A DNA stretch of 64,000 nt from contig CANRFZ010000007.1 in the NCBI GenBank assembly GCA_947630025.1, positions 62,001 to 126,000 on the forward strand. The letters run 5' to 3'. Below the pieces are notes generated by a model. It worked only from the letters and a program-made list of their open reading frames with translations. It was not told the origin of the DNA and searched no databases. Positions 1 to 64,000 of this stretch are shown one piece after another. Positions within the stretch are counted from its first letter, which is position 1; every line of letters begins with the position of its first letter. This DNA is from an uncultured Lachnospiraceae bacterium. Lineage in GTDB: Bacteria > Bacillota > Clostridia > Lachnospirales > Lachnospiraceae. Both the position numbers and the translations under genes were made by a program.

Positions 1-2
1 AT

Positions 3-71
3 ATCCGGAAACCGTTTGAACCCCGGCTTTTGCTGGATACCATCGAAGGCGTTTTACAGACGGAGGAGTAG
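3..71 (+). CDS. C-terminal end of a response-regulator receiver domain (partial)
   Basis: The frame is open from base 3 to a TAG at 69-71 and gives 22 residues beginning IRKPFEPRLLLDTI. The KPF stretch followed by an amphipathic helix is what closes a CheY-like receiver domain, where the lysine contacts the phosphoryl group. The rest of the gene lies outside the window, so an output domain cannot be judged, but a stop this soon after KPF fits a single-domain regulator. The next gene starts 5 nt downstream and its ribosome binding site overlaps this stop, so the two are probably co-transcribed. Confidence 0.5.
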   Translation: MRKPFEPRLLLDTIEGVLQTEE

Positions 72-76
72 AGAAT

Positions 77-463
77 ATGGACATGAGCGGCATTATTGAC
101 CTGCTTTTTTTGGTCAGCGGCGTATATCTGATCGGCACCGCGCTGGCGGCCAAGGCACAGGGAACGATTTCCGCCAACGTGATGCTCAACAAGAGCTTTA
201 CGGAGAAGGATATCAACGACCGGGCGGGCTTCATAGAGTATCTGTATAAACGGATTCTGCTATCGGGCGTGCTGATCGTACTGGCGTCTATTGTGCATCT
301 GGCCAACGACTATTATTTTGCGTCCAGCGCGCTGACGTGGCTGGGGAGCGGCATGATCCTGCTGGCGCTGGTCATCTATGTGGTGTCCTACAAGAAGTGT
401 CAGAAGATGTATGTTCCCAAACTGCAGGCTTTAGAAAAAAAGAGCAAAAAAAGAGATGCCTAG
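77..463 (+). CDS. small integral membrane protein, unknown function
   Basis: A 128-residue protein starting at ATG 77 behind GGAGG (62-66). I see hydrophobic segments at about residues 7-26, 60-78 and 85-105, and a lysine-rich C-terminal tail that should face the cytoplasm. No catalytic motif was recognised. It follows a truncated response-regulator gene at operon spacing and converges with citrate synthase. Its last codons (Lys-Arg-Asp-Ala-stop) lie inside a perfect palindrome that also encodes the last codons of citrate synthase on the other strand. A DUF3784-like function is possible but unproven. Confidence 0.7.
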   Translation: MDMSGIIDLLFLVSGVYLIGTALAAKAQGTISANVMLNKSFTEKDINDRAGFIEYLYKRILLSGVLIVLASIVHLANDYYFASSALTWLGSGMILLALVIYVVSYKKCQKMYVPKLQALEKKSKKRDA

Positions 464-474
464 GCATCTCTTTT
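449..474. terminator. bidirectional terminator palindrome inside two overlapping 3' coding ends
   Basis: A perfect 26-bp palindrome centred between 461 and 462 forms an 11-bp stem with a CTAG loop. Read on the minus strand, citrate synthase transcription, the stem is followed by about seven U residues (complement of 446-452), a strong intrinsic terminator. On the plus strand only four U residues follow. The stop codons of the two convergent genes overlap in its centre. Confidence 0.75.
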
Positions 475-1830
475 GTCCATTTTGATATATTCTTTGTCGG
501 TGCTGACGGACTTGTACGCCGGTCGGATGATTTTGCCGTTGTTGGCCAGTTCTTCCATGCGGTGGGCGCTCCAGCCTACGATTCTGGCGATGGCAAAGAT
601 CGGCGTGTAGAGCTCGATCGGCAGATTCAGCATATTGTATACAAAACCGGAATAGAAGTCCACGTTGACGTTGACGCCCTTGTAGATAGGCCGCTCCTTG
701 GAGATGATTTCTGGGGCCAGTTTTTCCACCAGCGCGTACAGGGCAAATTCGTCGTGAAGCCCTTTTTCCTCAGAAAGCCGCTCCACAAAACTCTTAAAGA
801 TGACCGCACGCGGATCGGACTTGGAGTACACGGCGTGTCCGACGCCGTAGATCAGTCCAGCATGGTCGAAAGCGTCCTTGTGCAGCAGTTTTGTCAGATA
901 ATCGGCCACTTGTCCTTCGTCGGACCAGTCGGCCACTTCCCGCTTCATCTCCTCAAACATCTGGACAACCTTGATATTGGCACCGCCATGGCGGGGGCCT
1001 TTTAACGAACCGATGGCCGCCGCGATGACGGAGTAGGTGTCCGTCAGGGAGGAGGTGACGACGTGCGTCGTAAAGCTGGAATTGTTGCCGCCGCCGTGTT
1101 CCATATGTAAGATCAGGGCGATGTCCAGAATCTTGGCCTCCAGCGGCGTGTATTTACTGTCGGGACGGAGAATGTGGAGAATATTCTCGGCGTTGGACAG
1201 TTCGGCCTGCGGCTGGTGGATATACAGACTCTCGCCGTTGTGGTAGTGGTTGTACGCCTGATAGCCGTAGATGGAAAGCATCGGGAACAATGCGATCAAC
1301 TGCAGGCACTGGCGCAGTACGTTCGGCAGGGAAGTGTCGTCGGCCCGGTCGTCGTAAGAATACAGGGTGAGGACGCTTCTCGCCAGCGTGTTCATCATGT
1401 CGTTGCTGGGCGCTTTCATGATGATGTCACGCACGAAGCTCGTCGGCAGAGAGCGGTAGTCGGACAACAGTCTGGAAAAATCCTTTAACTCCTGTCGGTT
1501 CGGCAGCTTGTTGAACAGAAGAAGGTAGGTCACTTCCTCGAAGCCGAAACGGTTCTCGGAGGAAAAGCCCTCCACCAGATCCTGCACGTTGTAGCCCCGG
1601 TAGAACAGTCTGCCGTGGGTGGGAATCTGCACGCCGTCCACCACCTTGCTGGCGCGCACATCCGAAATATTGGTGAGGCCGGCGAGGACGCCCTTGCCGT
1701 TTAAATCGCGCAGACCGCGCTTTACATCATATTTGGTAAATAATTCGGTATCTATCATACCGGCCTGCTCGCTGAGAGCCGCAAGCCGAACGATCTCTGG
1801 CGTAATTTCCGAAAAACTGTTCTGTTCCAT
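460..1830 (-). CDS. gltA: citrate synthase (Si type)
   Basis: This enzyme condenses acetyl-CoA with oxaloacetate to citrate in the cytoplasm. The 456-residue product carries the family signatures HGGGN (about residue 243), LKGPRHGGAN (about 277, first catalytic His) and GVGHAVYSKSDPRA (about 330, second His region). The catalytic Asp is expected in the VNVDFYSG stretch. I place the start at 1830, giving MEQNSF, because GGAGG sits 8 nt upstream; an in-frame ATG 8 codons earlier lacks a good site. Upstream lies an inverted copy of the hairpin repeat family, and the gene ends in the palindrome at 449-474. A second, unrelated citrate synthase candidate lies at 32.8 kb. Confidence 0.95.
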   Translation of the reverse strand: MEQNSFSEITPEIVRLAALSEQAGMIDTELFTKYDVKRGLRDLNGKGVLAGLTNISDVRASKVVDGVQIPTHGRLFYRGYNVQDLVEGFSSENRFGFEEVTYLLLFNKLPNRQELKDFSRLLSDYRSLPTSFVRDIIMKAPSNDMMNTLARSVLTLYSYDDRADDTSLPNVLRQCLQLIALFPMLSIYGYQAYNHYHNGESLYIHQPQAELSNAENILHILRPDSKYTPLEAKILDIALILHMEHGGGNNSSFTTHVVTSSLTDTYSVIAAAIGSLKGPRHGGANIKVVQMFEEMKREVADWSDEGQVADYLTKLLHKDAFDHAGLIYGVGHAVYSKSDPRAVIFKSFVERLSEEKGLHDEFALYALVEKLAPEIISKERPIYKGVNVNVDFYSGFVYNMLNLPIELYTPIFAIARIVGWSAHRMEELANNGKIIRPAYKSVSTDKEYIKMDKRDA

Positions 1831-1870
1831 GATAAATGCCTCCTTCCCCATCATCCTATATAATTATCAT

Positions 1871-2003
1871 CATCTCTGATGCCAGTATCATAAACCATTT
1901 CCGGAGAATCCCGCAGGGATTCTCTAGAGTTAATTGCGGAGCAATTTACTCATGTTAATTGCGGAGCAATTTACTCATGTTAATTGCGGAGCAATTTACT
2001 CTT
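1871..2003 (-). repeat. hairpin repeat family, inverted copy with three tandem 25-bp units
   Basis: Read on the minus strand this is the same family as the copies at 28.3 and 47.7 kb. It has an ATGATAATAA start, the hairpin GAGAATCCC-tgc-GGGATTCTC (1904-1924), and the tail ending TACTGGCATCAGAGATG (near 1871-1889). Between start and hairpin are three direct 25-bp units at 1930-1954, 1955-1979 and 1980-2001 (the last incomplete), each with a small AATTGC/GCAATT stem. It lies 40-170 bp upstream of gltA in the same direction as the gene, so it may be transcribed as part of the gltA leader. The rest of 1831-2263 holds no gene. Confidence 0.8.
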
Positions 2004-2088
2004 ATTATCATAGCATGAAAGAAACTGCCGGCACAAGGAAAAACGTTAATTTAAGAAAGATTTAACATTATTCAAAAGTTGTTCACAT

Positions 2089-2115
2089 ATGCCGCAAACC
2101 GCCAAAATGCGGCAT
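2089..2115. other. hairpin in the deoC upstream region
   Basis: ATGCCGCA (2089-2096) and TGCGGCAT (2108-2115) form a perfect 8-bp stem with an 11-nt loop. No U-run follows. It could be an operator for a deo-type regulator or a leader hairpin. I see no convincing -35/-10 pair for deoC nearby; TACAAT at 2153-2158 is the best -10. Confidence 0.35.
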
Positions 2116-2263
2116 TTCGGATTTATGACTGGCGTTTTTTGGGAAACCGTATTACAATAAAAAGAGGACACGGCAGGCCGCCTTCGGCTCAGGGCAGGAT
2201 CAAAAATGGGACGGCGGCAGGTGTCCGCATCACACGAAACAGAGAGAGCAGGAGAGAGAGTAT

Positions 2264-2911
2264 ATGGAGAAACAGGAGATTCTGAGTCATGTGGATCACA
2301 CGCAGCTGCAGGCATACGCTGCATGGGAAGATATCGTGAAGCTGTGCGACGAGGCGGTGGCAAACAAAACCGCTTCCGTCTGTGTGCCGCCCACTTATAT
2401 TAAGCGCATCCGCGATGCCTACGGCGATCGGCTGACCATCTGTACGGTGGTGGGATTCCCGCTGGGTTACTCCGTCACGGAGGCCAAGGCCGCGGAGGTG
2501 CGGCAGGCACTTGCGGACGGCGCGGACGAGATCGATATGGTGGTGAATATCAGCGATGTCAAGAACGGTATGTACGACAAAGTGGAGCAGGAGATCCGCA
2601 CCCTGAAGGCGGTCTGCGGGACGCATATCCTGAAAGTGATCGTCGAGACGTGTTATCTGACGGAGGACGAAAAAATCGCCATGTGCCATGCCGTGACACG
2701 GGCAGGAGCCGATTATATCAAGACTTCCACCGGATTCGGCACCGGCGGTGCGACGATAGAGGACGTGCGGCTCTTTCGGAAGCATATCGGGCCCGGCGTA
2801 AAGATCAAGGCCGCCGGCGGCATCTCCACGACAGCGGATCTGGAAGCCTATTTGAACGAGGGCTGCGACAGGCTGGGGACTTCCCGGGCCGTGGGACTGC
2901 TGCAGGACTGA
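2264..2911 (+). CDS. deoC: deoxyribose-phosphate aldolase
   Basis: This class I aldolase splits 2-deoxyribose 5-phosphate into glyceraldehyde 3-phosphate and acetaldehyde, the last step in using deoxynucleosides. The 215-residue protein has the DeoC signatures: KVIVETCYLT with the first lysine near residue 125, and KTSTGFGTGGAT with the Schiff-base lysine near 156. Length is normal for the family. ATG 2264 follows AGGAGAG. It stands alone here, whereas the pyrimidine-nucleoside phosphorylase that would feed the same pathway is at 58.9 kb. The gene converges on pckA with a shared terminator. Confidence 0.95.
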   Translation: MEKQEILSHVDHTQLQAYAAWEDIVKLCDEAVANKTASVCVPPTYIKRIRDAYGDRLTICTVVGFPLGYSVTEAKAAEVRQALADGADEIDMVVNISDVKNGMYDKVEQEIRTLKAVCGTHILKVIVETCYLTEDEKIAMCHAVTRAGADYIKTSTGFGTGGATIEDVRLFRKHIGPGVKIKAAGGISTTADLEAYLNEGCDRLGTSRAVGLLQD

Positions 2912-3009
2912 CGGCGAATACAGACGGACGCAGATAGAATGTAGATAGAATGTAGAATAGAAGTCAGACAGGACGGCGGCGGTTCGTTCCTGCGCTGCGG
3001 GAAGCGTAA

Positions 3010-3038
3010 AAAACGGGTGTGGAATCCACACCCGTTTT
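3010..3038. terminator. bidirectional terminator between deoC and pckA
   Basis: A perfect 13-bp stem (3010-3022 with 3026-3038) has a 3-nt loop, and A-rich and T-rich ends. It can work on both strands for the convergent deoC and pckA genes. Confidence 0.9.
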
Positions 3039-3059
3039 CATGTATCGGTTCGATAAGGA

Positions 3060-4664
3060 TTATAACTGAGGGCCAGCCGCCACCAGCGCTTTGCCGGCGT
3101 CGTTGCCTTCGTATTTCGCAAAGTTCTTGATGAATCTCTGCGCCAGATCTTTCGCCTTGGTCTCCCACTCGGAAACGTCGGCGTATGTGTTGCGGGGATC
3201 GAGAATGTTGGTGTCAACACCCGGAAGCTCCGTGGGCACTTCAAAGTTGAAGTAAGGAATCTTCTTCGTGGACGCCTTCTCGATGTCGCCGTTTAAGATC
3301 GCGTCGATGATACCGCGCGTATCTTTGATGGAGATACGCTTGCCGGTGCCGTTCCAGCCCGTATTTACCAGATATGCCTTGGCGTTGTTGGCTTCCATCT
3401 TCTTGACGAGCTCCTCGCCGTATTTGGTGGGATGCAGCTCTAGGAATGCCTGACCAAAGCAAGCAGAGAACGTAGGAGTAGGCTCCGTGATGCCGCGCTC
3501 CGTGCCTGCCAGTTTAGCCGTGAAGCCGGACAGGAAGTAGTACTGTGTCTGCTCGGGCGTCAGTACGGATACCGGAGGCAGTACGCCGAACGCATCCGCG
3601 GACAGGAAGATGACATTCTTCGCCGCCGGTGCGGAGGAAACAGGACGTACAATGTTCTGGATATGATTGATCGGGTAGGATACACGTGTATTCTCCGTTG
3701 TGCTGCCGTCGCTGAAATCAATCTTGCCGTTTGCGTCAACGGTAACGTTCTCCAGCAGCGCGTCGCGCTTGATCGCATTGTAGATATCGGGCTCGGAGTC
3801 TTTGTCCAGATTGATGACCTTGGCATAGCAGCCGCCCTCGAAGTTGAACACGCCGTTGTCGTCCCAGCCGTGCTCGTCGTCGCCGATCAGCAGACGCTTG
3901 GGGTCCGTGGAAAGCGTTGTCTTACCCGTGCCGGACAGACCGAAGAAGATCGCCGTATTCTTGCCGTCCATATCCGTGTTGGCGGAGCAGTGCATGGAAG
4001 CGATTCCCTTTAGCGGCAGATAGTAGTTCATCATGGAGAACATACCCTTCTTCATCTCGCCGCCGTACCATGTGTTGATGATAACCTGTTCGCGGCTGGT
4101 GATGTTGAAAGCAACGCAGGTCTCGGAGTTGAGGCCCAGCTCCTTGTAATTCTCAACTTTTGCCTTGGATGCGTTGTAAACTACGAAATCGGGCTCGAAG
4201 TCTGCCAGCTCCTCGTCGGAAGGCTGGATGAACATATTCTTGATGAAGTGCGCCTGCCATGCAACCTCAACGATGAAGCGAACCGCCATGCGGGTGTCCT
4301 TGTTCGCGCCGCAGAATGCGTCTACGACGAAAAGCCGCTTGTTGCAGAGCTCTTTCTTTGCCAGATCCTTGACGGTAGCCCAGACCTCCTCGGACATGGG
4401 GTGGTTGTCGTTCTTGTACTCGTCGGAAGTCCACCAAACGGTATCTTTGGAATTGGCGTCCATAACGATATACTTATCTTTAGGGGAACGTCCCGTATAG
4501 ATACCTGTCATAACGTTGACTGCGCCCAGCTCGCTGACTTGGCCTTTCTCATAGCCCTCCAGACCGGGTTTGATCTCTTCTTCATATAACATATCGTAAG
4601 AAGGATTGTGCACGATCTCGGTGGTTCCGGTGATGCCGTACTTGCTCAAATCAATTTGTGCCAT
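3060..4664 (-). CDS. pckA: phosphoenolpyruvate carboxykinase (ATP)
   Basis: The enzyme interconverts oxaloacetate plus ATP with PEP, CO2 and ADP. In gut anaerobes it often runs toward oxaloacetate, fixing CO2 and making ATP. The 534-residue product has the kinase-1a loop [11 protein letters not shown] near residue 243, the oxaloacetate/metal-binding run [15 protein letters not shown] near 215, and the IGDDEHGW segment. Length is typical. ATG 4664 follows AAAGAGG at 8 nt. The gene has its own promoter (4732-4759, minus strand) and sits divergent from the GGDEF gene. Confidence 0.97.
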
Positions 4665-4731
4665 TTCGATTTACCTCTTTTCTTTGAATTTTGGGAGTAT
4701 TAAGTGAAAAAACAATAGCCCATATGACTTT

Positions 4732-4759
4732 ATTATACATGATAACGGAAGAAAATCAA
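4732..4759 (-). promoter_or_regulatory. sigma-A promoter of pckA
   Basis: On the minus strand, TTGATT (4759-4754), 16 bp, then TATAAT (4737-4732). It places transcription start about 60 nt before the pckA ATG. Confidence 0.65.
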
Positions 4760-4792
4760 CAGAAATCCTAGCCGTAATTCAAAAAACTTGTA

Positions 4793-4822
4793 TTGCATTC
4801 CGCCCTGTTCTACAGATATAAT
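4793..4822 (+). promoter_or_regulatory. sigma-A promoter of the GGDEF gene
   Basis: TTGCAT (4793-4798), 18 bp, TATAAT (4817-4822). The implied transcript starts near 4829 and has a leader of about 190 nt before the GGDEF start codon, enough to hold the structured element at 4884-5014. Confidence 0.6.
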
Positions 4823-4883
4823 GGAAACAGGACGGAAGAAAACCGCGCCCGCGCGTGTAGAGGATTGGGAATACGGAGGAAAA

Positions 4884-5014
4884 GTGTGCAAAATCACACT
4901 GATGTGCTGATTTTGCACACGGGAATTTGTGCCGGAGCGTCACAAATTCCTCTGATGGCAGACGCGAATTTGAGATTCGCGTCGCCGCCGTCGCGTAAGC
5001 GCTCCGGAATGGAG
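4884..5014 (+). promoter_or_regulatory. structured leader with a possible pseudoknot, copy 1 (GGDEF gene)
   Basis: There are three perfect stems in a row: 4884-4896 with 4908-4920 (13 bp), 4922-4931 with 4941-4950 (10 bp, loop CCGGAGCGT), and 4961-4969 with 4975-4983 (9 bp). The loop bases 4932-4939 (CCGGAGCG) are fully complementary to 5000-5007 (CGCTCCGG), which end 3 nt before the GGAG ribosome binding site at 5011-5014. The same architecture, loop and ribosome-binding-site flank occur at 20.9 kb. A cis-acting translational switch is the simplest reading; the ligand is unknown and I do not recognise a named riboswitch class. Confidence 0.65.
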
Positions 5015-5020
5015 ATTGGT

Positions 5021-6271
5021 ATGTATCACTGTCATTTATGTATCTATGTCATCGGGCAGAGCAGGGAGCCGGTCGATGTGCTGAAAGAGATCGAGCCCCT
5101 GAAACACTTTAAGCACGAGTTCATCAGCAGCGCCGAGCCGAGGGAGCTGCTCACGCCGAAGGCGGATCTGATCATCGCCGACCTGACGGGCTTAAATGCG
5201 CAGACAGCGCTGCGCGGGCTGGCATATCATATGAAGGAGGGCGCGCAGCTCATCCTGATTTTGAGCAAGAACCAGACGGAGAAGATCATGGAGCAGGAGG
5301 CGGATCTTGAGAAAGTGACGGATATCTGGACGGCTCCGGTTGCGGCCAAAGAGCTGCGGTTCCGGTTCGCCAGATGGCAGCGGATCTGTAAGGAGAGCAA
5401 GGACTACTGGCAGACGCGCAATTATCTGGACACGACGATCAATAGCGTGGAGCATATGGTCTGGTACAAGGATAAGACGGGCGCGCATATGAAGGTCAAC
5501 GACTTCTTCTGCAGGACGGTGGGCAAGACGATGGAGCAGATCGAGGGCCGCGGGCATTACTATATATGGAACATCAAGCCGGACGATTACGCGAAGGGCG
5601 AATATATCTGCATGGAGTCGGAGTTTGAGGTTATGGACAAGCGCCAGACCTGTGTGTTCGATGAAACGATCAAAATCGGCAACGAGATGCGCAAACTCAA
5701 GACTTACAAATCCCCGCTCTTTGACTTGGACGGCAGCATCATGGGCACGGTGGGCGTCGCGCTGGATGTGACGGAGCTGCAGATGTATGAGCAGATGCTT
5801 ATCAAAAACGCCAGCACGGACGCGCTGACGGGCCTTTACAACAGAAGGTACGTCTACGAATATATCGAAGGGCTGGACGAAGGGCAGAACCACATTACGG
5901 TGTTCGGCATCGATCTGGATCACTTTAAGAGCATTAACGACATCTACGGCCACGCGGAGGGCGACAAGGCGCTCGTCCTTGCGGCCCGGACGCTGCAGGA
6001 GTGCATCACGGACGGCCTGATATCCAGAATCGGCGGGGACGAGTTTGAGATTGTCATGCTGGGCGAGCGCTCGGCGGAGGAGATCGAGCAGACACGTCGG
6101 ATGATCGGCGCAAAACTCAACGAAGCGTTCGCGGGAGACAGCCGCCTGCGCGGAATTACCGCCAGCGTCGGCGCGGCGCACACCGACCGGGGCAAGGAAA
6201 ACTTTGACCGTCTGACCGGTGAGGCGGACGCGCTTATGTACCGGGAGAAGGAGAAGAAACAGAAAAGATAG
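5021..6271 (+). CDS. PAS-GGDEF diguanylate cyclase
   Basis: Predicted to make cyclic di-GMP from two GTP. The 416-residue product has three parts. Residues 1-125 are receiver-like but have no clear phosphoacceptor site. About 135-265 is a PAS-type sensor (VEHMVWYKDKTGAHMKVNDF). The GGDEF domain spans about 275-415 with DLDHFKSINDIYGH and an intact GGDEF near 338. No RxxD inhibitory site is visible five residues before GGDEF, so product inhibition may be absent. I use ATG 5021 because GGAG at 5011-5014 is well spaced and the region upstream is structured RNA, not plausible protein. No transmembrane segment is seen, so it should be a cytoplasmic sensor. Confidence 0.85.
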   Translation: MYHCHLCIYVIGQSREPVDVLKEIEPLKHFKHEFISSAEPRELLTPKADLIIADLTGLNAQTALRGLAYHMKEGAQLILILSKNQTEKIMEQEADLEKVTDIWTAPVAAKELRFRFARWQRICKESKDYWQTRNYLDTTINSVEHMVWYKDKTGAHMKVNDFFCRTVGKTMEQIEGRGHYYIWNIKPDDYAKGEYICMESEFEVMDKRQTCVFDETIKIGNEMRKLKTYKSPLFDLDGSIMGTVGVALDVTELQMYEQMLIKNASTDALTGLYNRRYVYEYIEGLDEGQNHITVFGIDLDHFKSINDIYGHAEGDKALVLAARTLQECITDGLISRIGGDEFEIVMLGERSAEEIEQTRRMIGAKLNEAFAGDSRLRGITASVGAAHTDRGKENFDRLTGEADALMYREKEKKQKR

Positions 6272-6321
6272 CATCCCTCCGAAGCATTTCCGGAAAAAAG
6301 GACATATTTTATAAAATCCGG

Positions 6322-6350
6322 TTGTAATATGCCGCCGTGTCGGATATAAT
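6322..6350 (+). promoter_or_regulatory. promoter of 6S RNA
   Basis: TTGTAA (6322-6327), 17 bp, TATAAT (6345-6350). The predicted start near 6357-6359 coincides with the 5' end of the 6S closing stem. Confidence 0.75.
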
Positions 6351-6358
6351 AAGAGTAA

Positions 6359-6540
6359 CCTGAAATGTGCGATTATATCCTGTTGTTTTGAACCTACAGA
6401 TACTTTAAACGGGATTCCTATATTGCCATGCGGATGTCAGGCCTCCGGCTTCGGGCTTTGTGCAGGGGAAGGCAGAAAGATGGCTGCGGTTACCCACCTA
6501 GCTTTGCTAGGAGTCAAAAGACAGGATTCGGCATTTCGGG
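6359..6540 (+). ncRNA. ssrS: 6S RNA (RNA polymerase-binding regulatory RNA)
   Basis: About 180 nt. An interrupted long closing stem pairs CCTGAAATG (6359-6367) with CATTTCGGG (6532-6540) and TCCTGT..TTTTGA (6378-6391) with TCAAAA..ACAGGA (6513-6526). A central open region and an apical hairpin CCTAGC-ttt-GCTAGG (6497-6511) follow. This rod with a central bubble mimics an open promoter and sequesters the housekeeping RNA polymerase. The promoter and terminator bracket it exactly. Identification rests on architecture and on my recollection of clostridial 6S sequences; a covariance search with the RF00013 model would settle it. Confidence 0.78.
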
Positions 6541-6552
6541 CGATACGAAAGA

Positions 6553-6581
6553 AAAAGCAGTCGTTTCAAGCGGCTGCTTTT
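6553..6581 (+). terminator. terminator of 6S RNA
   Basis: An 11-bp stem with one G-U pair (6553-6563 with 6571-6581) and a 7-nt loop; the 3' arm ends in four T residues. It lies directly after the 6S closing stem. Confidence 0.7.
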
Positions 6582-6611
6582 GCTTATTCTCTGTGTACGG
6601 AATCGGAGCCT

Positions 6612-8822
6612 ATGCGAAATCAAACGAAACAGTCGGTCAAACTTGCGCTGATCTTCTGCGGAATGCTCTTTTTTGTCTGCCTCCTGCTGGGGCGGCGCGG
6701 GCGCACTAAGGAAATCCCGGAGGGCGAGGGCATAAGCCGCGGCGACACGGCGATCCTGCTGGAAGCCGCAGGCGCAGAGCTGCCGGAGGGCTGGGCGGGG
6801 CAGGAACCGCAGGCGGCGCTCACTTACGGGCAGTACCTGGAGCTGGTGCAGCCGCTGGATGTGCCTGCGGGAAAGCTGCCGGATCTTAGTGCAAAATATG
6901 AGGAATCCTATGTTCTGTTAAAGGAAGACTGGTACGAGGCGTATGCCGTCATGCTGGCGTATCTGCATCCGGCCTCCACCGTCTGGGAGTCGGAAGTGTT
7001 CCTGCTGGGTGTGGATGCGCAGACTAGGCAGGCGTACACCGAGGAAGGGGCCATGACCGCCGCCTACGAATATGCGTCCGACGCCTTCGAGGACGAAGTC
7101 CTGCGGCGCGTCAGGGTATACATACAGGACCGGCGGCTTCTCACCGTTGTGGGAGAGCTGCCGGGAGAGCATACGCTGCAAAACGTGTGGATCATGGAGT
7201 CCGGCGGCGGCCTGCTTCAGTGCTTCTACCGGCAGACGGAGTTTATGGCATCCGCCGCGCAGGAGGCGCAGCGGGAGAGCGTCGCGGATCTGGTGTTTCG
7301 GGACGGCGCTGTCGCGGAAGTCCGGGAGAAGCAGGAGAAGATCAACGGCAGGCTGTTGTGGGTGTCGGACGACCGGATGGAGATCGAGGGCTGCGGCGTG
7401 TACCCCATCGGGGAAGGGCTGGAAGTCTACAGGCTCTACGGCAGCTTAGAGACGCTGCGGAAGGCGGATCTCAGAATCGGCTATGCGGACACCGACTATG
7501 TCATCGACGACGGCAAGATCTGCGCCTGTCTCGTGTCCCGCAGGGAGAATGCCGACCGCATCCGCGTCCTACTCAAAAATACGGCCACGGGCGGCAATTA
7601 CCACGACGAGGTGACGCTTACGGTGGACGGCCAGAAAATCCGCATCGCCGCCGCGGATCTACAGGCGGGCGAGCGCAGAAGCTACCGGTGCGCCGCGCTG
7701 ACGGATAAGGTCGTCATAGAAGCGGAGGGCGTTAAGCGGCAGGATATCGCATACCGCGGCACGGTGGAGTGTTGTCATGACGGCACCGGCATGGTGCTGA
7801 TCAACGAGCTGCCGTTGGAAGAATATCTCTACGCCGTAGTGCCCAGCGAGATGCCCGCCTCCTATCCGGCGGAGGCGTTGAAGGCGCAGGCGGTCTGTGC
7901 CAGAACCTACGCCTATCTGTATATCCTGCACGCGGGGCTTCCGGCGCTGGGCGCCCATGTGGACGACAGCACTTCCTATCAGGTGTACCACAACTGTACC
8001 GAGAACGCCGCCACCACCACGGCGGTGAAGGAGACGGAAGGGCAGCTTCTGCTGCGGGACGGCGCGCCCGCGCAGAATTACTATTATTCCACTTCCTGCG
8101 GAGCCGGAACGGATGCGTCGGTCTGGCAGAGCGGGGATGCGGCGGCGCTGCCCTATCTGCAGGCTCTCCGGCTGACGTGGGACGGCGGCGCGGCGGAAGG
8201 ACTGGAGGACGAGGAGACGTTCCGGCGTTTTATCACGACGGCGCATGAGGAGGATCTGGAGAGCGGCGAACCGTGGTACCGCTGGACGTATACCGTGGAG
8301 ACGCTGGACGCGGACGGCCTGCTGGAGCGGCTGCGGGAGCGGTATCAGGCAAGCCCCCAGTCCGTGCTGACCAAGGCGGGCGACGATTATTACGTGTCGG
8401 AGCCCGTCGCCGGGGACGCGGCGGAGGGCGGCATCCGGGAGCTGGCCATCACAGGGCGGGGACCCGGCGGCGTGGCCAGGGAGCTGCAGATCGTGACGGC
8501 GCGGGCGGTTTACAAAGTGACAGGGGAATATCACATACGGTACGTCCTGTGCGACCGGCAAAGCGAAGCCGTGCGGCAGGACGGCAGCACCGTGACGCCG
8601 GCGCAGCTTCTGCCCAGCGGATTTTTTGTAATCGAAACTGGAAAAGAGCAGGGGAATGTGGTAAGCTATACTTTGACCGGCGGCGGATACGGACACGGCG
8701 TTGGTATGTCGCAGAACGCGGCCAGAGCCATGGGGCACAACGGCGCGTCCTGCGAACAGATCCTGTCTTTCTTTTTCCGGGGATGTGTCACCGGCAGGCC
8801 GGACGGCGCGGAGGAAGGCTGA
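6612..8822 (+). CDS. SpoIID/LytB domain protein, membrane-anchored
   Basis: The 736-residue product has an N-terminal transmembrane segment (about residues 10-30), a long unrecognised extracellular region, and a C-terminal SpoIID/LytB domain from about residue 385. That domain shows VVPSEMPASYP near 409, ALKAQAVCARTYA, YYYSTSCGAGT and GYGHGVGMSQNAA near 693. SpoIID enzymes are lytic transglycosylases acting on denuded peptidoglycan during engulfment; LytB forms modify amidase activity. At 736 residues it is about twice the length of B. subtilis SpoIID, so it is probably a vegetative cell-wall relative. ATG 6612 follows GGAG; the frame is open further upstream but there it is the 6S RNA gene. 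Confidence 0.82.
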   Translation: MRNQTKQSVKLALIFCGMLFFVCLLLGRRGRTKEIPEGEGISRGDTAILLEAAGAELPEGWAGQEPQAALTYGQYLELVQPLDVPAGKLPDLSAKYEESYVLLKEDWYEAYAVMLAYLHPASTVWESEVFLLGVDAQTRQAYTEEGAMTAAYEYASDAFEDEVLRRVRVYIQDRRLLTVVGELPGEHTLQNVWIMESGGGLLQCFYRQTEFMASAAQEAQRESVADLVFRDGAVAEVREKQEKINGRLLWVSDDRMEIEGCGVYPIGEGLEVYRLYGSLETLRKADLRIGYADTDYVIDDGKICACLVSRRENADRIRVLLKNTATGGNYHDEVTLTVDGQKIRIAAADLQAGERRSYRCAALTDKVVIEAEGVKRQDIAYRGTVECCHDGTGMVLINELPLEEYLYAVVPSEMPASYPAEALKAQAVCARTYAYLYILHAGLPALGAHVDDSTSYQVYHNCTENAATTTAVKETEGQLLLRDGAPAQNYYYSTSCGAGTDASVWQSGDAAALPYLQALRLTWDGGAAEGLEDEETFRRFITTAHEEDLESGEPWYRWTYTVETLDADGLLERLRERYQASPQSVLTKAGDDYYVSEPVAGDAAEGGIRELAITGRGPGGVARELQIVTARAVYKVTGEYHIRYVLCDRQSEAVRQDGSTVTPAQLLPSGFFVIETGKEQGNVVSYTLTGGGYGHGVGMSQNAARAMGHNGASCEQILSFFFRGCVTGRPDGAEEG

Positions 8823-8854
8823 CAGATGTCCGCAGAACGGTTACCGGGTGGGTT

Positions 8855-9694
8855 ATGAAGACAATATCCAGACTTTTTTATATTTTAAAGGATTTCGGCT
8901 GGCAGATGACCAAGAAGAACATAGCGGCTTTTGCGGCCAGCACCGCGTTCTTTCTGTTTCTGTCGATGATTCCGCTTCTGATGTCCCTCTGCGCGATCCT
9001 GCCGTACACGGCGGTGACGGAGAGCAATCTGATCAGCGCCATTACCAGATTTACGCCGGATGCGATGAACGGTCTGGTGGTGAGCGTCATATCCGATGTG
9101 TACGACAGGACGGCGGGAACGATTACGGTATTTGCCATCGTGACGGTCTGGTCGGCATCCAAGGCGATGCTGGCGCTGATGAACGGGCTGAACGCGGTCA
9201 ATGACCTGATCGAGAAGCGGAACTATTTCGTCATCCGGTTTATCGCCTGCATCTACACCGTGATCATGCTGGCGGCCACCGTTATGGCGCTGTTCGGCAT
9301 GGTTTTCGGAAATGTCATCCTGAATCTGCTGCGGACGGATATTCCGGCGGTGGATGCGATGATGCAGTACAGTATGCACTTCCGCTTCCTGTTGTCGTGG
9401 GTGGTGCTGACCTTTGCGTTTGCCCTGATCTACGCCTATGTGCCGAACAAGAAAACCCGGTTTAAGGAGCAGCTTCCGGGGGCGGCCTTTGCCGCCGTGG
9501 TATGGAGCGTGACGTCCTACATCTTTTCTGTCTATGTGGACAATTTTAACGGCTTCGGTACATACGGAACGCTGACGACGGTGGTGATTTTGATGTTCTG
9601 GTTTTATATGCTGATGTATATTGTGCTGATCGGCGCGCACATCAATCGGTATTTCGGCCCGATCTATAAAATTTTTGCCGGGCGAAAGTCTTGA
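8855..9694 (+). CDS. YihY/BrkB-family inner membrane protein
   Basis: A 279-residue protein with about six hydrophobic helices. It opens with FYILKDFGWQMTKKNIAAFAAS, the usual YihY opening with a short cytoplasmic helix, and has the conserved YAYVPNKKTRFKEQLPGA stretch near residue 195-212. The family was once called ribonuclease BN, but that activity is not its own and its true function is unknown; a transport or envelope role is assumed. Its start lies 32 nt after the SpoIID-like gene, so the two are probably one operon. The ribosome binding site is weak. The pheST promoter overlaps its stop codon. Confidence 0.82.
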   Translation: MKTISRLFYILKDFGWQMTKKNIAAFAASTAFFLFLSMIPLLMSLCAILPYTAVTESNLISAITRFTPDAMNGLVVSVISDVYDRTAGTITVFAIVTVWSASKAMLALMNGLNAVNDLIEKRNYFVIRFIACIYTVIMLAATVMALFGMVFGNVILNLLRTDIPAVDAMMQYSMHFRFLLSWVVLTFAFALIYAYVPNKKTRFKEQLPGAAFAAVVWSVTSYIFSVYVDNFNGFGTYGTLTTVVILMFWFYMLMYIVLIGAHINRYFGPIYKIFAGRKS

Positions 9695-9719
9695 CATTCC
9701 GGCGCGACTCTACTAGAAT
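9691..9719 (+). promoter_or_regulatory. promoter of pheST
   Basis: TTGACA (9691-9696), exactly 17 bp, TAGAAT (9714-9719). The -35 box overlaps the TGA stop (9692-9694) of the preceding gene. Transcription should start near 9726. Confidence 0.8.
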
Positions 9720-9747
9720 AAGGAGAGTGACGGACCGGAAGCTTCGT

Positions 9748-9779
9748 CCCATGTGTCTGTATGCACATGGGATTTTTTT
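9748..9779 (+). terminator. leader terminator (attenuator) upstream of pheS
   Basis: CCCATGTG (9748-9755) pairs with CACATGGG (9764-9771), followed by seven T residues (9773-9779). It lies between the pheST promoter and the pheS start, so it must be read through for pheST expression. A second small stem (9783-9789 with 9797-9803) follows. The leader of about 100 nt is too short for a T-box and lacks the T-box core. Confidence 0.7.
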
Positions 9780-9828
9780 ATGTTTCAGCTTATGATGCTG
9801 AAAATACGTTGCGGGAAAGGAGATTTTC

Positions 9829-10848
9829 ATGAAAGAAAAACTGGAGCAGATCAGGGCGGAGGCGCTTCGTCAGATAGAGGCGAGCGACGCGCTGGAAAAA
9901 TTAAACGATGTCAGAGTCAATTTTCTCGGCAAAAAAGGCGAGCTGACTGCCGTGTTAAAGAGCATGAAGGATGTGGCGCCGGAGGAGCGGCCCAAGGTGG
10001 GGCAGCTCGTCAACGAGACACGGGAAGAAATCGAGAGAATGCTGGACGAGTCGGTGAAGAAGATGGAGAAGGCCGTCCGCGAGGCGAAACTGAAAAGGGA
10101 AGTGATCGACGTGACGCTCCCCGGCAGGAAGAACAACGTCGGACACCGCCACCCGAACACCATCGCGCTGGAAGAAGTGGAGCGCATTTTCATCGGCATG
10201 GGCTATGAGGTGGTGGAAGGCCCCGAGGTGGAGAAAGACTACTACAACTTCGAGGCGCTGAATATTCCGGCGGACCACCCGGCCAAGGACGAGCAGGACA
10301 CGTTCTACATTTCGGGGGATATCCTGCTGCGGACACAGACATCCTCCACGCAGGTGCATGAGATGGAGAAAGGGAAGCTGCCGATCCGCATGATCGCGCC
10401 CGGGCGCGTGTTCCGTTCCGACGAGGTGGACGCCACCCATTCCCCGTCGTTCCATCAGATCGAAGGGCTTGTGATCGACCGGAACATCACGTTCGCGGAT
10501 CTGAAGGGGACGCTGGCGGAGTTTGCCAAGGAACTGTTCGGCGCGGACACGAAGGTAAAGTTCAGGCCCCATCATTTCCCATTCACGGAGCCCAGCGCGG
10601 AGATGGACGTCACCTGCTTTAAATGCGGCGGCGCGGGATGCCGTTTCTGCAAGGGCGAGGGATGGATCGAGATTCTGGGCTGCGGCATGGTGCACCCGCA
10701 CGTGCTGGAGATGAGCGGGATCGATCCCGAGCAGTACACCGGATTTGCATTCGGCGTAGGTCTGGAGAGGATCGCGCTGTTAAAATACGAGATCGACGAT
10801 ATGAGACTGTTGTACGAGAACGATATCCGTTTCCTGAAACAGTTCTAA
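9829..10848 (+). CDS. pheS: phenylalanine-tRNA ligase alpha subunit
   Basis: Catalytic subunit of the (alpha-beta)2 enzyme that charges tRNA-Phe. The 339-residue product has the N-terminal coiled-coil tRNA-binding arm (about 1-90), then the class II core with motif 2 ([21 protein letters not shown], about 195-212) and motif 3 near the C-terminus ([16 protein letters not shown]). Length is normal. ATG 9829 follows AAAGGAG. pheT follows after 15 nt. Confidence 0.97.
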
Positions 10849-10863
10849 GATGGGAGGAGAACA

Positions 10864-13284
10864 ATGAATACAGCATTATCATGGATCAGGGCGTATGTGC
10901 CCGGCCTTACCTGTACGGATCAGGAATACATGGATGCGATGACGCTGTCCGGAACGAAGGTGGAAGGATACCGCAGGCTGGACAAAAATCTGGAAAAGAT
11001 TGTCGTAGGACAGATCGAGAAGATCGAGAAGCATCCCGACGCCGACAAGCTGATCGTGTGTCAGGTCAACATCGGGAGCGGGGTGATCCAGATCGTCACC
11101 GGTGCGCCCAACGTGAAGGAAGGGGACAAAGTCCCTGTCGTACTGGACGGCGGCAGAGTCGCGGGAGGGCATGACGGCGGCCCGCTCCCGGATGACGGTA
11201 TCGCGATCCGGGCCGGAAAGCTGCGCGGTGTCGAGTCCAACGGCATGATGTGCTCCATCGAGGAGCTGGGGTCCGACAGAAATATGTATCCCGAAGCGCC
11301 GGAGTGGGGCATCTATGTGTTCCGGGACGACGTGGAGGTGGGAGAGGACGCTATCGAGGCGCTGGGCCTGCACGACACCGTGTTTGAGTATGAGATCACG
11401 TCAAATCGTGTGGACTGCTACAGTGTGATCGGGATCGCCAGAGAAGCGGCGGCTACCTTCCACCAGCCGTTCTGTCCGCCCGACGTCAGCGTCCGGGGCA
11501 GCGGTGAAAAGGCGGCGGATTACATCTCCGTCGAGGTGGAGGATCAGGAGCTCTGCCCCCGCTACTGCGCGAGAGTATGTACGAATATCAAGATCGGCCC
11601 GTCGCCCAAATGGATGCAGCGGCGTCTCGCGGCCAGCGGCATCAGACCGATCAACAATCTGGTAGATATCACAAACTATGTGATGGAGGAATACGGCCAG
11701 CCCATGCACGCCTATGATCTGGACACGATCGCGGGCCGTAAGATTATCGTCCGCCGTGCAAAGGACGGCGACACGTTCCGCACGCTGGACGGACAGGAGC
11801 GGAAGCTGGACAGGGATGTGCTGATGATATGCGACGCCGAGAAAGAGGTCGGCATCGCGGGCATCATGGGCGGCGAAAACTCCATGATTACGGACAACGT
11901 GAAGACCGTACTGTTTGAGGCGGCCACCTTTAACGGCGCCAACATCCGCAAATCCGCCAAGCGGATCGGCCTTCGGACCGATGCGTCTGGCAAATTTGAA
12001 AAAGGGCTCGATCCTTATAACGCGGAGGCGGCCATCAACCGGGCGTGCCAGTTGATCGAGGAGCTGGGCTGCGGCGAAGTGGCGGACGGCATCGTGGACG
12101 TGCACGGCCCGCTGAAAGAAAAGGTCGTCCTTCCGTTCGAGCCGGACAGATACAACAGGCTGCTGGGCACCGATATCTCCCGGGAAGAAATGCTGGATAT
12201 TTTCCGGCGGCTGGAGATCACGTACGATCCGGCGTCAGATACGCTGACGGCGCCCACGTTCCGTCAGGATCTCCTGCGCCCCTGCGACATGGCGGAGGAA
12301 GTGGCGCGGATGTACGGCTACGACAGAATCCCTACCACGCTTCCCACAGGGGAGGCCACTACCGGCAGGCTGCCTTTTAAGCTGCGCATCGAGCAGAAGG
12401 CAAGGGATATCGCGGAGTACTGCGGCTTTTCACAGGGGATGTGCTACTCGTTCGAGAGCCCCAGAGTGTTTGACAGGCTGCTGCTGGACGAAGACGATCC
12501 GGCGCGGAAAGCGATCACGATCGCCAATCCGCTGGGGGAGGACTTCTCCGTGATGCGGACGCTCTCCCTGAACGGTATGCTGACCAGTCTGGCCACCAAT
12601 TACAACAGAAGGAACAAGGATGTGCGCCTCTACGAGCTGGGAAACATCTACGTGCCCAAGGCGCTGCCGCTGACCGAGCTGCCCGACGAGCGGATGCAGT
12701 TTACGCTGGGAATGTACGGAGACTGCGATTTCTTTACGATGAAAGGCGTGGTGGAAGAATTTTTTGACAGCATCGGTATGCGCAAAAAAGCCGTCTATGA
12801 TCCCCATGCCGGCAGGAACTATCTGCATCCCGGCAGACAGGCGGACATCGTCTATGAAGGCGTGACGGTGGGCTTCTTGGGAGAGGTTCACCCCGAAGTG
12901 TGCGACAATTATGACTTAAAGACCAGAGCCTATGTCGCCGTGCTGGATATGCCTTCCGTCCTTCCGTTTGCGACGTTTGACCGCAAGTACGAGGGCATCG
13001 CCAGATATCCGGCGGTGGCGCGGGATATCAGCATGGTCGTGCCTAAGGATGTGCTGGCTGGGCAGATCGAGGCCGTCATCGTGCAGCGGGGCGGCAGAAT
13101 CCTCGAAGATTATCAGCTTTTTGATATCTACGAGGGCGACCAGATTAAGGAGGGCTATAAGTCCGTGGCGTATTCCATCACGTTCCGCGCCAAGGACAGG
13201 ACGCTGGAGGAGAGCGATATCGCCGGCGCCATGCGCAAGATTCTGAACGGTCTGGAAGGACTGGGGATCGAGCTGAGAAGCTGA
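10864..13284 (+). CDS. pheT: phenylalanine-tRNA ligase beta subunit
   Basis: The 806-residue beta subunit contains, in order, an EMAP-type tRNA-binding fold (about 40-150), the B3/B4 editing region, B5 (about 400-475, PTFRQDLLRPCDMAEEVARMYGY), a catalytic-like core, and a C-terminal FDX-ACB anticodon-binding domain (about 710-805). It edits Tyr-tRNA-Phe and binds the tRNA. ATG 10864 follows GGGAGGAG. It is co-transcribed with pheS. Confidence 0.97.
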   Translation: MNTALSWIRAYVPGLTCTDQEYMDAMTLSGTKVEGYRRLDKNLEKIVVGQIEKIEKHPDADKLIVCQVNIGSGVIQIVTGAPNVKEGDKVPVVLDGGRVAGGHDGGPLPDDGIAIRAGKLRGVESNGMMCSIEELGSDRNMYPEAPEWGIYVFRDDVEVGEDAIEALGLHDTVFEYEITSNRVDCYSVIGIAREAAATFHQPFCPPDVSVRGSGEKAADYISVEVEDQELCPRYCARVCTNIKIGPSPKWMQRRLAASGIRPINNLVDITNYVMEEYGQPMHAYDLDTIAGRKIIVRRAKDGDTFRTLDGQERKLDRDVLMICDAEKEVGIAGIMGGENSMITDNVKTVLFEAATFNGANIRKSAKRIGLRTDASGKFEKGLDPYNAEAAINRACQLIEELGCGEVADGIVDVHGPLKEKVVLPFEPDRYNRLLGTDISREEMLDIFRRLEITYDPASDTLTAPTFRQDLLRPCDMAEEVARMYGYDRIPTTLPTGEATTGRLPFKLRIEQKARDIAEYCGFSQGMCYSFESPRVFDRLLLDEDDPARKAITIANPLGEDFSVMRTLSLNGMLTSLATNYNRRNKDVRLYELGNIYVPKALPLTELPDERMQFTLGMYGDCDFFTMKGVVEEFFDSIGMRKKAVYDPHAGRNYLHPGRQADIVYEGVTVGFLGEVHPEVCDNYDLKTRAYVAVLDMPSVLPFATFDRKYEGIARYPAVARDISMVVPKDVLAGQIEAVIVQRGGRILEDYQLFDIYEGDQIKEGYKSVAYSITFRAKDRTLEESDIAGAMRKILNGLEGLGIELRS

Positions 13285-13311
13285 GAAAGAAGACTGAATG
13301 GAGGCATTGTT

Positions 13312-14742
13312 ATGGAACACAAAAACACATGGGAAAATTACACCGCAAAACAGGGAAAGGAAGTGGACGCCTTTGCCAGAGAGTATATGGACTTTCTGGA
13401 CAACGGCAAGACCGAGCGGGAGTGTATCGACGTCATCGTCAATACGATCGAAAAAGCGGGCTATAAGGAGCTGGACAGTCTGATTGGCGCCGGCAGGAAG
13501 CTGAAGGCGGGCGACAAAGTATATTCCGTATGGATGAACAAGTCGATCGCGATGTTCCAGATCGGACGAAAGGGCATGACGGAAGGGATGAACATCCTCG
13601 GCGCGCATATCGATTCCCCGCGTCTGGACATCAAGCAGAATCCGCTCTATGAGGACGGCGGCTTCGCCTATCTGGACACGCACTACTATGGCGGCGTGAA
13701 GAAATACCAGTGGGTGACGATCCCGTTAGCCATCCACGGCGTTGTGGCCAAAAAGGACGGAACGACCGTAGAGATTAACGTCGGCGAGGAAGAAGACGAT
13801 CCGGTATTCTTCGTCTCCGATCTGCTGATTCATCTGGCACAGGAGCAGATGGAAAAGAAGGCGAATAAAGTAATCGAAGGCGAGGCACTGGACATCATCG
13901 TCGGTAATAAGCCGCTGGTGCTGGGCGGCAGAACCGCCAAGGGCAAGGACAACGATGCGGAAAAGGACGCCGCCAAAGATGCGGTCAAGAAGGGCATTAT
14001 CGATATCCTGCAGAAAACCTACGGCATCGAGGAGGAAGACTTTATCTCCGCGGAGCTGGAGGTCGTTCCCGCAGGCAGGGCGCGGGAGGCAGGTTTTGAC
14101 AGAAGCATGATCCTCTCTTACGGACAGGACGACAGGGTGTGCGCCTTTTCCTCGCTGAAAGCGATGCTGGAGATCGGACAGACGGAGCGTACCGCCTGCT
14201 GCATCCTCGTGGACAAGGAGGAGATCGGAAGCGTCGGGGCCACCGGAATGCAGTCGAAATTCTTTGAAAACGCGGTGGCGGAAGTGATGGCGCTGACGGG
14301 CGGGTACAGTGAACTCAACCTGCGCAGATGTCTGGCGCATTCCTGTATGTTGTCCTCTGATGTGAGCAGCGCGTTCGATCCTACCTATGCCTCCAGCTTC
14401 GACAAGAAGAACGTGGCGTTTCTGGGCTGCGGCATGGTATTCAACAAGTTTACCGGCTCCCGCGGCAAGTCCGGCTCCAACGACGCGAACGCGGAATATA
14501 TCGGGCATATCAGGTCTATTTTTGAGAAGGAAAAGGTCAACTTCCAGACGGCGGAGCTGGGCAAGGTGGATCTGGGCGGCGGCGGCACGATCGCCTATAT
14601 CCTTGCACTGTACGGCATGAACGTAATCGACTGCGGCGTGGCGGTGCTGAATATGCACGCGCCTTGGGAGGCTACCAGCAAGGCCGATGTCTATGAGACC
14701 AAGAGGGGCTATGTGGCGTTTTTAAATCATGCCTCCCTCTGA
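13312..14742 (+). CDS. M18-family zinc aminopeptidase
   Basis: A cytoplasmic metallo-aminopeptidase that removes N-terminal, often acidic, residues from peptides. The 476-residue sequence shows the M18 metal-binding segments: GAHIDSPRLDIKQNP near 95-110, DKEEIGSVGATGMQ near 302-315, and a late His in VAVLNMHAPWE near 448. Length is normal for bacterial M18 enzymes. ATG 13312 follows GGAGG. It lies 27 nt after pheT and is probably co-transcribed. Confidence 0.93.
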   Translation: MEHKNTWENYTAKQGKEVDAFAREYMDFLDNGKTERECIDVIVNTIEKAGYKELDSLIGAGRKLKAGDKVYSVWMNKSIAMFQIGRKGMTEGMNILGAHIDSPRLDIKQNPLYEDGGFAYLDTHYYGGVKKYQWVTIPLAIHGVVAKKDGTTVEINVGEEEDDPVFFVSDLLIHLAQEQMEKKANKVIEGEALDIIVGNKPLVLGGRTAKGKDNDAEKDAAKDAVKKGIIDILQKTYGIEEEDFISAELEVVPAGRAREAGFDRSMILSYGQDDRVCAFSSLKAMLEIGQTERTACCILVDKEEIGSVGATGMQSKFFENAVAEVMALTGGYSELNLRRCLAHSCMLSSDVSSAFDPTYASSFDKKNVAFLGCGMVFNKFTGSRGKSGSNDANAEYIGHIRSIFEKEKVNFQTAELGKVDLGGGGTIAYILALYGMNVIDCGVAVLNMHAPWEATSKADVYETKRGYVAFLNHASL

Positions 14743-14802
14743 GAAAAGAAAGATACGCCCGCCATATGCGGCGGGCAGCGTCAGCCGGGGAGACAGCCGT
14801 CT

Positions 14803-15873
14803 ATGAGGGAGCAACTGAAAAAATCGGATTTTTATTATGATCTGCCGCAGGAGCTGATCGCACAGGTTCCGCTGCAGGATCGTTCGGGTTCGCGGCTGCT
14901 TATGCTGCACAAGGAATCGGGGCGGACAGAACACCATATTTTCCGGGAGATTGCGGAGTATCTGCGGCCCGGCGACTGTCTGGTCTTAAATAACACCAAA
15001 GTGATACCGGCCAGACTGCTGGGCGTGAAGGAGGACACCGGCGCGGCGGTGGAAGTGCTACTTCTGAAACGCCGGGAGGACGATGTCTGGGAGACGCTGG
15101 TCAGACCGGGCAGGAAGCTGCGGCCCGGCGCGAAGGTCAGCTTCGGAGACGGCAGCCTGCGGGCGGAGGTGATTGATATCGCACAGGAGGGCAGCCGCTT
15201 GGTTCGGTTTACCTACGACGGTATTTTTGAGGAGGCGCTGGACAGGCTGGGAGAGATGCCGCTGCCGCCGTATATCAAGCAGAAGCTGGAGGACGGTACG
15301 CGCTATCAGACCGTCTATGCGAAGTACGACGGATCGGCGGCGGCGCCCACGGCGGGACTGCATTTTACAGAGGCGCTGCTGGAGCAGATCGCACAGAAAG
15401 GCGTGGAGCTCGTCTATGTGACGCTTCATGTGGGACTGGGAACGTTCCGTCCGGTGAAGACGGAAAATATTCTGGATCACCATATGCACGAGGAATTTTA
15501 TCAGGTGACGGAGGAAGCGGCGGCGCGGATCAACCGGGCGAAAGCGCGGGGCAGCCGTATTATCTGTGTGGGAACTACGAGCTGCCGCACCGTGGAGAGC
15601 GCGGCGGACGAAGACGGCAGGATCACGGCGGGCAGCGGCAATACGGATATCTTTATCTATCCGGGGTATCGATTTAAGGCTACGGACTGCCTGATCACCA
15701 ATTTCCATCTGCCGGAATCCACGCTGATGATGCTCGTGTCGGCGCTGGCGGGCAGGGAGAATATTATGCGCGCCTATGAGGAGGCGGTTCGCGAGCGGTA
15801 TCGTTTCTTCAGCTTCGGCGACGCGATGTTTATCACCGATTCTTTTCAAAAAGAGCCGGGTGAAGCAGAATAG
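14803..15873 (+). CDS. queA: S-adenosylmethionine:tRNA ribosyltransferase-isomerase
   Basis: Transfers and isomerises the ribose of SAM onto preQ1 in tRNA to give epoxyqueuosine, late in queuosine synthesis. The 356-residue product has the family start ([18 protein letters not shown]), the [15 protein letters not shown] stretch near 60-75, and [14 protein letters not shown] near 205. Length is normal. It begins at ATG 14803 behind GGGAG. No tgt or other queuosine gene is adjacent. Confidence 0.96.
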
Positions 15874-15892
15874 CAGAATAGTGGGAATGCTC

Positions 15893-16038
15893 CGGAACGG
15901 AGAGAAAACGAGAGGGAACAGGGGCAGGCTGCGGAACAGAGAGAGAACTGTAGTAGAGCTCTGAAACGCAGAGGAAACGAGAGAAAGCAGGGGTAGGCAC
16001 CCAAACGGAGAGAAAGACGAGAGGGAACAGGGGTATGG
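15893..16038 (+). repeat. purine-rich imperfect repeats ahead of the PilZ gene
   Basis: Three imperfect copies of a roughly 36-nt purine-rich unit (core ACGAGAGGGAACAGGGGTA) lie at about 15893-15930, 15963-15998 and 16002-16038, with a partial copy at 15933-15950. The last copy supplies the ribosome binding site (GAGGGAACAGGGGT) of the PilZ gene; the others carry similar Shine-Dalgarno-like GA-rich tracts without a start codon. Confidence 0.65.
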
Positions 16039-16376
16039 AAGAAAGAAGAAAAAACAGAAGAATGGAGCTGGTCTCCAAGCTGCTCATCAAGCGGATGGAC
16101 GCCGAGGGAGAGCCGCGTGAGGTCAATATCGAGGTGACGGACGCCTCCAAGACGGGAGTCGGCTTTGTGTGCGGCGAACGGCTGGAAAAAGGCGCCGTTT
16201 ACGAGTCTTTTCTGACGATCTGGACCAAAGAGGTGCTGCACGCATTCCTGGAGATCGTGCGCGCGGCGGACAGAGAGGACGGCAGATATGAGTACGGCGC
16301 GATCTTTATCGGTATGTCCGAGCAGGACGCCAGCCGGATCGCCGCCTATGACACGATCGAGACTTTTGGGGAATGA
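16035..16376 (+). CDS. PilZ-domain protein, probable c-di-GMP receptor
   Basis: A 113-residue single-domain protein. The N-terminal RRKNR (RxxxR) and DASKTG ((D/N)xSxxG, about residues 36-41) are the two c-di-GMP-binding elements of PilZ. A partner is not obvious, but the GGDEF cyclase at 5 kb shows that the organism can make the ligand. The stop codon overlaps the next start (ATGA), so it is translationally coupled to a VanZ-like membrane protein. Confidence 0.85.
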   Translation: MEERRKNRRMELVSKLLIKRMDAEGEPREVNIEVTDASKTGVGFVCGERLEKGAVYESFLTIWTKEVLHAFLEIVRAADREDGRYEYGAIFIGMSEQDASRIAAYDTIETFGE

Positions 16377-16894
16377 GAGCGGGAAGCCGCGTGGATATGA
16401 AAAAGAAAAATGTTGCAAAACTATGGCTGCGGCTGATTGTGATCGCCGCATCGCTGGCGGCGCTGGCGATGCTTCTGTTCTTCGTCCTGCTGGTGTCGTT
16501 CCAGAACGGCGCTCGCTCGACGGGCCTGACCATGCGCGTGGCCGGAAAAATCGCGTCCGGCGTCTTTGCAGATCCGACGGCGGAGCAGATCGAAACGGTC
16601 AGTCTGATGATGCGCTATGGCGCGCATCTGGCGTTGTTCTTTGTGGTGGGGCTGGTGACGGCGTTTGTCAGCATGGTGATATGCAGCGGATATTTCCGGA
16701 TCGTCGGCATCCTGTTGTCCGGCGGCGTCTGCTATTTTCTGGCCTATTATACCGAGTATTTTAAGCAGTACATATCGGGGCGGCATTTCCAGATGACCGA
16801 CGTGGCGCTGAACTGGTATGGCGGCGTGGCGGGGATTGTCTGCATGGTGGTGTCGTATTTCCTGAACCGGCTGCTGGTGAAGTTGTCGGACTGA
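16373..16894 (+). CDS. VanZ-like membrane protein
   Basis: Up to 173 residues with four hydrophobic segments. The segment TEYFKQYISGRHFQMTDVAL (about 138-157), followed by NWYGGVAG, matches the VanZ pattern of an E..Q, an R, a D and an N..G..G motif. VanZ relatives affect sensitivity to teicoplanin or other lipid-linked antibiotics; the exact function here is unknown. Starts at GTG 16391 or ATG 16397 are possible (GGGAAG at 16381-16386). I list 16373 because of its ATGA overlap with the PilZ gene. Confidence 0.65.
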   Translation: MRAGSRVDMKKKNVAKLWLRLIVIAASLAALAMLLFFVLLVSFQNGARSTGLTMRVAGKIASGVFADPTAEQIETVSLMMRYGAHLALFFVVGLVTAFVSMVICSGYFRIVGILLSGGVCYFLAYYTEYFKQYISGRHFQMTDVALNWYGGVAGIVCMVVSYFLNRLLVKLSD

Positions 16895-16904
16895 CCGCGG
16901 CGGG

Positions 16905-16930
16905 CCGGCGCTTTGCCGGATTGTTTTTTT
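16905..16930 (+). terminator. terminator after the VanZ-like gene
   Basis: CCGGC (16905-16909) pairs with GCCGG (16915-16919), followed by a T-rich run (16921-16930). It closes the aminopeptidase-queA-PilZ-VanZ direction before the convergent aroA. Confidence 0.6.
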
Positions 16931-16992
16931 GCCGGACTGCTTATCGGAAAAATAATTTCCGGCGGGCCGGTTTTCTCAGCAAGTCAGCTTTT

Positions 16993-18267
16993 TCAGCAGG
17001 TCAGCTTTTGCAGGTCATCATAGAAATGCGGATAACTGACGGCGACAATGTCGTTGTCGGTTATTTTTGTTTCTCCCTCCGCCACCAGCGACGCGACGGC
17101 AAAACTCATGGCGATCCGATGATCCATGTGGGGATCGATCACCGTGCCATGGAGCGGGCTGCCGCCCTCGATGACCATGCCGTCGTCCGTTCCCGTGATG
17201 CGGCATCCCATGGCACTCAGATGTTCCACCATAACGTCGATGCGGTTAGACTCCTTGGCCCTCAGTTCCTCGGCGTTTCTGACTACGGTAGTGCCTTCCG
17301 CGCAGGCGGCCATGATATTGATGATTGGCAGCTCGTCGATCAGGGTGGGGATCAGATCCCCCTCAATGACGGTGCCGTGGAGCTGGCTGTATTTTACCAG
17401 CAGGTCGGCGGTGGGCTCGCCTTCGTCGCGGACGTTCAGATAAGTGATGTCGCCGCCCATGGCCTGCGCCACGGTCAGGATGCCGCTGCGGGTGGGATTG
17501 ATCCCTACATTCCGGATTAGGATCTCGGAATCCGGAACCAGCAGTCCGGCGGCGATAAAATAGGCCGCCGACGAGATATCGCCGGGCACGCTGATCTTTT
17601 GGCCGGTCAGCGTCGGTTCGGGGAGGACGGAAGCGGTGGTGCCTTCGGAGGTGACGTCGGCGCCGAAATACCGCAGCATAATCTCCGTGTGGTTGCGGCT
17701 GAGGGCCGGTTCCGTGACGCTGGTGACGCCGTCAGCGTACAGTCCTGCCAGCAGAATGGCGGATTTTACCTGCGCGGACGCGATCCGGGAACGGTAGCTG
17801 ATGCCGTGCAGCGGCGCGCCCGCGATGCGCAGCGGCGCACAGTCGTTGCCGTTTACGCTGGCGATATCCGCGCCCATCAGCGACAACGGCTCTATGATGC
17901 GGCGCATGGGGCGTTTCTGTATGGAAGCGTCGCCGGTCAGCGTGGTGACAAACGGCTGCGCCGAGAGGATTCCCGAGAGCAGGCGGGTGGTAGTGCCGCT
18001 ATTGCCCGCATCCAGAGCGGAAGAAGGCGCTTTCAGGCCGTGCAGTCCTCTGCCGTGGATCAGAATGCGCTCCGGCGTATTTTCGATGTCGATCCCCATT
18101 CGGCGGAAACAGTCGATCGTGGAGAGACAGTCCGCTCCCTGCAGGAAATTGGTCACCTCCGTCGTGCCGTCGGCCAAGGCGCCGAACATCACGGCCCTGT
18201 GGGAGATGGATTTGTCGCCGGGCACGGTGATCTCGCCCCGTAATCGTGTTGCTTTGCTGAGTGTCAT
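16993..18267 (-). CDS. aroA: 3-phosphoshikimate 1-carboxyvinyltransferase (EPSP synthase)
   Basis: Joins PEP to shikimate 3-phosphate on the way to chorismate. The 424-residue product has the PGDKSISHRAVM substrate loop (about 16-27), LDAGNSGTTTRLL near 90-102, and the DHRIAMSFAVASL motif near 380. I place the start at 18267 (MTLSK) because GGAG lies 7 nt upstream. It follows tyrA by 20 nt on the same strand, an aromatic operon. The last 17 bp including the stop codon are duplicated directly after the gene. Confidence 0.96.
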   Translation of the reverse strand: MTLSKATRLRGEITVPGDKSISHRAVMFGALADGTTEVTNFLQGADCLSTIDCFRRMGIDIENTPERILIHGRGLHGLKAPSSALDAGNSGTTTRLLSGILSAQPFVTTLTGDASIQKRPMRRIIEPLSLMGADIASVNGNDCAPLRIAGAPLHGISYRSRIASAQVKSAILLAGLYADGVTSVTEPALSRNHTEIMLRYFGADVTSEGTTASVLPEPTLTGQKISVPGDISSAAYFIAAGLLVPDSEILIRNVGINPTRSGILTVAQAMGGDITYLNVRDEGEPTADLLVKYSQLHGTVIEGDLIPTLIDELPIINIMAACAEGTTVVRNAEELRAKESNRIDVMVEHLSAMGCRITGTDDGMVIEGGSPLHGTVIDPHMDHRIAMSFAVASLVAEGETKITDNDIVAVSYPHFYDDLQKLTC

Positions 18268-18287
18268 GTGTATCTCCATTCGTCTGG

Positions 18288-19388
18288 TTATTTTTTGGTG
18301 TGCAGCCTGTAGCCGCCCTCTGTCATGATCTCTATGGCGCTCTCCAGAGCCGTCCGATCATAGAACTCGATGCGCAGCGCGCCCTCGGCAAACTCGCGGT
18401 TGTGGTTGATGCCGATATTTTTGATGCTGACGTCGTGGGCGGCCAATAGCGAAGCGATGGCGGCGATGGCGCCGGGCTTATCGGCGATGTCCACCGTAAA
18501 GACGTACTCCGCTTTCAGCGGGCCGCTGGAGACATCCTGAAAGGACTCCCGGTAGTTTCTGGCCGTTTCAAAGAAGTCGTAGAGGGCGTTTTCCGCCCGG
18601 TAATCGAGGCAGAAGACCACGTCGTTCAGCGATTTGATATAGTCCTTCAGCAGCTTGGAGATATTTTCCGTGTTGGTCAGGCAGATCTGCTGCCACATAT
18701 CGGGGGAGGACGACGCGATCCTTGTGATATCCTTGAAGCCGCCTGCGGCCACCATCTTCATGATGCCTTCCCGGGAATCCGCATTTTTGACCAGATTGAC
18801 CAGAGAAGCCGCGATCACATGAGGAAGATGGGAGATCGCAGCCGTGACGTAATCGTGTTCCTCGTAATGAAGGATCAGCGGAATGGTGCCCAGCGATTCC
18901 ACGAGACGCCGGTAAGCGTCCACCTGTTCCGACGTAGTTTCCTCCGACGGCGTCAGGATATAGTAGGCGTTTTCCAGAAGCGCGGCATTGGAATTGGCAT
19001 AGCCGAACCGCTCCGAACCGGTCATCGGGTGGCCGCCTATAAACTGCCGCTGCAGTCCCAGCGCTTCGATCTGTCTGTGGATGCCGGTCTTGACGCTGCC
19101 GACGTCGGTGACGATGGTGCGGGGCGATAGAAATTGGTTCAGCTTCGCGAGGTTTTCGTTGTTGCAGGACACCGGCGCGCACAAAAAGATGTAATCGCAG
19201 CGGGAAAAAGTCACGTCGATAGCGGCGGCGGTCTCGTTGACGATATGTTCCTCCTTCGCTAATGCGAGAGAGGAGGCGTTTGTGTCGCAGGCGATAATAT
19301 GTACGTCAGGCACGGCGGCGCGCAGCGCCTTGGCGATGGAGCCGCCGATCAGCCCCAGCCCGATAAAACCGCAGGTAAGAGTATCCAT
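18288..19388 (-). CDS. tyrA: prephenate dehydrogenase with ACT domain
   Basis: Oxidises and decarboxylates prephenate to 4-hydroxyphenylpyruvate for tyrosine synthesis. The 366-residue product has an N-terminal Rossmann motif GLGLIGGSIAKAL (about 9-21), the GGHPMTGSE catalytic segment (about 122-130), and a C-terminal ACT domain from about 297 (YVFTVDIADKPGAIAAIASL) that probably senses tyrosine. ATG 19388 follows AAAGG. It is the first gene of the tyrA-aroA pair. The leader contains a 9-bp GC-rich hairpin. Confidence 0.94.
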   Translation of the reverse strand: MDTLTCGFIGLGLIGGSIAKALRAAVPDVHIIACDTNASSLALAKEEHIVNETAAAIDVTFSRCDYIFLCAPVSCNNENLAKLNQFLSPRTIVTDVGSVKTGIHRQIEALGLQRQFIGGHPMTGSERFGYANSNAALLENAYYILTPSEETTSEQVDAYRRLVESLGTIPLILHYEEHDYVTAAISHLPHVIAASLVNLVKNADSREGIMKMVAAGGFKDITRIASSSPDMWQQICLTNTENISKLLKDYIKSLNDVVFCLDYRAENALYDFFETARNYRESFQDVSSGPLKAEYVFTVDIADKPGAIAAIASLLAAHDVSIKNIGINHNREFAEGALRIEFYDRTALESAIEIMTEGGYRLHTKK

Positions 19389-19407
19389 GTTCTGCGCCTT
19401 TCTGTGG

Positions 19408-19437
19408 CCTGCCGGACGCACGAGCGCATCCGGCAGG
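19408..19437 (-). other. hairpin in the tyrA leader
   Basis: CCTGCCGGA (19408-19416) and TCCGGCAGG (19429-19437) form a perfect 9-bp stem, with an inner CGC/GCG extension. It ends 19 nt before the tyrA start on the minus strand, without a U-run. Role unknown. The remainder of 19389-19716 shows no gene and no convincing promoter. Confidence 0.45.
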
Positions 19438-19716
19438 GTGGATGATATTTTCACATTATACTGAAATAAGTATACCATTTTGGTCATGCCGCTACAAGAG
19501 GAGAATTGCTTGCGTGGCACAACCAGCAAGGATGTGGGTGAGCTACAACCCGCAAGAATTGCGTGAGGATACAATTTATAAGAATTGTGGGCGAGGCATA
19601 ATCTTGCTCTGGCGGTGGTCTCCCAACCGGCGGTTGAGTTTGCTACTTCTACTTACAGTTCATGTACGAAAACAGATTCAGATGGTAAAGTGAGGCATGA
19701 AAGGAGGCATATTGTC

Positions 19717-20541
19717 ATGAATCAAACGGAGATAGGAAAGTTTATCGCAGGCTGCAGAAAAGAAAAAGGATTGACGCAGGCGCAGTTAGCAGAAAAGCTG
19801 AACATCACCGACCGAGCTGTTTCTAAATGGGAAACGGGAAAATGTATGCCCGATTCCTCTATTATGCTGGAACTTTGCCATATTTTAGATGTTACGGTCA
19901 ACGAACTGTTAAGCGGGGAGAGGATAGAAATGAATCAGAATCATTATGAAGAAAAAGCAAATGAAAACCTTATTGAATTACAAAGAAAAGATGAGAATCA
20001 TATGAACAGGAACGCCATCATAGCAGTTCTATACACAATCGCTATGGTGATTGGCATTATGGTATGCTGCGTCTGTGATATCGCTATTTCGGGAACGCTG
20101 ACATGGTCGCTTATTGTGCTTAGCTCTGTTCTGGCTGCATGGATCGTCTCTTTTCCGGTGATCTTGCTGGGAAAGAAAGGTGTGCTGATAGCGATGATTG
20201 CTATGAGCATTCTCATTGTACCGTTTATGTATCTATTAAGTATTTTACTGAAAGTCAAAGAGGTATTCCGCATCGGTGCGGTTATGTCGATGATTTCACT
20301 TGTATTTTTGTGGATCATTTATGTGATATATCGTCGGCTGAAAGAACGAAAACTGCTGGCGACAGGATTGACCTTCTTGTTTGCGATTCCGTTTACCTTT
20401 TTGATCAACAGTGTCTTGTCCAAAATGATAGGAGGGCCTGTCATGGATGTCTGGGATATCTTGTCTGTATTTATTCTGTTTGTTTTGGCTGCTGCTTTTC
20501 TTATTGGAGATTATGCAAAGAAAAAAGGGTATATCAGATAA
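19717..20541 (+). CDS. XRE-type HTH protein with C-terminal membrane domain
   Basis: The 274-residue product starts with a Cro/C1 helix-turn-helix (about residues 4-60, KGLTQAQLAEKLNITDRAVS). A short linker follows, then about six hydrophobic helices from residue 90 on. Such fusions are common in Clostridia as membrane-tethered regulators of unknown signal. ATG 19717 has a strong AGGAGG. The gene is visibly more AT-rich than its neighbours and stands alone between tyrA (divergent) and the EF-G paralogue, which fits acquisition by transfer. Confidence 0.8.
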   Translation: MNQTEIGKFIAGCRKEKGLTQAQLAEKLNITDRAVSKWETGKCMPDSSIMLELCHILDVTVNELLSGERIEMNQNHYEEKANENLIELQRKDENHMNRNAIIAVLYTIAMVIGIMVCCVCDIAISGTLTWSLIVLSSVLAAWIVSFPVILLGKKGVLIAMIAMSILIVPFMYLLSILLKVKEVFRIGAVMSMISLVFLWIIYVIYRRLKERKLLATGLTFLFAIPFTFLINSVLSKMIGGPVMDVWDILSVFILFVLAAAFLIGDYAKKKGYIR

Positions 20542-20629
20542 TTCATCGCGCCATTCGCAAAGCCGCGCTGCCGCGCTTTCCGGCGTTGCGCGCCTGCCTT
20601 TGCTCATATGCGGGCGCTCCCTCAGCCAT

Positions 20630-20676
20630 CCAGTCTTCAGAAAAACTCGTGCAAGCACGGTTTTTCCTCAGGCTGG
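20630..20676 (+). terminator. terminator region after the HTH-membrane gene
   Basis: The inner stem is AAAAAC-CGTGC (20641-20652, one bulged T) paired with GCACG-GTTTTT (20655-20665), continued by an outer CCAG..CTGG pairing (20630-20640 with 20667-20676). The gap 20542-21002 holds no gene: it contains this element, a GC-rich stretch (20550-20620), a promoter and the structured leader. Confidence 0.6.
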
Positions 20677-20718
20677 ACGGCTGGATGAACTGTTTTTTGG
20701 TAAAGTGCATAAAAGATA

Positions 20719-20747
20719 TTGAAATGATTGCGGAAATTTAGTAAAAT
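20719..20747 (+). promoter_or_regulatory. promoter of the EF-G paralogue
   Basis: TTGAAA (20719-20724), 17 bp, TAAAAT (20742-20747). It implies a leader of about 250 nt, long enough for the structured element at 20881-20995. Confidence 0.65.
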
Positions 20748-20880
20748 ATACTTACGGTTTGTGCTTGGGGACGTTGGAAAAGGAACAATCTGCCCAATCG
20801 CAGCGGGATAACGGAACTGGAGGATGCGCAGTGTGGACATCGGCGGCGCGGCATCACGCGGATTGCCGGTTGTTTCACAG

Positions 20881-20995
20881 AACGGACATAGTCCGTTCGA
20901 CTGTTTGGGCCGGAGCGTCCCGGACAGTCCGATGGCGGACGGAAGCTATTGTTGCGGTTTTTGCCGCCCTGTCGCGTAAACGCTTCAGAATGGAG
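20881..20995 (+). promoter_or_regulatory. structured leader with a possible pseudoknot, copy 2 (EF-G paralogue)
   Basis: Stem 1 is AACGGAC/GTCCGTT (20881-20887 with 20891-20897). Stem 2 is 11 bp with two G-U pairs (20899-20909 with 20919-20929) and carries the same nine-base loop CCGGAGCGT as copy 1 on an unrelated stem sequence. The loop can pair, with one mismatch and one G-U, with CGCTTCAG (20981-20988), just before the GGAG ribosome binding site (20992-20995). The distance from the end of stem 2 to the conserved TCGCGTAA is 41 nt here and 40 nt in copy 1. Confidence 0.62.
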
Positions 20996-21002
20996 ACTGA
21001 CA

Positions 21003-23096
21003 ATGAATATCTACACAACTGACAAGATTCGTAATGTGGTTCTGCTGGGGCACGGCGGCTGCGGCAAGACCAGTCTGGCAGAGGCGATGGCTTATCTGTC
21101 CGGCATCACTTCCAGAATGGGCAAGGTGGATGATGGCAACACCGTGAGCGATTTCGGCAAGGAGGAGCAGAAACGGCATATTTCCATCACCACGTCCGTG
21201 ATTCCCGTGGAGTGGGAAGGGGTAAAGATCAATGTTCTGGATACGCCCGGCTTTTTTGATTTCGTGGGCGAGGTGGAGGAGGCCGTGAGCGCCGCCGACG
21301 CCGCTATTATCGTCGTATCCGGTAAGGCCGGCGTGGAAGTCGGCACCGAGAAGGCATGGGAGATATGCGACAAGTATAAGCTGCCGCGGTTTGTGTTCGT
21401 CACCGATATGGATATCGACAACGCATCGTTCCGTCAGGTGGTGGAGGATCTGACCGCCAAATACGGCAAGAAGATCGCGCCGTTCCATCTGCCGATCCGT
21501 GAAAATGAGAAATTTGTGGGATATATCAACGTCATCACCGAGCAGGCGTACCGCTGGGAGGGCAAGGAAGTCGTGGAATGCGATATGCCGGAATATAGCA
21601 AGGAAAATCTGCAGATCTGCAGAGACACCCTGATGGAGGCGGTGGCGGAGACAAGCGAAGAATTTATGGAGAGATATTTTAACGGCGATTCGTTCTCGGA
21701 GGCGGAGATCCGCGCGGCGCTGCGGGCGAACGTTCTGGACGGCAGCATCGTGCCGATGTCCATGGGCTCCAACATACTTTGCCAGGGAATCTATACGCTG
21801 CTGGACGATATCGTGAAATATATGCCGAGCCCGGAGAACCGCGAGTTGGCGGGCGTCGATTTGAAGACGAACGAGATTTTCCAAGCCAATTACGATTTTT
21901 CCAAGGCAAAGTCGGCGTATATCTTTAAGACGATCGTGGACCCGTTTATCGGGAAATATTCGCTGATCAAAGTCTGCTCCGGCGTGTTCAAGAGCGATGA
22001 TGTGATCTACAACGACGAGAAGGAAGTGGAGGAGAAAATCAGCAAGCTCTATGTGCTGCAGGGCAGTAAGCCCATCGAGGTCAAGGAGCTCCATGCGGGC
22101 GACATCGGCGCGATCGCCAAGCTGACGGCGGCCAGAACCGGCAACACGCTCTCCACGAAAGCGAGGACGATCCGTTACGGCAAGACCGAGATTTCCACGC
22201 CTTACACGGTGAAACGTTACCGCGCGAAGAACAAGGCGGATGTGGATAAGGTGTCGCAGGCGCTGCAGAAGATGAAGCACGAGGATCAGACGCTTTGGAT
22301 CGTCAACGACGCGGAAAATAAGCAGACGCTTCTGTACGGCATGGGCGAGCTCCAGCTGGATGTGGTGGCCAGCAGGCTATTGAACGAATACAAGGCGGAG
22401 ATCGAGTTGTCAGATCCCAAGATCGCCTATCGGGAGACGATCCGCAAGAAATCCGATGTGGAATATAAGTATAAGAAACAGTCGGGCGGACACGGACAGT
22501 ACGGCCATGTCAAGATGCGTTTTGAGGCGTCGGGCGATCTGGAGAAACCGTTTGTGTTCGAGCAGGAGGTCGTGGGAGGCTCCGTGCCCAAAAACTACTT
22601 CCCTGCTGTGGAAAAGGGCCTTCAGGATTCCGTGGCGAGCGGGCCTCTTGCGGCCTATCCGGTGGTGGGTGTCAAGGCGGTGCTCTACGACGGCTCCTAT
22701 CATCCCGTAGATTCTTCCGAGATGGCGTTTAAGATGGCTACGATTCAGGCGTTCAAAAAAGGCTTTATGGAGGCGGGGCCGGTGCTGCTGGAGCCCATCG
22801 CCAATCTGCAGGTCACCGTACCCGATTCCTATACGGGCGATGTCATGGGCGATCTGAATAAGCGGAGAGGGCGCGTGCTCGGCATGAATCCCGCGGGCGA
22901 CGGCAAGACGACGATAGAGGCGGATCTTCCCGTTGCGTGCCTGAACGGATACTGCACGGATCTGCGTTCCATGACCGGAGGACGCGGCACCTATCAATAT
23001 AAATTTGTAAGGTACGAGCAGGCGCCTGCCGACGTACAGCAGAAAGAAGTGGAAGCCAGAGCCGGCAAAGTCGCTGAGGCTGGCGGCGAGGCATAA
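21003..23096 (+). CDS. elongation factor G-like GTPase (EF-G paralogue)
   Basis: The 697-residue product has the full EF-G domain order: G domain (about 1-280), domain II, domain III, domain IV with the QSGGHGQYGHVKMRF segment (about 492-506), and domain V. The P-loop is GHGGCGKT (16-23) and G3 is DTPGF (about 79). The G2 region is atypical (KRHISIT) and the G4 motif reads TDMD where canonical EF-G has NKMD. This matches the divergent EF-G-2 lineage of Clostridia and others, whose exact role (accessory translocation or recycling factor) is unsettled. ATG 21003 follows GGAG; upstream is structured leader. Confidence 0.85.
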   Translation: MNIYTTDKIRNVVLLGHGGCGKTSLAEAMAYLSGITSRMGKVDDGNTVSDFGKEEQKRHISITTSVIPVEWEGVKINVLDTPGFFDFVGEVEEAVSAADAAIIVVSGKAGVEVGTEKAWEICDKYKLPRFVFVTDMDIDNASFRQVVEDLTAKYGKKIAPFHLPIRENEKFVGYINVITEQAYRWEGKEVVECDMPEYSKENLQICRDTLMEAVAETSEEFMERYFNGDSFSEAEIRAALRANVLDGSIVPMSMGSNILCQGIYTLLDDIVKYMPSPENRELAGVDLKTNEIFQANYDFSKAKSAYIFKTIVDPFIGKYSLIKVCSGVFKSDDVIYNDEKEVEEKISKLYVLQGSKPIEVKELHAGDIGAIAKLTAARTGNTLSTKARTIRYGKTEISTPYTVKRYRAKNKADVDKVSQALQKMKHEDQTLWIVNDAENKQTLLYGMGELQLDVVASRLLNEYKAEIELSDPKIAYRETIRKKSDVEYKYKKQSGGHGQYGHVKMRFEASGDLEKPFVFEQEVVGGSVPKNYFPAVEKGLQDSVASGPLAAYPVVGVKAVLYDGSYHPVDSSEMAFKMATIQAFKKGFMEAGPVLLEPIANLQVTVPDSYTGDVMGDLNKRRGRVLGMNPAGDGKTTIEADLPVACLNGYCTDLRSMTGGRGTYQYKFVRYEQAPADVQQKEVEARAGKVAEAGGEA

Positions 23097-23153
23097 AGGG
23101 GAAGTGCCTTGCGGTTTTGCTATAACCGGCTATAGCGGTATAGAGAAGGTTTT

Positions 23154-23195
23154 ACATAGGGATGGGACACTGCCATGGTGTCCCATTTCCTATGT
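23154..23195 (+). terminator. long hairpin after the EF-G paralogue
   Basis: ACATAGG-ga-TGGGACA (23154-23169) pairs with TGTCCCA-ttt-CCTATGT (23179-23195), two 7-bp blocks around a small internal loop. No clear T-run follows, so termination is likely but unproven. A smaller GCTATA/TATAGC hairpin precedes it (about 23119-23136). The gap 23097-23410 holds no gene; a T-box core was looked for and not found. Confidence 0.45.
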
Positions 23196-23278
23196 GTGGA
23201 GGCGATGGAGCCCAGCAGTCGCGGCTGAGCTCGGCTTGCCTGCCTTGCAAGAGATGCGTGTGTCTGTGCCGCGCGGAC

Positions 23279-23306
23279 TTGACAAATCCCCCTAGTATAG
23301 TAAAAT
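23279..23306 (+). promoter_or_regulatory. promoter of leuS
   Basis: TTGACA (23279-23284), 16 bp, TAAAAT (23301-23306). The implied leader is about 98 nt, too short for a T-box. Confidence 0.75.
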
Positions 23307-23410
23307 GGTTATGTTTCCGCAGGCGATGGCAGGACAGTGACCGCCGCCGGAATGATGGCGCGGCCTGCCGCGGGAGGATCTGAGCAAAAGCGGACAGAGA
23401 GGAAGACGAG

Positions 23411-25939
23411 ATGGCAGAAGTATACAATCACCGGGAAGTGGAATCAAAATGGCAGAAGGTGTGGGATGACGAGAAGGCGTTTAAGACTTCGGACGATTAC
23501 TCCAAGCCGAAGTATTACGCGCTGGTAGAGTTCCCCTATCCGTCGGGACAGGGGCTTCACGTGGGACATCCAAGACCTTATACGGCGCTTGATATCGTGG
23601 CGAGAAAGAGGAGGATGCAGGGCTACAACGTACTGTACCCGATGGGATGGGATGCGTTCGGCCTTCCGACGGAAAACTATGCGATCCAGAATCACATCCA
23701 TCCGAAGATCGTAACCCAGAATAATGTGCAGCGTTTTAAAAACCAGCTGCATTCCCTCGGATATTCCTTTGACTGGGACAGAGAGGTCAATACCACCGAT
23801 CCCGGCTATTATAAATGGACGCAGTGGATCTTTCTGAAGCTATTCAAGGCCGGACTCGCCTACAAAGCCGAGATGCCGATCAACTGGTGTACTTCCTGCA
23901 AGGTGGGCCTTGCCAACGAGGAAGTGGTGAACGGCGTGTGCGAGCGCTGCGGTTCCGAAGTGGTGCGCAAGGTAAAGAGCCAATGGATGCTCAAGATCAC
24001 CGAGTACGCCGACAAGCTGATCCAAGGACTCGACACGGTAGACTACGTGGAGCGCGTCAAGGTGTCCCAGAAAAACTGGATCGGGAAATCCACCGGCGCG
24101 GAAGTGGATTTTACCATCCAAGGCAAAGAAGATAAGATGCGTATCTACACAACCCGGTGTGATACGTTGTTTGGCGTCACCTATATGGTAATGTCTCCCG
24201 AACATCCGCTGCTGGACAAATACAAAGACGATATCAAAAACTGGAGCGAGATCGAGGCGTACCGCGAGCAGGCGGCCAGAAAGTCTGATTTTGAGCGCGC
24301 GGAGCTGGCCAAAGAGAAGACCGGCGTCCGCATCGACGGCCTGATAGCCGTCAATCCCGTCAATGACGTGGAGATCCCGATTTTTGTATCCGACTATGTC
24401 CTGATGAGCTACGGCACCGGCGCGATCATGGCGGTGCCCGCCCACGACGAGAGAGACTGGGAGTTTGCCAAGAAGTTCGGGCTGCCGATCATAGAAGTGG
24501 TGGCCGGCGGCAGGGACGTGCAGGAGGAAGTGTATACCGACGTGGCCACGGGTACGCTGGTCAATTCCGGCTTCCTGAACGGACTGAACGTGGACGAGGC
24601 AAAGGCGAAGATGATCGCTTTTCTGGAAGAAAAAGGTATCGGCTGCGCCAAGACGAATTTTAAGCTGCGCGACTGGGTATTTTCCCGCCAGCGCTACTGG
24701 GGCGAGCCGATCCCCATCGTACACTGTGAGAAGTGCGGCTATGTGCCGATCGACGAGAGCGAGCTGCCGCTGGAGCTGCCGGATGTGGAGAGCTATATGC
24801 CCACCGACAACGGAGAATCCCCGCTGGCGCTTATGACGGACTGGGTAAACACCGTGTGCCCATGCTGCGGCGGGCCGGCCAAACGGGAGACGGACACCAT
24901 GCCGCAGTGGGCGGGTTCGTCATGGTATTTCCTGCGCTATACAGACCCCGCAAATCCCGACGCACTGGCCAGCAGGGAAGCCCTCGAATACTGGATGCCC
25001 GTGGACTGGTACAACGGCGGTATGGAGCATACTACGCTGCATCTGTTGTATTCCAGATTCTGGCACAAATTTCTCTATGACCAGAACGTAGTGCCCTGCC
25101 CGGAGCCTTATTCCAAGCGGACGTCCCACGGCATGATTCTGGGACTGAACCCGCATAATTTTGCCAATCTGCCCGCCAAAGAGCAGGAGAAGCTGGTGGC
25201 GGAATACGGCAGCGAAAAAGCTGCCCGCGAGATGTTAAAGGAGAAATACGGCGAGATGGCGGAGCATCCAGTCGTAAAGATGTCCAAGTCGCTGGGAAAC
25301 GTGGTGAATCCCGACGACATTGTGACCGAGTACGGCGCGGACACACTCAGGACTTACGAGATGTTCATCGGCGCTTTTGAACTGAGCGCCGGGTGGAGCG
25401 AGGACGGCGTCAAGGGCTGCCGCCGGTTTCTGGAGAGAGTCTGGAAGCTGCAGGATATCATGACGCAGGAGGAGGGGTATTCCTCCGACTTAGAGACCAG
25501 AATGCACCAGACGATCAAGAAGGTTGACAACGATTTTGAAAATCTGAAATACAACACGGCGATCGCGGCTATGATGGCGCTGGTCAATGAGTTTTATAAG
25601 AAAAATGCCGTTACAAAGGGAGAGTTCAAGACGTTAATTACCCTGTTAAATCCCGTGGCGCCGCATATCACCGAGGAGTTATGGCAGGCGACCGGCTTCG
25701 AGGGCAGGCTCTACCAGACGGCATGGCCGGTATATGACGAGGCCAAAACGGTGGAGAATACCGTAGAGATCGCCATCCAGATCAACGGCAAGACGCGCGC
25801 TACGTTGCAGATCGGCAAGGACGATCCGAAGGACGACGTTATCGCCAAGGCCAAAGAGACGGTGGCGGATAAACTGACCGGGACGATTGTAAAAGAGATC
25901 TATGTTCCCGGCAGGATCGTCAATATCGTGCAGAAGTAA
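23411..25939 (+). CDS. leuS: leucine-tRNA ligase
   Basis: Charges tRNA-Leu. The 842-residue class I enzyme has the HIGH-type motif HVGH (about 49-52), zinc-like CxxC pairs ([21 protein letters not shown], about 161-181), a CP1 editing domain (about 220-420), and KMSKS near residue 622 ([14 protein letters not shown]). The anticodon-binding and C-terminal domains follow. Length is in the bacterial range. ATG 23411 follows a GGAAG site. It is monocistronic and converges on three minus-strand genes. Confidence 0.97.
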
Positions 25940-25947
25940 GACGGCGG

Positions 25948-26220
25948 TCAGATTTTGTTTTCGCGCAGTTTCATCAGCTTATCAATCATGCCGAGTTCCT
26001 CGTTGGAGGAATGTCTGCGGATTGCTGAGCTGATGATATCTACTTCTTCTTTACTGAAACGGATGTTGCGTTCCCTGCTTTTTTGGATGACCGCCATGAA
26101 AAACGGCATCATCTGCTCTTTGGTCAGATTTTTACTGTCAAACACAAGTGACTGCAGAAAATCGAGTTTGGCTCTGTCGATGTGGGCGACAGCCGGATCG
26201 TCCATCCAGTCGGTTCCCAT
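25948..26220 (-). CDS. small conserved-looking protein, unknown function
   Basis: A 90-residue soluble protein, mostly helical, with no cysteine and no recognised motif. The central part (LTKEQMMPFFMAVIQKSRER, about 34-53) is amphipathic. ATG 26220 has a strong GGAGG. It lies 66 nt downstream of the next minus-strand gene, whose C-terminal half also discusses a short helical, Met-rich composition, and the two are probably co-transcribed. Such pairs occur in sporulating Clostridia, but I cannot assign a role. Confidence 0.6.
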   Translation of the reverse strand: MGTDWMDDPAVAHIDRAKLDFLQSLVFDSKNLTKEQMMPFFMAVIQKSRERNIRFSKEEVDIISSAIRRHSSNEELGMIDKLMKLRENKI

Positions 26221-26286
26221 AGATTACCTCCGAAATGAGCTTCTTTTTGTTATGTGTCAAACTGTCATGTGATAAACTGTTATGCG

Positions 26287-26871
26287 TCAAACGGCGCAGT
26301 TTCCGTCTGTGGGCGCGGCGTCGTCTGGTGGGGCGCTTTCTTCCGTCCGATAAAACGTTTCGTACATACTTCTCTGCTCCGGCGTGAGCATACTAAGCAT
26401 CATATCCATCATAGAAAAACCGCCGTTTTGCGCGGACTCTGCGCTTTCCTGACCGGGGAAGACAGAGCCGGAGGCAAAAGGCGGAGCCGCATCCGGATCA
26501 AAAGCCAGATCCGGAAACATTTCCTGCAGAACCGACATCGTGCTGCTTATCTGCTGCATGGTCTCCATCATCTGCATCATATTCTGCAACTGCTCCAACT
26601 GACTGATCTGGGCAGGCGTCGAAAACAGACGAAGCTGGCCGAACAGAGAGCGCAGATCGGGCCGGCCTCCGCTGCCGCATATCCGCAGCGGGTGGTTTCT
26701 GACATACCGCATTGTGTACTGCAGCTCCATATATTTAATATAGACCGCCAGATGCTTTTGCATGGAAGGCTCTATGTAAGGCAGAAGAACCTTGCACTTT
26801 TGTATGTCGTTGGTCGTATACAAAGCGTCAAAGGCCGTGACGTTTGCGGATTCCTCGTTCTTATTCTCCAT
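26287..26871 (-). CDS. Met/Gln-rich helical protein, unknown function
   Basis: A 194-residue soluble protein. Residues about 85-117 form a very Met- and Gln-rich helix (QLEQLQNMMQMMETMQQISS), followed by a linker and a second Met-rich segment near 150-165 (MMDMMLSMLTPEQRSMYETF). The C-terminus is acidic and Pro-rich. No domain was recognised. It lies upstream of the 90-residue gene on the same strand and downstream of a terminator, so it must have its own promoter. Confidence 0.6.
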   Translation of the reverse strand: MENKNEESANVTAFDALYTTNDIQKCKVLLPYIEPSMQKHLAVYIKYMELQYTMRYVRNHPLRICGSGGRPDLRSLFGQLRLFSTPAQISQLEQLQNMMQMMETMQQISSTMSVLQEMFPDLAFDPDAAPPFASGSVFPGQESAESAQNGGFSMMDMMLSMLTPEQRSMYETFYRTEESAPPDDAAPTDGNCAV

Positions 26872-26926
26872 ACGATATGCCTTCCCGATGCCGTCGCTTC
26901 TCTATCAGTATATGTCTGATGTTTGA

Positions 26927-26959
26927 AAAATAGGCTCTAAACGAGCTAGAGCCTATTTT
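26927..26959. terminator. terminator after the Cys/Gly-rich small protein gene
   Basis: A perfect 13-bp stem (26927-26939 with 26947-26959) with AAAA/TTTT ends and a 7-nt loop. It separates the minus-strand gene at 27016-27258 from the two genes below it and can act in both directions. Confidence 0.85.
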
Positions 26960-27015
26960 CTCAGAAGTGATGTGACAGATATGTCGTGTAAGGGAACCGC
27001 TGCGAGCGCCGCGGA

Positions 27016-27258
27016 TTAGTTGCTGCCGCAGCAGCTGGAAAGGAGCAGAAGCAGAATAATGGTGGAGCAGCAGCTATTGCCGTTGTTATTGCTGAGCAGG
27101 CTGATGCCGTTTCCACCGCAGCCGCAGCCGTCATTGTCGCCGCCGCAGGCTGACAGAAGCAGCAGGAGCCAGATCAGGGAACTGCATCCGCCGCCGAAGA
27201 TTCCGCCGTTGTTGTTATTGCTGCCGCACCCGCACTGAGTAGCTGATAAATCGCTCAT
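27016..27258 (-). CDS. Cys/Gly/Asn-rich small hydrophobic protein
   Basis: An 80-residue protein of unusual composition: an N-terminal CGCGSNNNNGG patch, a hydrophobic run SSLIWLLLLLSACGG (about 26-40), a second CGCGG patch, a second hydrophobic run STIILLLLLSSCCG (about 65-78), and 11 cysteines in all. The duplicated layout (Cys/Gly/Asn then Leu-rich) looks like an internal repeat. ATG 27258 has a strong GGAGG and a terminator follows, so this is a real gene. It recalls the small YjcZ-type spore or coat-associated proteins, but without direct evidence. Confidence 0.65.
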   Translation of the reverse strand: MSDLSATQCGCGSNNNNGGIFGGGCSSLIWLLLLLSACGGDNDGCGCGGNGISLLSNNNGNSCCSTIILLLLLSSCCGSN

Positions 27259-27486
27259 GATTAAGCCTCCAAATGTTATTTATGGTTTATCATATGTGCC
27301 GATGGGTGATTGGTGACAGGAGATGACGTTGGATAGTGCGGAGGAGTGGCAAACAGACACAAAGCAAAAATCAAGAATGGCTCTTTTCATAACAAAATCA
27401 CACTGTAATGGAATTTTGTATGCGGTTGTGATAAGATCATGCTATTGAACAATTTGGCAAATTTAATATTTGCAGGGGTGGGAACG

Positions 27487-28323
27487 ATGATAGATTTTAT
27501 GCGAGAAAGCTTCAGCTATTGGGGCCTATACAAAAAAATGCTCAAGGCGGAAAAAATATATAGGCCATTAAAGATATCTTTTGGGGTGAGTAAAGAACAA
27601 TACTTTTTATTTTATGAACCCTCAAAAATCGTAAATGATAAAGTGATAGTCTGGGTACATGGCGGAGGATGGAACGCAGGTTCACCGGATTATTTTGACT
27701 TTGTAGGGCAGTGTGTTGCGAAGGCGGGTTACCGTTTTGTCTCACTCGGATATAGACTTTCGCCTAAGAATAAATATCCAAGTCAAATGGAAGATATATG
27801 TATGGGATATAAGAGGGCGATAGCTTTTCTGAATGGAAAAGGAATTAATACTTCAAAGGTGATCGTTTCCGGCCCGTCTGCCGGAGCCCATTTATCATCG
27901 ATTCTTTGTTACTGCAAGGAGATTCAAAAACAGGCAGACATTGACGTATCAAATATCATTGGATTTATTGGAGTAGGCGGGCCATATAGCTTTTCCGGAA
28001 AGCAATCGCTTGCTATCAAGATTCTTTTGAACCAATTGTTTGCAAGAGGTTATGACAGAATGAAAGGAGAACCATGTTTTCTGATGGAAAAGAGTCATAT
28101 TCCAATGTTATTAATTCAGAGCAAACATGATGGGTTGATTGAGTATTCATGTGCCGAAAAATTCTATAAAAAGGCAAAGAGTTTGGGAATCAAGTGTGAA
28201 CTTTATTCCGTTGCCGACAAGAAAAATACGCACTCATGGTATACGGCAGGAATGTTCCTTGAGGACAGGCGAGAATATCAAACATTGGATAAGTTCTTTT
28301 CATGGATAGAGAACTTACAGTAA
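27487..28323 (+). CDS. alpha/beta-hydrolase (HSL/BD-FAE-type esterase)
   Basis: A cytoplasmic esterase of 278 residues. It has the oxyanion motif HGGGW (about 57-61), the nucleophile elbow GPSAG (about 131-135, Ser 133), an acid near SKHDG (about 213) and a histidine in NTHSW (about 248). This is the layout of the hormone-sensitive-lipase and carbohydrate-esterase group. ATG 27487 with AGGGGTGGG is preferred; an in-frame ATG at 27439 has no good site. The gene is strongly AT-rich compared with the region and is followed by tandem hairpin repeats, both signs of acquired DNA. The substrate is unknown. Confidence 0.82.
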   Translation: MIDFMRESFSYWGLYKKMLKAEKIYRPLKISFGVSKEQYFLFYEPSKIVNDKVIVWVHGGGWNAGSPDYFDFVGQCVAKAGYRFVSLGYRLSPKNKYPSQMEDICMGYKRAIAFLNGKGINTSKVIVSGPSAGAHLSSILCYCKEIQKQADIDVSNIIGFIGVGGPYSFSGKQSLAIKILLNQLFARGYDRMKGEPCFLMEKSHIPMLLIQSKHDGLIEYSCAEKFYKKAKSLGIKCELYSVADKKNTHSWYTAGMFLEDRREYQTLDKFFSWIENLQ

Positions 28324-28334
28324 ATGAAGCTGGT

Positions 28335-28512
28335 ATGGTAAAAAAGCGCAGGCTCAGCAGCCTGCGCTACGAGAATCCCTGTGGGATTCTCCCAGAGTGA
28401 TTTACGTTACTGGCATCAGAGAAATGGTAAAAAAGCGCAGGCTCAGCAGCCTGCGCTACGAGAATCCCTGCGGGATTCTCCCAGAGTGATTTACGTTACT
28501 GGCATCAGTGAT
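28335..28512 (+). repeat. hairpin repeat family, tandem pair of 89-bp units
   Basis: Two nearly identical 89-bp units (28335-28423 and 28424-28512) differ at about two or three bases. Each unit holds hairpin A, AGCGCAGGCT-cagc-AGCCTGCGCT (28345-28368 in unit 1), hairpin B, GAGAATCCC-tgt-GGGATTCTC (28371-28391), and the constant tail CCAGAGTGATTTACGTTACT followed by GGCATCAG. Unit starts read ATGGTAAAAAAG in place of the ATGATATAATAAG of the 47.7-kb copies. They lie between the hydrolase and the sortase promoter, where hairpin B and its neighbours could also help end the hydrolase transcript. Confidence 0.9.
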
Positions 28513-28524
28513 ATAGCAAAGTAC

Positions 28525-28552
28525 TTGCATAAATCTCAGGATATAGTAAAAT
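28525..28552 (+). promoter_or_regulatory. promoter of the sortase gene
   Basis: TTGCAT (28525-28530), 16 bp, TAAAAT (28547-28552). It lies downstream of the repeats, so the repeats are not in the sortase transcript made from this promoter. Confidence 0.6.
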
Positions 28553-28620
28553 GATACTGTATCCGGGCGGCCTAGGCGGGCCTGACGGACACATATGCCA
28601 TGGTAAAGGAGAGATCCCCG

Positions 28621-29826
28621 ATGGAGGGATTGGAAGTCGCCGGGAGACGATTCCGGACGGAGGCGGATTATCAGGCCGCCCTGCGGGATAAGGCGAAGAT
28701 AGAGAAGATCAGGGCGCAGGTCAATATGGAGCAGCCGGGCGAAGTCATCGCGCTATATGCGGATATGCAGGCCGGAAAGTACCGCTTCGAGACTGTCGTG
28801 GGAAATGATTTTGACGACGAGATTTATGAACTGGCGCAGGAATATAAAAGCAGGGGATACGATAAAGACACCAGACTGCCTGCAGGCAGAGGAAGAAGAC
28901 AGGCAAAGAACCCGGCGGGCGCGGCAAAGACAGAAGGACGCAAGCCGAAAGCCTCCGGGAAGCGCGGCAGAGAAAACGAAGTTCCGCTGGAGGCATATGA
29001 CAAAAATATGCAGGCGGTCATCCGCCGGGAACTGAAAAAAAGGGAGCTGCGCCGCCGGCTGCTGCTGGCCGCTTTCTCGATGGCTGCCGTCGCGTGCTTT
29101 GCATATTTCGGCATTTACTATTATTTTGCGGACAGGACGGAGAGTGGGTATGAATCCTTGGCCGGGCTCAAAGGCAATACGACGCTGGCATCGGGCGCGC
29201 CGGCCACGGTGACTATCCATTATTCGGAGGAAGAAGACGTCGAGCTGGAAGTGCTGGAGGAGTACCAGACGCTTTACCAGAAAAATAAGAGCCTGATCGG
29301 ATGGCTCAAAATTGACGGCACCGATATCGATTATCCCGTGATGCAGACGACGAACAACGAATATTATCTGGATCACAATTTTGATCAGGAATATGACAGG
29401 AACGGCAGCCTTTTTCTGGACAAAGACTGCAGCGTGGTGCACAGAAATACCAACCTGATCATATACGGCCATCATATGAGATCGGGCAGGATGTTCGGCA
29501 AGCTGAACAAGTATAGCAGCGAGGACTACTGCAAAGAGCATTCTACGATACAGTTTGACACGATCTATGAAAAAGGGACTTACGAAGTGATGTACGTTTT
29601 CCGTTCCAAAATCTATAACGAGGACGAGATCGTATTTAAGTATTATCAATTTCTGGATGCGGCTTCCGAGAAAGAGTTCGATTCCAATATGCAGGAGATG
29701 GCGGCTCTGTCCCTCTATGACACGGGCGTTACCGCCAGCTATGGAGACGAGCTATTGACGTTGTCTACCTGTGACAACTCGGAGCAGGACGGCAGATTTG
29801 TCGTGGTGGCGAAGCGGATTGAGTGA
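28621..29826 (+). CDS. class B sortase with long cytoplasmic N-terminal region
   Basis: A membrane transpeptidase that links surface proteins to the cell wall or to each other. In 401 residues it has an N-terminal cytoplasmic part (about 1-145) with a basic linker, one transmembrane helix (about 147-168), and a class B sortase domain. That domain shows LIGWLKIDGTDIDYPVMQT (about 226-244), the catalytic His in YGHHM (about 282), Cys in TLSTC (about 379-383) and Arg in DGRFVVVAKR. The cytoplasmic part is long for a sortase. ATG 28621 follows AAAGGAGAG. No sorting-signal substrate gene is in the window. Confidence 0.88.
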   Translation: MEGLEVAGRRFRTEADYQAALRDKAKIEKIRAQVNMEQPGEVIALYADMQAGKYRFETVVGNDFDDEIYELAQEYKSRGYDKDTRLPAGRGRRQAKNPAGAAKTEGRKPKASGKRGRENEVPLEAYDKNMQAVIRRELKKRELRRRLLLAAFSMAAVACFAYFGIYYYFADRTESGYESLAGLKGNTTLASGAPATVTIHYSEEEDVELEVLEEYQTLYQKNKSLIGWLKIDGTDIDYPVMQTTNNEYYLDHNFDQEYDRNGSLFLDKDCSVVHRNTNLIIYGHHMRSGRMFGKLNKYSSEDYCKEHSTIQFDTIYEKGTYEVMYVFRSKIYNEDEIVFKYYQFLDAASEKEFDSNMQEMAALSLYDTGVTASYGDELLTLSTCDNSEQDGRFVVVAKRIE

Positions 29827-29860
29827 GGATATGGCTGGGTATACGGACGTACGGCGGCTT

Positions 29861-30073
29861 CGCGCATCAAGTCCGTTCGGCGCCGGGCTTCGTCGCGGGA
29901 TTTTCTAAATATTCCGGGGCGGTTATGTATGCGGACGCAACCGCCCGCCACTCGGCATCCGGCCTCGGGGCGGGCTTTACGTGACATCCATGTCACGTAA
30001 TTGCTGGATATCTGCGGAATATTAAGAAAATCCAACGCTCCTGCACAGGACGCCGAGCGGACTTTGATGCGCG
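29861..30073. other. branched inverted-repeat element (about 213 nt)
   Basis: The outer arms 29861-29882 and 30051-30073 pair over about 22 bp with one bulge. A second pair of arms, 29898-29916 with 30014-30032, pairs with one mismatch. Inside are a perfect 11-bp hairpin (29977-29987 with 29990-30000) and two alternative GC-rich stems (29918-29924 with 29939-29945; 29943-29949 with 29969-29975). No reading frame of interest overlaps it. It could be a long structured RNA, a complex terminator for the sortase gene, or a MITE-like element. Confidence 0.6.
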
Positions 30074-30115
30074 GGGCCGGTTCTGTTATATCAGGAATTT
30101 ATTTTATACAATCTT

Positions 30116-30257
30116 CTTTGACACTAGTATTGTAAATCTTTGGAGGCAGGCGACTGAACCGGTTCTTATGTCGGCATATGTTCTGATGCTATTGTCGGAA
30201 ATCATTCTATGGCAGCATATACTCTGATGCTAGTATTGTAAACCGCTTCGGAAGAAG
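30116..30257 (-). repeat. decayed copies of the hairpin repeat family
   Basis: The segments 30222-30257 and 30117-30145 resemble, base for base with several changes, the CTCTGATGCCAGTATCATAA stretch of the gltA-upstream copy (near 1873). A third, weaker match starts near 30181. The hairpins themselves are no longer recognisable. The orientation is opposite to the nuclease gene downstream. The rest of 29827-30497 holds the inverted-repeat element and a promoter but no gene. Confidence 0.5.
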
Positions 30258-30316
30258 TATAAAAAGTGACTTCACAAGATAAACGAAATATCGTCCATAT
30301 TTTCCTGAAAAACCTA

Positions 30317-30345
30317 TTGCAATTCAGCGGAAGGTATGTTACCAT
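30317..30345 (+). promoter_or_regulatory. possible promoter of the Rpn-family gene
   Basis: TTGCAA (30317-30322), 17 bp, TACCAT (30340-30345). It gives a leader of about 150 nt. The -10 box is poor, so this is tentative. Confidence 0.4.
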
Positions 30346-30497
30346 GAACTCAGCAGACAGGCCCGGGCAGCCGTAAACGGAAGCCCGGAAAGGCACATAT
30401 CTGGGACATCTGGCAGTTCTGACCGCATATCTTTGCATTTCTGTTCTGAAAGAATCCCTTATATGCCGCAACACAATATCATAAGGGAGGAAAGAGA

Positions 30498-31649
30498 ATG
30501 GGAACAAAAGACCTGCGGAAGAAGGGCTACCTGTACGCGCCGGAGCGGTTCGCCGACCTGGTCAACGGCGTGTTGTGCGGCGGGCGTCAGGTGCTGGCGG
30601 CCTCTGACCTGACGGACATGGACACCCAGATGGGGCAGTTCGTGATAGGCGGGTACGGCGACGCGGAAAGTATCGGCGGGAACGGAAGCAGCAGAGACCG
30701 GCGAGAAAGCCAAGGCAAAAGAGGGGAGCCGAAGGACAGGCGGCGGGATCTGGTGCGCCGGGCGGCCTTCGGTGTGAACTTCATGGTGGTCGGAATTGAG
30801 AACCAAGAGGAGACGGACTACCTGATGCCGCTGCGGTGTATGTCCTATGACGCGGCGGAGTATGAGAGGCAGGCGTCACAGGCCGGGAGGGAAGTCAGGA
30901 ACAGGGATAAGGACAATAAGTACAATAAGAATAATAAGAACGATAAAGACGATAAAAATAAGAACAGTGATAGAAGTACGGTTACCAAGGCCGAGTTCCT
31001 GTCGGGCTTTAGGAAGGAAAGCAGGCTTGCGCCCTGTGTGACGATCGTGTTGTATTATGGTGATGAGTGGGACGGCGCAACGACGTTAAAAGAAATCCTG
31101 AACATGGAGGGCATCCCGCCGGAGCTGCAGAATGAGGTAAACGATTACAAAATCCATCTGTGCGAGGTCAGGAAGTTTAAGAACACGGAAGTATTCCGGA
31201 CGGACGTAAAACAGGTCTTCGACTGCCTGCGGTACGCGGAGGAACCGGACAGGCTGCGGGAGCTGGTGGCGAACGATCCGTCGTACCGTGCGATGGAGCC
31301 TGACACTTACGATGCGATAGCGGAATATACAAAGACGACGGAACTGATGAAAGTGAAAACGTACCATGAGAAGGAGGGGAAGGTTGATATGTGCAGGGCG
31401 ATAACGGAGCTGGTGGAGAGAGGCCGCAGGGAAGGCATGGAGCAGGGAATGGAACAGGGCATGGAGCGAGGTATTCAGCAGGGAATCGAGCAGGGGTTGA
31501 CACAGGGCATAGAACGCGGTATCCGTGGAATCGTGGAGACCATCCGGGAGTTTGGCAGCACGAAGGAGGAGGCGGCCAGACGCCTGCGGGAGAAGATGAA
31601 GCTGAGCGACGAGGAGGCTGAAAAGTACGTCGGGCAGTATTGGGCCTGA
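30498..31649 (+). CDS. Rpn-family nuclease (PD-(D/E)XK, putative transposase-like)
   Basis: The 383-residue product resembles the Rpn (recombination-promoting nuclease) group. It has an N-terminal nuclease core with VGIENQ near residue 101 as the E-x-Q part of the PD-(D/E)XK site, then YLMPLRCMSYDAAEY. A middle domain follows, and a C-terminal tail with a run of EQGMEQGMERGIQQGIEQGL repeats (about 314-334) typical of this family. Between the core and middle domain is a low-complexity Asn/Asp/Lys tract (about 136-156) encoded by AT-rich near-repeats. Rpn proteins are DNA endonucleases linked to recA-independent recombination and to phage defence. ATG 30498 follows GGGAGG. Confidence 0.8.
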   Translation: MGTKDLRKKGYLYAPERFADLVNGVLCGGRQVLAASDLTDMDTQMGQFVIGGYGDAESIGGNGSSRDRRESQGKRGEPKDRRRDLVRRAAFGVNFMVVGIENQEETDYLMPLRCMSYDAAEYERQASQAGREVRNRDKDNKYNKNNKNDKDDKNKNSDRSTVTKAEFLSGFRKESRLAPCVTIVLYYGDEWDGATTLKEILNMEGIPPELQNEVNDYKIHLCEVRKFKNTEVFRTDVKQVFDCLRYAEEPDRLRELVANDPSYRAMEPDTYDAIAEYTKTTELMKVKTYHEKEGKVDMCRAITELVERGRREGMEQGMEQGMERGIQQGIEQGLTQGIERGIRGIVETIREFGSTKEEAARRLREKMKLSDEEAEKYVGQYWA

Positions 31650-31683
31650 TTGCTTCCCATTTTAATCTCATACAGAACATGGC

Positions 31684-31722
31684 AAAAATCCCGGCATAGT
31701 ATAAATTATAGCCGGGATTTTT
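31684..31722 (+). terminator. terminator after the Rpn-family gene
   Basis: AAAAATCCCGGC (31684-31695) pairs perfectly with GCCGGGATTTTT (31711-31722) around a 15-nt AT-rich loop. It stands 14 nt before the subtilase start. Confidence 0.85.
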
Positions 31723-31736
31723 ATGTTTGGTGGCGA

Positions 31737-32663
31737 ATGGCCTTGAATCGTGTGAGAAGACAGGTGAGGTGCAGCGATTCCCTGCAGCGGGATATTTTGA
31801 CCGATGAGGTCGGGGTGGCGATTCTGGATACGGGAATAGGGTTACACCCTGATTTTGACAGGCGTGTGTTGGCGTTTGAAGATTTTGTGAACGGGAGACA
31901 GGGGAGTTATGACGACAGCGGACACGGCACGCACGTAGCGGGCTGCGTCGGCGGCAGCGGCTTGCTCTCCCACGGTTATTATAAAGGGATGGCGCCGGTG
32001 TGCGGTCTCGTCATCGGCAAGGTGCTGGACCGTAACGGAGAGGGCAGCATCGACAGTATGCGCAGAGGGCTGGTCTGGGTGATGCAGAACCGCATCCGCT
32101 TTCATATCCGCGTACTGAATATTTCGCTGGGGCTGGGAACGGGCGGCGACAGGGACAGGATGGGCGAGCTGGTGGAGTTATTGGACGAGATATGGGATCA
32201 GGGCATCGTCGTCGTGTGCGCCGCCGGCAATAACGGGCCGGGCGAGGGAACGCTCTCGCCTCTCGGCGCAAGCGGCAGGGTGATCACGGTAGGCTGTCAC
32301 GAGGGCGGTTATTTCGGCACCAGACGGGATCTGTGCGAAAACTATTCCGGCAGGGGAAGCAGCGGCACCCTGTACCGCAAGCCGGATGTGGTCGCGCCGG
32401 GCACCGACATTGTATCGTGCTGCGTGCAGTGCCGAAGTAACGGACGCGGCGGCTATCTGAACGCCTATGCGAGAAAAAGCGGCACTTCTATGGCGACGCC
32501 CATCGTGGCGGGAGCCGCAGCGCTCTGTCTGCAGAAATTTCCCGATATGAACAATGAGCAGATCAAGCGGCGGATCGTTCACAGTGCCCGTGACTTAGGC
32601 GAACCGTGGAATAAGCAGGGGTGGGGTATGCTGGATGTGGAGCAAATGTGCCGTATTGTATAG
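31737..32663 (+). CDS. S8 subtilisin-like serine protease, intracellular type
   Basis: The 308-residue product carries a complete catalytic set: Asp in AILDTGIG (about 27), His in GHGTHVAG (about 62), the oxyanion Asn in AAGNNGPG (about 163) and Ser in GTSMATP (about 249). There is no signal peptide and almost no prodomain, so it looks like an intracellular subtilisin. ATG 31737 is the only plausible start downstream of the terminator at 31684-31722; its ribosome binding site (GGTGG) is weak and close, and no promoter is obvious between terminator and gene. Confidence 0.82.
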   Translation: MALNRVRRQVRCSDSLQRDILTDEVGVAILDTGIGLHPDFDRRVLAFEDFVNGRQGSYDDSGHGTHVAGCVGGSGLLSHGYYKGMAPVCGLVIGKVLDRNGEGSIDSMRRGLVWVMQNRIRFHIRVLNISLGLGTGGDRDRMGELVELLDEIWDQGIVVVCAAGNNGPGEGTLSPLGASGRVITVGCHEGGYFGTRRDLCENYSGRGSSGTLYRKPDVVAPGTDIVSCCVQCRSNGRGGYLNAYARKSGTSMATPIVAGAAALCLQKFPDMNNEQIKRRIVHSARDLGEPWNKQGWGMLDVEQMCRIV

Positions 32664-32757
32664 CTTCCTCACGGACGGAGGGCAGCCGTCAGGCTCTATG
32701 GAAGTTCTGCGGTGGCAGATGCGGTTTGGCCGCTTTGATACAAATGTCTTCCATGGG

Positions 32758-32786
32758 TTGACATCGGCGGTATGATTGTATACAAT
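32758..32786 (+). promoter_or_regulatory. promoter with a palindromic operator (citrate synthase-like/gntR/icd operon)
   Basis: TTGACA (32758-32763), 17 bp, TACAAT (32781-32786). A perfect 12-bp palindrome ATTGTATACAAT (32775-32786) covers the -10 box and part of the spacer. TTGTATACAA fits the TnGT..ACnA form bound by FadR-type GntR regulators, and such a regulator is encoded in the operon, so autorepression is likely. Two other occurrences of TTGTATACAA in the window are inside coding runs. Confidence 0.65.
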
Positions 32787-32834
32787 GATACGTGATGTAC
32801 AGATTCTACGGGAAAAGAAGGTGCCAAAAGCATT

Positions 32835-34274
32835 ATGCAGGTTGACAAAGCATTTACCAATCGTCCGGTGACGATGAACGAACACAACAATCTCCTGGAG
32901 ATCGAGGAGCATATGTATATTCTGGACGATGTGGAGAAGCCCAACGTATTTCGGAATATGTTCCCTTATTCCGAGATACCGAAGATTCCGTTTAACGACA
33001 GGATCGTGCCCCACAATATGCCCAAGGAGATCTGGATCACGGACACGACGTTCCGCGACGGACAGCAGTCCCGCGCGCCGTACACCACGGAGCAGATCGT
33101 TACGATCTATGACTATCTGCACAAGCTGGGCGGGCCAAACGGCATGATCCGCGCCAGTGAATTTTTCCTCTATAGCAAAAAGGATCGGGATGCGGTTTAC
33201 AAGTGTATGGAGCGCGGCTATCAGTTTCCGGAAGTGACGAGCTGGATTCGCGCCAGCAAGGAGGATTTCAAGCTGGTAAAGGATATCGGCATGAAAGAGA
33301 CCGGTATCTTAGTCAGCTGCTCCGATTATCATATTTTCCTGAAGCTGAAGATGACCAGACGGCAGGCTATGGATCATTATCTGAGCGTGATCAGGGATTG
33401 TCTGGAGGAAGGGATCAGCCCCAGATGCCATCTGGAGGATATCACCAGAGCGGACATTTACGGCTATGTGGTGCCTTTCTGCATGGAGCTGATGAAGCTG
33501 ATGGAGGAGTATGGGATTCCGATCAAGGTGCGGGCCTGCGACACGATGGGATACGGCGTCAACTATCCCGGCGCGGTGATTCCGCGGAGCGTGCAGGGCA
33601 TCATCTATGCGATACATACCCATGCGGGCGTGCCCCACGAGCTGATCGAGTGGCACGGCCACAATGACTTTTACAAGGCGGTGTCAAACTCGACGACGGC
33701 GTGGCTTTACGGCTGCTCCGGCGTCAATACGTCGCTATTCGGCATCGGCGAGCGGACGGGCAACACGCCGCTGGAAGCCATGGTGTTTGAGTACGCGCAG
33801 CTTCGGGGCCATTTGAACGGCATGGACACGACGGTGATCACGGAGCTGGCGGAGTATTACGAGAAAGAGATCGGATACGAGATCCCGCCCAGAACGCCTT
33901 TTGTAGGCAAGAATTTCAATGTCACCCGGGCGGGCATCCATGCGGACGGGTTGTTAAAGAACGAGGAAATCTACAATATTTTCGACACGGAGAAGTTTTT
34001 GAACAGGCCGGTACTGTGCGCGGTGTCCAATACTTCCGGGCTGGCTGGCATCGCCCACTGGATCAACACCTATTACAGGCTTCCGGCGGACAGGCATCTC
34101 GACAAGAACTGCGAGCTGGTGCGAACGCTGAAAGAATGGGTGGACGGCGAGTATGCGTCCGGCCGGGTGACGGTGCTGACGGACGAGGAGCTGCTTGCGC
34201 AGATCGCCGAGGTGTGCGGCAGGCTTCATATTCCGCTGCCGGGCGAAGACGATCGGCAGTGTGAAAAGCAGTAA
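32835..34274 (+). CDS. HMGL-like acyl transferase, putative Re-citrate synthase
   Basis: A 479-residue member of the HMG-lyase/isopropylmalate synthase superfamily. It has the signature DTTFRDGQQSRAP (about 70-82) and the metal-binding EWHGHNDFYKA (about 272-282). It lacks a recognisable LeuA-type C-terminal regulatory domain and sits in an operon with gntR and icd rather than with leu genes. Re-citrate synthase of Clostridium kluyveri belongs to this superfamily, so Re-face citrate synthesis is the best guess; isopropylmalate or homocitrate synthesis is the alternative. The ribosome binding site (AAGAAGG) is distant, so a start at ATG 32874 is possible. Confidence 0.6.
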   Translation: MQVDKAFTNRPVTMNEHNNLLEIEEHMYILDDVEKPNVFRNMFPYSEIPKIPFNDRIVPHNMPKEIWITDTTFRDGQQSRAPYTTEQIVTIYDYLHKLGGPNGMIRASEFFLYSKKDRDAVYKCMERGYQFPEVTSWIRASKEDFKLVKDIGMKETGILVSCSDYHIFLKLKMTRRQAMDHYLSVIRDCLEEGISPRCHLEDITRADIYGYVVPFCMELMKLMEEYGIPIKVRACDTMGYGVNYPGAVIPRSVQGIIYAIHTHAGVPHELIEWHGHNDFYKAVSNSTTAWLYGCSGVNTSLFGIGERTGNTPLEAMVFEYAQLRGHLNGMDTTVITELAEYYEKEIGYEIPPRTPFVGKNFNVTRAGIHADGLLKNEEIYNIFDTEKFLNRPVLCAVSNTSGLAGIAHWINTYYRLPADRHLDKNCELVRTLKEWVDGEYASGRVTVLTDEELLAQIAEVCGRLHIPLPGEDDRQCEKQ

Positions 34275-34336
34275 GTACGGTAGCTAGGCTGCTCCGGTGA
34301 AGGCGCGGCACAGGCAGTGTGAGGATGAGTGAGAGC

Positions 34337-35029
34337 ATGGCAAATTATGATATCAAGCATGAAGTGAACGACAAGTATTCTCTGCGGGGCAGGGTGTTTC
34401 AGAAGCTGCGGGAAGACATCTTAAGCGGCAGGTATAAGGAGAACGAGGAGCTGAAAGAGGTGGCCATCGGAGAGGAGCTGGGCGTCAGCAGAACGCCCGT
34501 GCGGGAGGCGTTCCGTCAGTTGGAGCTGGAGGGGCTGATCCAGATCGTTCCCAACAAAGGCGCTTATGTCACCGGCATCACGGCCAAGGACGTCAAGGAC
34601 ATTTATATGATCCGCTCTCTGCTGGAGGGACTGTGTGCCAGACTTGCCACGGAGAATATTACCAAGGACCAGTTGGAGGAGATGGAGGAAAATATCTATC
34701 TGGCGGAATTCCATGCGGCGAAAGGGCACATGGATCAGATGGCGGAGCTGGACAACCGTTTCCATGATATTTTGTACGAAGCGTGCAATTCCAAGATGCT
34801 GGAACATACGCTGCGGGACTATCACCAGTATGTGCTGCGGGTGCGGCAGAAAACCCTGTCCACCAACACCAGAGGCCGGGCGTCCAACGAGGAGCACCGG
34901 CAGATCATGGAGGCGATCAAGGCGGGCGACGCGGCCAAGGCGGAGCAGCTTGCCAACAGGCATATGCAGAACGCCTATGACAACATGGTGAAGAACGGGC
35001 TGAATGAGATCTATGGAGACGAGTCATAA
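34337..35029 (+). CDS. GntR-family transcriptional regulator, FadR/FCD subfamily
   Basis: A 230-residue regulator with an N-terminal winged helix-turn-helix (about 15-75; [20 protein letters not shown] is the GntR recognition region) and a C-terminal all-helical FCD ligand domain (about 90-225). FCD domains usually bind small carboxylates, often with a metal, which suits an operon that makes citrate and 2-oxoglutarate. GTG 34319 and ATG 34325 are other in-frame starts. The gene lies between the synthase and icd, and the palindrome in the operon promoter is its likely target. Confidence 0.88.
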
Positions 35030-35058
35030 CGGAATCAAGATGGAAAGGAAGACGGACT

Positions 35059-36267
35059 ATGGAAAAGATTCAAATGACAACGCCGCTGGTAGAGATGGAC
35101 GGCGACGAGATGACCAGAATACTTTGGAAGATGATTAAGGACGAGCTTTTGCTGCCTTACATTGACTTAAAGACAGAGTATTACGATCTGGGACTGCAGC
35201 ACCGCAACGAGACGGACGATCAGGTGACGATCGACAGCGCCGAGGCCACGAAGAAATACGGCGTCGCCGTCAAGTGCGCCACGATCACGCCCAATGCGGC
35301 CAGAATGACGGAATACCACCTGAAGGAAATGTGGAAAAGCCCCAACGGAACGATCCGCGCGGCGCTGGACGGCACGGTGTTCCGCACCCCCATCGTGGTG
35401 AAGGGGATCGAGCCCTGCGTGCGCAACTGGGAGAAACCGATCACGCTGGCGCGTCACGCTTACGGAGACGTCTACAAGAATACGGAAATCAAAGTGCCCG
35501 GCCCCGGCAGGGCGGAGCTCGTATTTACGGCACAGGACGGCACGGAGATCCGGGAGACGATCCATGAGTTTAAGGGGCCCGGCATCCTGCAGGGAATCCA
35601 CAACACGGATCAGTCCATCACCAGCTTTGCGGAGGCGTGCTTTAACTACGCGCTGGACACGAAGCAGGACTTGTGGTTTGCGACGAAAGACACGATTTCC
35701 AAGAAATACGACCATCATTTCAAAGATATTTTTCAGGAGATCTACGACAGGCAGTACAAAGAGAAATTTGAGGCGGCGGGCATCGAGTATTTCTATACGC
35801 TGATCGACGACGCGGTGGCGCGTGTCATGAAGGCGAAGGGCGGCTTTATCTGGGCGTGCAAAAACTATGACGGCGACGTGATGAGCGATATGGTATCGTC
35901 GGCGTTCGGCTCTCTGGCGATGATGACTTCCGTTCTGGTATCTCCGTCCGGCGTGTACGAGTATGAGGCGGCGCACGGAACGGTGCAGCGGCACTATTAC
36001 AAATATCTCAAAGGGGAGGAAACTTCCACCAATTCGGTGGCGACGATTTTTGCCTGGACGGGGGCGCTCAGAAAGCGCGGCGAACTGGACGGCATTCCGG
36101 CGCTTATGGCATTTGCGGACAGACTGGAACAAGCCACGGTGAAGACGATAGAGGACGGCAGGATGACCAAAGACCTTGCGCTGATCACTTCGCTGGAGCA
36201 CGTGACGGTGTTAAACAGTGAAGAATTTATCAAGGCGGTCAGAGAGACATTTGAAAAATTGTCCTGA
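35059..36267 (+). CDS. icd: isocitrate dehydrogenase (NADP), eukaryotic-like dimeric type
   Basis: Oxidises isocitrate to 2-oxoglutarate and CO2, giving NADPH. The 402-residue sequence is of the subfamily found in eukaryotes and many anaerobes, beginning [16 protein letters not shown], with [12 protein letters not shown] (about 73-84) and the substrate-binding [14 protein letters not shown] (about 94-107). Length is normal. It follows gntR after 29 nt. Together with a citrate synthase it supplies glutamate precursors; aconitase is not in the window. Confidence 0.95.
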
Positions 36268-36289
36268 TGACGGGAGAGTGAGAAGAACG

Positions 36290-36325
36290 ATGGGAGCGCT
36301 TATTCGGCAAGCTGCTCCCATTTTT
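36290..36325 (+). terminator. terminator of icd lying inside the 3' end of the ABC-F gene
   Basis: ATGGGAGC (36290-36297) pairs with GCTCCCAT (36314-36321), extended inward by GCTT/AAGC with one bulged T, followed by TTTTT. The 3' arm lies within the coding end of the convergent ABC-F gene (stop at 36300). Confidence 0.7.
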
Positions 36326-38264
36326 CATACAGATCCGCAAGCTCGCGGTCGTTGGAGGCCCGTTCCCCGCTCAGTTCCTGCAGGCGCGCCACGTCGGTGC
36401 AGACTTCGGAGGAGGCCATCAGCAGATCGATCTCCTGGTTGCGCTGCTCCAGCAGTTCAATGCGGTCTTCGCATTTCTTCCGCTCGTTTTCCCTGCGGCG
36501 CAGCAGCGCCTGTTCTTCTTTCTGCTTCTGCCAGTCCAGCCTGCCGCCTCCGTTGTTGGATGCGTTTTTTTGGTCCGCGCTCCCGCCGGAACGATCGGAC
36601 AGGGTTCCTGCCAAGGAAGCGTCTGCGCCAGCGGAAGCCGCGTTGCCAGAGGCGGAAAGTTCCTCTTTTTTCTCCAGATAGTAATCGTAATTTCCCAGAT
36701 AGGAAGTCAGCGTCCCGCGGTTCAACTCGAGAATGCGGGAGGCGGTTCGGTTGATAAAATAGCGGTCGTGGGACACGTACAATACGGTGCCCGTATAAGC
36801 GTTCAGCGCGTCTTCCAGTATCTCTTTGGACATGATATCCAGATGGTTGGTGGGCTCGTCCAGAATGAGGAAATTCGCCTCGGAGAGCATCAGTCTGGCG
36901 AGGGATACCCGTCCACGTTCGCCGCCGCTCAGCGACTTGATCTGCTTAAACACGTCTTCCCCGGTGAACAGAAACGCGGCAAGCGTATTGCGGATTTCGG
37001 TGTTGGTGAGCGTCGGGTAGTCGTCGGAGATTTCCTCAAACAATGTTTTGTCCATGTGCAGGACATGGTGCTCCTGATCGTAATAGCCGATCTGCACATT
37101 GGTGCCGATCTGTACCGTACCCGCGTCGGGACTGACCAGCCCATTGATGATTTTGAGAAGGGTGGTCTTGCCGGTGCCGTTGTCGCCGATGACCGCCACG
37201 TGTTCGCCTTTTTTGATATCCATGTCGAGACCGCGAAACAGGGTGAGGGCGCCGAAAGATTTGGCGAGACCCTGAATGCGGAGCACATCGTTTCCGCTCT
37301 CATATCGGGGCGTCAGCGTCAGGCGCATATCGGCGCGGACTTCTGCAGGCTTGTCCAGCAGTTCCATTTTGGCCAGCTTTTTCTCACGGCTTTCGGCCCG
37401 GCGGACGGATTTCTCACGGTTAAAAGAGCGCAGCTTGTCGATGACCTCCTCCTGATGGCGGATTTCGCGCTGCTGGCGCATATAAACGTTATAGCGGGCG
37501 GCGCGGAGGGCTTCCTTTTTGACTGCGTAATCGCTGTAGCTGCCGGCAAAGACGGTGCATTCCGCGTTGTCCAGTTCGATGATCTTCGTGACGGTCTTGT
37601 CCAGAAAATAACGGTCGTGGGACACGACGAGAACCGCGCCTTTATAGTTTTTCAGATACGTTTCCAGCCAGGCGGTGGAAGACATATCCAGATGGTTGGT
37701 GGGCTCGTCCAGAATGATCATATCGGGATTCTGCAGCAGGAGTTTCCCCAGCGCCACGCGGGTTTTCTGCCCGCCGGACAGCGTGGAGATGCTGCGGTGA
37801 AATTCCTGCTTGGCAAAGCCGAGCCCCTTCAGCACGCCGGTCAGTTCGCTTTTGTAGGCGTAGCCGTTGGCGGACTCAAAAGCGTGCGTGAGTCCGGCGT
37901 AGTCGTCCATCAGTTCCTGCAGTCTGTCCGGCGGCGCGGTGTTCATCTGTATCTCGACGGAGCGCATCCGCCGCTCCAGATCGACGATTTCCTGCTTGAC
38001 GCTTAACAGTTCGTCATAGACGGAGCAATCGCCGGACACGGCCTCCTGCTGCGACAGATAGCCGATGGTCTTGTCGCGGGCGAGGGTGACGGTGCCCTGA
38101 TCGGCGGACAGTTCGCCTATGATGATGCGCAGAAGCGTCGTCTTGCCGGCGCCGTTGATGCCCACGACGGCTGCCTTTTCATGGTCGTCGAGGGTAAACG
38201 CCACGCCCCGGAGCACGGGAATCTCCTGAAACGATTTGGATATACTGCTGACCGAAAGTATCAT
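36300..38264 (-). CDS. ABC-F family ATPase
   Basis: A cytoplasmic tandem-ATPase protein of 654 residues without membrane domains. Walker A motifs are GINGAGKTT (about 36) and GDNGTGKTT (about 360); signature and Walker B are SGGQKTRVAL with DEPTNHLD and SGGERGRVSL with DEPTNHLD. A linker lies between them, and a C-terminal coiled coil covers about 575-654. ABC-F proteins act on the ribosome, as translation factors or antibiotic-protection proteins; the linker here does not let me tell which. I place the start at 38264 (MILSVSSISKSF) because AAAGG precedes it. It is divergent from rex. Confidence 0.93.
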   Translation of the reverse strand: MILSVSSISKSFQEIPVLRGVAFTLDDHEKAAVVGINGAGKTTLLRIIIGELSADQGTVTLARDKTIGYLSQQEAVSGDCSVYDELLSVKQEIVDLERRMRSVEIQMNTAPPDRLQELMDDYAGLTHAFESANGYAYKSELTGVLKGLGFAKQEFHRSISTLSGGQKTRVALGKLLLQNPDMIILDEPTNHLDMSSTAWLETYLKNYKGAVLVVSHDRYFLDKTVTKIIELDNAECTVFAGSYSDYAVKKEALRAARYNVYMRQQREIRHQEEVIDKLRSFNREKSVRRAESREKKLAKMELLDKPAEVRADMRLTLTPRYESGNDVLRIQGLAKSFGALTLFRGLDMDIKKGEHVAVIGDNGTGKTTLLKIINGLVSPDAGTVQIGTNVQIGYYDQEHHVLHMDKTLFEEISDDYPTLTNTEIRNTLAAFLFTGEDVFKQIKSLSGGERGRVSLARLMLSEANFLILDEPTNHLDIMSKEILEDALNAYTGTVLYVSHDRYFINRTASRILELNRGTLTSYLGNYDYYLEKKEELSASGNAASAGADASLAGTLSDRSGGSADQKNASNNGGGRLDWQKQKEEQALLRRRENERKKCEDRIELLEQRNQEIDLLMASSEVCTDVARLQELSGERASNDRELADLYEKWEQLAE

Positions 38265-38330
38265 GTCTTTGTACCTTTCTTCGTCCGGACAGGCGTCTGC
38301 GGGCGGCCTGTTTTTCACCGGACAACAAAC

Positions 38331-38391
38331 AGTTTAGCGAACCGAAAACGCACTGTCAATGATTGACAGTTTTTTAACAAAACGGTATACT
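38331..38391. promoter_or_regulatory. face-to-face promoters of the ABC-F gene and rex, with a Rex-like operator
   Basis: Plus strand, rex: TTGACA (38363-38368), 17 bp, TATACT (38386-38391). Minus strand, ABC-F: TTGACA (38359-38354), 17 bp, TAAACT (38336-38331). The two -35 boxes are 3 bp apart within the perfect palindrome CTGTCAATGATTGACAG (38353-38369). The 18-bp stretch 38363-38380 resembles the Rex site TTGTTAA-N4-TTAACAA: the right half is exact and the left half is 4 of 7. Rex autoregulation is likely. Confidence 0.7.
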
Positions 38392-38421
38392 GGTAGACAG
38401 TAAAAGATGGGAGTGTGCAAA

Positions 38422-39063
38422 GTGGAAGAAAAGGAAATATCCCAAGCTGTCATCAGCCGTCTGCCGCGGTATCTCCGGTTTCTGGGCGAGCTGCAGGACG
38501 AGGGCGTGGAGCGAGTATCGTCGCAGGAACTGAGCGATATCATGCGGGTGACCGCGTCGCAGATCAGGCAGGATCTCAACAATTTCGGCGGGTTCGGACA
38601 GCAGGGTTACGGCTATAACGTGGGCTATCTGTATGGAGAGATCGCCAAGATTCTGGGGCTTCACAAGGAGCATAATCTGATTATTGTGGGCGCCGGGCAT
38701 CTGGGGCAGGCGCTGGTCAATTATATGAATTTTGAGCGCAGGGGATTCCTGTTCCGGGGAATCTTCGATATCGACCGGCGGATTCAGGGAACACAGATAC
38801 GGGGCATCACAGTGCGCCCCATGGAGGAGATGGGGCAGTTCGTCCGGGAGAACGATATCGACATCGCGGTGCTCACGATCCCCAAGAGCGGCGCGGCCAA
38901 GACTGCCGAGCAGCTCGTCTCCTATGGGATCAAGGGGATCTGGAATTTCGCCCATGTGGATCTGCACGTGCCGGAAGATATTAAGGTGGAGAACGTGCAT
39001 CTGTCGGACAGCCTGATGAAACTGTCGTACAATCTGGCGTCCTGTGACAAGAAAAACGGCTGA
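38422..39063 (+). CDS. rex: redox-sensing transcriptional repressor Rex
   Basis: Rex senses the NADH/NAD+ ratio and represses fermentation and NADH-reoxidation genes when NADH is low. The product of about 213 residues has an N-terminal winged helix (about 1-80, TASQIRQDLNNFGGFGQQGYGYNV) and a Rossmann fold with GAGHLGQAL near 91, ending in the domain-swapped helix. I prefer GTG 38422 because GGGAG lies 8 nt upstream; ATG 38407 has no site. The promoter carries a Rex-like operator. Candidate targets in the window (nfnAB, pckA) show no obvious site. Confidence 0.95.
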   Translation: MEEKEISQAVISRLPRYLRFLGELQDEGVERVSSQELSDIMRVTASQIRQDLNNFGGFGQQGYGYNVGYLYGEIAKILGLHKEHNLIIVGAGHLGQALVNYMNFERRGFLFRGIFDIDRRIQGTQIRGITVRPMEEMGQFVRENDIDIAVLTIPKSGAAKTAEQLVSYGIKGIWNFAHVDLHVPEDIKVENVHLSDSLMKLSYNLASCDKKNG

Positions 39064-39092
39064 CGCCGGCGGAAGAATAGGGGCAGAAAGCT

Positions 39093-39746
39093 ATGGCAAG
39101 AGCGGATGAAGTGTTTGAACCGGCGCTGGCCGGCAGGAAAATACCGATCCTGACGTTAGACAACAAATGGCATCAGATCTTTACCCAGCACGAGTATACA
39201 CCGGAGATCCGGCAGATGGAGACGGAGTTAAACGCTCTCCTGAAGCGGCAGGGCAAGTTAAACGACGACAACAAAGAAATCCGGAAGCTGAAAAAGATGA
39301 TGATGGACGAGATCGTCGTGCTGGCGGACGAACTGGAGAAGGCGCCCTCCAAAAAGCTGGAAAAGAAGCAGGAGGAGTGCCGGAGGATCGTCACGGAGTG
39401 CAGCGAGAAGCTGGAAGCGTGCGAGGAGGAAATGATCGATCTCCCCAGGCAGATCAGTCAGGTCAACAATAAGCTGATGCTCGCCACGATGGAGGTCTGC
39501 TACCGCAGGCTCAAGAAAAATACGGAGGAACTGGCGCAGATCGAGGATTGGATCTCGAATATCCGGAGAGAATTAAAAAAGAAGATCATCCGCAAGCAGG
39601 AAAAAGAGGCCATGAACCAGCAGCTCTATTCCTATATGCACGATATTTTCGGCGCGGATGTCATAGAGATTTTTGACATGAAATACAACCCGGATGAAAA
39701 ATACCGGAAGAACAAGCCAAACGACGAGAAAGACACGGCACAATGA
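39093..39746 (+). CDS. coiled-coil protein, unknown function
   Basis: A 217-residue soluble, highly charged helical protein. Long coiled-coil stretches run from about residue 40 to 175 (for example LEKKQEECRRIVTECSEKLE). The N-terminal segment LAGRKIPILTLDNKWHQIF looks like a small globular cap. No catalytic motif is visible. Its stop overlaps the start of nnrDE (ATGA), so it belongs to the rex-nnrDE-alr transcription unit. Proteins of this sort are found in Lachnospiraceae as hypotheticals; I cannot assign a role. Confidence 0.65.
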   Translation: MARADEVFEPALAGRKIPILTLDNKWHQIFTQHEYTPEIRQMETELNALLKRQGKLNDDNKEIRKLKKMMMDEIVVLADELEKAPSKKLEKKQEECRRIVTECSEKLEACEEEMIDLPRQISQVNNKLMLATMEVCYRRLKKNTEELAQIEDWISNIRRELKKKIIRKQEKEAMNQQLYSYMHDIFGADVIEIFDMKYNPDEKYRKNKPNDEKDTAQ

Positions 39747-41350
39747 AACAGTATTTAGTGACGGCGGCGGAGATGAAGCGATATGACGCCGCAACGATCG
39801 AGAAACATCAGATACCGTCCCTCGTTCTGATGGAGCGGGCGGCGCTTGCCACCGTGGAGGAACTGCAGCGGGAACGCGGCGCGGCTCCCTGCCGGGTTCT
39901 CGTGGCCGCCGGATGCGGCAACAACGGCGGAGACGGGCTGGCGGCGGGCCGTTTGCTGATGGCGGAAGGCTATACCGTCACGTTTGTCCTTCTGGGGGAT
40001 GCCTCCCGCTGCAGCGTAGAGACATCGCGGCAGTTGAGCATACTGCGGTCCTACGGTGCTGAGATCTATAGCACAATCCCGGAAAATGAATATGATATAG
40101 TGATAGACGCCGTTTTCGGCATCGGTCTGTCCCGCCCGGTGCAGGGCGTCTGCCGTGACGCCATCGAACGGATCAACGGCTGCGGCGGCTACGTGTGCAG
40201 CGTGGATATTCCTTCCGGCATCGACGCCGATACGGGCCGCGTGATGGGCTGCGCGGTGCGGGCGGATCTGACGGTGGCTTACGGATTCCGCAAGCGGGGC
40301 CATGTCCTCTATCCCGGCGCATCCTACACAGGGAAACTGCGCTGCCGAGGCATGGGCGTGGACGAAGGCAGTTTCTACGGCTGCCCGCCGGCCCTGTATA
40401 CGCTGGCGGGAGAGATCGGCGCGCTTCTTCCGCAGAGAAGGCCGGACGGCAACAAGGGCACTTTCGGCAAGGCGCTGGTGATCGCCGGAAGCGCGAATGC
40501 GGCGGGCGCCGGGTTGATGGCGGCCAAGGGCGCTTTCTGCGCCGGGGCGGGCATGGTCAGGCTGGTGACCGATGCGGTCAATAGAGACGCGGCGTTACAG
40601 TATGTTCCGGAAGCGATGCTGCTGACTTATCCGTCCGGCGGTTCTCCGGAGCGGCAGGACGGTGCACAGGATGCAGCGGGCGTCACGGAGGCGTTCCTGA
40701 CGGAACTGGCGGCGGCGGAGCGCTGGGCGGACTGTCTGCTGATCGGGCCGGGAATGGGCAAGGATGAAAACGCCCGCAGACTTCTGCGGTTTGCGGTGGA
40801 GCGAAGCGCTCTGCCTCTGGTGGCGGACGCCGACGCGCTGAATCTGCTGGCCGAGGACGAGACGCTGCTTAACCGGCTCGCCCAGGGCGCGCTGGAAGGG
40901 CGGGCGGTAATCCTGACGCCGCATCCGGGCGAGTTCGCAAGGTTGTACGGATGTGCAGCGGCGGAGGTCAGGGAGCATCTGACGGCCTATCCCCGCCTGC
41001 TGGCCGACAGGCTGCACTGCACCGTCGTGTGCAAGGACGCGCGGACGGCGGTCATGTGTCCCGGTGCAGAGGAAGGGTATCTGAATACCACCGGCAACGC
41101 GGGGATGGCCACGGCGGGCACAGGGGATGTGCTGGCCGGTATGATCACTGGCCTTTTGGCACAGGGGTTATCCGCGGCGCAGGCGGCGGTGGCGGGAGTC
41201 TATCTGCACGGCGCGGCGGGGGATCTGGCGGCCGAGGACAAGGGGCAGGCGTCCATGACCGCGACGGACCTGATCGGGCGGATCGGGGAAGCGATGGAGG
41301 CCGCGTCCGGCAGCACGCAGGCGCTCCGGAATGAGGAATCGTGTCAATGA
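39743..41350 (+). CDS. nnrDE: bifunctional NAD(P)H-hydrate epimerase and ADP-dependent dehydratase
   Basis: Repairs hydrated NADH and NADPH. Residues 1-210 form the YjeF-N epimerase (GCGNNGGDGLAAGRLL, about 58-73); residues 225-530 form the YjeF-C ribokinase-like dehydratase with LTPHPGEFARL near 391 and NTTGNAGMATAGTGDVLAGM near 449-468 (the GTGD site). The 535-residue length is that of the fused form. It overlaps the preceding gene by ATGA and alr in the same way. Its link with rex makes sense in a redox-cofactor operon. Confidence 0.94.
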   Translation: MKQYLVTAAEMKRYDAATIEKHQIPSLVLMERAALATVEELQRERGAAPCRVLVAAGCGNNGGDGLAAGRLLMAEGYTVTFVLLGDASRCSVETSRQLSILRSYGAEIYSTIPENEYDIVIDAVFGIGLSRPVQGVCRDAIERINGCGGYVCSVDIPSGIDADTGRVMGCAVRADLTVAYGFRKRGHVLYPGASYTGKLRCRGMGVDEGSFYGCPPALYTLAGEIGALLPQRRPDGNKGTFGKALVIAGSANAAGAGLMAAKGAFCAGAGMVRLVTDAVNRDAALQYVPEAMLLTYPSGGSPERQDGAQDAAGVTEAFLTELAAAERWADCLLIGPGMGKDENARRLLRFAVERSALPLVADADALNLLAEDETLLNRLAQGALEGRAVILTPHPGEFARLYGCAAAEVREHLTAYPRLLADRLHCTVVCKDARTAVMCPGAEEGYLNTTGNAGMATAGTGDVLAGMITGLLAQGLSAAQAAVAGVYLHGAAGDLAAEDKGQASMTATDLIGRIGEAMEAASGSTQALRNEESCQ

Positions 41351-42549
41351 AGAATCGTATGACGGAAAAATACCGGCGGGTCTGCGCCTATGTCAATCTG
41401 GACGCCGTCCGCCATAATATGGACGAAATGCACCGCCGTCTTGCGCCCGGCACGAAGATGATGGGCGTCATCAAGACGGACGGCTACGGCCACGGTGCGG
41501 TTCCCATCGGGCGGGAGCTGGAGAAGCTGGACTATGTGTTCGGCTACGCAACGGCCACGGCGGAGGAAGCGATGGCGCTGCGGCGCGCAGGGCTGCAGAA
41601 GCCGATCTTGATTCTGGGTTATACGTTCCCGGACAGTTATGAGGAACTGATACAAAACGACGTCCGGTTCACGGTGTTCCGAAGGGATATGCTGGAGGAG
41701 CTGGCGGCCAGTGCGCGCGCCGTGGGTAAGCCAGCCGTGGTTCATATCAAGGTGGATACGGGAATGACGCGGATCGGGATACGCCCCGATGCCAGCGGTC
41801 TCGACTACGCGGCGCAGGCGTTCCACACGGACGGCCTCCGGGTGGAGGGTATGTTTACCCATTTTGCCCGGGCCGACGAGCGGGATAAAACTTCCGCGGC
41901 GGCGCAGCTTGCGCGGTTCGTCTCGTTCACGGGGCAGGTGGAGGAGAAGCTGCACGCGACGATCCCGATCCGGCACTGCTCCAACAGCGCGGGCATTCTG
42001 GAAATGCCGCAGGCCAATCTGGACATGGTACGGGCGGGCATCACGATGTACGGCCTGTGGCCATCGGATGAGGTGTCGCGTGACACCGTGGATCTGCAGC
42101 CGGTTCTGTCGTTAAAAAGCCACATTGTCTATTGCAGGAAAGTGGAAGCGGGCGTTCCCGTCAGCTACGGCGGCACTTATGTGACGCCTGCCGCTATGCG
42201 GATCGCGACGGTTCCCGTGGGTTACGGAGACGGATATCCCCGCTCCCTGTCCAACAAGGGCTATGTGCTGATCCGCGGCAGGAGAGCGCCGATTGTAGGG
42301 CGCATCTGCATGGATCAGTTTATGGTGAGCCTCGATGGGATACCCGACGCGCAGGAAGGCGACGAGGTGACGCTGATCGGGAAGGACGGCGCTCTGGAGA
42401 TCACGGCAGAGCAGCTCGGGGCGTTGTCGGGCCGGTTCAACTACGAGCTTGTCTGCGATCTGGGCAGGCGGATTCCCAGAGTCTATCTGTCGGAGGGCCG
42501 GATCACGGCGGCACAGGATTCTTATGGAGATTGTCATGTATACCCTTAG
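41347..42549 (+). CDS. alr: alanine racemase
   Basis: A PLP enzyme making D-alanine for peptidoglycan. The 400-residue product has the PLP-lysine motif [13 protein letters not shown] (Lys near 42, where most have KADAYGHG), the second catalytic Tyr in [13 protein letters not shown] (about 285), and [15 protein letters not shown] 41347 overlaps the stop of nnrDE. Downstream lies mazF, the arrangement known from Bacillus, but without the antitoxin gene between them. Confidence 0.96.
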
Positions 42550-42608
42550 AGAAAGCGGCAATACTATGGAGGCAGGTCTTTGATGCAAATATTCAAATAA
42601 GGAAGTGT

Positions 42609-42956
42609 ATGATAATGAAAAGAGGAGATATTTACTACGCGGATCTCAGGCCGGTGGTCGGATCGGAACAGGGCGGCGTGAGGCCGGTGCTGATCATACA
42701 GAACGACATCGGCAACAGGCACAGTCCCACTGTGATCTGTGCGGCAATTACCTCCAAGATGAATAAGGCGAAGCTGCCTACGCATATCGAGCTGAGCGCC
42801 GGCAAATACGATATGGTCAAGGATTCCGTTATTCTGCTGGAGCAGCTCAGGACGATCGACAAAAAAAGACTGAAGGACAGAATCTGCCATCTGGATCAGG
42901 ACATTATGAAAGTAGTCAATAACGGTCTGATGGTCAGTCTGGAACTAAATACATAA
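42609..42956 (+). CDS. mazF: MazF/EndoA-type mRNA interferase
   Basis: A sequence-specific endoribonuclease toxin. The 115-residue product is close to B. subtilis EndoA (NdoA): [20 protein letters not shown] at the start with the catalytic Arg in [12 protein letters not shown] (about 27-38) and the [13 protein letters not shown] stretch. ATG 42609 follows AAGGAAG. In Bacillus the antitoxin gene lies between alr and the toxin; here the 59-nt gap has no room for it, and I see none nearby. The antitoxin must be elsewhere, or the toxin is not used as a standard pair. Confidence 0.93.
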
Positions 42957-43058
42957 GACGAACGGACAACAGGTACACAGGAGAAAGCCGCGCTGCCAGA
43001 ACAGGACAGATGTGCACTGCCTGCACAGGTCAGCCCGTCCACACAGGACAGACGGAAT

Positions 43059-43087
43059 TTGACACGCGGCGTATTCCTTGTTATATT
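43059..43087 (+). promoter_or_regulatory. promoter of yebC
   Basis: TTGACA (43059-43064), 17 bp, TATATT (43082-43087). It gives a leader of about 65 nt before yebC. Confidence 0.75.
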
Positions 43088-43159
43088 TAGAGGAAAGGCA
43101 TTCCGCCGGAGACGGCGCATACGATGAGACAGGAAACAAAATAGACGGAGGAAATCAGT

Positions 43160-43888
43160 ATGTCAGGACATTCCAAATTTGCAAACATTAAGCATAAGAA
43201 AGAGAAGAACGATGCCGCGAAGGGCAAGATCTTTACGATTATCGGGCGTGAGATCGCCGTCGCGGTCAAGGACGGCGGCCCGGACCCGGCGAACAATTTC
43301 AAGCTGGCGCAGGTGATCGCCAAGGCCAAGGCCAACAATATGCCGAACGAGACGATCGAGCGCGGCATCAAGAAGGCTGCCGGAGAAGGAAGCAGCGTGA
43401 ATTACAAATATGTTACATATGAAGGCTACGGGCCCAACGGCATCGCCGTGATCGTGGACGCGCTGACCGACAATACGAACCGGACGGCGGCCAATGTCAG
43501 AAATGCGTTTTCCAAAGGACAGGGAAATGTCGGCACGCCCGGCTGCGTCTCCTTTATGTTTGACAAAAAAGGGCTGATCATCATCGACAAGGAAGACTGC
43601 GACATGGAAGCGGACGACCTGATGATGATGGCGTTAGACGCCGGCGCGGAGGATTTTTCGGAGGAGGACGAGTGCTACGAGATCTATACCGATCCCGACC
43701 AGTGGAGCGAGGTTGACGCCGCGCTGAAGGCGCAGGGCGTGGAGCCGGTGTCTTCGGAAGTGACGATGATCCCCCAGAACTGGGTGGAGCTGACCGACGA
43801 AACCGCCATCAAAAATATGCAGCGGACGCTGGATCTGCTGGAGGAGGACGACGACGTGCAGGCGGTGTACCACAACTGGGACGAGTGA
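43160..43888 (+). CDS. YebC/PmpR-family DNA- or ribosome-associated regulator
   Basis: A 242-residue protein with the highly conserved start [20 protein letters not shown] and the three-domain YebC fold; [20 protein letters not shown] lies near 107-126. Some family members act as transcriptional regulators and others relieve ribosome stalling at proline runs; the sequence alone does not show which applies. ATG 43160 follows GGAGG. It has its own promoter after mazF. Confidence 0.94.
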
Positions 43889-43964
43889 CCGCGCCGCGGC
43901 AGGCAGCGGAGAACCCTGCGGGCTTCCGGTCCGCCGGGGCTGATTCGGAGGAGGAATTGCGGAA

Positions 43965-45248
43965 ATGAGCAGACAGTACCAAAAAGAGACGATCTGTGTC
44001 CAGTCGGGCTGGCAGCCTAAGAACGGGGAACCCCGGGTGCTGCCGATCTACCAGAGCACTACGTTTAAGTATACGTCGTCCGAATTTATGGGGCGGCTCT
44101 TTGATCTGGAGGAGAGCGGCTATTTCTACAGCAGGCTGCAGAATCCCACCAACGACTGCGTGGCGGCGAAAATATGCGAACTGGAGGGCGGCGTGGCGGC
44201 CATGCTGACGTCTTCCGGGCAGGCGGCGGCCCACTATGCGGTGTTCAATATATGCGAGGCCGGCGATCATGTGGTGTTGTCCTCGACGGTATACGGCGGC
44301 ACGTTCAACCTGATCACCTGTACGATGAAAAAGATGGGGATTGACTGTACGGTCGTGGACCCCGACGCCCCGCCGGAAGAATTGGACAAGGCTTTCCGGC
44401 CCAATACCAAGTGCGTATTCGCGGAGACCATCGCCAACCCCGCGCTGGTGGTGCTGGATATCGAGAAATTTGCAAAGGCGGCCCATGCCCATCAGGTGCC
44501 GCTGATCGTGGACAACACGTTCGCGACGCCCATCAACTGCAATCCGTTTGCGTGGGGCGCGGACATTGTGATCCATTCCACGACCAAATATATGGACGGC
44601 CACGCCGTGTCGCTGGGCGGCTGCATCGTGGACTCCGGCAATTTTGACTGGAGCGCGTACCCGGACAGATTTCCCGGCCTCTGCACGCCGGACGAGTCCT
44701 ATCACGGCATCGTCTATACGGAGAAGTTCGGCAGGGCGGCGTATATTACGAAGGCGACCAGCCAGCTCATGCGGGATCTGGGTTCGATGCAGTCCCCCCA
44801 GAATGCGTTTCTGCTCAATATCGGTCTGGAGACGCTGCCGCTGCGCATGGAGCGGCACTGCTATAACGCGCAGAAGACGGCGGAGTATCTGGAGGCCCAT
44901 GACAAGGTGGCTTGGGTGAATTATCCCGGCCTGAAAAGCAGCAGATATTATGAAACGGCTAAGAAATATATGCCGAAGGGCACCTGCGGCGTGATCTCCT
45001 TCGGCCTGAAAGGAGGCCGCGAGGCGGCGGCCAGAATGATGGATCATCTGGAACTGGCGGCGATCGTGACGCACGTGGCGGATGCGAGAACCAGCGTCCT
45101 TCACCCGGCCAGCCATACCCACAGGCAGATGAACGACGCGCAGTTGAGAGAGGCGGGCGTTGCGCCGGAGATGATCAGGCTCTCGGTGGGCATAGAGCAT
45201 ATAGACGATATTATCGCGGATCTGGAGCAGGCGCTGGCAAAGATCTGA
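43965..45248 (+). CDS. O-acetylhomoserine sulfhydrylase-type PLP enzyme
   Basis: A gamma-family Cys/Met metabolism enzyme of 427 residues, expected to make homocysteine or methanethiol-derived methionine from O-acetylhomoserine. The PLP lysine is in HSTTKYMDGH (about 206). The cofactor-binding LTSSGQAAAHYA (about 83-94), SSTVYGGTF and VDNTFATP are present. The GRLFDLEESGYFYSR segment marks the MetY-type subgroup, though cystathionine synthase or lyase activity cannot be excluded. ATG 43965 follows AGGAGGA. Confidence 0.9.
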   Translation: MSRQYQKETICVQSGWQPKNGEPRVLPIYQSTTFKYTSSEFMGRLFDLEESGYFYSRLQNPTNDCVAAKICELEGGVAAMLTSSGQAAAHYAVFNICEAGDHVVLSSTVYGGTFNLITCTMKKMGIDCTVVDPDAPPEELDKAFRPNTKCVFAETIANPALVVLDIEKFAKAAHAHQVPLIVDNTFATPINCNPFAWGADIVIHSTTKYMDGHAVSLGGCIVDSGNFDWSAYPDRFPGLCTPDESYHGIVYTEKFGRAAYITKATSQLMRDLGSMQSPQNAFLLNIGLETLPLRMERHCYNAQKTAEYLEAHDKVAWVNYPGLKSSRYYETAKKYMPKGTCGVISFGLKGGREAAARMMDHLELAAIVTHVADARTSVLHPASHTHRQMNDAQLREAGVAPEMIRLSVGIEHIDDIIADLEQALAKI

Positions 45249-45276
45249 CAGACAAGGATAACAAAGGATAAGGCGT

Positions 45277-46887
45277 ATGATTTATCGCAGAACACGATTG
45301 GGCTGGCTTTCATGGGCGGCTTACACGGTCTTGTGCGCGGGGCTGCTTGTGTGCGGCGGAGGCATATTTCTCACCTATATGTCGCAGACTGCCGCGCTGC
45401 CGGTACGCCTTCTGGGAGGCGTCTGCGCGCTGGCGTTTGCGGCGCTTCTGTACTGGGGGCTCCGCTCCGTGTGGATCGCCATACGAAAGAAGCGCACGTG
45501 GCGGGCGCGGACGGTGCGGGTACTGGGCGGCGTTGCTTTTCTGGCGCTGCTGGCAGGCGGCATGGCTGTCAGAATCGCGATGCTGCACGGGCTGGCGCTT
45601 TTGACAGAGACGCAGCAGATGGCCGCTGCGGGTGATCTGCAATATTACAATATGGCCATGGTGACGGCAGGGGAAGCCGCCGTGCCGCCCGGCCACAGCA
45701 TCGAATTTTTGTATGTGCTGCTGCTGGAAACGGTACTGTCGTTTCTGGGAAACAAGATTCTCTCCGCGGCTTTTACACAGGTGGTTCTGCAGGTTCTGGG
45801 AATGCTCTTGGCATATGCGGCGGTCAGCAGGCTGGCGGGCAGATTTCCGGCCTGTCTGACGCTTCTGTGCCTGTCCTGTGCGCCGGTCAGCCTCAGAACC
45901 GTTATGAGCTTCGATCCGGCATGGCTTTTTCTGGACTGTTATCTGGCCGGGATGCTATTGATGGCGTCTTTCGTAAAAGGGTACTGCGAGGGCAGGATCG
46001 GCAGAATCCCGGCGGTGTTTGGCGGTATCCTGCTGGGCCTGCTGACTGGTGCGCTGGCATGGCTGGATCTGACGGCTCTGTCGCTTCTTCCGGTGGCGTT
46101 ATTGGCGGCGTTTGGCAGGAAAGATCGGCGGGCGGCGGAAAAGAAGCGTCTGACCGGAGAATTTGACGCGGCGGTGGTTCTCCTCGTTGCGGTCTGCTGC
46201 GCGGCGGCTTGGGGCGGTATTCTCTGCGCCGTGTCCTATAGCGGGGGCACGCCGTATGACGCGGTTTTTGCGGAGCGGCTTTTGGACTGCTGGCACCGGA
46301 GTTATCCCTACGTGTGGCACGCTATGGATTCTTATCCGGGGATGGCGGAGAACGGTCTGGCCGGACTGCTGATCGTCTTCGCGTCCTTTCTGGTTTTTGC
46401 CTATTGCAGAAGCGGCAGGGAGCAGAATTTTACGTTGTGGATCTGGCTCTGTCTGCTGACGGCGCCGACGCCGATGGCGGCATACGGTGTCAGCGGCGGG
46501 CTGCTGCCGTTGTTTGTCTGGGCGGCGCTGGCGGGGCTTGGACTGCAGAACTGTATGTTCGGCGACCGGGCGAGAGTCATGCAGGCGATTCTTGAGCAGA
46601 TCAACACGGAGGCGGAGGCGGCCATGGCAGCGGAGCCGACCGCAGAGACAACAGGAGGCACAGTGACAAAGACAACAGAAAAGACGAAGGTGCCTACAAC
46701 GCCGGAGACGGAGACAGGAATGACGGCAGCCACACAGGAGAAGACAACGGCCAACTATATTGAGAACCCTCTGCCGCTTCCTAAGAAGCACGTGAAGCGG
46801 GAGCTGGACTACCAGTACGAAGTGCCGGAGGAGAAGATGAAATACGACGTGGAAGTGGCGGACGGCGACGATTACGACATCCCTTAG
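45277..46887 (+). CDS. multi-pass membrane protein with Thr/Glu-rich tail
   Basis: The 536-residue product has about ten hydrophobic segments up to residue 430, then a low-complexity Thr/Ala/Glu/Lys-rich tail (about 445-500) and an acidic end. The layout recalls glycosyltransferase-39/PMT-type membrane proteins (for example, a polar loop after the second helix pair), but no DxD or DE motif in the right place was found, so no enzyme is claimed. ATG 45277 comes 28 nt after the metY-like gene. A terminator follows. Confidence 0.6.
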   Translation: MIYRRTRLGWLSWAAYTVLCAGLLVCGGGIFLTYMSQTAALPVRLLGGVCALAFAALLYWGLRSVWIAIRKKRTWRARTVRVLGGVAFLALLAGGMAVRIAMLHGLALLTETQQMAAAGDLQYYNMAMVTAGEAAVPPGHSIEFLYVLLLETVLSFLGNKILSAAFTQVVLQVLGMLLAYAAVSRLAGRFPACLTLLCLSCAPVSLRTVMSFDPAWLFLDCYLAGMLLMASFVKGYCEGRIGRIPAVFGGILLGLLTGALAWLDLTALSLLPVALLAAFGRKDRRAAEKKRLTGEFDAAVVLLVAVCCAAAWGGILCAVSYSGGTPYDAVFAERLLDCWHRSYPYVWHAMDSYPGMAENGLAGLLIVFASFLVFAYCRSGREQNFTLWIWLCLLTAPTPMAAYGVSGGLLPLFVWAALAGLGLQNCMFGDRARVMQAILEQINTEAEAAMAAEPTAETTGGTVTKTTEKTKVPTTPETETGMTAATQEKTTANYIENPLPLPKKHVKRELDYQYEVPEEKMKYDVEVADGDDYDIP

Positions 46888-46925
46888 AAAATATATGTAT
46901 AAATCGTGCGTGGATCATGCAAAAT

Positions 46926-46961
46926 AAGAGAGGATCACAGACAGAGGTGATTCTCTTTTTT
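46926..46961 (+). terminator. terminator before the tepA-like gene
   Basis: A 13-bp stem with one G-U pair (46926-46938 with 46947-46959), loop of 8 nt, T-rich end (46955-46961). It lies 14 nt before the tepA start and could act as an attenuator if the promoter is upstream. Confidence 0.7.
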
Positions 46962-46975
46962 ATTAGGAGGAATCT

Positions 46976-47713
46976 ATGGGAAAAGAAGAAAAACGCAGCC
47001 GGCAGGACAAAGACGACGAAAGAGAGGTGCAGCAGGAGAAGGAGAAGCATCAGGACAACCGGATCAGCGAGGTGGGGCAGCTTACGCTGGACGAGAACGA
47101 GGCGCATCACAAAATACATCTGATCACGATCATCGGAGAGATCGAAGGCCATGACAATCTGGGGAGCGGCTCGAAGACGACGAAATACGAACACATCCTG
47201 CCGCAGCTTGCGGCCATCGAGGACAGTAAGGATATCGAGGGCGTGCTGATTCTGCTGAATACGATGGGCGGGGACGTGGAGGCGGGGCTGGCCATCGCGG
47301 AGATGATCGCCTCCCTCAGCAAGCCGACGGTTTCACTGGTGCTGGGCGGAAGCCATTCCATCGGCGTTCCGATTGCCGTCAGCACGGATTACTCCTATAT
47401 TGTGCCCACCGGAACGATGGTCATCCATCCGGTGCGGTTAAACGGCATGGTCATCGGCGTGCAGCAGACTTTCGACTATTTCCGGCAGATTCAGGACCGC
47501 ATCACCGGATTTGTCTGCGCCCACTGCAAGATCGCCAAGGCGCGGCTGGAGGAGCTGATGATGGAGACCGGCGTGCTGACCAAGGATGTGGGTACGATCC
47601 TCGTGGGAAACGAAGCGGTGGAGGAGGGCATTATCTGTCAGGTGGGAGGCATCCGGGACGCCGTGGCCAAACTCCATGATATGGTGGCGGCAAAGAACGC
47701 GGACACAAAATAA
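46976..47713 (+). CDS. ClpP-class serine protease, TepA-like
   Basis: A 245-residue ClpP-fold protein with a charged N-terminal extension (about 1-40). The core shows LNTMGGDVEAGLAIAEM (about 91-107), the nucleophile Ser in LGGSHSIGVP (about 124) and His in VIHPVRLNG. B. subtilis TepA, needed for degradation of small acid-soluble spore proteins, is encoded just upstream of spoIIIE, and the order here (this gene, then ftsK/spoIIIE) is the same. The two are separated by the hairpin repeats. Confidence 0.87.
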   Translation: MGKEEKRSRQDKDDEREVQQEKEKHQDNRISEVGQLTLDENEAHHKIHLITIIGEIEGHDNLGSGSKTTKYEHILPQLAAIEDSKDIEGVLILLNTMGGDVEAGLAIAEMIASLSKPTVSLVLGGSHSIGVPIAVSTDYSYIVPTGTMVIHPVRLNGMVIGVQQTFDYFRQIQDRITGFVCAHCKIAKARLEELMMETGVLTKDVGTILVGNEAVEEGIICQVGGIRDAVAKLHDMVAAKNADTK

Positions 47714-47735
47714 GGGATGACAACTGCCGGCGGGA

Positions 47736-47993
47736 ATGATATAATAAGCGCAGATTCAGCAATCTGCGCTACGAGAATCCCTGCGGGATTCTCCCAGAGT
47801 GATTTACTTTACTGGCATCAGAGATATGATATAATAAGCGCAGGCTCAGCAGCCTGCGCTACGAGAATTGCTCCGCAATTCTCCCGAAATTATTTACGTT
47901 ACTGGCATCAGAGATTATGATATAATATGAGTAAATTGCTCTGCAGATTAACATGAGTTAATCGCTTTGCAATTCACTCATTCCTTATCATCA
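47736..47993 (+). repeat. hairpin repeat family, three consecutive units before ftsK
   Basis: Unit 1 is 47736-47825 (90 bp), unit 2 is 47826-47916 (91 bp), and unit 3 is 47917 to about 47993 and shorter. Units 1 and 2 carry hairpins A and B. In unit 1, A is AGCGCAGATT-cagc-AATCTGCGCT; in unit 2, B is GAGAATTGC-tcc-GCAATTCTC, so both stem arms change together. Unit 3 instead has the 25-bp-type modules seen upstream of gltA. Each unit starts with ATGATATAAT, giving TATAAT boxes at 47740, 47830 and 47921. The last is the best -10 for ftsK. The gap 47714-48016 holds nothing else. Confidence 0.9.
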
Positions 47994-48016
47994 GACGGAA
48001 GCAGGAGGCAGTCAGC

Positions 48017-50683
48017 ATGGCAACAGGGCAGGGAAGGAGCCGTTCCGGTTCGGGGAGAAGCACGGCGTCTTCGGGCAGAAACGGCAGCAAAAGCACGGCC
48101 GGAAAGAATCGTTCGGGCAGTTCCCGTTCACGGGAGAAGTCTGCCCGGCCCATGGACTCGGCGATACGCAGCGAGATCATTCTGATTGCGCTGCTTGCCC
48201 TTGCCGTCGTACTGTTTCTGTGCAATTTCGGCATCGTCGGCAGCGTAGGCGATGCGGTCAGCGGTTTTCTGTTCGGCATTTTCGGCCTTATGGCTTACGT
48301 GGCGCCGGTTCTTCTGTTTCTGGCGGTGGCTTTCGGAATGTCCAACAGCGGCGACAGGATCGCCGCCAGAAAGCTGGTCTCCGGCGTGGTGCTCTTTGTG
48401 CTGGTGAGCATGGTATGTGAGTTGTTCAGCGCGGATCTGTCGCAGACGGACGCCTATCGGATCGGGGAGATCTACGGGCGGTGCCGCGACGGACACAACG
48501 GCGGCGGCGTCATCGGCGGCACGTTAGTCTATCTGTCCTGCCGGTTTCTGGGCGTGGTGGGCACGGTGGTGGTGATTCTCGTGCTGGCCATCATCTGTAT
48601 GGTGATCGTCACCGAGAAATCTTTTATCGGCGGCGTCAGGAAGCATGGACAGAGAGTGTACGAGCGTTCCGTCGAGGACGCGGCGTACCGCAGGGAACGA
48701 GCCAGAGAACGACAGCTTGCGGCGGAGGAAAAGAGAGCCCGCCAGCAGGAGGAGCGGCGGCGCAGGGAGGAAGAACAGGAGAACGAAAAGATTCTCCGGA
48801 TGGACAAAAAAGTATCGGGCGTCATGATCGATACGTCCCTCGGCAGAGAGGACGGCAGGGACCGGGAAGAAGCGTTGAAGACGCGGGACGATATCCACGA
48901 GATTATGCTACATACCGATGAGACAGATGAGGAGGACGGGGCGGACGAATCCTCCGCCCTTGTTGGGAGGGATGATTCTTCCCGCCACGCCATCGGGGAC
49001 GGGCCGGACGGATTTCATGGGATTCGGATTCACGGCGCCGCCGAGGATATCGAGGAGGAAGATGAGGCTGAGTCTGCGGCTGCGGCGTCATCGGCGGAAA
49101 CGGAGACGCCATGGGCAGCCGGAAGAACGGCGGCGGAGCCTGCATGGGAGGCACGGCAGGAGAGCGCGGCGATAGAGCCGGAGCGTGTGCCGAAACCGAA
49201 CCGCCCTTATAAGTTTCCGCCGGTCAGCCTGCTGCACCGGGCAGGCGGCAGAAAGAACCGCGATTCCGCGCAGGAGCTCAGGGAAACGGCGGAACGCCTC
49301 CGGCAGACATTGGATACGTTCGGCGTCAAGGTGACCATCACCGACATCAGCCAAGGGCCCTCCGTGACGCGCTATGAGATGCAGCCGGAGATGGGCGTTA
49401 AGGTCAGCAAGATCGTAGGGCTGGCCGACGACATCAAGTTAAATCTGGCGGCTACCGATATCCGTATCGAAGCGCCGATTCCGGGCAAAGCGGCGGTGGG
49501 AATCGAGGTGCCCAACAAGGAAAATAGCGCTGTGGCGTTCCGCGATCTGGTGGAGTCCAAAGAGTTTAAGGAGTTTCCCTCGGATCTGGTATTTGCGGTG
49601 GGCAAAGATATCGGCGGCAAGATCGTCATGGCGGATATCGCCAAGATGCCCCATATGCTGATCGCCGGGGCTACGGGTTCCGGTAAGTCGGTCTGCATCA
49701 ACACCATTATTATGGGCATTCTGTATAAAGCCAAACCGGAAGACGTCCGCCTGATCATGATCGATCCCAAGGTGGTGGAGCTGAGCGTCTACAACGGCAT
49801 CCCGCATCTTTTGATTCCTGTCGTCACAGATCCGAAGAAAGCGGCTTCCGCGCTGCACTGGGGCGTGGCGGAGATGACGGACCGCTACAAGAAGTTTGCG
49901 GATTTCAACGTCCGGGATCTGAACGGTTACAATAAGAAAGTAGAAAGCCTGCGCGCGCAGGGCGATCCGGACGCGCCGGAGAAGCTGCCTAAGATACTGA
50001 TCGTCGTGGACGAGCTGGCCGATCTGATGATGGTGGCGCCGGGAGAGGTGGAGGAATCGATCTGCCGTCTGGCGCAGCTCGCGAGAGCCTGCGGCATCCA
50101 TCTGATCATCGCGACGCAGCGGCCCTCGGTGGACGTCATCACGGGACTGATCAAGGCCAATATGCCCAGCCGCGTTGCGTTCGCCGTTTCCAGCGGCGTG
50201 GATTCCCGCACGATTCTGGATATGGTGGGCGCGGAGAAACTGTTAGGAAAAGGCGATATGCTCTTTTATCCGCAGGGATATCCGAAGCCCGCGCGGATTC
50301 AGGGCGCTTTCGTGTCGGATAAGGAGGTCGCCGACGTGGTGGACTTCCTGAAAGAGCAGGCCGCCGGAAACGGCTACGACGACGAGGTGGAGAGCCGGAT
50401 TAAAAATATCGAGAGCGGCGCGCAGGGCAGCGCTTCGGGTTCCGGCGACAGCGGCTCGGAGTATGACCAGTATTTTGCGGAAGCGGGACGCTTCATCATA
50501 GAGAAGGACAAGGCTTCCATCGGTATGCTGCAGAGAGTCTTTAAGATCGGTTTCAACCGCGCGGCGCGGATTATGGATCAGCTATGCGAGGCGGGCGTCG
50601 TCGGCGAGGAGGAGGGAACGAAGCCGCGCAAAGTTCTGATGAGCGCGGAACAGTTTGAGCAGTTTATCGAGGAGACGGTCTGA
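48017..50683 (+). CDS. ftsK: DNA translocase FtsK/SpoIIIE
   Basis: Pumps DNA through the closing division or sporulation septum. The 888-residue product has a basic N-terminus, four transmembrane segments (about 55-205), a charged linker (about 215-400), the alpha-beta motor with Walker A GATGSGKSVCIN (about 550-561), IDPKVVELSVYNGIPHL, Walker B ILIVVDELADLM, and a C-terminal winged-helix gamma domain (about 820-885). Whether it acts as FtsK or SpoIIIE cannot be told; tepA upstream suggests the SpoIIIE locus. Upstream repeats may supply its promoter. Confidence 0.95.
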   Translation: MATGQGRSRSGSGRSTASSGRNGSKSTAGKNRSGSSRSREKSARPMDSAIRSEIILIALLALAVVLFLCNFGIVGSVGDAVSGFLFGIFGLMAYVAPVLLFLAVAFGMSNSGDRIAARKLVSGVVLFVLVSMVCELFSADLSQTDAYRIGEIYGRCRDGHNGGGVIGGTLVYLSCRFLGVVGTVVVILVLAIICMVIVTEKSFIGGVRKHGQRVYERSVEDAAYRRERARERQLAAEEKRARQQEERRRREEEQENEKILRMDKKVSGVMIDTSLGREDGRDREEALKTRDDIHEIMLHTDETDEEDGADESSALVGRDDSSRHAIGDGPDGFHGIRIHGAAEDIEEEDEAESAAAASSAETETPWAAGRTAAEPAWEARQESAAIEPERVPKPNRPYKFPPVSLLHRAGGRKNRDSAQELRETAERLRQTLDTFGVKVTITDISQGPSVTRYEMQPEMGVKVSKIVGLADDIKLNLAATDIRIEAPIPGKAAVGIEVPNKENSAVAFRDLVESKEFKEFPSDLVFAVGKDIGGKIVMADIAKMPHMLIAGATGSGKSVCINTIIMGILYKAKPEDVRLIMIDPKVVELSVYNGIPHLLIPVVTDPKKAASALHWGVAEMTDRYKKFADFNVRDLNGYNKKVESLRAQGDPDAPEKLPKILIVVDELADLMMVAPGEVEESICRLAQLARACGIHLIIATQRPSVDVITGLIKANMPSRVAFAVSSGVDSRTILDMVGAEKLLGKGDMLFYPQGYPKPARIQGAFVSDKEVADVVDFLKEQAAGNGYDDEVESRIKNIESGAQGSASGSGDSGSEYDQYFAEAGRFIIEKDKASIGMLQRVFKIGFNRAARIMDQLCEAGVVGEEEGTKPRKVLMSAEQFEQFIEETV

Positions 50684-50722
50684 CAGGGCCGCCGCGGACA
50701 GGAAGCAGAGGAGGCTGGCGTT

Positions 50723-52393
50723 TTGAAAACGGATATTGAGATTGCACAGGAAGCGGTATTGGAGCCGATCGTCGACGTCGCGGCCCGGATCGGGATTCCG
50801 GCGGACGATCTGGAACTGTACGGCAGATATAAGGCGAAGCTCTCGGACGATTACATAAAGCGCATGGAGGACAGGCCCGCCGGCAGGCTTATTCTGGTGA
50901 CGGCAGTCAACCCCACGCCCGCCGGCGAGGGCAAGACCACCATTACCGTTGGGCTGGGACAGGCTTTCGGCGTCCTTGGAAAGAAGGCGGTCATCGCGCT
51001 GCGGGAGCCGTCGCTGGGCCCGTGCTTCGGCATTAAGGGCGGCGCGGCGGGCGGCGGTTATGCGCAGGTGGTGCCGATGGAGGATCTGAATCTGCATTTT
51101 ACCGGCGATTTCCACGCCATCACGTCGGCCAACAATCTGCTGGCGGCGCTTTTGGACAACCATATCCAGCAGGGCAACGAGCTGGGGATCGATCCGCGCC
51201 AGGTCGTCTGGAAACGCTGCATGGACATGAACGACCGGGCGCTCAGAAATGTGGTGATCGGCATGGGCGGCAGGACGGACGGCGTAGTGCGGGAAGATCA
51301 TTTCGTCATCACCGTGGCATCCGAGATCATGGCGATCTTATGTCTGGCGGACGACATGGAGGATCTGAAGGAACGGCTGGGCAGGATCATCGTCGCCTAC
51401 CGCTATGACGGCGCCGCGGTGACTGCCGCGGATCTGCACGCCGTCGGCGCGATGGCGGCGCTGTTAAAGGACGCCATGAAGCCGAATCTGATCCAGACGC
51501 TGGAACATACGCCCGCCTTTGTGCACGGCGGCCCTTTCGCCAATATCGCCCACGGCTGCAATTCCGTGCGGGCTACCAAAACCGCCTTAAAGACAGCAGA
51601 TTATGTCATTACCGAGGCAGGGTTCGGCGCCGATCTGGGGGCCGAGAAATTTTTTGACATCAAGTGCCGCATGGCCGGATTGAAGCCGGACGCGGCGGTG
51701 CTGGTGGCCACGGTGCGGGCGCTGAAATATAACGGCGGTGTGCCCAAGGCGGCGCTGGCCGAGGAGAACCTGACGGCGCTGCAGGCCGGTATCGGCAATC
51801 TGGAAAAACATATCGAGAACCTGCACAAATACGGCGTTCCCATCGTGGTCGCGCTCAATGTATTCGTGTCCGATACGGAGGCGGAGATTGCCTTCGTCAA
51901 AAAATTCTGCGAGAACAGGGGCTGTGAATTTGCCCTGTCCCAAGTGTGGGAAAAGGGCGGCGCGGGCGGCGTAGCGCTGGCAGAGAAGGTGCTGGAGACG
52001 CTGGAGCAGAAGGAGAGCCGCTTCCAGCCGTTGTACCCGGACGATCTCTCCCTGCGGGAAAAGATAGAAAAAGTGGCGTCGGAAATCTACGGCGCAGGCG
52101 GCGTGTCCTACGCCCCGGCAGCCGAGAAACAGTTAAAGAAGTTGGAGGAGATGGGCTTCGGCAGTCTGCCGGTCTGCATGGCCAAAACGCAGTATTCCCT
52201 GTCGGACGATCCCTCTCTGCTGGGAAGGCCGTCGGGCTTTACCATGAACGTGCGGGAAGTCTATGTGGCGGCGGGCGCAGGCTTCGTCGTGGTGCTGACG
52301 GGCGCCGTCATGACGATGCCGGGACTGCCTAAGCAGCCGGCGGCCTACGGAATCGATGTCAATAGCGACGGGGTTATCACCGGTCTGTTTTAA
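50723..52393 (+). CDS. fhs: formate-tetrahydrofolate ligase
   Basis: Activates formate to 10-formyl-THF with ATP, the entry of formate into one-carbon metabolism and the Wood-Ljungdahl methyl branch. The 556-residue protein has the P-loop-like [19 protein letters not shown] (about 63-81), [20 protein letters not shown], and [12 protein letters not shown]. The start is TTG 50723, supported by AGAGGAGG 8 nt upstream. folD follows after 14 nt, so the two form a one-carbon operon. Confidence 0.97.
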
Positions 52394-52407
52394 AGGAGGA
52401 ACGTATC

Positions 52408-53250
52408 ATGCCGCAGATCATTGACGGAAAAGCCATTTCGACACAGATCAAGGACGAATTAAAGAGCCGGGTGGAGGCGCTGAAAGCGCAGGGCGTTTCG
52501 GTCTGCCTCGCCGTGATTCAGGTGGGCAGCGATCCCGCGTCCAGCGTCTATGTGGGAAATAAAAAGAAAGCCTGCGCTTATGTCGGGATCAAGTCGCTGG
52601 CCTACGAGCTGCCGGAGGAGACGACGCAGGAGGAACTGCTTGCGTTAGTCCGGGAGTTGAACGGCAGGAAAGAGGTAAACGGCATACTGGTGCAGTTACC
52701 GCTGCCGGCCCATATCGACGAGGACGCCGTGATCCGCGCCATCGATCCGGCCAAGGATGTGGACGGCTTCCACCCCCAGAGCGTGGGGGCGCTCTGCATC
52801 GGACAGCCGGGATTTGTGTCCTGCACGCCGGCAGGCATCATCCAGCTTTTGAAACGCTCCGGCATCGAGATCGCGGGCCGCGAGTGTGTGGTGATCGGCA
52901 GGAGCAATATCGTCGGCAAGCCCATGGCGCTGCTTCTTCTGCAGGAGAACGGCACGGTGACGGTGGCCCACTCCAAGACGCGGCATCTGAAAGAAGTCGC
53001 ACGGCGGGCGGATATTCTGGTCGTCGCCGTGGGAAAACCGAAGATGATCACCCGGGAATATGTGAAGGAAGGCGCGGTCGTCATCGACGTAGGCATCCAC
53101 CGCAGCGCGGAGAACAAACTGTGCGGCGACGTGGACTATGATGATGTGGCGCCGTTGTGCAGCGCCATCACGCCCGTACCCGGCGGCGTCGGGCCGATGA
53201 CGATCGCGATGCTGATGAACAACTGTGTGGAAGCGGCCGCCGCGCGGTGA
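52408..53250 (+). CDS. folD: methylene-THF dehydrogenase/methenyl-THF cyclohydrolase
   Basis: Interconverts 5,10-methylene-THF and 10-formyl-THF. The 280-residue product has KKKACAYVGIKS with the catalytic lysine (about 53-64), NGILVQLPLPAHID (about 91-104), and the NADP-binding VVIGRSNIVGKPMALLLL (about 160-177). Length is normal. ATG 52408 follows AAAGGAGG. It is co-transcribed with fhs. Confidence 0.97.
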   Translation: MPQIIDGKAISTQIKDELKSRVEALKAQGVSVCLAVIQVGSDPASSVYVGNKKKACAYVGIKSLAYELPEETTQEELLALVRELNGRKEVNGILVQLPLPAHIDEDAVIRAIDPAKDVDGFHPQSVGALCIGQPGFVSCTPAGIIQLLKRSGIEIAGRECVVIGRSNIVGKPMALLLLQENGTVTVAHSKTRHLKEVARRADILVVAVGKPKMITREYVKEGAVVIDVGIHRSAENKLCGDVDYDDVAPLCSAITPVPGGVGPMTIAMLMNNCVEAAAAR

Positions 53251-53294
53251 TGTCAGGCGTAAGATAAAGGCAACGTCAGTGGAAGGGACTGCCT

Positions 53295-54803
53295 ATGAAA
53301 TGCCCGAATTGTGGAAATGAATTGGAAGAAGGCCATCTGATCTGTGAAGTGTGCGGCGAGGAGATCCAGATGGTTCCCGATTTTGAACCGGAAATCGAAA
53401 ACAAGATAGAGAGCAGTATCACGGAGACGTTGTCCACCCTTGCGGCCCTGCAGGAGGACGGGCAGCCGTCTGACGGTGGGAAGGGAAATTCCGGGCATGA
53501 GTTGACTGACTCAGTCAATGACAAAGGACGGCATGACGATGCTGCCCGCGGCGGACAGAGTTCCGCGGCGAAGAAAGCGCAGAGAAACAGCAGAATATGG
53601 ATCGCGGCGGTGACGGCGGCCCTGCTGGTGCTGGCGGCGGTGGCCTACGGACTGTACGCCGGTTACGTCCGCTCGGTGGAGTACCGGATGGAAAAGGCGC
53701 GCACTTACGCAGCGGACGGCGACTATGCGCAGGCGGTGGCTTGTCTGGAAGACCTCTACCGCGACCACCCGGAACTGTCCAAAGTTCTCTTTATGGAGGC
53801 GGACTATTATTATCTGCAGAACGACAATGTTTCTGCGGTGCAGGCGCTGACGCGCGTTATTGACAAAGGAGATTATCCCGACGCGGATCTGCAGGAGGCC
53901 TACGGCAAGATCGTAACGATCTATGCGAATCAGGGAGAATACGGCAAGATCAACGAACTGCTGCTGGCCTGCCAGAAGCCCGAAATCCGGGAGCAGTTTC
54001 TGGACTACATGGCGCTGCCGCCGGAGTTCAGCTACGTGGAGGGCAGCTATGACGGGATGATTCCGTTAAAGTTAAGCGCCAACACATCGGGAACGATCTA
54101 CTACACCACGGACGGTTCCCGTCCGACCATGGGCAGCCCCGTCTATATGGCGCCGCTTTTCTTGGAAGCGGGAGAGCACACGGTGAGCGCTTTTTTTGTA
54201 AATGATTACGGCATAGAGAGCGATATCGTTTCCAAAACGTACACGGTCAATATTCCCGCGCCCAACCCGCCGGAGATCGCGCTATACAGCGGCGAGTATA
54301 CGGAACCGGCGATGATCGAGGTGGAGGAGGCCGCCGGATGCAGCGTCTATTATACGACGGACGGCTCCAACCCCACGGAAGCCAGCGTGCCGTACACCGG
54401 GCCGATTCCGCTGCCGCTGGGCCGCTCGGTCTTTAAGTTTGTCAATATCAGCGAAGACGGCGTTTCCAGCGAGGTGACGGACAGAGTCTATACGCTGCGC
54501 CTGACAAACGCCATTTCCGCATCGGAGGCGGTGGACACGCTCACCGCCCGGCTGGTGGAGACCGGGTATCTGCAGGACGGCGAGGGACACGGCGGCCAGG
54601 GCGACGGCATTTTCAGCTACCGCGTCAGCTCCGCCATCCGCATAGGCGCTGCGGACGACTACTATACGGTCTACGAGTATTATGCGGCGGGAACGGAAGC
54701 GCCTGTCCAGACGGACAAGGTTTTCCTCGTGAATCTCCACACCGGGGAGACGGCGCAGTTGACCTATGACGAGAACGGCGGTTTTGTGGCGGCGGCTCTG
54801 TAG
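53295..54803 (+). CDS. zinc-ribbon, TPR and chitobiase-C-like repeat membrane protein
   Basis: The 502-residue product starts with a CPNC..CEVC zinc ribbon (about 3-23), then a linker, one transmembrane helix (about 101-121), tetratricopeptide-like helices (about 125-240), and two repeats of the chitobiase/hexosaminidase C-terminal domain (each with YYTTDGS.PT, near 274 and 352). The repeats should be outside the cell, the ribbon inside. A sensor or envelope scaffold role is guessed; no enzymatic motif is seen. ATG 53295 follows GGAAGGG. It is between folD and nfnAB but has no clear link to either. Confidence 0.78.
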   Translation: MKCPNCGNELEEGHLICEVCGEEIQMVPDFEPEIENKIESSITETLSTLAALQEDGQPSDGGKGNSGHELTDSVNDKGRHDDAARGGQSSAAKKAQRNSRIWIAAVTAALLVLAAVAYGLYAGYVRSVEYRMEKARTYAADGDYAQAVACLEDLYRDHPELSKVLFMEADYYYLQNDNVSAVQALTRVIDKGDYPDADLQEAYGKIVTIYANQGEYGKINELLLACQKPEIREQFLDYMALPPEFSYVEGSYDGMIPLKLSANTSGTIYYTTDGSRPTMGSPVYMAPLFLEAGEHTVSAFFVNDYGIESDIVSKTYTVNIPAPNPPEIALYSGEYTEPAMIEVEEAAGCSVYYTTDGSNPTEASVPYTGPIPLPLGRSVFKFVNISEDGVSSEVTDRVYTLRLTNAISASEAVDTLTARLVETGYLQDGEGHGGQGDGIFSYRVSSAIRIGAADDYYTVYEYYAAGTEAPVQTDKVFLVNLHTGETAQLTYDENGGFVAAAL

Positions 54804-54853
54804 CGTTATAGCGTGCCCGTGTGCCCGGCCCTTGCGTCCGGTCTATAAAACAG

Positions 54854-54882
54854 TTGCAAAAACGATCCGGTTCCGATATCAT
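54854..54882 (+). promoter_or_regulatory. promoter of nfnAB
   Basis: TTGCAA (54854-54859), 17 bp, TATCAT (54877-54882). It supports the nfnA start at 54923, because the earlier in-frame ATG at 54881 would overlap the -10 box. Confidence 0.6.
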
Positions 54883-54922
54883 GAAAAAGGGAACAGTTCA
54901 TTTTGAGGAGGGTAAGTCAGTC

Positions 54923-55813
54923 ATGTATAAGATTTTAAAAGCCGAGGAGCTTACGGCCAATATTTATCTGATGGTCGTCGAGGCGCCCAGAGTTGCCAAA
55001 TCCTGTCAGCCGGGGCAGTTCGTCATCGTCAGGACGGACGAGGACGGGGAGAGAATCCCGCTGACGATCTGCGATTATGACAGGGCGGCGGGCACGGTCA
55101 CTATCGTATTTCAGGTGGTGGGCGCCGCTACGGAAATGATGCGCCGCCTGCAGACGGGAGACAGTTTCCACGATTTTGTGGGGCCGCTGGGCCGCCCGTC
55201 GGAGCTGATCGGAGAAGATACGGAGAGCCTTCGCCGCAAGAAGATTCTTTTTGTGGCCGGCGGGCTCGGAACGGCGCCGGTCTATCCGCAGGTCAAGTGG
55301 CTGCACGAGCAGGGCGTTGACGCGGATGTGATCGTCGGCGCCAAGACGAAGGATCTGCTGATTATGGAGGAGGAGATGAAGGCCGTGGCCGGCAATCTGT
55401 TTATCACCACCGACGACGGCTCCTACGGCAGAAGCGGCATGGTGACGAAGGTCATCGACGATCTGATCGGCGGGGAGGGCAGGCAGTATGACGTCTGCAT
55501 CGCCATCGGTCCGATGATTATGATGAAGTTCGTCTGCCTGACGACCGCGAAGTACGATCTGCCTACGGTGGTCAGCATGAATCCGATTATGGTGGACGGC
55601 ACCGGTATGTGCGGCGCCTGCCGTCTGACGGTGGACGGCGAGGTGAAGTTCGCCTGCGTGGACGGCCCGGAGTTCGACGGACACAAAGTGGATTTTGATC
55701 AGGCGATGAAACGCCAGCAGATCTATAAGACCAAAGAAGGCAGAGCCTTCCTGAAAGCGCAGGAGGGAAGCACCCATCATGGCGGATGCGGAAATTGTGG
55801 AGGGAACGACTAA
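54923..55813 (+). CDS. nfnA: NfnA, NAD-binding subunit of electron-bifurcating transhydrogenase
   Basis: With NfnB it couples NADH- and ferredoxin-dependent reduction of NADP. The 296-residue product has an FAD-binding domain (QPGQFVIVRTDEDGERIPLT, about 29-48), an NAD-binding domain with GGLGTAPVYPQVKWL (about 113-127), and a C-terminal iron-sulfur region with MCGACRLTVDGEVKFAC (about 229-245) for a [2Fe-2S] cluster. ATG 54923 follows AGGAGG at 11 nt. Its stop overlaps nfnB by 1 nt. Dihydroorotate dehydrogenase PyrK is related, but the NfnB neighbour decides. Confidence 0.9.
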   Translation: MYKILKAEELTANIYLMVVEAPRVAKSCQPGQFVIVRTDEDGERIPLTICDYDRAAGTVTIVFQVVGAATEMMRRLQTGDSFHDFVGPLGRPSELIGEDTESLRRKKILFVAGGLGTAPVYPQVKWLHEQGVDADVIVGAKTKDLLIMEEEMKAVAGNLFITTDDGSYGRSGMVTKVIDDLIGGEGRQYDVCIAIGPMIMMKFVCLTTAKYDLPTVVSMNPIMVDGTGMCGACRLTVDGEVKFACVDGPEFDGHKVDFDQAMKRQQIYKTKEGRAFLKAQEGSTHHGGCGNCGGND

Positions 55814-57204
55814 TGCAGACAGATGTGTTGACGAAGGTGCCTGTCCGTGAACAGGATGCGAAAGAGCGCGCCGCAAATTTTGACGAGGTGTGCCTTGGCT
55901 ATAACAAAGAGGAAGCGATGTGCGAGGCGTCCCGCTGCATCAACTGCAAGAACGCGCAGTGCATCAAGGGCTGCCCGGTGGCGATTAATATCCCCGCCTT
56001 TATCGAAAAGGTAAAGGACGGCGATATCGGGGCGGCGTATCAGGTGATCAGCGAGGCTTCGGCGCTCCCTGCCGTCTGCGGCCGTGTGTGCCCGCAGGAG
56101 AGCCAGTGCGAGGGCAAATGTATCCGCGGCATCAAGGGCGAGCCGATCTCCATCGGCAAGCTGGAGCGGTTTGTAGCTGACTGGGCAAGGGAGAATCATA
56201 TCAAACCCGAAGGCGCCGCAGTGAAGAAAGGCAAGAAAGTGGCGGTGATCGGCTCCGGCCCGTCCGGGCTGACCTGCGCCGGCGATTTGGCCAAAATGGG
56301 ATACGACGTCACGATCTTTGAGGCGCTCCATGAACCCGGCGGCGTGCTGGTGTACGGCATTCCGGAGTTTAGGCTGCCCAAGCGGGATGTGGTCGCCAAG
56401 GAGATCGAAAACGTGAAGTCTCTCGGCGTCAGGATCGAGACCAACGTCGTAATCGGCAAGTCCGTGACCATCGACGAGCTGCTGACGGAGGAGGGCTTCT
56501 CCGCGGTATTTATCGGTTCCGGCGCGGGACTTCCCAAGTTTATGGGGATTCCGGGAGAGCAGGCCAACGGCGTGTTCTCCGCCAACGAGTATCTCACGAG
56601 AAGCAATTTGATGAAAGCCTTTGACGAGGAATCCAATACGCCGATCATGCGCGGCAGAAAGGTGGCCGTCGTGGGCGGCGGCAACGTGGCGATGGACGCC
56701 GCGAGAACCGCGCTGCGTCTCGGTGCCGAGGTGCATATCGTATACCGCAGGAGCGAGGAGGAGCTTCCCGCCCGTGTGGAGGAGGTGCACCATGCCAAGG
56801 AAGAAGGCATCATCTTTGACCTGCTGACGAACCCTGTGGAGATTCTGGAGGATGAGAACGGCTGGGTATGCGGCATCAAGTGTGTCAGAATGGAGCTGGG
56901 CGAGCCGGACGCTTCCGGCAGAAGAAGACCGGTGGTGATCGAGGGCTCCGAGTTTACGATGGACGTGGATACGGTGATCATGTCCCTCGGTACGTCGCCC
57001 AATCCGCTCATTTCTTCCACGACCAAAGGTTTGGAAGTCAATAAATATCAGTGTATCGTTGCCGACGAGGAATCCGGCAGGACGACCAAAGAGGGCGTCT
57101 ACGCGGGCGGCGACGCCGTGACGGGCGCGGCCACCGTGATTCTGGCCATGGGCGCTGGCAAGGCCGCGGCCAAGGGCATCGACGAATATCTTTCCAAGGC
57201 GTAG
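55813..57204 (+). CDS. nfnB: NfnB, NADPH-binding subunit of electron-bifurcating transhydrogenase
   Basis: The 463-residue protein is of the glutamate synthase small-subunit fold. The N-terminal iron-sulfur domain has CEASRCINCKNAQCIKGCPV (about 37-56) and CGRVCPQESQCEGKC (about 91-105) for two [4Fe-4S] clusters. The FAD motif is GSGPSGLTCAGDLAKMGYDV (about 146) and the NADPH motif GGGNVAMDAARTALRLG (about 291). The nfnA partner next to it makes NfnAB, rather than glutamate synthase, the likely product. It fits a Clostridium with Rex and one-carbon genes nearby. Confidence 0.93.
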   Translation: MQTDVLTKVPVREQDAKERAANFDEVCLGYNKEEAMCEASRCINCKNAQCIKGCPVAINIPAFIEKVKDGDIGAAYQVISEASALPAVCGRVCPQESQCEGKCIRGIKGEPISIGKLERFVADWARENHIKPEGAAVKKGKKVAVIGSGPSGLTCAGDLAKMGYDVTIFEALHEPGGVLVYGIPEFRLPKRDVVAKEIENVKSLGVRIETNVVIGKSVTIDELLTEEGFSAVFIGSGAGLPKFMGIPGEQANGVFSANEYLTRSNLMKAFDEESNTPIMRGRKVAVVGGGNVAMDAARTALRLGAEVHIVYRRSEEELPARVEEVHHAKEEGIIFDLLTNPVEILEDENGWVCGIKCVRMELGEPDASGRRRPVVIEGSEFTMDVDTVIMSLGTSPNPLISSTTKGLEVNKYQCIVADEESGRTTKEGVYAGGDAVTGAATVILAMGAGKAAAKGIDEYLSKA

Positions 57205-57229
57205 AAAGCGCAGACCTATGGAAAGGGAC

Positions 57230-57272
57230 GTCAGTGTGAAAATTCACACTGAGGCGCCGATTTTACAGACGT
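57230..57272 (+). repeat. partial copy of the GGDEF-leader hairpin, before the Dabb gene
   Basis: CAGTGTGA (57232-57239) and TCACACTG (57244-57251) form a perfect 8-bp hairpin. The stretch 57234-57272 matches the first hairpin of the GGDEF leader (from 4883) at most positions. The loop-2 and tail parts of that leader are absent. It lies in the 5' region of the Dabb gene. Confidence 0.5.
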
Positions 57273-57289
57273 TCCTGAAGGAGGTTACT

Positions 57290-57589
57290 ATGGTACATCA
57301 TATTGTCTTATGGAATCTGAACGAAGACCTCACCGCCTCGGAGCGGCAGGAGGCCGCCGCGCGCATCAAGCGGGAGCTGGAGGCCGTCAAAGACCAGGTG
57401 GAGGGTGTGGTTTCCCTGCGGGTGGTGACGGCGCCGCTTGCGTCTTCCAACAAAGAGATCGGCCTGATCTCGGCCTTTGAGAATGAGCAGGCGCTGCAGA
57501 ATTATCAGGTGCATCCTGCGCATAAGGCGGCTGCCGGGTATGTGGGAACTGTCACCCACGGCAGGGTATGTCTGGATTACGAGGCGTAG
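57290..57589 (+). CDS. Dabb-family (stress-responsive A/B barrel) protein
   Basis: A 99-residue dimeric alpha+beta barrel candidate. It starts MVHHIVLWNLNEDL, typical for the family, with LRVVTAPLASSNKEIGLISA in the middle and a histidine-containing end (YQVHPAHKAA, HGRVCLDYEA). Dabb domains occur in stress proteins and some cyclases; the function of single-domain bacterial ones is mostly unknown. ATG 57290 follows GGAGG. It follows nfnB and may share its transcript. Confidence 0.82.
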   Translation: MVHHIVLWNLNEDLTASERQEAAARIKRELEAVKDQVEGVVSLRVVTAPLASSNKEIGLISAFENEQALQNYQVHPAHKAAAGYVGTVTHGRVCLDYEA

Positions 57590-57661
57590 GATAGCAGGCT
57601 GCCGCAGCAGAACAGGCAGCTTCGGAAACGGATACGAAACAGATAAAGGAGTGTGACGTTT

Positions 57662-58411
57662 ATGCCGTGGTGTCCCGTATGCAGGAACGAGTATAGGGAA
57701 GGAATCAAGGTCTGTGCGGACTGCCACACGGAACTGGTGGAGTCTCTCGAGCCGGAGGAGCGGTCTGAGGATGCGGCCCGGCAGGAGGAGCTTGCACGGA
57801 TGTATGCGGCGCTCTTGCGGGAACAGGGAGCCGCTGCGGAAACGGACGCAGATTGGACGGATGCGGATGCAGATCTGGATGCAGATACAGACGCGGATAG
57901 CGGTGCGGCGGACAGACGGCGTCCTGCGGCGCTGACGCCCGCCTATCAGGACAGTGCAGCGAAGGCGGACGACAACCGGACTTCCGCCTATACGCTATTC
58001 TTTGTGGGGATTCTGGGACTGGCAGCCGACGTGCTTGTGTTCTGCAACGTGATTCCGCTTTTTCAGAACGCGGGAACGACGCGCTATTTTATCTGCGGCG
58101 TTATGGGCGTCCTGTTTATCCTGTTTCTGATCTTCGGTTTCGTGTCCATGCGGGATTCCAAAGTCCTGCAGGCGCAGGCGAAATCCGAGGATTCCCTTGT
58201 GTCCGAGCTTAAGAAGTGGTGCGGGGAAAACCTGCGGGCGGAACAGATCGACGAAGACTTGCCGGAGAGCGGTATGTCTGACGAGCAGAAATATTTTGTG
58301 CGGACTGACCGGATGAAAGAGCTGATCAACGACAAGTTCATGAATCTGGATCAAGGACTGCTGGAGCATTTTGTCGACGAATATTATCAGGAATTGTTTG
58401 AGGAGCGATGA
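57662..58411 (+). CDS. zinc-ribbon membrane protein, unknown function
   Basis: The 249-residue product has an N-terminal CPVC..CADC zinc ribbon (about 4-21), an acidic low-complexity stretch rich in Asp/Ala (about 59-85), two transmembrane helices (about 112-132 and 142-165), and a soluble helical C-terminus. GTG 57653 is another possible start. Its stop overlaps the start of rlmH (ATGA), so it is translationally coupled. The Asp-rich part is encoded by GAT/GAC near-repeats (57847-57903), which may vary in length between strains. Confidence 0.65.
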   Translation: MPWCPVCRNEYREGIKVCADCHTELVESLEPEERSEDAARQEELARMYAALLREQGAAAETDADWTDADADLDADTDADSGAADRRRPAALTPAYQDSAAKADDNRTSAYTLFFVGILGLAADVLVFCNVIPLFQNAGTTRYFICGVMGVLFILFLIFGFVSMRDSKVLQAQAKSEDSLVSELKKWCGENLRAEQIDEDLPESGMSDEQKYFVRTDRMKELINDKFMNLDQGLLEHFVDEYYQELFEER

Positions 58412-58887
58412 AGATCACAATCATAGCGGTGGGGCGGATCAAGGAGCGGTTCTACCGGGATGCCGTAGCGGAGTATGTGAAACGGCTGGGACGGTACTGC
58501 AGGCCGGAGATCATAGAGGTGGAGGATGAGCCGACGCCGGACAAGGCGGGGCAGGCGGCTGTAGAGGCGGTCTTACAGAAAGAAGCGGGCCGTATTCTGC
58601 GTCATCTCGACGGCGACGGCTATACGGTGGCGCTGGACATCCGCGGCAGGGAGTTTGACTCGGAAGCGTTCGCGGGACATATCGAAAGCCTCGGCATGGG
58701 CGGCGTCAGCCATATCCGGTTTGTCATAGGCGGATCGCTGGGGCTGGGGCAGGAAGTATACAAAAAGGCTGACCTTACGGTCAGCTTTTCTCACATGACA
58801 TTTCCCCATCAGCTCATGCGGGTGATTCTGCTGGAACAGATCTACCGGGCGTACCGCATCATCAACGGGGAACCCTATCACAAATAG
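58408..58887 (+). CDS. rlmH: 23S rRNA (pseudouridine-1915 N3) methyltransferase RlmH
   Basis: A SPOUT-fold methyltransferase of 159 residues that finishes the m3-psi at position 1915 of 23S rRNA. The start MKITIIAVGRIKERFYRDAV is the family hallmark; FVIGGSLGLGQEV (about 108-120) and LSFSHMTFPHQLMRVILLEQ-type end with the knot are present. Length is exactly the family size. It overlaps the preceding gene by 4 nt and precedes pdp. Confidence 0.96.
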   Translation: MKITIIAVGRIKERFYRDAVAEYVKRLGRYCRPEIIEVEDEPTPDKAGQAAVEAVLQKEAGRILRHLDGDGYTVALDIRGREFDSEAFAGHIESLGMGGVSHIRFVIGGSLGLGQEVYKKADLTVSFSHMTFPHQLMRVILLEQIYRAYRIINGEPYHK

Positions 58888-58907
58888 CGCAGGACGGAGA
58901 ACGGCTT

Positions 58908-60212
58908 ATGAGAATGTATGATCTGATCATGAAAAAAAGAGACGGCGGCGTGCTGCGCCGGGACGAGATCGAGTACATGGTGCGGGAGTATACCGCGGAT
59001 CACATCTCGGATTACCAGATGTCCGCCATGATGATGGCTATCTATTTCCGGGGCATGAACGCGGAGGAGACGTCAGCGCTCACTCTGGCCATGGCGCATA
59101 GCGGCGAGATGATGGATTTAAGCGCCATAGACGGCGTCAAGGTGGATAAGCATTCCACCGGCGGGGTGGGCGATAAGACGTCCATCGCCCTGACGCCGAT
59201 GGCGGCGGCCTGCGGCGTCAAGATCGCGAAGATGAGCGGACGCGGTCTGGGACACACCGGCGGAACCATCGACAAACTGGAGAGCTTTCCGGGGTTTGAC
59301 ACGTCGCTCACTTCCCGGCGGTTTGTGCGGCAGGTCAATGAGATCGGTGTGGCCATCATGGGGCAGACGGCGGATATCGCGCCCGCCGACAAGAAACTGT
59401 ACGCGCTGCGGGACGTGACGGCCACCGTGGATCAGATGTCGCTGATCGCCAGCTCCATCATGAGCAAAAAGCTGGCCTCCGGCGCGGACGCCATCGTGCT
59501 GGACGTCAAGACGGGCAGCGGCGCATTTATGAAAAACGAGGAGGACGCTTTCGCACTGGCCAAGGAGATGGTGACGTTAGGCAGGATGGCCGGCAGAAAG
59601 ACGGTGGCGGTTATCTCCGACATGGATCAGCCGTTAGGCTTTGCGGTGGGAAATGCACTGGAAGTCCGGGAGGCTATACAGACGCTGCGCGGCAAAGGCC
59701 CGGCGGATTTTACCGCACTGTGCATGACGCTGGGCGCCCAAATGCTGATTGCCGGCGGCGCGGCTTCGGACGAGCGGGAGGCGTATGCGATGCTGCGGCA
59801 TTCTGTGGAGGATGGCAGCGCGTTAAAGAAGCTGGCAGCGTTCGTGGAGGCGCAGGGCGGCGATCCGGCGGCGGTCTACGACACCTCTCTGCTGCCCGCG
59901 GCTTCCCTTGTCCGGGAGATCGCCTCCGACAGGGCCGGTTATGTGAGCCATATCGACTGTCAGGAGGTGGGCATCTGTTCGCTGCTGCTGGGCGGAGGCC
60001 GGGAGACCAAGGAGAGCGTCATCGATCTGTCCGTCGGTCTGGTGCTGCACAAGAAAGTCGGCGACTATGTGGCGGCGGGCGAGTCTCTGGCCACGATCTA
60101 CGCCAACGACGAGGAGAAGCTGCGGCAGGCTGCGGAGCGTTTCTTAAGGGCCTATCGTTTCGCCGTGGAACCGCCGCAGCGGGGAGAACTGATCAAAGGA
60201 ATCCTGTCATGA
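58908..60212 (+). CDS. pdp: pyrimidine-nucleoside phosphorylase
   Basis: Splits thymidine, uridine or deoxyuridine with phosphate, giving (deoxy)ribose 1-phosphate, which DeoC can use further downstream after isomerisation. The 434-residue product has KHSTGGVGDKTS (about 81-92), SGRGLGHTGGTIDKLES (about 109-125) and a C-terminal domain. ATG 58908 (MRMYDLI) matches the B. subtilis Pdp start. It stands 20 nt after rlmH. Confidence 0.95.
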   Translation: MRMYDLIMKKRDGGVLRRDEIEYMVREYTADHISDYQMSAMMMAIYFRGMNAEETSALTLAMAHSGEMMDLSAIDGVKVDKHSTGGVGDKTSIALTPMAAACGVKIAKMSGRGLGHTGGTIDKLESFPGFDTSLTSRRFVRQVNEIGVAIMGQTADIAPADKKLYALRDVTATVDQMSLIASSIMSKKLASGADAIVLDVKTGSGAFMKNEEDAFALAKEMVTLGRMAGRKTVAVISDMDQPLGFAVGNALEVREAIQTLRGKGPADFTALCMTLGAQMLIAGGAASDEREAYAMLRHSVEDGSALKKLAAFVEAQGGDPAAVYDTSLLPAASLVREIASDRAGYVSHIDCQEVGICSLLLGGGRETKESVIDLSVGLVLHKKVGDYVAAGESLATIYANDEEKLRQAAERFLRAYRFAVEPPQRGELIKGILS

Positions 60213-60240
60213 ATCTCTGGTACGGTTCATATAGTAAACC

Positions 60241-60540
60241 ATGAGACAAAATCATGGAAAAAGACCTGCCTTCCACCTGTCCGATTCCAAGGAGCTGATC
60301 GTGGAGTCGCTAAAGCTGCCCAAAGATACGATGCTGGGCGCGTCGATCGTCACGGTCACGGGCAACCGGGAGGCTTTTATACAGAACTATAAGGGGATAC
60401 TGGAGTACAGTACGGAGCGGATCGCGCTTCAGGGCAAAACCTGCCGGCTTGTCTTTGAGGGCAGGCGGCTTTCGATCGATTACTATACCAATGAAGACAT
60501 GAAAATAAGCGGCTTGATCGACGCCGTGCGGTATGTGTGA
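60241..60540 (+). CDS. yqfC: sporulation protein YqfC
   Basis: A 99-residue protein matching YqfC: SKELIVESLKLPKDTMLGAS (about 16-35), NREAFIQNYKGILEY, and the C-terminal LSIDYYTNEDMKISG. YqfC is made in the mother cell during sporulation in Bacillus; its function is unknown. The order yqfC-yqfD-phoH is conserved among Bacilli and Clostridia. The ribosome binding site is weak. Confidence 0.9.
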   Translation: MRQNHGKRPAFHLSDSKELIVESLKLPKDTMLGASIVTVTGNREAFIQNYKGILEYSTERIALQGKTCRLVFEGRRLSIDYYTNEDMKISGLIDAVRYV

Positions 60541-60554
60541 CGGAGAATGCGCAA

Positions 60555-61796
60555 ATGCTTCATTGGATGCAGTATCTCAGAGGTTATGTGAAAGTCAAAG
60601 TCTGGGGATATTCCACGGAACGGCTGCTCAATCTGTGCGGCAACCATGATATCCTCGTGTGGGATATCGCCGACCACGGCGGCTATACGACGATGAACGT
60701 CAGCGTGCGGGGATTTTTTGCGCTGAAGCCGCTGTTAAAAAAGACGGGAACCCGGGCGTCCGTTTTACAAAAATATGGGCTGCCTTTTTTTATGTCCAAA
60801 ATGCAGCGGCGCAAGATTTTTGCAGCCGGTTTCGTCTGCTGCATGGTCTTCTGGATTCTGATGTCACGGTTTCTGTGGAATATCCGCATCGAGGGCAATT
60901 ATATGCTGACGGAGGACGTCCTGCTGGCGTATCTGAGGGAACAAGGCGTCAGCGTGCCGATGCCGAAGAACCGCCTGCAGATCGCGGAGCTGGAGAAGGC
61001 GCTGCGGGAGGACTACGATCTGATCACATGGACTTCGGCACGGCTGGAGGGAACGACGCTGCTTGTCCAAATCAAGGAGAACGAGATGCCGGACTACGAA
61101 CCGCAGGAGGAAGACGCGGGAGAGTCGGCGGGCACGGATCTGGTGGCGCGTCGGGCGGGAACCGTAGCCTATATCGTCACGCGCAGCGGCGTGCCGCAGG
61201 TGGAGGCCGGCGATGAGGTGAAGGCCGGTGACGTGCTGGTCAGCGGCGCTGTTCCCGTTTACAATGAGGACAACACGGTGCGACGGTACCGTTATGTGCA
61301 ATCCGACGCCGATATCACGCTGCGGTATACGGATGATATTTCCGTGAAGCGGGACGTCATGTACGACGAAAAAATATACACGGGCCGCCGGAAAAAGATA
61401 CTGACGCTTGGCTTCTACGACAGGGAGTGGGATTTGAAACTGGGGCGGATCAAGTACGAGGACTACGACGTCAGCGGGGAGAAGACACAGGTCAGGCTGC
61501 TAGACCAGCTTTATCTGCCCTTTTACTATGGGACAAAGACGGTGCAGGAATACCGGATGGCGCGGCTGGAATACACGGAAGACGAGATGGAAGGCATCAT
61601 GCGGTCGGAGTGGAATAAAATAATCACAACTTTAGAGGAAAAAGGGGTACAAATTACAGAAAAAAATGTTACAATAAAAAAGAATGAGACATACTGGGTA
61701 TTAAACGCCGCCCTGCAGTTGGAGGAAGCGGCGGTCAGGACGGCGGCAGCGGCGGAACCTGCGGACGCCGGGGAGACTGCGGATACGGAACCGTAA
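60555..61796 (+). CDS. yqfD: sporulation protein YqfD
   Basis: A 413-residue single-pass membrane protein: short N-terminal cytoplasmic domain (about 1-90), transmembrane helix (about 95-113, FAAGFVCCMVFWILMSRFLW), and a large extracytoplasmic part. The LEGTTLLVQIKE segment and GTVAYIVTRSGVPQVEAGDE belong to the YqfD/SpoIV family, made in the mother cell. I prefer ATG 60555 with CGGAG upstream over GTG 60537, which overlaps the yqfC stop. Its C-terminus is Ala-rich. Function in sporulation is known only loosely. Confidence 0.9.
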   Translation: MLHWMQYLRGYVKVKVWGYSTERLLNLCGNHDILVWDIADHGGYTTMNVSVRGFFALKPLLKKTGTRASVLQKYGLPFFMSKMQRRKIFAAGFVCCMVFWILMSRFLWNIRIEGNYMLTEDVLLAYLREQGVSVPMPKNRLQIAELEKALREDYDLITWTSARLEGTTLLVQIKENEMPDYEPQEEDAGESAGTDLVARRAGTVAYIVTRSGVPQVEAGDEVKAGDVLVSGAVPVYNEDNTVRRYRYVQSDADITLRYTDDISVKRDVMYDEKIYTGRRKKILTLGFYDREWDLKLGRIKYEDYDVSGEKTQVRLLDQLYLPFYYGTKTVQEYRMARLEYTEDEMEGIMRSEWNKIITTLEEKGVQITEKNVTIKKNETYWVLNAALQLEEAAVRTAAAAEPADAGETADTEP

Positions 61797-61832
61797 ACCG
61801 CGCCGTCGGCGCAGAGAAAAGAAAGGCAGCGC

Positions 61833-62846
61833 ATGGGAGATTTCAGCGTCAGTATGGATGTGCCGGTGGAACACATGAGAAATCTGTTCGGCAGCCATGA
61901 TGCGTTTATCAGAAAAATAGAGCAGGATTTTCATGTGATGATCATCGACCGGGACGGCACCGTGAAGATAAACGGCAGCCGGGAGGACGTCATGAAGGCG
62001 TCCCATGTGGTAAAGGAGCTGTTAGCACTGTCGGAGCGGGGCAACGACTTGGAGGAACAGAACGTTACGTACGCCATTGAGATGGAAGGCGAGAACGCAG
62101 GAGATGTCCTGCTGGATATCGACGGCGACTGCATCTGCCATACGATCAACGGCAAGCCGATCAAGCCCAAGACGCTGGGGCAGAAGCGGTACGTGGACGC
62201 CATCCGCGACAGGATGATTGTCTTTGGCATCGGGCCGGCGGGAACCGGCAAGACGTATCTGGCCATGGCCATGGCCATTACCGCGTTCCGTAATAACGAG
62301 GTGGGGCGGATCATACTGACTCGTCCGGCCATTGAAGCGGGGGAGAAGCTGGGGTTTCTGCCCGGCGACCTGCAGAGCAAGGTGGACCCCTATCTGCGGC
62401 CCCTTTACGATGCCCTCTATCAGATCATGGGCGCGGAAAATTTTGCCAGAAATATGGAAAAAGGGCTGATCGAGGTGGCGCCGTTAGCCTATATGCGCGG
62501 GCGCACGCTGGACAACGCCTATATCATACTGGACGAGGCGCAGAATACGACGCCGGCCCAGATGAAAATGTTTTTGACCAGAATCGGGTTCGGCTCCAAA
62601 GTGGTCGTCACCGGGGACGACTCCCAGAAGGATCTGTCGCCGGACGCCAAATCCGGTCTGGACGTTGCGCGGAAAGTGCTTGGCAGAATCGACGATATCG
62701 CTTTCTGCAGCCTGACCAGCAAGGACGTGGTGCGGCATCCGCTTGTTCAGAAGATCGTCAGGGCATACGAAGATTACGAGAAGAAAGAACAAAAGAGAAC
62801 CGATGCAGGGGCAAGGAACAGGAATTACGGACGTGGGAAAAAATAG
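61833..62846 (+). CDS. phoH: PhoH-family ATPase
   Basis: A 337-residue P-loop ATPase with an N-terminal KH-like region (about 15-75) and the PhoH ATPase core: Walker A GPAGTGKTYLAMAMAI (about 134-149), Walker B YIILDEAQN (about 230-238), and VVTGDDSQKDL. Thought to act in RNA metabolism, together with YbeY. It comes after yqfD and before a YqfF/PgpH-like gene, the usual order; ybeY would follow outside the window. Confidence 0.93.
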   Translation: MGDFSVSMDVPVEHMRNLFGSHDAFIRKIEQDFHVMIIDRDGTVKINGSREDVMKASHVVKELLALSERGNDLEEQNVTYAIEMEGENAGDVLLDIDGDCICHTINGKPIKPKTLGQKRYVDAIRDRMIVFGIGPAGTGKTYLAMAMAITAFRNNEVGRIILTRPAIEAGEKLGFLPGDLQSKVDPYLRPLYDALYQIMGAENFARNMEKGLIEVAPLAYMRGRTLDNAYIILDEAQNTTPAQMKMFLTRIGFGSKVVVTGDDSQKDLSPDAKSGLDVARKVLGRIDDIAFCSLTSKDVVRHPLVQKIVRAYEDYEKKEQKRTDAGARNRNYGRGKK

Positions 62847-64000
62847 CGGACAGACGAAGAAAAGAATAGGGATATTCGGACTGATGTTTCTTTTGTCCGG
62901 CGCGGCGGCTTTTGGCGGAAGCATCCTGTCCGTAAAGGACGCGGCGGTCATACTCCGCAACGTCGTCATGACGCTCGCGGGGACAGGCATTGTGATCTTT
63001 GCCTTTACGTCGGAGGAGCTCAACGGACGCTTTGTATACAAAAATGACGGGAAGTACGCGCGGTTTGCCTGTATGTATCTGCTGGGGCTGGCGGCGTCGG
63101 TACTGCTTCCTTTTCTCCCGGTGACGGGATGGCCGTTTCTGGTGATCTTTGTCCTGTTAGGCGTGTTCAGCGACGGCCTGACAGGTCTTGCCGCGGGCAG
63201 CGTGTGTCTGCTTCTGTCGGTAAATCTGGCGGGGGCTTCGTCCTCCGTGTTCTGGCTCTACTTTGTCAGCGGCGCGGCGGGCATCCTCGTTTTCAGCACG
63301 TTAAACGAGGAGTTCAAGGTCGGTCTGCCGATGTTTCTCTCCCTGATGATTCTGATGTTGTGCCTCACCGCCAACGTGATTCTTCCGGCCAGAGAGCAGT
63401 TGTCCGCGGCGCAGTTTACGATTCCGGGCATCAATCTGATCGTGTGCTGCATCCTGCTGCTGGTCAGCCTGAAACTGTTCAGCACGGCGGTGATCCACAG
63501 AAACCGCGAGAAATATATGGAGATCAACGATCCGGAATTTCCGCTGCTGGTGCAGCTTAAAGAGTTGTCGCTGGAGGAGTATTACCATGCGGTTCACACC
63601 GCCTATCTCAGCGACCGGATCGCGCGGCGGCTGGGGTTTGACGACGCGGCGGCGAAGGCGTGCGCCTACTACCAGCGCATCGGGAAGCTGAAAGGCGAGA
63701 ACACATGGGAGAATGTGTCCGCGATCTGCGCCGAGTACCATTTTCCCGCCAAGACGAAGAAGATCTTAAAGGAATTTGTGGATGAGTCGGAGCGGATCGT
63801 GTCCAAGGAGACGGTCGTGGTGCTTTTTGCCGACTGCATCGTGTCTTCGATCGTCTATCTGTTCCGGAAGGACGCCAAGGCGGAGATCGATTATGCGCAG
63901 CTTGTGGACACCGTATTTGAAAAGAAGCTGGAGACGGACGAACTGTGGAGAAGTGAGATCTCTCTGGCGCAGGTGAGCGAGATGAAAAAGATCTTTGTGG
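62803..64000 (+). CDS. degenerate YqfF/PgpH-like membrane HD protein (partial, runs off window)
   Basis: The frame is open from ATG 62803 to the window end (about 399 residues). About six or seven hydrophobic segments between residues 23 and 230 are followed by a soluble part. In PgpH (c-di-AMP phosphodiesterase) this position after phoH is taken by a 7TM-HD protein. Here the large extracellular domain is missing and the HD-domain signature is changed: YYQRIGK where active enzymes have LHDIGK, with the preceding His (HTAYLSDRIARR) kept. It may be catalytically dead. GTG 62833 is another start. The start overlaps phoH by 44 nt. Confidence 0.7.
   Translation, partial: MQGQGTGITDVGKNSGQTKKRIGIFGLMFLLSGAAAFGGSILSVKDAAVILRNVVMTLAGTGIVIFAFTSEELNGRFVYKNDGKYARFACMYLLGLAASVLLPFLPVTGWPFLVIFVLLGVFSDGLTGLAAGSVCLLLSVNLAGASSSVFWLYFVSGAAGILVFSTLNEEFKVGLPMFLSLMILMLCLTANVILPAREQLSAAQFTIPGINLIVCCILLLVSLKLFSTAVIHRNREKYMEINDPEFPLLVQLKELSLEEYYHAVHTAYLSDRIARRLGFDDAAAKACAYYQRIGKLKGENTWENVSAICAEYHFPAKTKKILKEFVDESERIVSKETVVVLFADCIVSSIVYLFRKDAKAEIDYAQLVDTVFEKKLETDELWRSEISLAQVSEMKKIFV

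Follow-up and report, generated by a model that had tools for sequence, protein, structure and literature searches.

The segment that precedes the GGDEF-domain protein gene in the 64,000-nucleotide stretch of DNA analysed here (the window), which derives from an uncultured Lachnospiraceae bacterium (the host), is probably a copy of a non-autonomous mobile repeat that targets Shine-Dalgarno (SD) sequences and replaces the ribosome-binding site (RBS) of the gene it enters with a pseudoknotted leader. Copy number, position, empty sites, the covarying fold, the insertion and an SD of its own are features that can be read from the sequence itself. The element is a structured RNA family that, at the two copies present in the window, is new relative to Rfam. 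A preliminary description of this DNA had taken it for the cis-regulatory leader of a diguanylate cyclase; its placement in a 5′ leader was upheld, but the specificity for the cyclase was not, since the genes downstream of other copies are unrelated. Cis-regulation by the element is possible, and any regulatory effect of its pseudoknot is one that we infer. It is probably not a regulon leader.

Two copies in the window and the sites they occupy

The features of both copies, which are 135 bp (copy 1) and 169 bp (copy 2) long, are given in Table 1. In agreement with the preliminary description, sequence and folding both revealed three strong hairpins ahead of the GGDEF start codon, and the loop of the middle one can pair over 8 bases with a segment that ends 3 nt before the SD of the element. 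Its observation that the same loop recurs on a different stem at 20.9 kb, together with a conserved tail, also proved correct: the P2 stem of copy 2 (GACTGTTTGGG/CCCGGACAGTC) is unrelated to that of copy 1, while the 9-base loop is identical and the tail nearly so. A tail pattern derived from copy 2 had copy 1, at 3 mismatches, as its sole further match in the window, and two matches were found in none of 100 shuffles (mean 0.00). The region 4880-5028 has a folding energy of -69.7 kcal/mol (z = -7.6) and the copy 2 segment 20868-21010 gave z = -4.3, with equally stable shuffles in 0/200 cases for each; shorter cuts of the two copies folded less strongly (z = -3.6, 0/200 and z = -2.1, 5/200).

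Table 1. Positions in the window of the two element copies, their parts and the adjacent genes
Feature	Position	Strand	Remarks
Original SD (GGAGG) of the GGDEF gene	4875..4879	+	Now 5′ of the element; also at empty sites
Element copy 1	4884..5018	+	Sits between old SD and ATG of the GGDEF gene
P1 hairpin, copy 1	4884..4920	+	Arms 4884-4895 / 4909-4920; helix 1 covaries
P2 hairpin, copy 1	4921..4951	+	Arms 4921-4931 / 4941-4951; loop 4932-4940 (CCGGAGCGT); helix 2 covaries
P3 hairpin, copy 1	4957..4986	+	GGC/GCC base plus arms 4961-4968 / 4976-4983; helices 4 and 5 covary
P4, small alternative hairpin GCG-TAAG-CGC	4993..5002	+	Competes with the pseudoknot for the 5′ portion of its 3′ strand
Pseudoknot 3′ strand, copy 1	5000..5007	+	CGCTCCGG; partner is 4932-4939
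Element-borne SD (GGAG), copy 1	5011..5014	+	SD-like sequence at the equivalent place in the other copies inspected
GGDEF-domain protein gene, 416 aa	5021..6271	+	Pfam GGDEF, E 1.2e-32; downstream of copy 1
Original SD (GGAGG) of the EF-G-like gene	20819..20823	+	Closest relatives share AACTGGAGG
Element copy 2	20831..20999	+	Diverged: weak P1, extra hairpin before P2; precedes the EF-G-like gene
P2 hairpin, copy 2	20899..20929	+	Loop 20910-20918
Pseudoknot 3′ strand, copy 2	20980..20988	+	ACGCTTCAG; one mismatch
SD carried by copy 2	20992..20995	+	Read from the sequence
EF-G-like gene, 697 aa	21003..23096	+	Pfam EFG_IV, GTP_EFTU, EFG_C and others

The earlier statement that the RNA is not a c-di-GMP-I or -II riboswitch holds against Rfam, and no other known family was matched either: in a scan of the window neither copy reached a gathering threshold. 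The best sub-threshold matches, Spd-sr07 over P1 of copy 1 (29.3 bits, E 0.0097, the cut-off being 55) and snoU31b at copy 2 (15.1 bits against a cut-off of 37), were taken as chance. The only hits of the scan at gathering threshold lay elsewhere, namely 6S RNA (RF00013, 64 bits) at 6354-6546 on the + strand, directly 3′ of the GGDEF gene, and a TwoAYGGAY RNA (RF01731, 108 bits) at 29885-30048 on the - strand.

Comparison with orthologous loci of relatives provided empty sites. At the GGDEF locus the host carries GGAGGAAAA, the element and GTATG, and the four closest relatives (88-92% protein identity) carry GGAGGAAAA-GCATG or near variants, so that the right-hand junction requires one substitution (C to T). 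These GGDEF orthologs without the element speak against the proposed tie to the diguanylate cyclase. The empty sites also agree with the start at 4884 given earlier but place the end at 5018 instead of 5014. At the atpC locus the host has GGAGTAAATA, the element and GCGTATG. Upstream of the EF-G gene the SD-ATG distance is 10 nt in the closest relatives, and the two flanks of the element in the host sum to the same 10 nt, which indicates an insertion, with the old SD still standing before the element.

Model R2 (see below) found no match at E<=0.01 over 29 GGDEF and 29 atpC loci of relatives, where nine weak matches scored 12.7 to 19.4 bits. Nor did it find a match before any EF-G gene over 80 EF-G loci of relatives, although in L001 and L025 no more than 11 and 85 bases, respectively, precede the gene. 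The sole strong match in this set (132.5 bits) was at 3401-3544 of L026, from a public Lachnospiraceae metagenome-assembled genome, and lies after its EF-G gene (1001-3073). Genome G097, of which 325 kb was fetched, was too distant for empty sites (gene-flank matches were 65-83% identical) and was used only for purB. Other hairpin-rich insertions, unlike the element by eye, were seen in the atpD-atpC gap of L289, L296, L300, L301 and L305; they perhaps represent another repeat family.

A target-site duplication was considered, but the GGDEF empty sites do not support one, and the flanking dinucleotides did not match copy by copy when inspected by eye. The atpC site, taken alone, is compatible with a TA duplication, whereas the GGDEF site shows none. 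The element is repeated, non-coding and absent at orthologous sites, as is expected of a classical MITE.

Number, position and ends of the copies

A loose pattern, consisting of the loop followed by GATGGC, occurred at 18 places in the host genome, and model R1 was built from these. R1 detected 55 copies in the host at E<=1e-3. Of the 74 rows returned by this search 18 were left aside (E 0.015 to 0.95; 13 antisense to known copies), and L203 (E 0.0185) was retained, giving a set of 56 own copies. Within the genus, matches were present in 49 of 77 genomes, host included, and six genomes contained 41 to 53 matches each, with 53 candidates per genome scored. Model R2 was built from 42 diverse copies; in a sample of the family it matched 58 of 397 genomes, host included, and 53 of 334 genera, with 8 candidates per genome scored. 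Copy 1 was matched by both models and was itself among the sequences used to build them. A family-wide search had been suggested in the preliminary description, and the matches found in Lachnospiraceae lie mostly in 5′ leader positions and show covariation. In a class-wide sample 4 of 391 genomes matched, all four belonging to the family of the host. Outside the family, a pattern search gave 2 of 24 genomes of the same order, G043 and G047, and the four pattern places of G043 also match R1 (E 8.5e-12 to 1.3e-8). Excluded from the match sets were 6 weak antisense rows and 2 duplicates of 64, and in further sets 6 weak antisense rows of 88 and 4 of 37. Stems are alike within one genome and often different between genomes (in one comparison the loop was fixed by the pattern).

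A viral carrier was also considered and rejected. Three exact patterns, which diverged copies would escape, had no match in IMG/VR viral sequences, and a search of plasmids gave none either. Three records labelled "Bacteriophage sp." do carry the element: L395, L396 and L397 (MT838414, MT836788 and MT837007). The ORFs of L396 read as genes for enolase-like, FeoB-like and cysteine-desulfurase-like proteins, so that this record resembles a piece of bacterial chromosome, and L395 and L397 may be of the same kind.

Most copies directly precede a gene. Right after the element, 44 of the 56 own copies, 73 of 82 copies from other genomes and all 33 of a third set, drawn almost entirely from other genera, have a start codon that opens a reading frame of 50 or more codons; this test is a loose one, which random positions pass in 23-26% of cases. 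The ATG is exactly 2 nt after the element in 35/56, 56/82 and 23/33 copies of these sets, respectively, as compared with an ATG at that fixed place for 1.7-2.7% of random positions, although both models include the SD and tail and are thereby biased toward copies that retain them. The remaining 12 own copies and 9 others failed the first test; in one of the former, L135, a short reading frame comes first.

A Pfam scan of 20 downstream proteins gave unrelated families, housekeeping and other, with no common pathway. These were GGDEF, EF-G, formyl transferase, ornithine/aspartate carbamoyltransferase, hemerythrin, ABC substrate-binding protein, HisG, ATP synthase epsilon, GreA, YchF, SOR/SNZ, KDPG aldolase, indole-glycerol phosphate synthase, shikimate dehydrogenase, GTPase, DNA methylase, class I tRNA synthetase, lyase (purB by reading), TrkA_N and RnfC. 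Of the copies fetched from other genomes, 106 have a downstream protein, and one of these (from G207, which belongs to another genus) precedes an ortholog of a gene behind an own copy, namely purB; the other-genome copies were fetched only in part, so that shared insertion places are undercounted. The purB copies, L195 in the host and L378 in the other genus, mark the only shared insertion place seen; they may stem from an old shared insertion, which speaks for some stability. A second ortholog hit (37% over 145 residues) was taken for a paralog.

Flanks and ends were compared in the 81 of 102 aligned copies that have a standard P1. The 16 nt left flank contained an SD-like 4-mer in 72 of them, as against 30% of random positions, and it ended in TA at the junction in 62, as against 4% at random. 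The right end of the element is AATGGAGATTA, the last two places being T in 78% and A in 80%. In the tandem copies L204 and L206 the element starts precisely at the end of the preceding copy. No terminal inverted repeats were seen by eye, the ends GTGTG... and ...GGAGATTA not being complementary.

Fold and pseudoknot

The fold of the element has three hairpins (P1, P2 and P3), a pseudoknot that joins the loop of P2 to the tail, and conserved unpaired stretches. In an alignment of 42 full-length copies, hand-picked from 86 clusters with truncated or atypical copies left out, 94.9% of the cells pair and 31 of 46 pairs changed on both sides. The covariation score was 0.314 as compared with 0.119 in shuffles, and none of 500 shuffles reached it. 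For the pseudoknot helix 93.6% of cells pair, and two-sided changes occur at 4 of its 9 pairs. Covariation thus backs both parts of the earlier proposal, the structured RNA family and its pseudoknot between loop and RBS.

The pseudoknot sequence is not the same in several lineages, and 33 additional copies maintain the pairing with changed strands, such as CCGAAGCG/CGCTTCGG, TCTGAGCG/CGCTCAGA and CCGCAGGCGC/GCGTCTGCGG. A pseudoknot pairing score of at least 6, with G-U counted half, was obtained for all 33 of these and for 39 of the 42 (72/75 together). The observed total was reached by none of 5000 permutations for each set and for both combined; in the 42 copies the margin was small (mean 7.82 against a best permutation of 7.75), and neither the shuffle nor the permutation controls take account of relatedness among copies.

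The alternative hairpin P4 (GCG-UAAA-CGC) overlaps the pseudoknot strand; by eye it shows compensating changes along with that strand in many copies, and it is broken in some, among them L351, L356 and L360. In a folding model the SD was unpaired with a mean probability of 0.35, which rose to 0.52 when both pseudoknot strands were held back, part of this gain arising by construction; 30 of 75 copies stayed below 0.5. In this model the pseudoknot alters the accessibility of the SD only to a modest extent, and pairing of the tail with the SD was not retained as a switch for this reason. Covariation is no test of tail-to-SD pairing, since the ribosome dictates the sequence of the SD.

Mode of spread, rival readings and known systems

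The scheme that best accounts for these results is as follows. The preferred target is an SD followed by TA, entered in one orientation, with no detectable target-site duplication and usually 2 nt ahead of the start codon. The right end of the element supplies a new SD with its spacer, from which the invaded gene could presumably still be translated. The transcript is predicted to fold into P1, P2 and P3, with the P2 loop pairing to a stretch immediately 5′ of the new SD. The tail also contains CUCC, an anti-SD-like sequence that could pair with the SD GGAG. Pairing with the P2 loop would prevent this, and by keeping CUCC off the SD the pseudoknot might leave translation possible or make it tunable. 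Movement would probably require an enzyme supplied in trans. It is unlikely that the element is, beyond this, a mobile translation-initiation module, that is, a selfish RNA element that targets the SD/start-codon junction and brings an SD together with a pseudoknot switch, in which P2 loop, P4 and SD would compete for one strand of the tail. If true, each insertion would add a gene to a shared translational control, and regulons would form by transposition.

Small bacterial repeats are usually regarded as intergenic clutter. Derivatives of IS200/IS605 of the REP/PATE type insert strand-specifically without target duplication, have a target motif like their right-end motif and contain hairpins. 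The element is tentatively similar to them, being oriented, free of a target duplication and rich in hairpins, with a target that resembles its right end, but it differs in its SD target, in its long-range pseudoknot and in the distribution of Y1 transposases given below. The IStrons of Clostridioides are mobile elements with a structured RNA in which the invaded gene is spared by splicing. The element likewise carries a structured RNA and appears to spare the gene, but it would do so through a new SD and not through splicing, has no Rfam intron match at the two window copies and offers no room for a protein. The preQ1-II and SAM-II riboswitches and the S4 leader are translational regulators with an RBS pseudoknot. 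The element shares this pseudoknot but, unlike them, is not tied to one pathway, is repeated and is apparently mobile. The same likeness and differences apply to the pnuC motif, an RNA leader with an RBS pseudoknot (PMC8632094). BOX, RUP and SPRITE of Streptococcus pneumoniae are, according to PMC3049150, small multicopy stem-loop repeats judged parasitic, over-represented between convergent genes (its Table 1), with BOX modules able to alter downstream gene expression. The element is also small, multicopy and stem-loop-forming, but in contrast to the repeats covered there it is located at ribosome-binding sites and supplies an SD. MITEs are described in the same paper (PMC3049150) as having terminal inverted repeats and target duplications, neither of which the element shows. 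A search of titles and the starts of abstracts in a library of open-access journal articles gave no description of such an element.

The element appears to aim at the RBS, to replace it and to keep a covarying pseudoknot there. Such behaviour would account for the spread of a transposable element into housekeeping genes (EF-G-like, ATP synthase) that are not silenced by it. With some 50 replaced RBSs, a single genome provides a natural series for measuring the effect on translation. A pitfall also follows: an RNA that covaries and lies close to the RBS may turn out to be a mobile repeat and not a riboswitch.

The strong covariation, the conserved unpaired stretches and the sense position at the RBS are typical of cis-regulators and, with the orthologous purB pair in two genera, are what would be expected of a vertically inherited leader, riboswitch-like or protein-bound, common to about 50 co-regulated genes. 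Such a leader is nevertheless most improbable, given that the downstream genes belong to unrelated families, that the GGDEF, atpC and EF-G genes of relatives are without the element, and that copies are alike within a genome with stems that are often genome-specific. Conversely, the element might be a selfish repeat without effect on expression, its fold being kept only for mobility as single-stranded DNA. We regard this as a serious, if doubtful, possibility: mobility is suggested by the empty sites, and a constraint on a single-stranded DNA fold would look identical. Sixteen decayed own copies with a loop-like region bear on this point. The pairing was lost in four (L189-L192), as a selfish repeat would allow, but a score of at least 6 was kept in 12; this survival argues weakly for a role after insertion, as much of it is simply inherited sequence.

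As to the mode of movement, it is possible, though on the unlikely side, that the element is a miniature single-strand (HUH) derivative of the IS200/IS605 type, cut 3′ of an SD-nTA motif repeated at its right end. Its sense orientation, internal hairpins and lack of a detectable target duplication would agree with this, as would, tentatively, the resemblance of the left flank GGAGnnTA to the right end. Against it, Y1_Tnp was detected in 30 of 77 genus genomes and was absent from 10 of the 14 with at least 20 element matches. These ten (G030, G000, G028, G009, G006, G072, G095, G002, G087 and G019) have 21 to 53 matches, some Y1-negative genomes being incomplete (G000, 82%), and Y1_Tnp was present in the element-rich G098, G034, G014 and G063. 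Y2_Tnp was found in only 8 of the 77, G095 and G002 among them. We consider it very unlikely that the element moves as RNA copied back into DNA, by retrotransposition, or by reverse splicing into the place on an mRNA where the ribosome enters. The sense orientation of the copies at initiation sites would fit such a route, and so would the many 5′-truncated copies with an intact 3′ end: by reading, 10 partial matches in the host genome have the 3′ part only and 4 the 5′ part only. However, selection for the RBS would likewise preserve the 3′ end, and several 5′-truncated copies (L181, L184, L192 and L194) join at GGAG, which fits a deletion that runs from the old SD to the P2-loop GGAG. RVT_1 was present in 6 of the 10 element-rich genomes chosen and in 4 of the 9 element-free ones. 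Neither Y1, Y2 nor RVT_1 tracks the element, and all three were rejected as mobilisers.

The partial host matches looked at revealed no autonomous relative. Three of the 5′-only fragments were fetched for a larger, autonomous copy, and no transposase was seen between element ends; by eye, L259 resembles a 3′ truncation, and L258 and L260 resemble internal deletions. In L132 and L121 the locus-specific tail sequence is repeated just upstream of the element, as if it were a remnant of an earlier copy or the result of conversion. In L193 the P3 region is replaced by short tandem repeats.
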